From a virus: a stretch of DNA of 27,353 nucleotides. The position numbers and the translations under genes were made by a program. This document shows positions 1 to 27,353 of the stretch, in pieces. The notes under the pieces were generated by a model. It was not told where the DNA came from. It was given only the letters and a program-made list of their open reading frames with translations, and did no database searches. The stretch lies in IMG/VR virus record IMGVR_UViG_3300021090_000090, positions 1-27,353 of that record. One strand, given 5' to 3'. Position 1 is the first letter of the stretch. The number at the start of each line of letters is the position of its first letter.

Positions 1-2
1 AG

Positions 3-425
3 GATCTGCTGCACCTGGGCGCGTTCGGCCCGGTCGAGGACATGCCGCAGTCGCTGCGCGGCCGCGACATCGACTGGCAGTTCGACACCCCGATCACGGT
101 GGCGGCCGAGCGGGCGCTGACGTCGGCGTTCCAGGCGATGGTCGGCACCATCGCGCAAGGCGCCGAGATCGACCCGTCGATCGCCATGCTGCCCGACATG
201 CACACCGCGGCGCGCGACGCGATCGGCGGCGGCGGCGCGCCGGCGAAATGGCTGCGCTCCACCGACCAGGTCAAGAAACTGAAGGCCGCGGACGACGAGC
301 GCCAGGCGCAAGAGGCGCAAGCCGCGCAGCTGGCGCAAGCCACTGAGTTGGCGGCGCGGGTCGCCGGCGCCGCCGAGGGCGCTGGCAACGCCGCGCAATC
401 GCTGCGCGCCGGCGGGGTGGCATGA
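3..425 (+). CDS. Portal (head-tail connector) protein, C-terminal part only
   Basis: The reading frame is open from the window edge to a TGA at 423-425, so only about 140 C-terminal residues are visible and the true start lies upstream. The visible part has a DIDWQFDTPIT stretch, then a helical region, and ends in an Ala/Gln/Glu-rich probable coiled coil (KLKAADDERQAQEAQAAQLAQ). This looks like the tail end of podoviral collar/portal proteins, which form the dodecameric ring at the capsid vertex through which DNA passes. The position immediately before a Bbp19-like gene, a scaffold and a major capsid gene fits the BPP-1-like order terminase, portal, Bbp19, scaffold, capsid. It overlaps the next gene by ATGA. 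The catalogue-defining domains are missing from the window, so the call rests mainly on context. Confidence 0.62.
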   Translation, partial: DLLHLGAFGPVEDMPQSLRGRDIDWQFDTPITVAAERALTSAFQAMVGTIAQGAEIDPSIAMLPDMHTAARDAIGGGGAPAKWLRSTDQVKKLKAADDERQAQEAQAAQLAQATELAARVAGAAEGAGNAAQSLRAGGVA

Positions 426-754
426 GCACCAAGCCGAAGCGGCCGCCGCCGCGATCGCCGTGGGACTCGCCCAGGCTCGAGCCCGGCGAGGTCGCGGCGC
501 TCAAGGCGCTGCGCTCCGGCACCGCCAACGACGGCCAGCAGCAGACTGCCTACGACGTCATCGTCAACGTGATTTCCGGCAAGGGCCGGCTGAGTTTTGT
601 CGGCGGCGAGGACGGCCGGAGAGCCACCGACTTCGCGGAAGGCCGCCGCTGGGTCGGCCTGATGGTCCAAGAGGCCTGCGAGATCGTTGTGCCGGTCAAT
701 CCGCGCGGAGCGGAGCCGGCGATGCCTTCTGAAAATTCAAAGAGGAGTGAGTGA
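422..754 (+). CDS. Bbp19-like small structural protein
   Basis: This encodes 110 residues and starts at an ATG that overlaps the upstream stop (ATGA). The N-terminus is basic and Pro-rich (TKPKRPPPRSPW). The middle contains a helix with AYDVIVNVISGKG, and the C-terminal half has FAEGRRWVGLMVQEA. This matches the F-x-EGRR-x-VGL pattern I associate with the small Bbp19 family of BPP-1-like podoviruses, which lies between portal and scaffold. The function of the family is not established; a virion or head-assembly role is inferred from position. The stop (752-754) overlaps the scaffold start region. The alternative is an unrelated small head-assembly protein. Confidence 0.6.
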   Translation: MSTKPKRPPPRSPWDSPRLEPGEVAALKALRSGTANDGQQQTAYDVIVNVISGKGRLSFVGGEDGRRATDFAEGRRWVGLMVQEACEIVVPVNPRGAEPAMPSENSKRSE

Positions 755-1929
755 TGCTGTTACGCGATCGCATGCTTGGTGGTGTTTCGTTCCGGCCATT
801 CTATGATGCCGACAAGGGTGCAGGAGGTGGCGGTGCGGGAGCAGGAGCAGGTGCCGGTGACGGCGGTGCAGGCGCGGCAGCGGCGGGAGTTGCCGCTGGA
901 GCTGCAGGAGCCGGAGCTGCGGGAACTGGCGCAGCGGATAAATCAGGAGCCGCCGCCGCCGGCGCAGGTGCGGCGGGTAGCGGCGCTGCTGGAGCTGGAG
1001 CTGCGCCAGGCGCAGACACGCTAGCCGGCGGCGCCGATGCTGGTGCTGCGGCTACAGCTGCTGCGGCCGCCGCGGCCGCGGGCACACCGAAGTTTCCCGA
1101 CAACTGGCGCGAGCTGCTCGCCGGCGACGACAAGAAGGCGCTGACCGACCTGCAGCGCTACACCGACCCCAATGCGTTCTACAAAGGCGCGCGCGAGCTG
1201 CGCGGCAAGATCGACTCGGGCGAGTTCAAGGCCGCGCCGAAGCCGCTGCCGGAAAACGCCACGCCAGAGCAGAAAGCGGAATGGCGCAAGACCAACGGCC
1301 TGCCGGAGACGGCGGAGATCATGGTCGAGAAGCTGGCGCTGCCCGACGGCATGGTGATCGGCGAGGCCGACAAACCGCTGGTCGCGGACTTCGCCAAGAC
1401 GATGTTCGAGGAAGGCGCTTCGCAAGACGAGATGAACCGCTCGGTCAACTGGTATTACAAGATGCAGGACCAGCTGAAGGCCAAGCAGGATGTCGACGAC
1501 AAGCAGTCAATCATCGACTCGCAGGGCGAGCTGATCGGCGAATGGGGCGCCGGCGATTATAAGGTCAACACCAACGCCATGGGCTCGCTGCTGGCGACCA
1601 TGCCGGAGGAATTCAAGAACTCCATGCTGACCGCGCGCACCGGCGACGGCAAGCTGCTCGGCAACACCGCGGCCTTCATCCGCTGGGCGGCGCAGACCGC
1701 GCGCGAGCTCAACCCGGCGGCGTCGATCGTGCCGGCCGGCGCCGACAGCGCCAAAACCATCTCGGCCGAGCTCGAGTCGATCGAGACCACCTTGCGCAAG
1801 GCGCAGGGCGGCGACGCAGACGCGCACCGTCAATATTACGGCAGCGACGGCAAGCCCGGCCTCGAGGTGCGTATGCGCGAGTTGATCGACGCGCAGGAAA
1901 AGATGAAGGCGCGGGGCAAGGCGGCTTAA
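754..1929 (+). CDS. Capsid scaffolding protein with long Ala/Gly tract
   Basis: This encodes 391 residues. I chose ATG 754 rather than GTG 751 because AGAGGAG at 741-747 sits 6 nt upstream of it. Residues 1-21 are ordinary. Residues 22-110 are an almost pure Ala/Gly tract with a few Asp, Val, Thr, Ser and Pro. The rest is charged and helical: KFPDNWRELLAGDDKK, then KPLPENATPEQKAEWRK, and a C-terminal ALE-type helix ending in KMKARGKAA. The domain beginning PDNWRE and the 'GLPETAE' linker are typical of scaffolds encoded just before the capsid gene in BPP-1-like phages. The protein should direct procapsid assembly and then leave or be degraded. The low-complexity tract is odd and is listed as a finding. 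Confidence 0.8.
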   Translation: MLLRDRMLGGVSFRPFYDADKGAGGGGAGAGAGAGDGGAGAAAAGVAAGAAGAGAAGTGAADKSGAAAAGAGAAGSGAAGAGAAPGADTLAGGADAGAAATAAAAAAAAGTPKFPDNWRELLAGDDKKALTDLQRYTDPNAFYKGARELRGKIDSGEFKAAPKPLPENATPEQKAEWRKTNGLPETAEIMVEKLALPDGMVIGEADKPLVADFAKTMFEEGASQDEMNRSVNWYYKMQDQLKAKQDVDDKQSIIDSQGELIGEWGAGDYKVNTNAMGSLLATMPEEFKNSMLTARTGDGKLLGNTAAFIRWAAQTARELNPAASIVPAGADSAKTISAELESIETTLRKAQGGDADAHRQYYGSDGKPGLEVRMRELIDAQEKMKARGKAA

Positions 1930-2219
1930 AGCCGGAGTGTCGCGCCGACAAATTCGCCGCCGCGCCGGTTCGTCCGGCCGCCGGTAAGCCGCGCAGCGCG
2001 CGCGCCTATGCGGGGAGGCGAGGTCCCCGCACTAAATTCACGCCAGAGCCCGGACACCCGCAACAGCGGCCCGGCGCAACGGCGCGTCTACACCCGCCAT
2101 TCCACTAGGCCCGAACGGCACGTCAGCGGCCGGTGCGCAAGCACCGACACCCGCAACGGCGCAGCGCGTTCGGACACCCGAACAGGAGGCACGCGAATGC
2201 TTAATCATGGAGCACCATC
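1930..2219 (+). other. 290-nt leader between scaffold and capsid genes
   Basis: This is the longest non-coding stretch in the window. It contains a strong hairpin (2009-2031, separate entry) and a degenerate repeat built around GACACCCGCAAC, exact at 2053-2064 and 2146-2157 and with one base missing at 2173-2183. A second shared block, CAGCGGCC, occurs near 2064 and 2124. The region ends with GGAG (2209-2212), the Shine-Dalgarno sequence of the capsid gene. An open frame through it (2008-2310) runs into the capsid gene and shows no protein-like composition. I see no convincing sigma-70 promoter. Confidence 0.6.
2009..2031 (+). promoter_or_regulatory. RNA hairpin upstream of the major capsid gene
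   Basis: There is an 8-bp perfect stem, 2009-2016 pairing with 2024-2031 (arms TGCGGGGA and TCCCCGCA), around a 7-nt loop. No T-run follows (ACTAAATTCA), so it is not a classical intrinsic terminator. It could be an RNA-processing or stability element, or an attenuator setting the ratio of scaffold to capsid. The function is inferred; the stem itself is directly visible. Confidence 0.5.
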
Positions 2220-3059
2220 GTGTCCGACACGGCCTTCCAGGTCCAGTATCGCAAGGAAGCGATCATGGGCTTCGAGCAGGGGGTCTCACAGCTCCGTCAC
2301 TCGGTTCTGACCGAGGCGACGTTCAAAGGCAATCAGGCGACGTTCCTGGTCGCCGATTCCGGCGGAGCCACCCCCAACACCCGCGGCGTCAACGGGCTGA
2401 TCCCTGCACGTAGCGACAACAACAACCAGTTCACGGCCACGCTCGTCGAGTGGCACGACCTGGTGCGCAAGACGTCGTTCAACATCTTCGCCTCCCAAGG
2501 CGACGGCCGCCGCATCATGCAGATGACGACGCGCAAGGTGATGAACCGCAAGATCGACAGCGACATTCTGACCGAATTGCAGAATGCCACGCTGACCACG
2601 GGGGGCGCCGTCACCGGCTCTCTCAACCTCGTCGTCAAGTCCAAGACCATCCTCGGCAACAACTCCGTGGACGTCGACGAAGAGGACAACATGTTCGGCG
2701 TCATCAGCTTCGCCTTCGATGCGTATCTGATGCAGATCCCCGAGTACACCAGGGCGGACTACGTCGAGAGCAAGCCGTTCAACCAGCCGGTCAAGAAGTT
2801 CAAGCGCTGGGCCGGCATCAACTGGATCGTGCACCCGAACATCTCGGGCAAGGGCACGGCCCTCGAATACTGCTTCCTCTATCACCGCAATGCGATCGGC
2901 CACGCGGTGAATTCCGGCGAATTGCAAGCCCTCGCCGGCTATCACGAGGAGCAGGATTACTCCTGGGCGCGCACCACCAGCTACATGGGCTCCAAGCTGT
3001 TGCAGAACAGCGGCGTCGTCGTGATGAAACACGATGGCTCGGCCTATGTGGCGAGCTAA
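2220..3059 (+). CDS. Major capsid protein
   Basis: This encodes 279 residues and starts at GTG 2220. A TAA lies in frame at 2202, GTG 2220 is the first start after it, and GGAG lies 7 nt upstream. The protein matches the major capsid proteins of BPP-1-like podoviruses: QYRKEAIMGFEQ, EATFKGNQATFLVADSGG, TRGVNGLIPARSDN, LVEWHDLVRKTSFNIFASQGD and NRKIDSDILTELQ in the usual order. It then has the central region with MFGVISFAFDAYLMQIPEYTRADYV and the C-terminal KRWAGINWIVHPNISG, ending SYMGSKLLQNSGVVVMKHDGSAYVAS. It forms the icosahedral shell on the scaffold encoded just upstream. It is somewhat shorter than the roughly 330 residues I expect, but no break is visible. Confidence 0.9.
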   Translation: MSDTAFQVQYRKEAIMGFEQGVSQLRHSVLTEATFKGNQATFLVADSGGATPNTRGVNGLIPARSDNNNQFTATLVEWHDLVRKTSFNIFASQGDGRRIMQMTTRKVMNRKIDSDILTELQNATLTTGGAVTGSLNLVVKSKTILGNNSVDVDEEDNMFGVISFAFDAYLMQIPEYTRADYVESKPFNQPVKKFKRWAGINWIVHPNISGKGTALEYCFLYHRNAIGHAVNSGELQALAGYHEEQDYSWARTTSYMGSKLLQNSGVVVMKHDGSAYVAS

Positions 3060-3071
3060 GGGGAGCACCTG

Positions 3072-3614
3072 ATGGCTTACTCTACGGCTAAAGTCTCCCT
3101 GCTGTCCCAGGCCATCGGCGGCCAGGGCGCGGCACTGTGGTCGCTGATCAACTCCGACTCGATCGCGACCATGCTCGGCGCCGGCTATGTCACCGACGCC
3201 GGCAATCTCGGCATGAAAGTCGGCGATCTGGTCTGGCTCTCGAGCGGCACGTTCAATACGGCGGTCTATCCGTCGTCTGGAGCGGCAACCGCCGACGTGG
3301 GCGAGGCTCCGGACTTCACCGACACTCCGCCGGTGCGGACGTTGGTGCAAGTCGGCTCGATGTCGGCCGGGGCGGCGACGCTCACCGACAACGTGCAGGT
3401 CGGCGGCACCGCTGCCGGCAAGGTTGGGTTCTTCGGCGCAACGCCGATCGTCCAGCCCGCGGCCACCGCGCAGTCGGCGGTGACCACCACGGCGTCGACC
3501 ACGACCACGCCGTTCGGCTACACGACCTCGGCGCAGGCCGAGGGCATCGTCACGCTGCTCAACCGGATCCGCACCGATCTGGTCTCGCTCGGGATCGTCA
3601 AAGGCTCGATCTGA
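3072..3614 (+). CDS. Head decoration / head-fibre-like protein
   Basis: This encodes 180 residues, with GGGAG at 3060-3064 giving a normal start at ATG 3072. It lies directly after the capsid gene. The N-terminal two thirds are small-residue-rich and beta-like (VGDLVWLSSGTFNTAVYP, VRTLVQVGSMSAGAATLTDN). The C-terminus carries KVGFFGATPIVQPAATAQSAV, a Thr-rich linker, and a final helix AEGIVTLLNRIRTDLVSLGIVKGSI. The 'K-x-GFFG-x-TP' segment followed by a terminal helix with N-x-I/L-R-x-x-L is widespread in phage head-decoration and head-fibre proteins. I infer a capsid-surface role. The exact family is not certain. Confidence 0.6.
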   Translation: MAYSTAKVSLLSQAIGGQGAALWSLINSDSIATMLGAGYVTDAGNLGMKVGDLVWLSSGTFNTAVYPSSGAATADVGEAPDFTDTPPVRTLVQVGSMSAGAATLTDNVQVGGTAAGKVGFFGATPIVQPAATAQSAVTTTASTTTTPFGYTTSAQAEGIVTLLNRIRTDLVSLGIVKGSI

Positions 3615-3639
3615 GGCGTGGCTTGTTCTGACTACAGCG

Positions 3640-3685
3640 ATGACGCCGCCGCCTGGTCGGTGGCGGCGTCATTGTTCTCATTCTG
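3640..3685 (+). terminator. Rho-independent terminator closing the head module
   Basis: A 14-bp stem (3640-3653 with 3659-3672, one G-U pair) with a 5-nt loop TGGTC is followed by a T-rich run, TGTTCTCATTCTGC. It lies 25 nt after the decoration gene stop and separates head genes from the glycosyltransferase and tail genes. Confidence 0.85.
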
Positions 3686-3728
3686 CTGATTTGCTCGGCC
3701 GCGGCGTTCGGCGCCTGGAGGTGTTTCA

Positions 3729-4607
3729 ATGAAAATAGCCTTCATGGTGGCGACGCGGGGCAATCCGCGCCGCGCGCTGGCGGTCATCGAATGCGCCAAG
3801 GCGCTCGCATCCGGGCGGCACACCATCGAATTCAGTGTCGGTATCGATGGCGACGACGTCCAGTCTAATTACTTCTTCCGCCGCAACATGCCGGCACTGC
3901 CGCTATCCATCGGCAACCGGCCGCCCGGCGTCGGCGCGGTGTGGAACCGCCTGGTGGCGGCCGCGCCTGGCGCGGACGTCTACTGCCCGTTCCCCGACGA
4001 TTGCTTCATCGGCACGCCGGACTGGGACGAGACGATCGCGATGGTGCTCGAGCATGGCTTTCCCGACCGCCGGCTCGGCGTCATCGCCTGGAACGATCTC
4101 GCCAATCCCGGCCAGTGCACGCTGCCGATCGTCACGCGCGAATGGCTCGAGCTCACCGGCCCGCTGTACGACGAGCGCTTTCCGTTCTGGTTCTATGACA
4201 CTTGCGTCGACGAGCTGGTGTCCTTCATCGCCGGGAGGCCTGCGCCGGTGATTCCGACGCTGGTGTTGGCGGCCAAGAAGGGTTTGACGCAACGCATGCG
4301 CGAGCTGGATTTCTGGTGGGATCTCTACGTCGCCACCCGCTACGACCGGCTGCACCTCGCGTCGCGGATCCGCCGTGAGCTCGGCATCGAGCTGCCGCCG
4401 GGCCATCTGGTCCGCGTGCTGATGGGCTGGCGGGCCCGCGACATCGAAGGCCGCCGCGCGCTGCCTGACGTCGAGGCGGCGCTCGCGGCGCATCGCGACC
4501 AGAGGCCCAGCGCCGAATACATCACGGCGCGGGCCGCGGCCGAGGCCTACATGGCGACCGCGCGGTTCCAGCCGCTCGAGGCGGCGGTGGCGGAGCTGGT
4601 GGCGTGA
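3729..4607 (+). CDS. Glycosyltransferase-like protein (GT-A type)
   Basis: This encodes 292 residues, with GGAGGT at 3717-3722 preceding ATG 3729. The N-terminus is the beta strand and loop of a nucleotide-sugar-binding GT-A fold: KIAFMVATRGNPRRA, then FSVGIDGDD, then PGVGAVWNRLVAAAPGADVYCPFPDDCFIGTPDWDE. The PDD (about residues 94-96) is a likely counterpart of the DxD metal site. The C-terminal third is helical and arginine-rich. It would transfer a sugar from an activated donor to an unknown acceptor. It overlaps the second glycosyltransferase gene by GTGA, so the two are probably made together. Lying inside the virion module, it may glycosylate virion proteins, but host surface glycans are equally possible. 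Confidence 0.68.
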   Translation: MKIAFMVATRGNPRRALAVIECAKALASGRHTIEFSVGIDGDDVQSNYFFRRNMPALPLSIGNRPPGVGAVWNRLVAAAPGADVYCPFPDDCFIGTPDWDETIAMVLEHGFPDRRLGVIAWNDLANPGQCTLPIVTREWLELTGPLYDERFPFWFYDTCVDELVSFIAGRPAPVIPTLVLAAKKGLTQRMRELDFWWDLYVATRYDRLHLASRIRRELGIELPPGHLVRVLMGWRARDIEGRRALPDVEAALAAHRDQRPSAEYITARAAAEAYMATARFQPLEAAVAELVA

Positions 4608-5314
4608 AGAAACTCTATCTCGCGCTGCTGTCCTATACCGGGCAGGTCGAGATCGAAACCAAGAACGCCATCACGTCGGCGATCGCCGACGCCAACGCGC
4701 TGGGCTGGATGGTGTACGACGTCGCCCGGGTCGGCGACAGCGCGGTGGCGCGCGGCCGCAACAGCCTGGTCGCCGAATTCCTGGCGAGCGACGCCACCGA
4801 TTTGATCTTCGCCGACGCCGACGTGTCGTGGCAGCCGCGCGCGCTGGTCAAGCTCGCAGCCCATCCGGTCGATCTGGTGCTCGGCTGCTATCCGTCGCGC
4901 CGAGATCCGGTGTGCTATTCGATCCGGTGGCTGCCGGATCCAGATGGCCGCGGCCTGCAGGCCGATCCCGCCACCGGCCTGCTCGAGATCGAGGGCGGCC
5001 CGGGCGGCTTCTTCCGCGTCACGCGCGCGGCGATCGAGCGCATGATCGCGTTCTATCCCGAGCTTTGGTATCACGACGAGCTGGTGCCCGGCGGCAAGGC
5101 CTACGCGCTGTTCGATTTTATGCTCGACCGCGAGCAACATCTCTACTTCACCGAGGATTTCGTGTTCTGCCGGCGCTGGCGCGCGCTGGGCGGCAAGGTG
5201 TGGCTCGATCCCGAGATCGAGTTCGGCCACACCGGCCGGCACACCTGGCGCGGCTCGATCGGCAACTGGCTGCGGCAACGCAACATTGTTTCACAACCCG
5301 AGAGGACAATATGA
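4604..5314 (+). CDS. Second glycosyltransferase-like protein (GT2-like)
   Basis: This encodes 236 residues and starts at GTG 4604, which overlaps the previous stop. The sequence shows a canonical GT-A layout: N-terminal KKLYLALLSYTGQVEIETKNAI, then RGRNSLVAEFLASDATDLIFADADVSW with a D-x-D motif (DAD, about residues 71-73). GCYPSRRDP follows, then EGGPGGFFRVTRAAIERM and the C-terminal EDFVFCRRWRALGGKVWLDPEIEFGHTG. The E-D-x-x-F-C-x-R block and the terminal H-x-G are typical of phage-encoded members that lack the membrane segments of cellular GT2 enzymes. The product is probably a soluble cytoplasmic transferase. The acceptor is unknown. Its tandem arrangement with the preceding transferase suggests they act in sequence or on the same target. 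Confidence 0.75.
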   Translation: MKKLYLALLSYTGQVEIETKNAITSAIADANALGWMVYDVARVGDSAVARGRNSLVAEFLASDATDLIFADADVSWQPRALVKLAAHPVDLVLGCYPSRRDPVCYSIRWLPDPDGRGLQADPATGLLEIEGGPGGFFRVTRAAIERMIAFYPELWYHDELVPGGKAYALFDFMLDREQHLYFTEDFVFCRRWRALGGKVWLDPEIEFGHTGRHTWRGSIGNWLRQRNIVSQPERTI

Positions 5315-5928
5315 GCAGAGCAAACACCACGGCCGCCAAAAAGCTGCCGCCAAACACCGAACCGGCCAAGACCGAACCGGTTAAGCCCGCGCCGGCAACA
5401 TCGGCGGACAAGCCGAGCATTGCGGCCCATCAGGGCGAACGCCCGTCTGCGCGGGCTATGGACGCGGTCAAGCAGGTGCTGGCCGAAGCCAAGCCGGTCG
5501 AGGCGCTGCTCAACCAGGAGATCTGGGCCCGCGAGTCCGGCATCAAGTTCAACACCTGGGAGGTGGTGCCGAAGGCCGGCACACCGATCGAGAACCTGCT
5601 GCGCAAGGAATACTGGTGCAACGTGGCGCAGCGCATGAAGGGCGGCGACACCGTCATCGTCTATCCGCGCGACGGCGCCTATTACGCCGAGCTGATCGTG
5701 TGGGACGCCGGCCAGAACTGGGCCAACGTCACGGCGAAGGGCTACATGCCGCGGCCGGAATTCGAGGCCGTCGCCGGCGTCGCCTCCGATTTCGAGATAG
5801 CCAGCGACCCGATCGACGGCATCGTGGTCAAGCGCAAGTCGACCGGCGCCAAGGTCAAGGGCAACTTCCCGAACCATGCCGACGCCCAGCGCTGGATCAT
5901 GGACCATCAGCGGGCGCTGCGGAGCTAA
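5311..5928 (+). CDS. Uncharacterised protein with Pro/Lys/Glu-rich N-terminus
   Basis: This encodes 205 residues. The same frame is open far upstream across the glycosyltransferase gene, but ATG 5311 overlaps that gene's stop (ATGA) and has AGAGGA just ahead, so I place the start there. Residues 1-45 are a disordered linker with a repeated PNTEPAKTEPVKPAPA pattern. The rest appears folded: VLAEAKPVEALLNQEIWARESGIKFNTWEVVP, KEYWCNVAQRMKGGDTVIVYPRDGAYYAELIVWDAG and FEIASDPIDGIVVKRKSTG, ending with a short helix. I do not recognise the family. The position between glycosyltransferases and tail genes suggests a virion or assembly role. The flexible N-terminus would fit a tethered surface protein, but this is only inference. 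Confidence 0.7.
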   Translation: MSRANTTAAKKLPPNTEPAKTEPVKPAPATSADKPSIAAHQGERPSARAMDAVKQVLAEAKPVEALLNQEIWARESGIKFNTWEVVPKAGTPIENLLRKEYWCNVAQRMKGGDTVIVYPRDGAYYAELIVWDAGQNWANVTAKGYMPRPEFEAVAGVASDFEIASDPIDGIVVKRKSTGAKVKGNFPNHADAQRWIMDHQRALRS

Positions 5929-6010
5929 CTTCACGCATAACGTCGCGGACATCGCCGCCTGCGGCGGCTCGCTCGACGACGCGATGCGCCGACTCGCGGA
6001 GGGAACCACG

Positions 6011-6286
6011 ATGACAATGCCACAGTTCGACACGATCAAGGTCAACGACCAGGTCTGCTCGGCGCTCGCCAAGCAGCTGGCCGAGGCCAAGCGCGGAAAC
6101 GTGCAGCTGGTGGCGATCATCGCCGTCGGCGACGACGGCCAGCCGAATGTGGTGTTCGCCGGCGAGACCGAACTGCTGCCGTCGGTGAACATGGGCGCCG
6201 ACATGCTCAAGTTCACGGTGCTGTCACAGATCCTCGGCCACAACACCGGCGCTGGCCGCGGCATCATCCGGCCGGTCGGCAACTAA
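6011..6286 (+). CDS. Small uncharacterised protein before the tail tube genes
   Basis: This encodes 91 residues. The frame is open back to 5876, inside the previous gene, but GGAGGG at 5998-6003 sits 7 nt before ATG 6011, which decides the start. The protein begins MTMPQFDTIKVND, has an amphipathic helix (SALAKQLAEAKRG), a beta hairpin (VQLVAIIAVGDDGQPNVVFAGETE) and a C-terminus with MGADMLKFTVLSQILG. I cannot assign a function. Its one-base gap to the tail tubular gene suggests co-expression with the tail module. The 82 nt before it (5929-6010) hold no gene. Confidence 0.65.
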   Translation: MTMPQFDTIKVNDQVCSALAKQLAEAKRGNVQLVAIIAVGDDGQPNVVFAGETELLPSVNMGADMLKFTVLSQILGHNTGAGRGIIRPVGN

Positions 6287-6287
6287 G

Positions 6288-6932
6288 ATGGCCGACAAGC
6301 TCGAGCTCTACAACGAGGCGCTCGGCCACCTCGAGGAGCGGCGCATCCGCAGCCTGGCCGAGGCCTGCGAGCGCCGCCGCGTGCTCGACGACTTCTGGCT
6401 AAAGGCCGTGGCCTATTGCCTGGAGCGGCGGTTCTGGAACTTCAGCTACCGCACCGTGCGGATCGAGCCGGACGAAAGCATCACGCCGGAGTTCGGCTTC
6501 AAGAACGCCTTCACCATTCCGACCGATTGGATCCGCACCCGGCTGTGCTCGGCCTCGCCGCAACTGACGCCGCCGCTGCTAAATGTCCGCGAGGAGGCGG
6601 GCTTCTGGTACGCCGACGTCACGCCTCTCTACGTGCAGTACAATTCCAACCACGCGACCTATGGAATGGATCTGGCCCGCTGGCTGGAGTCGTTCTCGAG
6701 CTATGTCGCGTTGCGCCTCGCGCGGCTGGCCTGCAAGCGCGTCACCGGATCCGACAACCTGCTGGAAGGCCCCAACGGTCTGATCCGCCAGGAGGAGAAG
6801 GCCGGCCGCGTCGCCGGCGCCACCTGCGCGATGAACGATCCGATCGGCTTCGCGCCGCGGGGCAGGTGGGTGACGTCGCGCCAGGGTGGAGGCCGCGGCG
6901 ACGATCCGCAGGGCGGGAGCCTGATCGGCTAA
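6288..6932 (+). CDS. Tail tubular protein A-like (T7 gp11 type)
   Basis: This encodes 214 residues with a one-base gap after the previous stop. The N-terminus KLELYNEALGHLEERRIRSLAEACERRRVLDDFWLKAVAYCLERRFWNFSYRT matches the start of tail tubular protein A: a helix with 'N-x-ALGHL', a conserved basic helix, then C-L-E-x-x-x-W-N-F. The downstream FTIPTDWIRTRLC and LYVQYNSN segments also fit, as does the helical SFSSYVALRLARLACKRVTGSD. In T7-like virions this protein forms the adaptor ring between portal and nozzle. The next gene is the matching nozzle protein, which supports the call. The C-terminus is Gly/Arg-rich and probably disordered. Confidence 0.8.
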   Translation: MADKLELYNEALGHLEERRIRSLAEACERRRVLDDFWLKAVAYCLERRFWNFSYRTVRIEPDESITPEFGFKNAFTIPTDWIRTRLCSASPQLTPPLLNVREEAGFWYADVTPLYVQYNSNHATYGMDLARWLESFSSYVALRLARLACKRVTGSDNLLEGPNGLIRQEEKAGRVAGATCAMNDPIGFAPRGRWVTSRQGGGRGDDPQGGSLIG

Positions 6933-6934
6933 TC

Positions 6935-9853
6935 ATGGCCCGCGTCAACGCTCCCTTACTGGCCTTTAACCGGGGAGAATGCTCGAAGCTCGCGCTGGCG
7001 CGGGTCGACCAGGACCGGCTGCGGCTCGCCGCCGAGTGCCAGCTCAATTGGGAACCCAAGACGCTCGGCTCGATGGCGCTGCGCGCCGGCCTAGAGAAGA
7101 AAGGCGAAACCCGCGGCGACGCCCGGGCCAAGCTGCTGCCGTTCGTGTTCGCCAAGAACGACACCGCGCAGATCGAGCTGACCGACGGCAAGATGCGGGT
7201 GCGGGTCGGCGACGCGCTGGTGACGCGGCCGGCGGTGTCGACCATGATCGCCGACTCGACGCTGATCGGCACCGGCGCCTGGGTCACCAGCGACACCACG
7301 TCGGGCTGCACCACGACCATCGCCACGGGTGTGATGACGCTGACCGCGACCGCGCGTGGCGGCATCGCCCGCGCCAAGCAGACCATCCCCGTCACGCTGG
7401 CCGACTTCGGCAAGGAGCACGGCCTGCGCCTGGTCGTGAGCAACGGCCCGGTGATGGTGCGGGTCGGCTCGACCGACGGCCTGTCCGACGTGATGGCGCA
7501 GACCACGATCGACACCGGCGAGCACGCGCTGGCGTTCTCGCCGAGCTCGGCCAATGTCTTTTTGCAGATCGAGTCGACCGACGCGCGCGCCAAGACGCTC
7601 ACGTCAATCGCAATCGACGCCGCCGGCACGCTCGAGCTCGGCGCGCCGTGGGCCGAGGCCGATCTTTCCAGCCTGCGGATCTCGGATTCCGGCGACATCA
7701 TCTTCGTCGCGTCTTACGGCCGCCAGCAGTACAAGCTCGAGCGCCGCGGCACCAACGCCTGGTCGGTGGTGAAATACCGCAGCGACAACGGCCCGTTTCA
7801 GACCGCGCCGAGCCTGCTCGCGAACCTGACGCCAACGGTGTACGAGGGCAACGGCAATCTTGCCTCCGATCGGCCGTTCTTCACGCAACAGCACGTCGGC
7901 ACCCTGTTCCGGCTGTTCTGCAAGGGCCAGGCCAACCGCGCGGTGCTCGGCGCGCAAAATGCGTTCAGCGATCCGGTGCGGGTCACCGGCGTCGGCACCG
8001 TGGCGCGGGATTACACCTGGACCGTCGCCGGCACGTTTAGCGGCACGGTGAGGCTGCAGCGCTCGTTCGACGGTCCCAATTCCGGTTACAACGACGTCGA
8101 CGACGTCACCGCGGCCGGCCCGCTGGCCTCGGCCACCGGCGGCTCGGCCGGCACGCCGCCGCTCGACAATGTGATTGCCTGGGAGCGGGTCGGCTTCAAG
8201 GCCGCCGAATACACCTCCGGCTCCGCCATTGTGTCGTCGGACTATACCGCCGGCGGCGGCTACGGCATCTGCCGGGTCACCGGCTGGATCTCGCCCATTC
8301 TGGTGCAGATCGAAGTGCTGCATCCGTTCCCCTCGATCGCCGCCACCGACTCATGGCTCGAGGGCTCCTGGTCCGACGCCGCCGGCTGGCCGACCTGCGT
8401 CGTATTCGCCGAGAGCCGGCTGTGGTGGTTTGGCCGCGACGGCATCTGGGGCTCGCAGACCGACAATTATACCGGCTACGGCCAGATCGATCTCGACACG
8501 GCTGAGTCGCTCGGCGATGCCGGCGCGATCGTGCAGCGGTTCGGCGACGGCCCGGTCGGCAGCGTCAACTGGGCGCTGGCGCTGTCGCGGCTCCTGGTCG
8601 GCCGCGAAATGTCGGTCGCCTCGATCCGATCTTCGGCGCAGGACGAGCCGCTGACGCCCACTAACTTCGCATCGAAGGACTGCTCGACCCAAGGCACGGC
8701 GCGGCTGCCGGCGCTCAAGATCGACAAGGGCGGCATCATGGTCCAGGAATCCGGCGCGCGGGTCTACGCGCTGGACTGGAGCCCGTCGGATTTCGACTAT
8801 GCCGCGCGGGATCTGACGCGGCTCAATCACGACATCGGCCTGCCGGGCATCACCAGCCTGGCGGTGGCGCGGCAGCCCGACACCATGGCTTATTTCACGC
8901 GGACCGAAGGCCAGGTTGCGGCGCTATTGTACGACCTGCCCGACGAGGTCGAGGCGTGGTGGCGCATCGGCACGCTCGGCATCATCGAGGACGTTTGCGT
9001 GCTGCCGGCGCCGTCGGGTCCCGACAATCTGGTCGACTTCGTGGTGCGGCGCACGATCGACGGCGTGACCAAGCGCTTCATCGAGCGCCTGGCGCCGCGC
9101 GCCAACTGCAAGGGCGGCGTGCTCAACCAGCTGCTTGATTGCCACATTGTCTATCAGGGTGTGGCGTCGGCGACCATCACCGCCGCGCACCTGCCGAACA
9201 CCGCCGTCCGGATCTGGGCCGACGGCGAAGATCTCGGCACGGTGACGACCGACGCTTCGGGAGTAGCAACGCTGCCGGATGCCGCCACCGCTACCACGAT
9301 CGTCGCGGGCCTCGGCGGCGCGATCGAGAGCTACGACGGCGCGCTGACCTCGACCTTTACCGGGCTTTCCGCCTACGAGGGCTTGCCGGCCGAGGTGTTC
9401 GCCGACCAGCAGCCGAGCGACCGCATGGTGCGGGTCGGCACGCTGACGGTGTCGGGCGGCGCGATCACGCTGCCGAACGGCTGGGAGTCAGCCAACATCG
9501 TGGCGATGTTCGGCTTCGTCGCGCCGTTCATGTCGGCCAAGCTCGCCTACGCCGCGCAGCTCGGATCGCCGCTGACGCAAAAGAAGAAGATCAACCATCT
9601 CGGCCTGGTGCTGTACGACACCCACGCGCAGGGCCTCAAGCAAGGCCAGCGTTTCGACCAGCTCGACGATATGCCGCTGTGTGAGGCCAACGCCGACGTG
9701 CCCGACGACACCATCTGGAGCCATTACGACGAGCCGATGGTCTCGGTCCCCGGCGAGTGGGACACCGACGCGCGGCTTTGTCTTCTCGCGCAGGCGCCGC
9801 TGCCGTGCCGGGTCGGCGCGGTGGTGGTGGCAATCGTGACCAACGAGAAATAA
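6935..9853 (+). CDS. Tail nozzle / tail tubular protein B-like (T7 gp12 type)
   Basis: This encodes 972 residues from ATG 6935, although the frame is open much further upstream. The N-terminus MARVNAPLLAFNRGECSKLALARVDQDRLRLAAECQ..MALRAG is the usual 'G-G-x-S-x-L..R-D..N..P-x-G-x-x-x-R-x-G' entry of nozzle proteins. Around residues 238-280, PWAEADLSSLRISDSGDIIFVASYGRQQYKLERRG-x-x-x-W is a hallmark segment. Middle and C-terminal parts are beta-rich, including RLWWFGRDGIWGSQTDNY and ALDWSPSDFDYAARDLTRLNHDIGLPGITSLAVARQPD. It should form the hexameric tail tube below the adaptor ring. It is longer than T7 gp12 (about 794 residues), with inserted beta domains. It ends with TAATG overlapping the next start. 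Confidence 0.82.
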   Translation: MARVNAPLLAFNRGECSKLALARVDQDRLRLAAECQLNWEPKTLGSMALRAGLEKKGETRGDARAKLLPFVFAKNDTAQIELTDGKMRVRVGDALVTRPAVSTMIADSTLIGTGAWVTSDTTSGCTTTIATGVMTLTATARGGIARAKQTIPVTLADFGKEHGLRLVVSNGPVMVRVGSTDGLSDVMAQTTIDTGEHALAFSPSSANVFLQIESTDARAKTLTSIAIDAAGTLELGAPWAEADLSSLRISDSGDIIFVASYGRQQYKLERRGTNAWSVVKYRSDNGPFQTAPSLLANLTPTVYEGNGNLASDRPFFTQQHVGTLFRLFCKGQANRAVLGAQNAFSDPVRVTGVGTVARDYTWTVAGTFSGTVRLQRSFDGPNSGYNDVDDVTAAGPLASATGGSAGTPPLDNVIAWERVGFKAAEYTSGSAIVSSDYTAGGGYGICRVTGWISPILVQIEVLHPFPSIAATDSWLEGSWSDAAGWPTCVVFAESRLWWFGRDGIWGSQTDNYTGYGQIDLDTAESLGDAGAIVQRFGDGPVGSVNWALALSRLLVGREMSVASIRSSAQDEPLTPTNFASKDCSTQGTARLPALKIDKGGIMVQESGARVYALDWSPSDFDYAARDLTRLNHDIGLPGITSLAVARQPDTMAYFTRTEGQVAALLYDLPDEVEAWWRIGTLGIIEDVCVLPAPSGPDNLVDFVVRRTIDGVTKRFIERLAPRANCKGGVLNQLLDCHIVYQGVASATITAAHLPNTAVRIWADGEDLGTVTTDASGVATLPDAATATTIVAGLGGAIESYDGALTSTFTGLSAYEGLPAEVFADQQPSDRMVRVGTLTVSGGAITLPNGWESANIVAMFGFVAPFMSAKLAYAAQLGSPLTQKKKINHLGLVLYDTHAQGLKQGQRFDQLDDMPLCEANADVPDDTIWSHYDEPMVSVPGEWDTDARLCLLAQAPLPCRVGAVVVAIVTNEK

Positions 9854-10224
9854 TGGCGCGCGTCGAGCTGCGGCCGACGGTGGCCGCCGATTTCCTGGCG
9901 CTGCAGGGCGCACCTCCGCAATTCCGCTGCCGCTGCTTCACCGCGATCGTCGACGGCCGCGTTATCGGCATCGGCGGCCTGGTGCACATGCCGAACGGCG
10001 AGATCTGGGCCAGCGTGGTGATGGCGGCCGAGGCGCACAACTATCCGGTGGCGATTCACCGCGCCGGGCTGCTGGCGATCGAGCGGTTCAAGGCGCTCGG
10101 GCTCAAGCGCGTGCTGGCGTCGGCCGAGCCGGACAATCCCGCCGCCGAGCGCTGGCTGCAGCGGCTGGGTTTTGCGGCGATCGAGATCGGCCGGCATCGC
10201 GTGTTTGTCTGGACCGGGGAGTAA
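9853..10224 (+). CDS. GNAT-fold protein at the T7 gp13 position
   Basis: This encodes 123 residues, with ATG 9853 overlapping the nozzle stop (TAATG). The order of elements is that of a GNAT acetyltransferase fold: RCFTAIVDGRVIGIGGLV, GEIWASVVMAAEAHNYPVAIHRAGLLAIERFKALGLKRVLASAEPDNPAAERWLQRLGFAAIE, then a final strand. The acetyl-CoA pyrophosphate loop (Q/R-x-x-G-x-G/A) is not evident where expected, so catalysis is doubtful. T7 gp13, which lies between nozzle and internal virion genes, belongs to the same fold clan to my knowledge. I therefore read this as a structural or assembly protein in the gp13 slot rather than a metabolic enzyme. A true acetyltransferase cannot be excluded. Confidence 0.7.
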   Translation: MARVELRPTVAADFLALQGAPPQFRCRCFTAIVDGRVIGIGGLVHMPNGEIWASVVMAAEAHNYPVAIHRAGLLAIERFKALGLKRVLASAEPDNPAAERWLQRLGFAAIEIGRHRVFVWTGE

Positions 10225-10826
10225 TGCAACCGATGCGGACGATCTGCGACAGGTACAGCATCGTTCCAGGCCGCGGCGTCTGCGCGTTCGATCCGGGCAC
10301 ACTGATGATTGGATCGATGGTGGCGACCGCCGCCGGCGGCGCGCTGAGCGCCTCGTCGACGCTGGCCGGCGGCAAATCCGCCGAGGAGGCCGGCGCGGCG
10401 CAGAAGGCCGGCGCCTATTCGACCGCGGCGCAGATCGAGCAGAACGCGACCCAGGCGTTCGCCTCGGGCCAGCGCAAGGCGCTCGATACCGGCATGAAAA
10501 CACGCCTGGCGATCTCGACGTCGCGGGCGCGCGCCGGCGCCTCGGGCGTCGATCCGGGTTTCGGCTCGCCGGCGGAGAACGAAGGCGAGCTCGCGCAGCG
10601 CGGCAGCTATCACGCGCTGATGGATCTGTTCAACGGCGAGAGCGAGGCCACCGGGTTGCGCAACCAGGCGGAAAACGTGCGCTTCTCGGGCGATCTCGCC
10701 GAGATCGAAGGCCAGCAGAAAAGAAAGGCTTCGAAGCTCGCGGCGCTCGGCACGCTGGCCGGCACCGCCGGCTCGATGTTCTCGACCTACGGCAAATTAA
10801 AATATCCGACCGGCGCCAAGGTCTGA
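10224..10826 (+). CDS. Internal virion protein B-like (T7 gp14 type)
   Basis: This encodes 200 residues, with ATG 10224 overlapping the preceding stop. A hydrophobic Gly/Ala-rich segment (LMIGSMVATAAGGALSASSTLAGG, about residues 27-50) resembles the membrane-inserting part of gp14-type ejection proteins. It is followed by a long Ala/Gln-rich helix. The motif ISTSRARAGASGVDPGFGSPAENEGELAQRG, then LFNGESEATGLRNQAENVRFSGDLAE, is typical of this protein in BPP-1 and T7-like podoviruses. In T7 gp14 is ejected into the outer membrane at infection. Context before a gp15-like and gp16-like pair supports the role. The true start might be an internal methionine, since the first 20 residues look atypical. 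Confidence 0.75.
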   Translation: MQPMRTICDRYSIVPGRGVCAFDPGTLMIGSMVATAAGGALSASSTLAGGKSAEEAGAAQKAGAYSTAAQIEQNATQAFASGQRKALDTGMKTRLAISTSRARAGASGVDPGFGSPAENEGELAQRGSYHALMDLFNGESEATGLRNQAENVRFSGDLAEIEGQQKRKASKLAALGTLAGTAGSMFSTYGKLKYPTGAKV

Positions 10827-13765
10827 TGGCAAAGCTCCCCGGCGTCGCCGATCTCGGAGCAACGCCCACGGCGGATGCCGCGCGGCCGGTCGCGACCACC
10901 GACGTCAGCTCGCTGTCGCGCGGCGCAGCGGCCTTGACCGCCGGCGGCGAGGCGCTCGGCAAGGGCATTGCCAAGCTCGGCGAGGGCATCGGCGAATATC
11001 AGATCGACAAGAGCCGCTGGGAATATGCCCAGGCCAGCGCCGGCATGACGGCCGAGCTGATCGGCATCCGCAACAAGGCCAAGGAGGACATAACCCACGG
11101 GCCCGACGATGCCGGCCACGATATGCCGACGCGCTACGGCAACGAGGTCGCGGCGGCCAAGAGCAAATGGTCGGCGACCATCGCCGACCCGAACATGCGG
11201 GAGCGGTTCGATAACGAGATCAAGCCGGCCGAGGCGCGCGAGACCGCTTTCTTCCAGTCGCGCCAGCGCGACTTGTGGCAGGACGGCGAGAAGGCGCGCG
11301 GCGACGAGCAGCGCCACGACCTGATCGACAAGGGCGTCTCAGCCGGCGACGAGGAAACCAAAGAAGACGCCATCCGGGCGATCAACAAGAGCATCGACGG
11401 CGCGGTCGCCGCCGGCATCTACACCCAATCCGAGGCCGCGCAGCTCAAGCGCCACTCAGCCGAGCAGTTCGCCACCGCCGACGTGCTGGCCTCGATCAAC
11501 AGCGGCGATCCCGACCGCATGGTGGGCGCGCTCAACGCGCTGCGCCGCGGCCCGGGTTCTCCCGAGGCGACAGTCGATCGCATCCTGCATAACGAGGGCA
11601 CGGCGCGAAATCCGAAATCATCGGCGACCGGCGCCGGCCAGTTCATCGACCAGACCTGGCTTGCGATGCTCCGCAAGGAGCGCCCCGACCTGGCCGCGGG
11701 CCGCGGCGACGAGGAGCTACTGGCGCTGCGCGCCGACCGGACGCTCGGCCGGCAGATGACCGCGGCCTATGCCCGCGACAACGCCGCGTTCCTGGTCAAG
11801 CAGGGCGTCGAAGCGACGCCGGGCAACGTGTATCTCGCGCATTTCCTCGGGCCCGCCGGTGCCGCCGCGGTGCTCAAAGCCAATCCCAGCATGCCGGTGC
11901 AGGACGCGCTGGCCGCGGCAGTCGGCGATAAGAAGGCCGCGGCGATGGTCGAGGCCAACCAGTCGATCTTAGGCGGCCAGCTCGCGGGCTCGGTGGTCAA
12001 CTGGTCCAGCAAAAAGATGGGCGGCGGCGAGATCTACGAAGTGTTGCGGCCCAACCCGGTGCTGCGCGAGCGGCTGATCGGCGATCTCGAGCAGGGCCTG
12101 CACAAGCGCAACGCCGAGGAGCTGACCGGCTTCAAGCTGCGGCTGCAGGACACCACGGCCGAGGCGATGACGGTTGGCACGGTTGCCAAGCCGATGAGGC
12201 TTGGCGAGTTTGTGGCGGCGCTCGGCGCCGACGCCGGGCCCAAGGCGCACAAGCAATACCAGGCGCAGCTGCAGCTCGGGCAGGACATCAGCAAGGTTGC
12301 CGCTCTGGATCCAGACGAGCAGCAGAAGCTCCTGGACCGCTACGCGCCGACGGCCGGCGCCGAAGGCTTCTCCGACCAGGTCAAGCGCCGCGAGCAGCTC
12401 CAGAAGGCGATCGTGCACGAGCAATCGCTGCGCGCGCGAGATCCCGATTTCAAGAAACAGGTCGATAGCTCGATCGCCGAGGCCGCGCGCACCGGGAAGG
12501 CAACCAATGCCATCAGCCGCGACGAATTCGTGCGGCGCTTCGGCAAGGACGACGGCGATCGCGCCTATGCGAGCTACAGCGCATCACTGCGGCTCGGCCG
12601 CGACGCGCAGAACGCCGGCGAGCTGAGCCTCGAGGAGCAGAACGCGCTGCTCAAGGATTACGTCCCCGCGCCCGGCAGCGACGATTATGTCGAAGCCTCG
12701 AAGCGCTACGACGGGCTGCAGAAGGCGATCGCGCAAGCCAACAAGGAAAAGGTCGCGGATCCCGCCGGCTTCGCGATCGCGCGGCTGCCGGTGGTGAGCG
12801 AAGCGCATGCCAAGCTGACCGACGCGCTGAGCAATCCGACCGCGCCGCTCGAGGCCAAGCAAACAGCTGCGCGCGAATACGTCGCCAAGATGGAGATGGA
12901 GCAGGCGCGCATCGACATTCCGGCCGACCAGCGCCGGCTGCTGCCGAAAGGCTACGCCGACCGTTTCAACGCCATGGTGTCCAAGCCGCAGGCCGCCGGC
13001 GGCAGCTTGAACGTCGCCGCCGCGATCGAGAACGAGGCGCGGATCTGGGGCGACGAGTGGCCGAAGGTCTACCGCCAGCTCGCCAAGGGCGCGATGCCGG
13101 TGGTCACCGTCATCGGCTCCGGCGTCAAGCCGGTGGCGGCGCAGGTGCTCACAGAGTTTGCCAACACCAAGCTCGGCGACATCGCCAACGACCAGAGCGA
13201 GGAGAAGCTCTCGACCATCCGCAAGGACGTGCGCGACAAGTTCCGGCCGCTGGCGAGATCCATGGTGGGCAACGAGGGCACGCAAACCTCGATCGACGCC
13301 TTCCAGGCCTCCGGCGAGAAGCTCGCGGCCTATTACGTCCGCAATGGCAAGAGCTCGATCGAGGCGGCCGCGCAGGCGTTCGACGATCTGCTCGGCCATA
13401 AATACGACTTCGGCGCCGGCACCTATCGCGTGCCTAAGAACATTTCGGTCACGCCGGACGAGGTTGCTGCGGGGCTGCGCGCGGCGCGGGCCAAGCTCGG
13501 CGAATTTGATCTGGAGCTCGCCAAGAGCCGGACGCCCGGGCTTTCCGAAACCTACCTCAAGGAGGAATCGGTGCGCCGTTTCGCGCGGGACGGGGTTTGG
13601 ACAACCGCGCCCGATGAGTCCGGCTTGGTGCTGACCTATGGTGACGAGTATGTGTCGCGGCGGAACGGATCACCGCTGCTACTGACCTGGGCGCAGCTCG
13701 GCGAGCTCGGCCGCGAGCACAACGCCAAAGTTCGCGGGGCGCGCGGCATCGGGGTGATGCCGTGA
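10826..13765 (+). CDS. Internal virion protein C-like (T7 gp15 position) with lytic transglycosylase domain
   Basis: This encodes 979 residues from ATG 10826, which overlaps the preceding TGA. After a helical N-terminus there is a soluble lytic transglycosylase-like domain around residues 245-360. It has a candidate catalytic Glu257 in HNEGT, then SATGAGQFIDQTW (266-278) and later GNVYLAHFLGPAGAAAVL. This domain would open the peptidoglycan locally during DNA ejection. In T7 that activity is carried by gp16, so the domain has moved between proteins here. Residues about 461-545 and 567-651 are two diverged copies of one helical unit. The C-terminal third is helical with no domain I recognise. 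Position and length suit the periplasmic ejection tube protein. Confidence 0.78.
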   Translation: MAKLPGVADLGATPTADAARPVATTDVSSLSRGAAALTAGGEALGKGIAKLGEGIGEYQIDKSRWEYAQASAGMTAELIGIRNKAKEDITHGPDDAGHDMPTRYGNEVAAAKSKWSATIADPNMRERFDNEIKPAEARETAFFQSRQRDLWQDGEKARGDEQRHDLIDKGVSAGDEETKEDAIRAINKSIDGAVAAGIYTQSEAAQLKRHSAEQFATADVLASINSGDPDRMVGALNALRRGPGSPEATVDRILHNEGTARNPKSSATGAGQFIDQTWLAMLRKERPDLAAGRGDEELLALRADRTLGRQMTAAYARDNAAFLVKQGVEATPGNVYLAHFLGPAGAAAVLKANPSMPVQDALAAAVGDKKAAAMVEANQSILGGQLAGSVVNWSSKKMGGGEIYEVLRPNPVLRERLIGDLEQGLHKRNAEELTGFKLRLQDTTAEAMTVGTVAKPMRLGEFVAALGADAGPKAHKQYQAQLQLGQDISKVAALDPDEQQKLLDRYAPTAGAEGFSDQVKRREQLQKAIVHEQSLRARDPDFKKQVDSSIAEAARTGKATNAISRDEFVRRFGKDDGDRAYASYSASLRLGRDAQNAGELSLEEQNALLKDYVPAPGSDDYVEASKRYDGLQKAIAQANKEKVADPAGFAIARLPVVSEAHAKLTDALSNPTAPLEAKQTAAREYVAKMEMEQARIDIPADQRRLLPKGYADRFNAMVSKPQAAGGSLNVAAAIENEARIWGDEWPKVYRQLAKGAMPVVTVIGSGVKPVAAQVLTEFANTKLGDIANDQSEEKLSTIRKDVRDKFRPLARSMVGNEGTQTSIDAFQASGEKLAAYYVRNGKSSIEAAAQAFDDLLGHKYDFGAGTYRVPKNISVTPDEVAAGLRAARAKLGEFDLELAKSRTPGLSETYLKEESVRRFARDGVWTTAPDESGLVLTYGDEYVSRRNGSPLLLTWAQLGELGREHNAKVRGARGIGVMP

Positions 13766-15747
13766 CCATTTTCGCCGACGGGGTTCGCGGCGGCTCGACT
13801 CGCTATATCGAAGACATGGGCGTTTCGCTCGGCGAGTCGCTCGGCGCCACCGCGAGCGAAGCGGTCGAGCACATGCCGATCGTGTCGCTGGGCCGCATCG
13901 GCGAGCTTTCGGCAGCGCAGGGCGCGCCGCCGGATCTCGGCGGTGGCTTCGCATCGCCGGATTACGCCGACCTGTTCAAGCCGGAACGGCCGGACGTGCC
14001 GATCGAGGCGGCGCGCGCCAAGATCAAGGAAGCCGGGCTCGACAAGGCGCTGCACCTGCCGGACCAGCCGTCGATCCGATCCGCCGCGCTCGACATCATG
14101 CTGGAGCGCGCTAGCCACCGCCGCGAGCTGCAGGCCACGCTGTCGCGCGGGCCGTCCGGTTTCGTGCCGGGCGCGCTGTCGATCGGAACCTCGTTCCTGG
14201 TGTCGGCGCTCGATCCGCTCAACGTCGCCTCGGCCTTCATTCCGGTGATCCGCGAGCTGCGTTACGGCAAGCTGATGGCGGAAGCCGGCGGCGGCGCGAT
14301 CGCGCGCGCCGGCGTGCGCGCCCGGGTCGGCGCCGCGTCCGGCGCGGTCGGCGCCGCGGCGGTCGAGCCGCTCGAGGCGATCGCCCGCACGCAAGAGGGC
14401 GCCGACTATACGATGGCGGACGCGCTGCGCTCGGTGATGTTCGGCACGGTGCTGGGCGGCGGCTTGCACTCCGGAGGAGGCGCGGTCGCCGACGTCGTCC
14501 GCGCCCGCAGGGGCACAAAGCTCTATCCGTTCGGGCCGGGTGAATCGCATTTCGATCCGGTCGCGGATCTGTTCAAGGTCACGCCAAAAGAAGGCGGCGC
14601 GGCGGCCGCGCCGGCCGACGGCGTCAGCAAGATCGACGACTCGTTCCTCAATCCCAAGGTGCCCGAGGTCAAGGAAGCGCGCAGCCAGTCGCTGCTGGAA
14701 TTCCTCGCCGCCCGCGGCGGCCTGCGCAACGACGATGCGATGATCGAGGACGTCCGCTCGTCGATCGGCAGCAAGAACCATCTGGTCGGCGGCGTCGGCC
14801 CGCTGATCCGCAAGCCGGGCGAAAAATCGGCGGGCGCGGCGCGAGGCGGTGCGCTCGAGCCGATGAGCCTCGACCAGGCGCGCGAGGCCGCGGTCGAAGC
14901 CGGCTATCTGCGCGACAGCGGCCGGGACAGCGGCGGCGTCAGCACCACCAATATCAGCACGCTGCTCGACGCTATCGACGGCGAGATGCGCGGCACCAAG
15001 CTTTATCCGCAGGGCGAGGGCCCGCGGGTGGACGTGGCCGCGGTCGAGCGGGTCTCCGACGAGGAGCTTCATCGCCGCGAGGGCGCCGCGGTCGATCTCG
15101 ACCGGGCGCTGCAGGGCGCGGGCTTCAAGCCCGGCGATGTTTCGGGTGGCGAGCGTGCGCGCGCGATCGATCTGATGGCGCGCAGCTCGGTCGAACCGCT
15201 GGAGGCCTACGAGCTCGCCGTGATGGCTGGACCGCCGACGTCGCCGGTTGTTGCGACGCTGGACGATCTGCCGCCGCGCGCAAAGGAAGACCTGCTGCGC
15301 GGCGCGATCGCCGCGCTGCACGACGGCCAGCCGGTGTCCGCCTGGGAACAAATGACGGCGGCGGCGAAGACCGATCCGCGCATCGCGGAATCGATGCGCG
15401 ATGCCAGCCAGGGTGGCCCGGCCGATCCGGCGGCGGCCGACGCCGATTGGCATGCCCTGGCCAACCGTCCCCGGGATTTCGACGAGCCCGACGCCCTGGC
15501 GGCCTCACAGGCTGCGGAAAAGCTGCCCGAGCCTGCCTCGATGGCTCCGGAGCCGAATAAGCGAATCCAGGCCGCTGAGGCGGCCGCGGCCGCGGCAGAG
15601 GCCGAATACAAGGCCCACGAGCCTTATTTACCGGAGGATCTCCGGGCCCGGGTCGAGGCGGACCTGGCCAAGATCGACATCGAGGCGGCCGACCGGGCCC
15701 ACGTCCTGGAGAAGGGCGCGGCATGTCTCACCGCGGCGAGGGGCTGA
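13762..15747 (+). CDS. Internal virion protein, N-terminal half of a gp16-like ejection protein
   Basis: This encodes 661 residues and starts at GTG 13762, overlapping the previous stop. Hydrophobic helices around residues 130-165 (GFVPGALSIGTSFLVSALDP..ASAFIPVI) and the later MADALRSVMFGTVLGGGLHSGG are like the membrane-active segments of large podoviral ejection proteins. Residues about 317-415 carry a 'GGLRND..' start, RKPGEKS, then MSLDQAREAAVEAGYL and TLLDAIDGEMRGTKLYPQGE. This is a recurring motif of very large, multi-domain phage proteins. The C-terminus is an Ala/Glu-rich coiled coil. Together with the next gene it occupies the place of T7 gp16 (about 1318 residues), which suggests a split version. 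The exact role is inferred. Confidence 0.65.
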   Translation: MTIFADGVRGGSTRYIEDMGVSLGESLGATASEAVEHMPIVSLGRIGELSAAQGAPPDLGGGFASPDYADLFKPERPDVPIEAARAKIKEAGLDKALHLPDQPSIRSAALDIMLERASHRRELQATLSRGPSGFVPGALSIGTSFLVSALDPLNVASAFIPVIRELRYGKLMAEAGGGAIARAGVRARVGAASGAVGAAAVEPLEAIARTQEGADYTMADALRSVMFGTVLGGGLHSGGGAVADVVRARRGTKLYPFGPGESHFDPVADLFKVTPKEGGAAAAPADGVSKIDDSFLNPKVPEVKEARSQSLLEFLAARGGLRNDDAMIEDVRSSIGSKNHLVGGVGPLIRKPGEKSAGAARGGALEPMSLDQAREAAVEAGYLRDSGRDSGGVSTTNISTLLDAIDGEMRGTKLYPQGEGPRVDVAAVERVSDEELHRREGAAVDLDRALQGAGFKPGDVSGGERARAIDLMARSSVEPLEAYELAVMAGPPTSPVVATLDDLPPRAKEDLLRGAIAALHDGQPVSAWEQMTAAAKTDPRIAESMRDASQGGPADPAAADADWHALANRPRDFDEPDALAASQAAEKLPEPASMAPEPNKRIQAAEAAAAAAEAEYKAHEPYLPEDLRARVEADLAKIDIEAADRAHVLEKGAACLTAARG

Positions 15748-15750
15748 GCC

Positions 15751-15798
15751 ATGTTCGCACCCGTCGCGGACTGCGCTCGACGACGGGTGCGTAAATGA
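15751..15798 (+). CDS. Candidate 15-residue leader peptide coupled to the next gene
   Basis: ATG 15751 follows a good Shine-Dalgarno sequence (GAGGGG, 15738-15743) at 7 nt spacing. It encodes MFAPVADCARRRVRK, with TGA at 15796-15798 overlapping the ATG (15795) of the 885-residue ejection protein. That large gene has no Shine-Dalgarno of its own and its start is preceded by a perfect hairpin (15757-15790). The arrangement fits translational coupling through a leader ORF. Whether the peptide itself has any role is unknown. Confidence 0.4.
   Translation: MFAPVADCARRRVRK
15757..15790 (+). promoter_or_regulatory. Perfect hairpin before the 885-residue ejection protein start
   Basis: A 10-bp perfect stem (arms GCACCCGTCG at 15757-15766 and CGACGGGTGC at 15781-15790) has a 14-nt loop. 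The 3' arm ends 4 nt before ATG 15795, exactly where a ribosome-binding site would be expected. No T-run follows, so termination is unlikely. Occlusion of initiation, relieved by ribosomes translating the leader ORF, is the natural reading. Confidence 0.55.
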
Positions 15799-18452
15799 CC
15801 GAACGCAACGACTGCATCGACGAGCTGCTCAAGGCGATCAAGGACCGCAAGGACCGCAAGTTCGTCAAGGACCGGCTCGAGGAGCTCGACGATCGCTTCG
15901 AGGCCGACGACGGGCCTGGCTCGGCGCGCGAGAAGTATTTCCGCGCGGCGAAGGAGATGCTGGACGAGCAGGCGGTGCAGAGCGCGGTGCTCAAGCGCAA
16001 CCTGCGGATGGACGCGCTCAAATTCCGCGACCTGCGGACCTACATCGAAGCCGCGCACGAAGTTAAGGGCGGCTCCTATCACCTCGGCATCGAGGCGCGG
16101 CTGGTCGGCGTCAACACGCCGTTCTTTGATCCAAAATCGCGCGCCGGCAACCAGGCGTCGGTCGGTTCGCTTTCGCTCGGCGCGCAGCGCGACTGGATCG
16201 GCGGCGCGATCGGCGACATCCAAAGGCTCGAGCGCGACAAGCCGCAGCTCGCGGGCCTGGAGAAGCTGTTCTATTCGAAGGCGATCGAGAGCGAGATCTT
16301 CATCGAGAAGGTCGAGCTCGAGCGCCAGGCCAAGGGCTTCGGCGCACGGCCCGGCCGCACCAAGAACGAGGGCGCGCTCGAAATCGCCCGGATCCTGCAC
16401 AAGTGGGACAAAACCAAGATCGGCGCGCTCAACGAGGAGGGCGCCTGGATTACCGAGCACTCGTCCTACGGCGCGAGCGTGCAGCACGATCCCGACAAGA
16501 TGATCGCCGCCGGCGGCAACCTGACGCGGCGGATGTTCACGCGCGAGAGCAACCGCCAGGCGTTCGATCCGCTGTTTCAAGAGGCCCGCATGGCGTGGGC
16601 GAGCAAGACCCTGCAATGGATCGACGCCAAGCGCACCTTCGGCACCACGGTCGACGCCGACAAGAAGCTTGCCGAGATGTACGGCGGCCTGGTCACCGGC
16701 GACCATCTGGAAATGACCACGGTGTCGAGCGAGCCGATCTTCGGCAATCTGGCGCGCAAGGTGTCGGCCTCGCGCGAATTGATCTGGAAGTCGGCCGAGG
16801 ACCAGCTGGCCTACATGCGCGAGTTCGGCCGGTTCGGGCCGACCGACGCCTGGCTGCACGGCATGCGGGACAGCGCTAACAAGTATGCGCTGATGAAGGT
16901 GTTCGGCTCTAAGCCGAAGGAGAATTTCGAGGAGCTGTTGGCCTACGCCAAGAATCGCACCACCGGCGCGCCGGAGCGGCTGACGCTCGACAAATGGGAG
17001 CAGGCGCTGCGCAACCGTTACGCGGTGGTGTCCGGCGAGGCCGACCGGCCGGTGCGCAACGCCTGGTCCGGCATCGTCGCCGGCGTGATGGCGGTGCAAC
17101 GGCTGGCCAAGCTCGGCCTGACCCCGTTCGCCATGATCTCGGACAACGTGACGATTTCGCGCGAGCTCGCCTACCACGGCGTCAATTACCTCGAGCGTAA
17201 CGGCGGGCTGCTGTCGGGCTATTTCCAGGGCGCGCCGGGCACGGCCAAGCGCGAGGTCGCCGAGCTGCTGCACACCGGCATTCTCGGGCGGCTGCGCGGC
17301 GTCACCGCGCGGTTCGACGTCGCCGACGGCGCGCCCGGCATCATGGCCAAGCTCGAGAACACCTTCTTCAAGATCACCGGCATCTCGGGGATGTCGGAAA
17401 ACAAACGCGCCGACGCCGAGCGCATGATGGCGTTCCACATGGGCAAGCAGCGCGGCAAGGACTTCGCCGAGCTCGGCGAAAGCGAGACTCGCATCCTCAA
17501 TGCCTTCGGCATCGGCGATCGCGAATGGGCGCTGCTGGCGAAGACCGCCTGGAACGAGATCGACGGCGCGACGTACCTGACGCCCGACGTCGCGCTCAAG
17601 CTCAAGGACGCCGACATACAGGAATATCTCAAGAGCCGCGGCTCGATCGCCGATCGCGCGGCTGCTGCCGTCGTCGCCCCGCAGGCGCCGGCCGCCGCGG
17701 CCGACCTGGTCGAGCGCACGCGGCACGACCTGGCGCTGAAGCTGTGGGCCTATTACGGCGAGCGCGGGCAATTCGCCGTGATTGAAGTCGGGCCGCGCGA
17801 GCGCGCGATGCTCTACAAGGGCACCAAGCCCGGCGAGCAGCTCAACCTGGCGCTGCGGCTGCTGCTGCAGTTCAAGCAGTTCCCGACCGCGATGGTGTCG
17901 AAGGTGTGGGGCCGCGAGATCAACGGCGGCGCCGGCACCATGGACAAGGTCGCCGGCATCACCGAGCTCGTCGTCGGCTCGACGCTGGCCGGCATGATGG
18001 CGAATTATCTCAACGACGTCGCCAAGGGCCACGACCCGCACGCGCGCTGGCGCAACCAGCCGATCGCCGCGATGATCTCCGGCTTCACCCGCGGCGGCGC
18101 CGGCACCATCTACGGCGACTTTTTGATCGGCGAGTGGTCGCGCTTCGGCTCGTCGGCGATCAACACCCTGGTCGGGCCGACCTTCGGCCAGGTCGACAAG
18201 GCGATGGAGATCTACAGCGCGATTACGCATCCGTCGAAGTGGAAGGGCACCAGCGCGGCGCTGGGGCTTCGCACCGCGCGCGAGAACCTGCCATTCGGCA
18301 ACATGATCTACACCAAGGCCGCGATCGATTATCTGGTGTTCTACCGGCTGCAGGAGTGGCTCAACCCCGGCTACCTCGAGCGCATGGAGCGCACGGTCAA
18401 GGAAAAGCAGGGCATCGAGTTCATGCTCTCGCCGCGCGCAATCGCCCGTTAG
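15795..18452 (+). CDS. Large internal virion / DNA-ejection protein, C-terminal gp16-like half
   Basis: This encodes 885 residues. The start is ATG 15795, since the N-terminus MTERNDCIDELLKAIKDRKDRKF is a plausible charged helix and the upstream frame is closed soon after. The body is long and helical, with DWIGGAIGDIQRLERDKP, HSSYGASVQHDPDKMIAAGG, SAEDQLAYMREFGRFGPTDAWLHGM and VMAVQRLAKLGLTPFAMISDNV. The C-terminal part has LNLALRLLLQFKQFPTAMVSKVWGRE, two Gly-rich hydrophobic segments (ELVVGSTLAGMMANYL, PIAAMISGFTRGGAGTIYGDFL), then NLPFGNMIYTKAAIDYLVFYRLQEWLNPGYLERMERTVKE. That ending is the conserved C-terminus of the large ejection protein in BPP-1-like podoviruses. It probably helps form the trans-envelope DNA conduit. 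Confidence 0.75.
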   Translation: MTERNDCIDELLKAIKDRKDRKFVKDRLEELDDRFEADDGPGSAREKYFRAAKEMLDEQAVQSAVLKRNLRMDALKFRDLRTYIEAAHEVKGGSYHLGIEARLVGVNTPFFDPKSRAGNQASVGSLSLGAQRDWIGGAIGDIQRLERDKPQLAGLEKLFYSKAIESEIFIEKVELERQAKGFGARPGRTKNEGALEIARILHKWDKTKIGALNEEGAWITEHSSYGASVQHDPDKMIAAGGNLTRRMFTRESNRQAFDPLFQEARMAWASKTLQWIDAKRTFGTTVDADKKLAEMYGGLVTGDHLEMTTVSSEPIFGNLARKVSASRELIWKSAEDQLAYMREFGRFGPTDAWLHGMRDSANKYALMKVFGSKPKENFEELLAYAKNRTTGAPERLTLDKWEQALRNRYAVVSGEADRPVRNAWSGIVAGVMAVQRLAKLGLTPFAMISDNVTISRELAYHGVNYLERNGGLLSGYFQGAPGTAKREVAELLHTGILGRLRGVTARFDVADGAPGIMAKLENTFFKITGISGMSENKRADAERMMAFHMGKQRGKDFAELGESETRILNAFGIGDREWALLAKTAWNEIDGATYLTPDVALKLKDADIQEYLKSRGSIADRAAAAVVAPQAPAAAADLVERTRHDLALKLWAYYGERGQFAVIEVGPRERAMLYKGTKPGEQLNLALRLLLQFKQFPTAMVSKVWGREINGGAGTMDKVAGITELVVGSTLAGMMANYLNDVAKGHDPHARWRNQPIAAMISGFTRGGAGTIYGDFLIGEWSRFGSSAINTLVGPTFGQVDKAMEIYSAITHPSKWKGTSAALGLRTARENLPFGNMIYTKAAIDYLVFYRLQEWLNPGYLERMERTVKEKQGIEFMLSPRAIAR

Positions 18453-18500
18453 CGCCGCACACAACCTCTCACTTCTATTTACTTGACAACGGAGGCGCGC

Positions 18501-20285
18501 ATGACCGCATTCGACCGCCGCGGCGCGTTCGTCTACGACGCCGCGATCAAGACCGCGGCGCTGCTGGCGACCACGGCCAACATCACGCTGGCGGGCCACC
18601 AATCGATCGACGGCGTCACCACGCTCGAGGGCGACCGCGTGCTGGTGAAGGACCAGACCGACCCCAAGCTGAACGGCATCTACGACGCCTCGAGCGGCAA
18701 CTGGACGCGCTCGGCCGACGCCGCGCGCAACACCAGCTTCGTGCTCGGCACGCTGGTCGAGGTGGCGTCCGGCGCCGTCAACGCCGGGCTGATGTACGTG
18801 CAGACCTGCGACGACACGCCGGTCACGATCGGCACCTCCGAGATCGGCTTCACCGAACAGTCCAACGTCGCCACCGCGCAGCAGCGCGCGACTTCGGGGT
18901 CGAGCCTGGCGATCGGCACCGGCTCCAAGACCTTCGCCATTCAGGCCGGCAAGAGCTTTGTGGCCGACCAGTGGGTGCTGGCCTATTCGGCCGCCGATCC
19001 CGAAGACAGCATGCTCGGCCAGATCACCAGCTACGGCGGCACGAGCTTAATTGTCAGCATGATCGCGGCCGGCGGCAGCGGCACCCACACCGACTGGATC
19101 ATCGTGCTGACCAACTCGCGGGCGGCGGCCGGCCGGCAGCCGCCGGTCGGCACCGGCAACACCACCGGAGCTGCCTCGTCGGTGGCGGATCATTTCGCGA
19201 CCTTCGCCGACACCACCGGCAAGGTGCTCAAAGACGGCGGCGTGGCGGGCGCACTTTCCGCGCTCGATACGTTGACCGCGAAATTCCTCGCCGGCAGCGC
19301 GCTCGGCGCCGCCGCGCCGATGGTCAACGGCACCATCGCCGAGAGTAGAGCCGCCAACGCCACCACCATCGCGCTCAAAACGCTGGCCGGAGCGGATCCC
19401 GCCGCGGTCGATCCGGTCCAGGCCGTGTTTCGCAACGTCACTCCTGGCACCGGCAATTACGTGCCGATCGCGATCGCTACGGCGCTGGGCCTGACCATTC
19501 CGTCCGGCGCCACCATGGGGTTTGCCAGCGCCACCGCCGGCCGGCTGTGGCTGCTCGGGCTGTCGGTTGCCGGCGCGGCCGAGCTCGCCGTCATCAACTG
19601 CCGCGACGGCACCACCAACAGCATCTACCCGCTGGCGGGCTTCGGCATTATTTCGACCACGGCGATCGACACCGCCTCCGACAACGCCCACGTCGCCTAT
19701 TCGGCGGTGGCGCGCAGCGACGTGCCCTACCGCGTGCTGGGCTATCTGACCTGGGAAAGCGGACTGACCACCGCCGGAACCTGGGACGCCGCCCCGACCC
19801 GGATCGAGCTCTACGGCCTGGGCGTGCCGCTGCCGAACCAGGTCATCCAGACCCAAGGTAACGACACGGGCGCCGTTGCAACCGGCACCACCGTGTTGCC
19901 ATTCGACGACAGCATCCCGCAGAACACAGAAGGCGATCAATATTTATCGCAGGCAGTGACCGCGAGTTCGGCGGCCAATCTATTCGATATCGAGATCCAG
20001 GTATTGTTGGCCAGCAATACTAACACGCAGCAGAGTTTGGCGCTGTTTCAGGACTCAAACGCAAACGCCTTGGCGGCCAACGCAGAGGTGCACGCCACCG
20101 CCAGTCAGACGATGGGCATTACGCTACGCAAGCGGGTGCTTGCCGGGACGGTATTGGAGACCACATTCAAGGGTCGGTCTGGCAACACTGGCGCTGGCAC
20201 CACCACGTTTAACGGCAGCGCCGCGGCGCGGCGGTTCGGCGGCGTCGCCAACAGCTTCATCAATGTGAGGGAGTTGATGGCATGA
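18501..20285 (+). CDS. Tail fibre / receptor-binding protein
   Basis: This encodes 594 residues. ATG 18501 is preceded by GGAGG at 18491-18495; the in-frame TTG 18483 is less likely. Residues about 15-75 carry the widespread phage-tail motif ANITLAGHQSIDGVTTLEGDRVLVKDQTD-x-x-x-NGIY-x-x-x-x-G-x-W-x-R, likely the virion attachment part. Next comes a beta-rich block (SSLAIGTGSKTFAIQAGKSF..GDxDxILGQ-type, here EDSMLGQITSY), a linker with FATFADTTGKVLKDGG, and a compact beta domain. From about residue 452 there is a C-terminal jelly-roll-like tip. The tip uses noticeably more A/T-ending codons than the rest. It should bind the host surface. The gene follows the ejection genes and overlaps a small partner gene. 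Confidence 0.78.
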   Translation: MTAFDRRGAFVYDAAIKTAALLATTANITLAGHQSIDGVTTLEGDRVLVKDQTDPKLNGIYDASSGNWTRSADAARNTSFVLGTLVEVASGAVNAGLMYVQTCDDTPVTIGTSEIGFTEQSNVATAQQRATSGSSLAIGTGSKTFAIQAGKSFVADQWVLAYSAADPEDSMLGQITSYGGTSLIVSMIAAGGSGTHTDWIIVLTNSRAAAGRQPPVGTGNTTGAASSVADHFATFADTTGKVLKDGGVAGALSALDTLTAKFLAGSALGAAAPMVNGTIAESRAANATTIALKTLAGADPAAVDPVQAVFRNVTPGTGNYVPIAIATALGLTIPSGATMGFASATAGRLWLLGLSVAGAAELAVINCRDGTTNSIYPLAGFGIISTTAIDTASDNAHVAYSAVARSDVPYRVLGYLTWESGLTTAGTWDAAPTRIELYGLGVPLPNQVIQTQGNDTGAVATGTTVLPFDDSIPQNTEGDQYLSQAVTASSAANLFDIEIQVLLASNTNTQQSLALFQDSNANALAANAEVHATASQTMGITLRKRVLAGTVLETTFKGRSGNTGAGTTTFNGSAAARRFGGVANSFINVRELMA

Positions 20286-20647
20286 GCGCGATCCGCATTA
20301 TCTACCACGGACAAGAGCCGAACTTCCCGGCGACCGACCAGCACCACGACGCCGAGCGGTTCTACGTCTGCGACGGTGAAGTACATTCCGCCGCGCAATG
20401 GACGGCGCGGCTGGCGGCGGCGCAGGCCGGCGCGCGCCAAGCGGTCTATGGTATCAGCGACGCGGCCGCGATCGAGCGCCAGCTCGAGGCGCAGCCCGAA
20501 CGGCGCGGCGAGTTGAAGCAGCGGTTGGCGCAGGAACACGCAAAGCACGCGCCGGCGCTGGCCTACGTGGTCGACGCGATCGGCTCGCCGACGATCGAGG
20601 AGATCGACGCGGTGCTGAAAGCGGCGGCTCAAAAACCGGACGCCTGA
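20282..20647 (+). CDS. Small fibre-linked protein, function unknown
   Basis: This encodes 121 residues, with ATG 20282 overlapping the fibre stop. The N-terminus RIIYHGQEPNFPATDQHHDAERFYVCDG and the C-terminus ALAYVVDAIGSPTIEEIDAVL form a pattern I have seen in small proteins encoded just after phage tail fibres. Between them lies a Gln/Arg/Ala-rich coiled coil (residues 38-80). A fibre-assembly helper or small tail component is plausible from position. There is no catalytic motif and no signal peptide. Confidence 0.6.
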   Translation: MSAIRIIYHGQEPNFPATDQHHDAERFYVCDGEVHSAAQWTARLAAAQAGARQAVYGISDAAAIERQLEAQPERRGELKQRLAQEHAKHAPALAYVVDAIGSPTIEEIDAVLKAAAQKPDA

Positions 20648-20676
20648 CCAGCCTTCACATTTCAAGGAGAGGTTGC

Positions 20677-21018
20677 ATGCGAGCTTTTGTCGCCGCGCTC
20701 TTGCTTTGCCTGCTGCAGGCCTGCGGCACGACCATGCCGGCATTGGCGCAGCAAGATACCCATCCAAACTGCGCTGGGTGGATCGACTTCAGTTGCTGCT
20801 GCACCAACAATTGCTGCTTCGAGGTCCAGCCCGGAACGGTCGAGCAGATCGACGAGGATCACTGGCGCATCGTGGCGTCGGGCCAGGTGCTCAAGCGCAC
20901 CGGCTGGTCGAAGGACGGCCGCTTCATGCGCTGCGCCTGCGACAGCATCGACGGCAAGTGGACGGTGCACCCGGCGGCGTTTACGCGCTGCATCTTTCCG
21001 CCGATGCCGAATAGCTGA
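20677..21018 (+). CDS. Cys-rich secreted protein or lipoprotein
   Basis: This encodes 113 residues, with AGGAGAGG at 20665-20672 fixing ATG 20677. The N-terminus MRAFVAALLLCLLQACGTTMPALAQQ is a signal peptide. It could be cut at the lipobox-like LQA|C (Cys16; the Gln is unusual) or after ALA (residue 24). The mature part has nine further cysteines (32, 40-42, 46, 47, 86, 88 and 105), with the CCC..CC and C-x-C blocks conspicuous. It ends in CIFPPMP. The pattern W-x-x-x-x-CC-x-x-x-C..., 'SxDGxFxRC' and C-x-F-P-P resembles a family of small secreted proteins in Rhizobiales of unknown role. It sits at the head of the lysis cassette, so an outer-membrane spanin, a superinfection-exclusion lipoprotein or a host-derived cargo gene are all possible. 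Confidence 0.7.
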   Translation: MRAFVAALLLCLLQACGTTMPALAQQDTHPNCAGWIDFSCCCTNNCCFEVQPGTVEQIDEDHWRIVASGQVLKRTGWSKDGRFMRCACDSIDGKWTVHPAAFTRCIFPPMPNS

Positions 21019-21027
21019 GGGGGCGCA

Positions 21028-21978
21028 ATGACCATCCAGCTCACCAGGGAAGGCTTGCGCAACATATTCCCGAACGCGCCACGGGACATCATTGAGGAGC
21101 GCGTTCCCGACTGGCAGCGCGCGCTCGATCGCGCCGGCGTGACGCACACGCGCACCAGGCTTTCGTATTTCTTCGCCAACATCGAGCATGAGTGCGGCGG
21201 GTTCACCATCAAAAACCTGACCGAAAACACCAACTATTCGGTCAAGCGCGCGGCAGAGATTTTCCCGACCCGCGCCGGCCGCACGGCGGCCGAAGTCGCC
21301 GCCAACTTTGGCGACCCGATCGACCGGCGCCCGTTCTTCAACCTGATGTACGGCACCAGGATGGGGAATCGCCCCGGCACCGACGACGGCTGGAATTACA
21401 TCGGCCGCGGCGGCCCGCAATGGACCGGCCGCGATGGCTATGCCGAGCTTGAGCGCCGCACCGGCGTGCCGGCGATCGATCACCCTGAGATGGCGGCGGC
21501 CCACCACAACCAGCCCGAGGTCTGCGTTGCCTTTTGGGACTGGAAGCAACTCAACGCCAAGGCCGACGTCGGCGATTTCAAGGGCGTGGTGAAGCTGTGG
21601 AACGGCGGCACCAATGGCATGGCCGACCGCCTGGCGCAGCTCGAGGGCAACGATCCGATCATTGCGCGACTCGAGATCGTCGATCGCGTTCTGCCCGAGG
21701 CAAAGAAACTGCCCGGCAATCCGCCGACCAAGTTGCCGCCGAAGGACGTCATCGACGCCACCACCGTCAACGAGCGCAAGACGCGCAAAGGCGGTGCCGC
21801 CGGCGCCGCGATCGGCGGCGGCAACGAAGGCGCCAAGCAAACCGGCTCGGTACAGCCGGACAAGATGCCGCCGGCCGAGCTCGGCTACGGATTGATCGCC
21901 GCCGGCGTCGTCGTCTTCATCGTCGCCAGCTTCCTGATCTGGCGCAAGAAGCGCGCCGTCATCGCGAATTGGTTCTGA
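21028..21978 (+). CDS. GH19-type endolysin with C-terminal membrane anchor
   Basis: This encodes 316 residues. GAGGGGG right after the previous stop serves ATG 21028. Residues about 1-220 are a chitinase-like GH19 domain: SYFFANIEHECGGFTIKNLTENTNYSVKRAAEIFP has candidate catalytic Glu55 and Glu66. RPFFNLMYGTRMGN, DDGWNYIGRGGPQWTGRDGY and VVKLWNGGTNGMADR follow as in phage GH19 endolysins. Such enzymes cut the glycan strands of peptidoglycan. Residues 225-280 form a Pro/Lys/Gly-rich linker. Residues 285-305 are a clear membrane helix followed by RKKR (306-309). No N-terminal signal or SAR segment is seen. The C-terminal anchor is uncommon and is discussed as a finding. It is encoded upstream of the holin genes. 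Confidence 0.85.
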   Translation: MTIQLTREGLRNIFPNAPRDIIEERVPDWQRALDRAGVTHTRTRLSYFFANIEHECGGFTIKNLTENTNYSVKRAAEIFPTRAGRTAAEVAANFGDPIDRRPFFNLMYGTRMGNRPGTDDGWNYIGRGGPQWTGRDGYAELERRTGVPAIDHPEMAAAHHNQPEVCVAFWDWKQLNAKADVGDFKGVVKLWNGGTNGMADRLAQLEGNDPIIARLEIVDRVLPEAKKLPGNPPTKLPPKDVIDATTVNERKTRKGGAAGAAIGGGNEGAKQTGSVQPDKMPPAELGYGLIAAGVVVFIVASFLIWRKKRAVIANWF

Positions 21979-21980
21979 CC

Positions 21981-22460
21981 ATGTGGCGATACTGGCTCGA
22001 CTTCATCCTGATGCCCGCGATCGCGGTGCTGGTCATCATCGCCGATTGCCGCTCGGCTGGCTGGCTACTGTGGTGCCTCGCTGGCGTCGTGCTCTGGACA
22101 TTGGTGGAGTATTGGACGCACCGAACGCTGCTGCACGTCTACTTCTGGCACGGAACGCACGAGCGGCATCATCAGCACCCGGCTGAGTACGTGATGGCAA
22201 TCTGGTGGTACACGCCGCTGTTGTTTACCGCTCTGCTGGTGATTGCCGGCGCGACTGACACGCTGGCGATCTTCTGCGGCTTCACGCTCGGCTACGTCTG
22301 GTTCCTGACGACGCACCATTGGCTGCATCACGTCGACCTGCGCGAGCGGACGTGGCTGCATCGCTACGCTATTTGGCACAACCGCCACCACAACCAAACC
22401 GACTGCAACTATGGCATTACGACCCCCGTCTGGGATTGGGCATTCGGAACGTCGCGCTGA
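21981..22460 (+). CDS. Fatty acid hydroxylase / sterol desaturase family protein
   Basis: This encodes 159 residues, starting 2 nt after the endolysin stop. Four histidine clusters of the membrane di-iron hydroxylase superfamily are all present: H47-x4-H52, H60-x2-HH (63-64), H113-x2-HH (116-117) and H133-x2-HH (136-137). The C-terminal VWDWAFGT is the usual 'W-D-x-x-F-G-T' ending. Hydrophobic segments at about 8-42 and 75-108 place it in the inner membrane with the metal site facing the cytoplasm. Members use O2 to hydroxylate or desaturate lipids, sterols or carotenoids; the size is close to carotenoid hydroxylases and small fatty acid hydroxylases. The substrate cannot be read from sequence. 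It overlaps the phospholipase-like gene by ATGA, so the two are co-translated. No break or lost ligand is visible. Confidence 0.85.
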   Translation: MWRYWLDFILMPAIAVLVIIADCRSAGWLLWCLAGVVLWTLVEYWTHRTLLHVYFWHGTHERHHQHPAEYVMAIWWYTPLLFTALLVIAGATDTLAIFCGFTLGYVWFLTTHHWLHHVDLRERTWLHRYAIWHNRHHNQTDCNYGITTPVWDWAFGTSR

Positions 22461-22780
22461 TGACCGAGCCCGATCGCCCTTTCACCACCGACGGCTGCTC
22501 GGGCGGTATGAGTTGGTTCTGGCGCACGTTCCTCCGTCACCCGCCGCCATGGGAAGGCGCGTGCATCGAACACGATAGAGCCTATTGGGCTGGCGGCTGT
22601 TCGTTGCAGCGCTTCAAGGCCGACGCCGAGCTGGGCACCGCCGTTCACGCCAAGGGCTACCCGATCATGGCTGTGCTGATGTTCGTCGCCGTCCGCGTCG
22701 GGGGACACCCGCTGCTGCCGCTGTCTTGGCGGTGGGGCTACGGCTGGAAATATTCGCGCCGCTACAAAAAGTCCTCATAG
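22460..22780 (+). CDS. Phospholipase A2-like small protein
   Basis: This encodes 106 residues, with ATG 22460 overlapping the hydroxylase stop. The sequence has DGCSGG (residues 11-16), then after a short Trp/Pro-rich loop C35-x-x-H38-D39-x-x-Y42, then a helix with a later Asp (D55). In PLA2-type enzymes a calcium-loop segment, here DGCS, is followed by a helix with the catalytic His-Asp pair in C-x-x-H-D-x-x-Y, and prokaryotic members share DGCS with C-x-x-H-D-x-x-Y. A hydrophobic helix at about 67-83 and a basic C-terminus (WKYSRRYKKSS) would place it at a membrane. It has no signal peptide, so it would reach the inner membrane from the cytoplasm. Release of fatty acids and lysophospholipid during lysis is the inferred role. 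A catalytically inactive relative is possible. Confidence 0.55.
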   Translation: MTEPDRPFTTDGCSGGMSWFWRTFLRHPPPWEGACIEHDRAYWAGGCSLQRFKADAELGTAVHAKGYPIMAVLMFVAVRVGGHPLLPLSWRWGYGWKYSRRYKKSS

Positions 22781-22790
22781 GAGAATCACG

Positions 22791-23033
22791 ATGCTGAAGA
22801 AGATATGGCAACAGGTCAAAACGTCCGCGACGATGGCGTGGATGTGGTTCTGCGGCGTGGTCAGCTCGACCTTTATGGTCGTGATGCAGGCCCTTGAGCT
22901 GCTAGAATTGCCCGAGGTCAAGAAGCAGATCATCGACTTCCTCAATCTCAACAACCCGAAATGGGTGGGGCTCTATCTGCTCGTCGCGGCGATCGGCGGC
23001 GGCCTGGCGCGGCTGCGAACGCTGGGGAAATAA
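22791..23033 (+). CDS. Small membrane protein, holin-like
   Basis: This encodes 80 residues, with AGGAG at 22779-22783 and 7-nt spacing. The N-terminus is basic (MLKKIWQQVK). Membrane segments are likely at about 14-36 (MAWMWFCGVVSSTFMVVMQALEL) and 58-74 (WVGLYLLVAAIGGGLAR), joined by an acidic amphipathic part (LPEVKKQIIDFLNLNNP). Two membrane helices, small size and place in the cassette fit a holin or pinholin-type protein. No family is recognised, and a separate 3TM holin lies downstream. Confidence 0.6.
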   Translation: MLKKIWQQVKTSATMAWMWFCGVVSSTFMVVMQALELLELPEVKKQIIDFLNLNNPKWVGLYLLVAAIGGGLARLRTLGK

Positions 23034-23036
23034 CCG

Positions 23037-23234
23037 GTGGCGGCGAACAGGGACGACGCCCGCGACCGGCTGATCCTGGCCATGTCCGACGCGCTGTCGC
23101 TGTTGATCCGCGCCAATGGCGCGAACGTCACGCCCGATGAGACGGCGGCGCACCGCTCGAACATCGCCGGATATCAAAGAGAATTGCTGGAGCAGGCGCC
23201 GCAGCTTCGCGGCCCACCCGAAAAGGTAGTGTGA
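23037..23234 (+). CDS. Small soluble protein of unknown function in the lysis cassette
   Basis: This encodes 65 residues and starts at GTG 23037, 3 nt after the previous stop, with only a weak ribosome-binding site. It is polar and helical: RDDARDRLILAMSDALSLLIRANGANVTPDETAAHRSNIAGYQRELLEQ. There is no membrane segment, signal or metal motif. It is linked by one base to the 3TM holin gene, so translational coupling is likely. An antiholin-type regulator can be imagined but nothing shows it. Confidence 0.55.
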   Translation: MAANRDDARDRLILAMSDALSLLIRANGANVTPDETAAHRSNIAGYQRELLEQAPQLRGPPEKVV

Positions 23235-23235
23235 C

Positions 23236-23646
23236 ATGGAATGGCTGGTCAAAGCCGTCATCGGCGGAGTGCTGTCGCCGCTGACCAACCTCGCGCTGAC
23301 GTGGCAGAAGCAGAAGCTCGAAGCCGCCGGCAGCCACGAAGCCCGCGCCGTCGAGATCACACAGAAAGTTGTGGCGCTGGAGCAGCGCGAAGCCGAGCTC
23401 AACTCCAAGATCTTGATCGCCGAGCAGGGCAACTGGATGACGCGCTGGGTGCGTCCGGTGTGGGCAATGCCATTCATTGCCTTCACCTGGAAGGTCGTGG
23501 TGTACGACAAGATGCTGGGCTGGGGCGCGACCGATCCGCTCGACCCGAAAATGTTTAGCGTGTTCATGCTGATGGCCGGCGCGTACTACGGCGGCCGGTC
23601 GGCGGAGAAGGTGGCGACAACCATCGCCGCCTCGTTCAAGCGCTGA
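23236..23646 (+). CDS. 3TM-family phage holin
   Basis: This encodes 136 residues from ATG 23236. An N-terminal weakly hydrophobic stretch (WLVKAVIGGVLSPLTNLAL) is followed by a coiled coil (about 24-64). Then comes NWMTRWVRPVWAMPFIAFTWKVVVYDKMLG (66-95), TDPLDP, and FSVFMLMAGAYYGGRSAEKVA (108-127). The 'N-W-x-T-R-x-x-R-P' start and the 'G-x-Y-x-G-G-R-S-x-E-K' end are hallmarks of the holin family first described with gene transfer agents and common in alphaproteobacterial phages. It should form the inner-membrane lesion that triggers lysis. It is unusual that it lies downstream of the endolysin and the lipid genes. Confidence 0.85.
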   Translation: MEWLVKAVIGGVLSPLTNLALTWQKQKLEAAGSHEARAVEITQKVVALEQREAELNSKILIAEQGNWMTRWVRPVWAMPFIAFTWKVVVYDKMLGWGATDPLDPKMFSVFMLMAGAYYGGRSAEKVATTIAASFKR

Positions 23647-23670
23647 GCTGATACAGCGGGAGGTGAAGCC

Positions 23671-23925
23671 ATGAGCGACCTGGCCGAGATCCGCCGCGAG
23701 CTGTCCGCCATCCGCGACATGACCGCGCGCACCGGCCAGGACGTCACCTGGATCAAGAACGGCATGGAGCGCGGCGCGGCCCGCATGGACGGGCACGACA
23801 AGAGCATCGCCAAGCTCGAGAACGGCAATCACCGCTCGACCGGCTTCGTCGCCGGCATCGCCGCCGTCATCGGCACCGCCGCGGGGCTGGTCGGCGCCAA
23901 GCTGGGCTTGATCCCGCCGCACTGA
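23671..23925 (+). CDS. XhlA-like coiled-coil membrane protein
   Basis: This encodes 84 residues from ATG 23671, with GGGAGGTG just upstream. Residues 1-55 are a charged coiled coil (LAEIRRELSAIRDMTARTGQDVTWIKNGMERGAARMDGHDKSIAKLENG). Residues about 58-81 are one Gly/Ala-rich membrane helix. This layout matches haemolysin XhlA-type proteins, which work with a holin and endolysin. The gene ends the + strand cassette and is followed by a strong terminator. Confidence 0.65.
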   Translation: MSDLAEIRRELSAIRDMTARTGQDVTWIKNGMERGAARMDGHDKSIAKLENGNHRSTGFVAGIAAVIGTAAGLVGAKLGLIPPH

Positions 23926-23942
23926 CGTTCTTCCCAAAGATC

Positions 23943-23981
23943 GATCCGCCCTGGCCTCACCGGCCGGGGCGGGTCTTTTTT
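23943..23981 (+). terminator. Strong Rho-independent terminator after the lysis cassette
   Basis: A 14-bp stem (23943-23956 with 23962-23975, two G-U pairs) with a 5-nt loop TCACC runs straight into TTTTTT (23976-23981). It lies between convergent genes, 17 nt after the + strand stop and 13 nt before the - strand stop at 23994. On the - strand the hairpin is followed by only a short T-rich run, so it is mainly a + strand terminator and perhaps partly bidirectional. Confidence 0.92.
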
Positions 23982-23993
23982 GCGTTTTAGAGA

Positions 23994-24329
23994 TCAGTTC
24001 GCCGCGAGCTTGTCGCGCAGCGCGAATCCCATCAGCGGCCAGAGCTGGCGGATGCAGTCTTCGTAGGCGAGCTTGCGGCCGAGCTCGGCATTGAAGTTTT
24101 CCGGCGACGCCGGTGCGCTCTTGCCGATGATAGTGAAGCCGTTCTTCAGCACCAGGATGCAGAGCGAGAGCACCTTCAGCGGGCCGTTCTTCGCATCCGC
24201 TTGACCGTGCACGGCTTGATCGCCGGTAAGATCGTAGCGTTGCTGGATCGCCGCCTCGATGTCGGCGAGAGCGACTCGCGGGGCTACGGCTACGGCGGCC
24301 GCGGCCGCGTCGGATGCTTCCAAGCTCAT
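23994..24329 (-). CDS. Phage gp49-like protein
   Basis: This encodes 111 residues. The frame is open to 24380, but ATG 24329 overlaps the upstream gene's stop (ATGA) and has GGGAG about 8 nt ahead, so I start there. RVALADIEAAIQQRYDL is followed by LKVLSLCILVLKNGFTIIGKSAPASPENFNAELGRKLAYEDCIRQLWPLMGFALRDKLA. The 'L-K-N-G-F-T-x-x-G-x-S', 'E-x-G-x-K-x-A-Y' and 'L-W-x-L-x-G-x-x-L' pattern identifies the gp49-like family seen in many phages and prophages. Its function is unknown. It is the last gene of the - strand accessory operon. Its first residues, MSLEASDAAA, are the same as those of the Tad2 gene upstream. Confidence 0.82.
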   Translation of the reverse strand: MSLEASDAAAAAVAVAPRVALADIEAAIQQRYDLTGDQAVHGQADAKNGPLKVLSLCILVLKNGFTIIGKSAPASPENFNAELGRKLAYEDCIRQLWPLMGFALRDKLAAN

Positions 24330-24568
24330 GTGGCGAGCTCCCAGTCGGTGGCAAGAAGGTCGGTCTGTGAGCACAACCACGGCACCAGGTCACCCTGCGC
24401 GGTCGACATGAAGACGTAGGGCAGGCTCATTTTAGAGTGTGCGTCCGGCACCTGCTTGCCGAGCCACATGCCTTTGCCGTTCCAACCGGCGCGACGGACG
24501 CGATCGCCGTTGTGCAGCTGCTTCACAGCCCAGCCGATACACTGCGGCGCGGCCGCGTCGGATGCTTC
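24300..24568 (-). repeat. Exact 21-nt repeat at the 5' ends of two adjacent genes
   Basis: The same 21 bases occur at 24300-24320 and 24548-24568. Each copy encodes EASDAAA as codons 4-10 of the gp49-like and Tad2-like genes and contains the palindrome GCGGCCGC. Codons 2-3 (AGC TTG, AGC CTC) encode the same residues with two differing bases. The start codons differ (ATG against GTG). Confidence 0.8.
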
Positions 24569-24577
24569 GAGGCTCAC
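24326..24577 (-). CDS. tad2: DUF2829 protein, Thoeris anti-defence 2 (Tad2)-like
   Basis: This encodes 83 residues and starts at GTG 24577, which overlaps the upstream stop (GTGA). After a 13-residue extension the family core is complete: IGWAVKQLHNGDRVRRAGWNGKGMWL (14-39), LPYVFMSTAQGDLVPWLCSQTDLLATDW (52-79). The R-x-G-W-N-G-K-x-M, P-Y-x-x-M and V-P-W-L-x-S-Q-T-D-L-L-A-x-D-W blocks are the DUF2829 signature. Characterised Tad2 proteins are small cytoplasmic oligomers that bind and hide the cyclic-ADP-ribose-type signal made by the Thoeris ThsB TIR protein, stopping ThsA activation. Whether this member binds the same ligand is inferred from family membership. The neighbouring small genes may be other counter-defence or early genes. 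Confidence 0.9.
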   Translation of the reverse strand: MSLEASDAAAPQCIGWAVKQLHNGDRVRRAGWNGKGMWLGKQVPDAHSKMSLPYVFMSTAQGDLVPWLCSQTDLLATDWELAT

Positions 24578-24804
24578 GTCGGCAACCTCTCAATGTTTAC
24601 GCGGGTTCGACAGAGCGCGAGCGCATGAACAGCCCTCTCGCCGACCTTCGTGATGATGTTCCAGCCTTCGGATCGCTGGACCCAACCATTTTCCACGAAA
24701 CTGTCTCGCGCCTGTTTGGAGACGAGATCGCCATCGCGCACCGGCGAGCCTGCAATTTGCAGCAGGGTGTCGATCGGTCCTTCGTTGACGTAGAACAACC
24801 TCAC
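24574..24804 (-). CDS. Small protein, possibly winged-helix, in the Tad2 operon
   Basis: This encodes 76 residues from GTG 24804, which overlaps the preceding stop (GTGA). The frame is open to 24987, but that extension is a low-quality shadow of the neighbouring gene. VRLFYVNEGPIDTLLQIAGSPVRDGDLVSKQARDSFVENGWVQRSEGWNIITKVGERAVHAL has the helix-helix-hairpin rhythm of a winged helix: SKQARDSFVENG, then VQRSEGWNIITKVGE. A DNA-binding or protein-interaction role is possible, but I do not recognise the family. Confidence 0.6.
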   Translation of the reverse strand: MRLFYVNEGPIDTLLQIAGSPVRDGDLVSKQARDSFVENGWVQRSEGWNIITKVGERAVHALALCRTRVNIERLPT

Positions 24805-25091
24805 GATCCTGCAGCTCGGCGCTCGAGCTCCTCGGTCTTCGCCGCCTGGCCCTTCTGGTAGGGCATCCACTCGGCGAAGAAGTTTTCGGGCCGCGGGTCG
24901 CCGTCCTGCAGCAACGGCACGCTGGTGACCGGGGAGGTGCTGCCGTTGCTGTCGATCACGGCCAGGTTGACCATGCGATCGCCCCAAACGTGTGCGACGT
25001 GCGCAGCGAGCGGATCCGGGCCGTGATGGATGCCGGAGAATCCCGGGCCCGGTGTAAACCAGACGACGCGGCCGTTGGTCGGCTTGATCAT
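24801..25091 (-). CDS. Conserved phage protein of unknown function
   Basis: This encodes 96 residues from ATG 25091, 2 nt after the upstream stop, with AAGGTG ahead. The sequence MIKPTNGRVVWFTPG reads into HVAHVWGDRMVNLAVIDSNGSTSPVTSVPLLQDGD and ends AEWMPYQKGQAAKTEELERRAA. The blocks 'P-T-x-G-R-V-V-W', 'D-R-x-V-N-L-A-V-x-D-x-N-G', 'S-V-P-L-x-Q' and 'E-W-M-P-Y-Q-K-G-Q-A-A' recur in small proteins from many phages, usually of unknown function. It is probably a compact beta-barrel (SH3-like) by strand pattern. Its place in an overlapping operon implies joint expression with the Tad2-like gene. Confidence 0.75.
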   Translation of the reverse strand: MIKPTNGRVVWFTPGPGFSGIHHGPDPLAAHVAHVWGDRMVNLAVIDSNGSTSPVTSVPLLQDGDPRPENFFAEWMPYQKGQAAKTEELERRAAGS

Positions 25092-25093
25092 GT

Positions 25094-25474
25094 TCAGAGC
25101 ACCTTCACTGTGACGCGGCCGTTGGAGGCCTTGCCGTACTGTTTCTCGACCACGACCAGGCCGGTCTTTTGCAACGCCTTGCGCTCGGCCGCCTTGAGCG
25201 CCAGCCAAACCTCGGTCTGGATCTGCGGCACCTCGCCCTTGAACTCGGCCGCGCACGCGCCGGAGGCGCTGACGTAGCCGAGCGCGCCGAAGTCCTCCTT
25301 GAAGCCCTCGCCGTGGTCGGTGGCGTGCTTTTTCAGCTCGGCCTCGATCGCCGACATGCGAGCGAAGTCGGGGGCGAGCTTGACGTTGATGCCGAGCAGC
25401 TCCTCGGCGAGGCTGCGGCGCAGCTTAAGCAGCTTCGGCGCCGGCGCTGCGCGGCGGCTGGTGACGGTGGCCAT
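25094..25474 (-). CDS. First gene of the - strand accessory operon, unknown function
   Basis: This encodes 126 residues. The frame is open to 25525, but the extra N-terminus crosses an AT-rich likely promoter patch, so ATG 25474 is preferred although its ribosome-binding site is weak. MATVTSRRAAPAPKLLKLRRSLAEELLGINVKLAPDFARMSAIEAELKKHATDHGEGFKEDFG forms a helical N-terminal half. This is followed by LGYVSASGACAAEFKGEVPQIQTEVWLALKAAERKALQKTGLVVVEKQYGKASNGRVTVKVL. The second half could be a beta-rich domain with a central helix. I do not recognise a family. It leads the operon that includes the Tad2-like gene. Confidence 0.65.
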   Translation of the reverse strand: MATVTSRRAAPAPKLLKLRRSLAEELLGINVKLAPDFARMSAIEAELKKHATDHGEGFKEDFGALGYVSASGACAAEFKGEVPQIQTEVWLALKAAERKALQKTGLVVVEKQYGKASNGRVTVKVL

Positions 25475-25585
25475 GAGGGCTGCAACATTCCAGGCTTGGG
25501 TTAAAAGTTTAATAAAATGCCGCAAGCCGTTGATCGGGGCGGACTATCCTGGTTGGCTAGGGCGCGTACAACCGGGAGGGTTCAA
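25475..25585. promoter_or_regulatory. Divergent intergenic region, likely promoter region
   Basis: These 111 nt lie between the - strand operon and the + strand gene at 25586. A short AT-rich patch at about 25499-25518 (TTAAAAGTTTAATAAAAT within it) stands out against the GC-rich background. I could not find a well-spaced -35/-10 pair on either strand. A promoter is inferred from divergent genes and base composition. GGGAGGG (25574-25580) is the ribosome-binding site of the + gene. Confidence 0.35.
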
Positions 25586-25891
25586 ATGATCGCCCAAGGC
25601 CAGAAGTTCAACGACCTCACGATCTTTCTCGACGGCGGCACCTACACCGGCTGCACCTTCGAGCGGTGCGTGTTGGTGGTGTCCGGGCTGCTGCCGATTT
25701 ACTTCTCCGGAAATCATCTGATCGCGTGCCGCTGGGAGTTCGCCGGGCCGGCCGCCACCACCATCGCCTTTTTGACGTCGACGTATGTGCAAGGTGGCGG
25801 CGGCAAGGAGCTGGTCGAAAAGATGTTCAACAACATCCGGCAAAACGCCACGGGACAGCGGCGCTCCGGCGATCCTGTTGTGCTGAATTAG
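25586..25891 (+). CDS. Small protein with beta-helix-like repeats, unknown function
   Basis: This encodes 101 residues. GGGAGGG 5 nt before ATG 25586 decides the start. The N-terminal part, FNDLTIFLDGGTYTGCTFERCVLVVSGLLPIYFSGNHLIACRWEFAG, has the F-x-x-C / L-x-G periodicity of short right-handed beta-helix or pentapeptide-like proteins. The C-terminal part is helical (ATTIAFLTSTYVQGGGGKELVEKMFNNIRQ). Similar small proteins occur, as far as I know, in Bradyrhizobium-type genomes without known function. It stands alone on the + strand between two - strand operons. No terminator is seen between it and the convergent gene 12 nt away. Confidence 0.65.
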   Translation: MIAQGQKFNDLTIFLDGGTYTGCTFERCVLVVSGLLPIYFSGNHLIACRWEFAGPAATTIAFLTSTYVQGGGGKELVEKMFNNIRQNATGQRRSGDPVVLN

Positions 25892-25903
25892 AAGTCGCGC
25901 GAT

Positions 25904-26143
25904 CTATGAGATCGGCTGCCCGCACGGCTCAAGCCCAGGCGGCAGGAGCACTTTCCAGTTTCCGACAACCGAATAATGTAGCTGAAAGTAAATCGTTTGA
26001 TCGGCGCTATGATTCTCGATGCAGAGTCCACTCTCTGGCAAATTCATTCTGGAGTTCGGGATTAAGGACATGCAAAGAGGGACGACACCTTCCGAGAAGC
26101 ACAATGCCATGTTGAGGGCGGCGACGTGGATGTAATCAATCAT
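25904..26143 (-). CDS. Small hypothetical protein, last gene of the right-hand - strand operon
   Basis: This encodes 79 residues. I chose ATG 26143 because AAGGAGG precedes it with 5-nt spacing; ATG 26158 is also in frame and overlaps a tiny ORF's stop (ATGA). The sequence MIDYIHVAALNMALCFSEGVVPLCMSLIPNSRMNLPESGLCIENHSADQTIYFQLHYSVVGNW is mixed and beta-like, with Cys and Met more common than in neighbouring genes. Base composition is visibly less GC-rich than the structural genes. I do not recognise it. Confidence 0.5.
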   Translation of the reverse strand: MIDYIHVAALNMALCFSEGVVPLCMSLIPNSRMNLPESGLCIENHSADQTIYFQLHYSVVGNWKVLLPPGLEPCGQPIS

Positions 26144-26154
26144 GACGGCCTCCT

Positions 26155-26205
26155 TCATGCGGCGATCGGGAACTCGTTCCACTCGATCGGGGTGGGGTAG
26201 GCCAT
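26155..26205 (-). CDS. Tiny ORF (16 residues) between two small genes
   Basis: ATG 26205 to TGA 26155 encodes MAYPTPIEWNEFPIAA. It overlaps the upstream 43-residue gene's stop region closely (1-nt gap) and its own stop overlaps ATG 26158 of the next frame. It could be a coupling ORF, a gene remnant or chance. There is no strong ribosome-binding site. Confidence 0.2.
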   Translation of the reverse strand: MAYPTPIEWNEFPIAA

Positions 26206-26206
26206 G

Positions 26207-26338
26207 TCAGCGGACCTGCCCAAACCACAGATACCAGCCGGTCTGCACCGCATCGCCGTAAGCGCCCCGGGCCGGCAAGTAGCCGCAAACGATCGCGAGC
26301 GCGATCAGGATGGCGGCGACGGCAAGATGTTTTTTCAT
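26207..26338 (-). CDS. 43-residue single-pass membrane or secreted peptide
   Basis: ATG 26338 overlaps the upstream stop (ATGA). MKKHLAVAAILIALAIVCGYLPARGAYGDAVQTGWYLWFGQVR has a basic start, a 15-residue hydrophobic core and a short polar tail. It would be inserted in the inner membrane, or cut after a site near ARGA. The open frame extends upstream to 26668, but that part is a shadow of other genes. The function is unknown; small membrane peptides in phage accessory operons often act on host membrane processes, but nothing here shows this. Confidence 0.5.
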   Translation of the reverse strand: MKKHLAVAAILIALAIVCGYLPARGAYGDAVQTGWYLWFGQVR

Positions 26339-26559
26339 TTCCCGGCCTCCGGTTTGGGGTTGTGGAGCGACATGGTCGCGCCGCAGCACCTCGGCCAGCC
26401 GTGCTGCAGGCATTTCGCGGCGTCGACGGTGCGGAAGGTTTTGCACTTCGGGCAGAACACACGGCCGCCGAGCAGGGACGGGTGCGAAGCTGCGATCTCG
26501 TCGTAGAGCTGCTGGCGATTGGCCGCCGTGCGGAACGGAAAGGCATAGACTTCCGTCAT
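26335..26559 (-). CDS. Small Cys-rich, probably zinc-binding protein
   Basis: This encodes 74 residues, with ATG 26559 overlapping the stop of the DUF6745 gene (ATGA). The N-terminus MTEVYAFPFRTAANRQQLYDEIAASHPSLLGG is followed by CPKC (36-39), C50, and HGWPRCCGATM with C58 and C59. The two cysteine pairs would form a zinc ribbon. The H-G-W-P-x-C-C-G-x-T-M ending is one I associate with small phage and prophage proteins of Rhizobiales. The function is unknown; protein or nucleic-acid binding is plausible. Confidence 0.65.
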   Translation of the reverse strand: MTEVYAFPFRTAANRQQLYDEIAASHPSLLGGRVFCPKCKTFRTVDAAKCLQHGWPRCCGATMSLHNPKPEAGK

Positions 26560-27353
26560 GTCCGAACGGCCTCCCGATAGTGTTTCGGCGCGATGCCGTA
26601 GCTGTGCGCCACGGCCTCGTGCGGCGTGCGGGGCGGCTTGCGCGTGCGCGGGTCGCGCGCAGCGCCAAGGTGAAACCGCCGGCGAGTGCCGTCGGGCTCG
26701 AGGCTGCCGTTGTGGACCTCGGTCACCTGCAGCTTCTCGCCGCCGACGTTGATTTCGAGAAGCCGCCGCGGCTGGCCGTGAAGCTCGTCGGCGGCGATCA
26801 CCTTGGCCTTGCGCTGCGCCAGATAGTTCTCGAAGCCGAACACTTCGAGCATCACCCGGCGAAGCTCGGCGTTCGGTTCCGCTTCGATCGCGTCCGGCGT
26901 CAATTTGCCGCTCTGTTCGATAACCCATTCGTGCGACCGCGGAATGTGTAGCCCGTGCCAGAAGTACAAACTCCAGCCGTCGCGATAAGCAATCGCGGGA
27001 CCGCTGTCTGAATGCAGTCTTCCGCCGGCGTCGCGCTTAAGCACGCGCGGACGGTCGGACACCATCGCAAAGTCGGAATGAAGTGAGAACGGGCCGCCGC
27101 GGCTGTGCATTGTTTCGAGCATCGCAAGTTCATCTAGCGCCGCGATCTCAAGCTGACAGACCTGAACGAAGAACGTTCGCCATGCAGTCCATCCGCACCA
27201 CAGATTGCCGCCCCATTCGATATAGAGGGCCTGTTGGGCACAGCGCAGCAGAAAATAAACCGCGCCGCGAACCGCGCCGCGAACCGCGCCGTCAACCGCG
27301 CCGCCAACCGCGTCGCGAACCGCGCCGCCAACCGCGCCACGAACCGCGCCCCC
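26556..27353 (-). CDS. DUF6745 protein, 5' end beyond the window
   Basis: The frame is open from the window edge (27353) to TGA 26556, giving 265 visible C-terminal residues; no upstream start is seen, so the gene continues outside. Residues 1-32 are eight tetrapeptides ending in AV. Next comes YFLLRCAQQALYIEWGGNLWCGWTAWRTFFVQV, then from residue 78 MLETMHSRGG, SDRPRVLKRDAGGRLHSDSGPAIAYRDGWSLYFWHGLHIP, ENYLAQRKAKVIAADELHGQPRRLLEI and a C-terminal PHEAVAHSYGIAPKHYREAVRT. The 'DRP-x-x-L-x-R-D-x-x-G-R-L-H...G-P-A-x-x-Y-x-D-G-W-x-x-Y-x-W-H-G' block and the 'AVA-x-x-x-G' ending are the DUF6745 pattern. Function is unknown. It is the upstream gene of an overlapping operon with a zinc-ribbon protein and a membrane peptide. 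Confidence 0.8.
   Translation of the reverse strand, partial: GGAVRGAVGGAVRDAVGGAVDGAVRGAVRGAVYFLLRCAQQALYIEWGGNLWCGWTAWRTFFVQVCQLEIAALDELAMLETMHSRGGPFSLHSDFAMVSDRPRVLKRDAGGRLHSDSGPAIAYRDGWSLYFWHGLHIPRSHEWVIEQSGKLTPDAIEAEPNAELRRVMLEVFGFENYLAQRKAKVIAADELHGQPRRLLEINVGGEKLQVTEVHNGSLEPDGTRRRFHLGAARDPRTRKPPRTPHEAVAHSYGIAPKHYREAVRT
27258..27353 (-). repeat. Eight tandem 12-nt repeats inside the DUF6745 gene
   Basis: There are exactly eight 12-base units, consensus on the - strand CGCGGCGCGGTT, with changes only at a few positions. They read in frame as GGAV RGAV GGAV RDAV GGAV DGAV RGAV RGAV from the window edge inward. The window ends at a unit boundary, so the array may be longer. Confidence 0.95.

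Follow-up and report, generated by a model that had tools for sequence, protein, structure and literature searches.

In the tap-repA system of plasmid R1, translation of a short leader open reading frame (ORF) probably melts a stem that covers the ribosome site of the next gene, as part of a regulated replication control with an antisense RNA. At the attI1 site of class 1 integrons, an 11- or 18-codon ORF (ORF-11 or ORF-18) serves a gene that lacks a Shine-Dalgarno (SD) sequence (PMC8876359). Mycobacterial interspersed repetitive units (MIRUs), as presented in a review (PMC12548453), are mobile insertions at start codons whose internal ORF couples to the gene that follows, at -4 nt; the same source also treats short ORFs as a proposed means of ribosome delivery. 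Here, we describe a phage gene junction in which a 15-codon ORF (the leader) probably passes ribosomes from one gene to the next, and compare it with these systems.

The window (the whole 27,353-nt stretch of viral DNA that was analysed) carries an upstream gene, the leader and a large gene in close succession (Table 1). Both flanking products are probably ejection-type proteins, judging from annotated relatives that are named internal virion protein. The leader shares the frame of the upstream gene, starts 3 nt after its stop (+3) and overlaps the large gene by 4 nt (-4), which is the stop/start proximity of a translationally coupled pair. Its SD forms a duplex of -7.0 kcal/mol with the 16S tail (random window positions: median, -2.45; 5th percentile, -6.5 kcal/mol). 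An earlier note on this DNA had pointed out a 15-codon ORF with a good SD, ending as ATGA on the start of the 885-residue gene; both features are present (ATGA at 15795-15798). The same note gave the large gene no ribosome-binding site at all, which is too strong, since a GGTG/GGGTG lies before it as its best site, but this signal is indeed weak (duplex, -3.8 kcal/mol, against the random median above). The note also took most junctions of this phage to be ATGA overlaps: 4-nt overlaps do occur (at 422, 751, 4604, 5311, 13762, 20282, and 21028), but a mechanical junction listing contains 1-nt overlaps and gaps too, and the wording was loose. The leader is not a readthrough extension of the upstream protein or its cut-off C-terminal end, because that protein ends (GAACL...) at the homologous place in relatives. 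A phage moron (an autonomous inserted gene) would have a promoter and a terminator of its own and be foreign in composition; no sigma-70-like promoter was found in 15400-16200, and clearly lower G+C is confined to the small ORF of L001 (below). Opposite the large gene, a 992-codon frame is open on the minus strand (15624-18602), probably mirroring the high G+C at third codon positions of a G+C-rich genome.

Table 1. Features of the junction in the window and of the corresponding junctions in relatives (L numbers; positions are those of the respective sequence, and paired signed numbers are upstream/downstream offsets in nt).
Feature	Position	Strand	Evidence or remark
Upstream gene, 661 aa, GTG start	13762..15747	+	ORF; PHROG 3003-like (phrog_3003, E 2.5e-47)
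Natural stop of upstream gene	TGA15745-15747	+	C-terminal GAACL motif aligned in relatives
SD GAGGGG, now serving leader	15738..15743	+	7 nt before ATG15751; in last upstream-gene codons
15-codon ORF, likely bridging, MFAPVADCARRRVRK	15751..15798 (ATG15751, TGA15796-15798)	+	sequence
5' arm of perfect 11-bp stem	15756..15766	+	pairs with 15781..15791; loop 14
3' arm of stem	15781..15791	+	overlaps expected SD position for 15795
Weak SD-like GGTG of large gene	15786..15789	+	duplex -3.8 kcal/mol; inside 3' stem arm
Large gene, 885 aa	15795..18452	+	PHROG 684-like virion structural protein (phrog_684, E 5.3e-123); relatives
Upstream ejection-type gene in L001	1831-4734		
Upstream ejection-type gene in L003	1343-4834		
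Upstream ejection-type gene in L010	936-4001		
Upstream ejection-type gene in L011	1614-3677		
Upstream ejection-type gene in L013	1770-3770		
Gapped junction, L095			76-codon ORF, -1/-14
Gapped junction, L161			65-codon ORF, -4/-4
Gapped junction, L152			81-codon ORF, +13/+9
Gapped junctions, L137 and L195			ORFs present, not bridging
Gapped junctions, L138 and L140			spacers of 145 and 151 nt, without bridging ORF
Gapped junction, L122			29 nt; in-frame ATG gives gap of 14; direct with another start

Junctions between the two gene families were surveyed with two wide scans, one limited to the best 80 of 437 relatives and the other to the best 80 of 398. After removal of loci without the large gene (10), without the upstream gene (11), or duplicated in sequence (46), the 171 loci examined gave 104 junctions, which are mutually related, and their counts are not independent events. 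Among those listed, 90 were direct (gap of -8 to +10 nt; -1 nt in 48, +2 in 16, and -4 in 8) and 14 had a gap of >20 nt. Each of the six named phages examined at greater distance (Pseudomonas Flu_PA14_4 and Tr60_Ab31, Pelagibacter HTVC035P and HTVC203P, Vibrio 1.182.O, and Escherichia phiV10) had a direct junction, at -4 to +5 nt, as did the prophage-like loci L024 and L025. Outside the 104, the upstream frame of L134 (38% identical) ends differently when read by hand. In direct-junction relatives, the large-gene SD is mostly written in the final upstream codons, often as C-x-L-R-G/N/T, with a median energy of -5.6 kcal/mol (n = 90). The 14 gapped loci gave -3.8 (window), -2.7 (L001), -4.6 (L002), -3.1 (L003), -6.3, -1.7 (L013), -5.2, -1.9, -5.6, -6.4, -5.7, -9.3, -10.6, and 0, which differs from the direct loci by a Mann-Whitney test that treats loci as unrelated (p = 0.013). 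A usable large-gene SD (-5.2 or better) was present in L011, L095, L137, L138, L140, L152, and L161. Since some gapped loci have a usable SD or no bridging ORF, bridging is not universal.

The phages closest to the window by large-protein identity (L001, 69%; L013, 67%; L003, 60%; L002, 59%; L010, 57%; L011, 42%) mostly share its layout. Counting the window, a small ORF takes up the space between this SD and the large gene in six of the seven and makes use of the SD itself, the exception being L010, with a TGATG contact. The leader is the shortest of the series (15 codons, followed by 56 in L003, 72 in L013, 87 in L002, 88 in L001, and 89 in L011). Upstream/downstream offsets, +3/-4 nt in the window, were -4/+3 (L001), -4/+15 (L002), -4/-1 (L003), +8/+3 (L013), and -4/+42 (L011), and the +42 gap of L011 is bridged by an 18-codon ORF (3940-3996) at -4/-11. 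Of these six near relatives, five have a small ORF, and in four of the five, L011 excepted, the large-gene SD is weak. That 18-codon ORF of L011 begins MTEHKDCIDE..., like a second copy of the true large-gene start (MAGKYDDCIDR...), and the duplicated start looks like a recombination scar.

The small proteins showed no mutual likeness beyond chance after allowing for 10 comparisons. Compared as protein with the five other occupants, the leader gave p values of 0.03 to 0.83, none surviving correction for five tests. The small ORFs matched no Pfam families; there was one weak PHROG match (L011) and one non-significant NCBIfam match. In a phage collection searched with four of them, three were without match and the fourth found one weak Sphingomonas phage protein (two records, E 8e-3). 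Among the small ORFs compared, G+C was clearly low only in that of L001 (4731-4997; 0.52, neighbours 0.66 and 0.64), as though it had come from a foreign source. No DNA-level relatives were found among phages, and no close nucleotide relative carrying the same 47-nt insert was found. A fragment in L007 (5001-5324; Bradyrhizobium sp. 132, NZ_JADPKY010000123.1) is 63% identical to large-protein residues 297-404 and is perhaps a prophage remnant that hints at an alphaproteobacterial host.

We consider it fairly probable that the leader is a bridge that carries ribosomes, as they terminate, over an insertion of 47 nt, with neither the peptide nor the hairpin within it having a function of its own. 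The ancestral state would have been direct stop/start contact, with the large-gene SD in the last upstream codons; a 47-nt piece would now lie between this old SD and the large-gene start. It may have been tolerated because it amounts to a minimal ORF, served by the old SD and ending as ATGA on the large gene. Ribosomes would reach the leader from the upstream stop 3 nt away or load on the SD, unwind the stem while translating the 15 codons, terminate at TGA15796-15798, and reinitiate at ATG15795. We infer the direction of the insertion, the reinitiation, and the lack of peptide function from this layout. According to Huber et al. 2023 (PMC10666635), reinitiation is almost lost at a distance of about 20 nt, from which one would expect two genes with a bare gap of 47 nt to be uncoupled; coupling at longer distances appears in studies cited by the review PMC12548453. 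The pattern expected of coupling (an SD-driven ORF, an SD-poor large gene, and stop-start proximity) recurs in the near relatives with unrelated small ORFs, so that coupling via a bridging ORF is likely. Unrelated small ORFs thus fill this slot time and again, and that of the window appears to be the smallest.

Compared with MIRUs, the locus has the same geometry (a short insertion at the start codon, with its own ORF ending at -4 nt, where 90 of the 104 junctions listed are direct), an arrangement that for MIRUs carries little expression cost in the account of PMC12548453. Unlike MIRUs, which form a repeated and apparently mobile family, the insert is single-copy, with one partial match (three mismatches) elsewhere in the window and no exact copy of its hairpin in viral contigs, and the relatives carry small ORFs that are unrelated in sequence to one another. 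The resemblance to ORF-11/ORF-18 lies in a short ORF with a good SD that feeds an SD-poor gene, and the integron peptide itself hardly matters as reported in PMC8876359. In the integron, a constant short ORF within a recombination site meets changing downstream genes, whereas in the phage the constant part is the downstream gene and the short ORF varies. In contrast to both the MIRU and the ORF-11 cases, the insert is single-copy, phage-borne, and placed in a slot with changing occupants. A third parallel is phage f1 VII-IX, which likewise combines an overlap at -4 nt with a hairpin just ahead of the second gene (PMC12548453); unlike in f1, where VII and IX are both genes and the evidence is mutational, the window has a 15-codon ORF and a non-conserved hairpin, known from sequence.

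Alternatively, the spacer is non-coding and its ORF fortuitous, the large gene starting by itself from GGTG or without an SD, and leader and stem being irrelevant; we think this rather unlikely. In random 47-nt spacers with the dinucleotide make-up of the real one, an SD-spaced ORF ending at ATGA arose in 3.1% when it had to begin with ATG and in 8.0% when any start was allowed; for SD-driven ORFs of any kind that end close to the large start, the share was 9.7%. As a chance ORF of such geometry is thus found in 3-10% of spacers, the leader alone is no proof of selection. The energy of the GGTG and the long spacers of L138 and L140, which do without a bridging ORF, are consistent with this alternative, but the SDs behind those two spacers (-6.4 and -5.7) are better than that of the window, and small ORFs near both neighbours recur in five other near relatives.

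The earlier note had proposed a different role for the leader, as a coupling switch with a hairpin. In such a model, the hairpin would sequester the large-gene initiation region, be opened only by leader translation, and set the dose of the large protein. The hairpin exists, with a perfect stem of 11 bp and not 10, and it does cover the site where the large-gene ribosome-binding site would be (-14 to -4 of ATG15795). With the outer CAT15750-15752 pairing with ATG15795-15797, 15 of 17 pairs are formed in all. A perfect stem of at least 10 bp arose in about 1 of 3000 random 47-nt spacers (~3e-4), and one of 11 bp in 0 of 3000, a rarity that the bridging ORF leaves unexplained. The fold z-score was -3.5 over 50 nt, -2.1 over 63 nt, and -1.2 over 106 nt; the 50-nt fold energy ranked 130 of 2731 sampled windows, and the entire window held three perfect stems of at least 11 bp (loops of <=30), where Markov sequence gives 0.63 +/- 0.84. 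Locally the stem thus stands out, but for the window as a whole it is ordinary. A hairpin before the coupled gene IX of phage f1 provides a precedent (PMC12548453).

Against such a switch, the stem is not shared. In the -55 to +5 region of 10 other loci (L001, L002, L003, L010, L011, L013, L014, L024, L037, and L040), no stem of >6 bp was found at the same place (longest perfect stem, 4-6 bp), and zero compensatory changes are countable because a homologous stem does not exist; the exact pair of hairpin arms had 0 matches in 2.9 million viral contigs. Nor is the large start unusually closed in folding estimates (opening cost for -18 to +12, 19.7 kcal/mol, a value equalled or exceeded at 32% of 300 random positions). 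The leader start is the more occluded one (24.7 kcal/mol, above all 12 other window gene starts computed), and, since the 5' arm begins in the second leader codon, the stem would be no less of a hindrance to the leader than to the large gene. A hairpin switch, which the earlier note itself would have regarded as refuted by a stem that relatives do not conserve, is unlikely. The locus is like tap-repA in its short leader ORF and a stem over the ribosome site of the next gene, and unlike that antisense-RNA-regulated replication control in that the stem is not conserved: neither a stem kept by compensatory changes (10 other loci) nor a known RNA family or terminator tail of the attenuator type was found. 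Scans for a known RNA family (Rfam, no match up to E 1), an intrinsic terminator-like site, or a sigma-70-like promoter gave the stem no identity. Elsewhere in the window, a hairpin at 3640-3672 (14-nt arms, 93% complementary, 5-nt loop, then TGTTCT) lies between genes 3072-3614 and 3729-4607, a terminator-like position near head protein genes.

That deletion has cut a longer small gene, such as that of L001, L002, L011, or L013, down to the 15 codons is very improbable: the same slot does hold unrelated longer ORFs in relatives, and the best protein match of the leader is to L002 (p = 0.031 before correction for five tests), but neither in DNA nor in protein does any similarity hold up once the number of tests is allowed for.

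The upstream protein is variable in its second half. Pfam domains matched there were ART-PolyVal in L001, L003, and L010 (below the Pfam cut-off), PBECR3 in L011 (above it), and PBECR1 in L013 (just below it); no effector-like Pfam domain was found in the upstream protein of the window or of L002. Such domains occur in "polyvalent proteins," which are thought to be injected with phage DNA, as described in PMC5512222. One speculation, which we regard as unlikely, is that the junction is a recurrent acceptor slot, lying between the SD and the start codon of the large gene, with a borrowed SD and two-ended coupling, and that the small genes repeatedly entering it would partner (as inhibitor or chaperone) the exchangeable upstream domain, the slot of the window being reduced to a 15-codon bridge. 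The partnership fits the relatives only in part: L010 shows an ART match without a small ORF, L002 a small ORF without a domain found, and L001 and L003 are both ART-matched, yet their small ORFs are unrelated.

For the leader as a bridge between the two genes, the hairpin itself would give no reason for interest. The junctions would then offer a natural series (direct contact, 15 codons, and 56-89 codons) for reinitiation in relation to distance and to a bridging ORF, a dependence that is at issue in the debate between unfolding and scanning models. If the bridge is real, the phage can tolerate or exchange inserts within a tightly coupled virion-gene operon while stoichiometry is kept, as long as an insert brings an ORF that captures the SD and passes the ribosomes on.

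Follow-up and report, generated by a model that had tools for sequence, protein, structure and literature searches.

A putative membrane lipid hydroxylase gene adjoins endolysin genes in a group of uncultured phages

Why would a phage carry an apparent membrane fatty acid hydroxylase gene among its lysis genes, when the lysis genes known from phages make pores, cut peptidoglycan or fuse membranes? The question is raised by a stretch of 27,353 bp, an entire virus record, which is called the window here. Because T7-like virion genes (head-tail adaptor, major head, tail, internal virion and virion structural proteins) occupy the same record, the hydroxylase is a phage gene; their presence on the same contig also ruled out host contamination of the record. 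The enzyme family is known; its setting in phage lysis cassettes is apparently unreported, as no paper describing a fatty acid hydroxylase among the lysis genes of a phage turned up in the literature searched. The cassette runs in the following order:

20677..21018, plus strand: Cys-rich putative lipoprotein, encoded directly before the endolysin
21028..21978, plus strand: GH19-like endolysin (phrog_181, E 2.1e-46) with a C-terminal transmembrane helix by hydropathy (residues 286-304)
21981-22460, plus strand: hydroxylase ORF of the membrane fatty-acid-hydroxylase superfamily, 159 aa, with a predicted FA2H/Scs7 fold and ten-His di-metal site
22460..22780, plus strand: PLA2-like small protein by its motifs, 106 aa (DGCSGG...CIEHDRAYWAGG), in the unknown PHROG phrog_6098
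22791..23033, plus strand: small hydrophobic protein
23236..23646, plus strand: holin-like protein (phrog_3427, E 2.9e-8)

A first reading from sequence alone had placed the hydroxylase in a lysis cassette, and its upstream neighbour is indeed a GH19-like endolysin by the phrog_181 match; Pfam GH19 fell below threshold for this protein in the Pfam scan. The hydroxylase starts 2 nt behind the endolysin and shares a TGATG with the PLA2-like gene (stop TGA 22458-22460, start ATG 22460-22462). The translational coupling to the next gene that had been proposed is real, but it is of the TGATG type and not ATGA. In L010, another of the viral loci described below, a similar Cys-rich putative lipoprotein gene is found two genes before the hydroxylase.

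Several other features of the record and its genes were also noted. The window endolysin has one transmembrane helix at its C-terminal end, a tail anchor, and the endolysins of L022, L037, L038 and L155 (the last of which adjoins a PLA2-like gene) combine another catalytic part with the same kind of anchor; for the first three, the similarity to the window endolysin seems to come from the tail region. A DUF6745 protein on the minus strand (26556-27353) runs into a tandem repeat with a 12-nt unit (AACCGCGCCGCG, about eight copies), which continues to the contig end. Two 32-nt direct repeats, 91% alike and 248 nt apart (24300-24331 and 24548-24579), cover the starts of two minus-strand genes whose products both begin (M/V)SLEASDAAA, and a gene among the virion genes (3729-4607) has a weak glycosyltransferase-like PHROG match.

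The assignment of the ORF at 21981-22460 to the fatty acid hydroxylase family was borne out by a match of PF04116 (FA_hydroxylase) to residues 33-157 (E 1.5e-14), which scored 54.9 bits against a cut-off of 31 bits. A chance ORF was ruled out by this match, the codon pattern and conservation. PHROGs held no family for the protein and NCBIfam no equivalog. An AlphaFold model built on 25 relatives had a mean pLDDT of 91.9, and the only significant Foldseek matches to it were the hydroxylase-domain chains of yeast Scs7 (TM 0.80). VIA-align superposed 157 of the 159 residues on Scs7 at 2.4 Å with a Z of 16.6, the first unrelated row standing at 3.8, and a profile of the 25-relative alignment searched against solved structures retrieved Scs7 at E 3e-20 with no other significant match. 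The model contains four hydrophobic helices (2-22, 26-54, 77-91 and 95-117), and the charge pattern is compatible with a predicted N-in/C-in topology. In both sequence and model the protein begins at the first helix, with no cytochrome b5 domain at the N-terminus. The motifs, of which the first four are invariant in relatives and aligned to Scs7, are as follows:

22098..22142, plus strand: EYxxHRxxxH motif with E43, H47 and H52 (residues 40-54)
22155..22181, plus strand: THERHHQHP motif with H60, H63 and H64 (residues 59-67)
22311..22331, plus strand: HHWLHH region with H112 and H116 (residues 111-117)
22374..22391, plus strand: WHNRHH motif with H133, H136 and H137 (residues 132-137)
22407..22451, plus strand: terminal motif NYGITTPVWDWAFGT (residues 143-157), from the translation and the viral-contig alignment

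The C-terminal end of the ORF is ITTPVWDWAFGTSR (WDWAFGTSR in the translation). As had been claimed, the histidine clusters and the terminal WDWAFGT are intact: none of the ten histidines (H47, H52, H60, H63, H64, H112, H116, H133, H136 and H137) varies in an alignment of 25 viral-contig proteins, a set that includes L023, later shown to be host DNA, or in plasmid-borne bacterial relatives. Pairs of close phage copies gave dN/dS values of 0.14-0.25, which indicates purifying selection. Since the ten histidines are invariant and dN/dS is in this range, the hydroxylase is probably a working enzyme.

How widely do phages carry this gene? A tblastn search of 50,697 deposited phages returned no match for the hydroxylase, and three of this phage's relatives, at 58-69% in a single virion protein, lack the gene. 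With a profile, 32 loci were retrieved from IMG/VR, to which later scans added a few. About 30 distinct phage loci were left after removal of duplicates, one truncated copy and the viral contig L023, which was rejected as a phage locus and left out of the counts, its neighbours matching Pseudomonas genomes. The nearest relatives in IMG/VR are L011, L010 and L178 (59%, 47% and 46% identity, respectively). A scan of bacterial and archaeal genomes detected 370 relatives, the best 80 of which are mostly from Hyphomicrobiales. At the loci inspected, the bacterial relatives are stand-alone genes with no common context, the exception being a Bradyrhizobium sp. C9 contig (L120) that has the gene order of viral contig L019 and is consistent with a prophage. 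A bacterial homologue on pKLC102 (L006:2842-4860) carries a cyclopropane-fatty-acid synthase domain (PF02353) in fusion with the hydroxylase. The window, L011 and L010 group in one supported clade of a 67-protein tree, in which the phage/bacteria label needs 3 changes compared with 20.4 when labels are shuffled; given this separation, lineages of the hydroxylase that belong to phages appear to have persisted over a long time.

The link to lysis was assessed by gene calling around each locus together with PHROG and Pfam scans of the neighbours. An endolysin immediately adjoins the hydroxylase in 11 of the ~30 distinct phage loci (the window, L011, L012, L016, L017, L021, L022, L029, L035, L037 and L038) and lies two to five genes away in L014, L018 and L025, giving 14 of ~30 with an endolysin within five genes. 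The endolysins of L022, L037 and L038, which had no profile match, were assigned by homology, from 32% identity to the L011 enzyme, 28% to that of L035, and a tail in common with the window endolysin. About five unrelated endolysin types are represented: GH19-like, CHAP, GH25-like, M15 peptidase, and an unnamed N-terminal domain, either alone or joined to a peptidoglycan-binding domain. The endolysin is upstream in 10 of the 11 adjacent loci, and in eight of them the stop-to-start spacing is -4 to +5 nt. For loci with an endolysin in the flank, 10 of 14 were adjacent versus 2.7 expected (P ~2e-5, relatedness uncorrected), a script count that excludes the window, where the gene distance is one. 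If one gene slot in every twenty is taken to adjoin an endolysin, 10 adjacent among 23 corresponds to P 6e-8, again uncorrected for relatedness and weakened somewhat by six later loci that have no adjacent endolysin. About half of the phage homologues (L010, L024, L027, L028, L033, L036, L178 and others) are found away from lysis genes, near DNA polymerase or terminase genes (replication, packaging) or genes of unknown function. Because adjacency is above chance, yet other copies occupy other modules, the association of hydroxylase and endolysin is real but not universal. Random occurrence with no conservation of the cassette had been named at the outset as the outcome that would count against a lysis-linked enzyme; the adjacency seen here, with its variety of endolysins and one fusion to a PLA2-like domain (described below), is far above chance, although about half of the loci lie outside such cassettes. 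The interpretation given in the first reading is supported in part: the family, the intact active site and the place among lysis genes hold, whereas hopanoids as a target, help in lysis and a superinfection block are conjectures. For L011 and L032, an alpha/beta-hydrolase reading of genes adjoining the hydroxylase was dropped, as neither Pfam nor PHROG supported it.

The gene downstream of the hydroxylase, at 22460-22780, had been described as PLA2-like, and it does have the DGCS...CxEHDxAY motif, but no Pfam phospholipase match (PF09056, PLA2_3, had none at E<=10). A PDB profile search for a PLA2 identity returned nothing significant, the fold search gave no match with a structure model of low confidence, and there was no match among deposited phages. 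DGCS and CxEHDxAY-like elements are conserved in 14 sequences of the family, and we take them to resemble the calcium-loop and His-Asp motifs of phospholipase A2. With no Pfam, profile or fold match and only the unknown phrog_6098 to place it, the PLA2 label is a motif-level guess. The family comprises 21 IMG/VR loci. As read from the sequences, its gene is directly 3´ of an endolysin-like gene in L154, L155 and L157, and is separated from one by a single small gene in L146. Three of the 21 records also carry the hydroxylase, the same three that the reverse search returned. In L035, hydroxylase and PLA2-like domains are in one ORF of 289 aa directly behind the endolysin, and this natural fusion of two neighbours argues for a shared pathway of the two proteins. 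The family is also worth recording in its own right: ~105 aa with the pattern FTTDGCSGGM...CxEHDxAYWxGG...GGxPLLPxPWRWGYG, widespread in phages, often directly behind endolysins, and with no Pfam or solved-structure relatives. On a 607-kb contig classed as viral (IMGVR_UViG_3300046665_000548; L020 and L150), the hydroxylase and PLA2-like genes are ~148 kb apart.

Our best reading of the gene is a late-expressed phage lipid acyl-chain hydroxylase that has been repeatedly recruited to lysis cassettes, and hydroxylation of host lipids by the phage enzyme is our best inference as to what it does. The four hydrophobic helices would arrange the ten histidines on the cytosolic side of the host's inner membrane, where they would hold two metal ions, whose identity we infer. 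This di-metal centre would activate O2 with electrons that would come from the host, since the hydroxylase has no cytochrome b5 domain, and an acyl chain of a membrane lipid would be hydroxylated, most likely at C2 as in Scs7, judging from the family. That the substrate would be an acyl chain is supported by the pKLC102 homologue, whose fusion partner is an enzyme of membrane acyl chains. Translational coupling to the endolysin would lead to late synthesis. Since it needs O2 and reductant, the hydroxylase must act ahead of lysis and cannot be the lytic effector when lysis occurs, and membrane remodelling would precede holin triggering, probably in cooperation with the adjacent putative lipid hydrolase. 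Such late remodelling could ease membrane breakage or tune holin triggering and make lysis more complete or better timed. To the full proposal, a minimal FA2H/Scs7-type di-metal enzyme of the inner membrane that is synthesized late alongside the endolysin and alters the membrane ahead of holin triggering, probably with the putative lipid hydrolase, we give about even credence. Its extension to some phages of environmental proteobacteria (soil and other), in which an oxidative acyl-chain hydroxylase with or without a paired or fused small putative lipid hydrolase would pre-condition the inner membrane for lysis, is put forward tentatively and seems to us rather unlikely.

The same observations can be read differently. 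The protein could be a genuine lipid hydroxylase whose gene is a late-expressed passenger (a moron or auxiliary gene), one that serves superinfection exclusion, lysogenic conversion or stress tolerance by changing the host envelope; the place behind the endolysin would then be just a permissive late insertion site. The lack of conservation in relatives of this phage, the half of the homologues in other modules and the prophage-like Bradyrhizobium contig all fit such a passenger, as does the finding that hydroxylated ornithine lipids add to stress resistance in related hosts (PMC3972451). However, it is specifically the endolysin gene that the hydroxylase adjoins, at near-zero spacing and across unrelated endolysins, the neighbouring PLA2-like domain has once been fused to the hydroxylase, and neither the repeated use of one slot nor the overlap would be favoured by an insertion hot spot alone. 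We consider the passenger explanation possible, at somewhat less than an even chance. A second alternative concerns the substrate, which could be an isoprenoid lipid (hopanoid, carotenoid or quinone) or the head group of an ornithine lipid, given that the PF04116 superfamily includes CrtZ- and OlsE-type enzymes. In Agrobacterium, OlsE adds a hydroxyl group to the ornithine moiety (PMC3972451), and the Hyphomicrobiales that predominate among the best 80 of the 370 relatives are in keeping with this. Against a substrate of this kind, the structure searches led to no solved relative other than the acyl hydroxylase Scs7, the fusion partner of one bacterial relative is an enzyme that modifies acyl chains, and the neighbouring domain, if PLA2-like, also suggests phospholipids; we regard it as improbable. 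A decayed or structural passenger devoid of catalysis can be set aside almost entirely, given ten invariant histidines, an intact terminal motif and purifying selection.

If the acyl-chain hydroxylase reading is true, a conserved lipid hydroxylase that depends on O2 and is coupled to the endolysin would add chemical editing of membrane lipids to the lysis repertoire, and host membrane lipid chemistry may belong to how some phages end infection. A set of uncultured phages and one likely prophage are now identified in which the lipid-editing idea can be tested, and the phage protein offers biochemistry a small FA2H-like family member that is prokaryotic and free of the b5 domain.

Among known systems, the closest is Scs7/FA2H (PF04116; PDB 4zr0, 4zr1), which the phage protein resembles in whole-protein fold, four helices, ten metal-binding histidines and the terminal WDxxFGT. 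It differs in having no N-terminal cytochrome b5 domain, in its much smaller size, in an identity of ~25% and in being a phage late gene. Plant FA2H likewise has no cytochrome b5 domain, and functional FA2H-like enzymes occur in some myxobacteria (PMC10002949). Bacterial genes annotated as 'sterol desaturase family protein' (Rhizobium, Mesorhizobium and others) share 30-36% identity, the motifs and the length class, but are stand-alone chromosomal or plasmid genes that separate from the phage clades in the tree. The fatty acid hydroxylases of giant viruses, weak structural matches from the same superfamily in BFVD with no phage member among them, belong to eukaryotic viruses and have no lysis cassette. 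The accessory lysis genes of phages (spanins, holins and antiholins) are comparable in position and in presumed late co-expression with the endolysin, whereas the phage hydroxylase would be an oxidative lipid-modifying enzyme rather than a pore, fusion or hydrolase protein.
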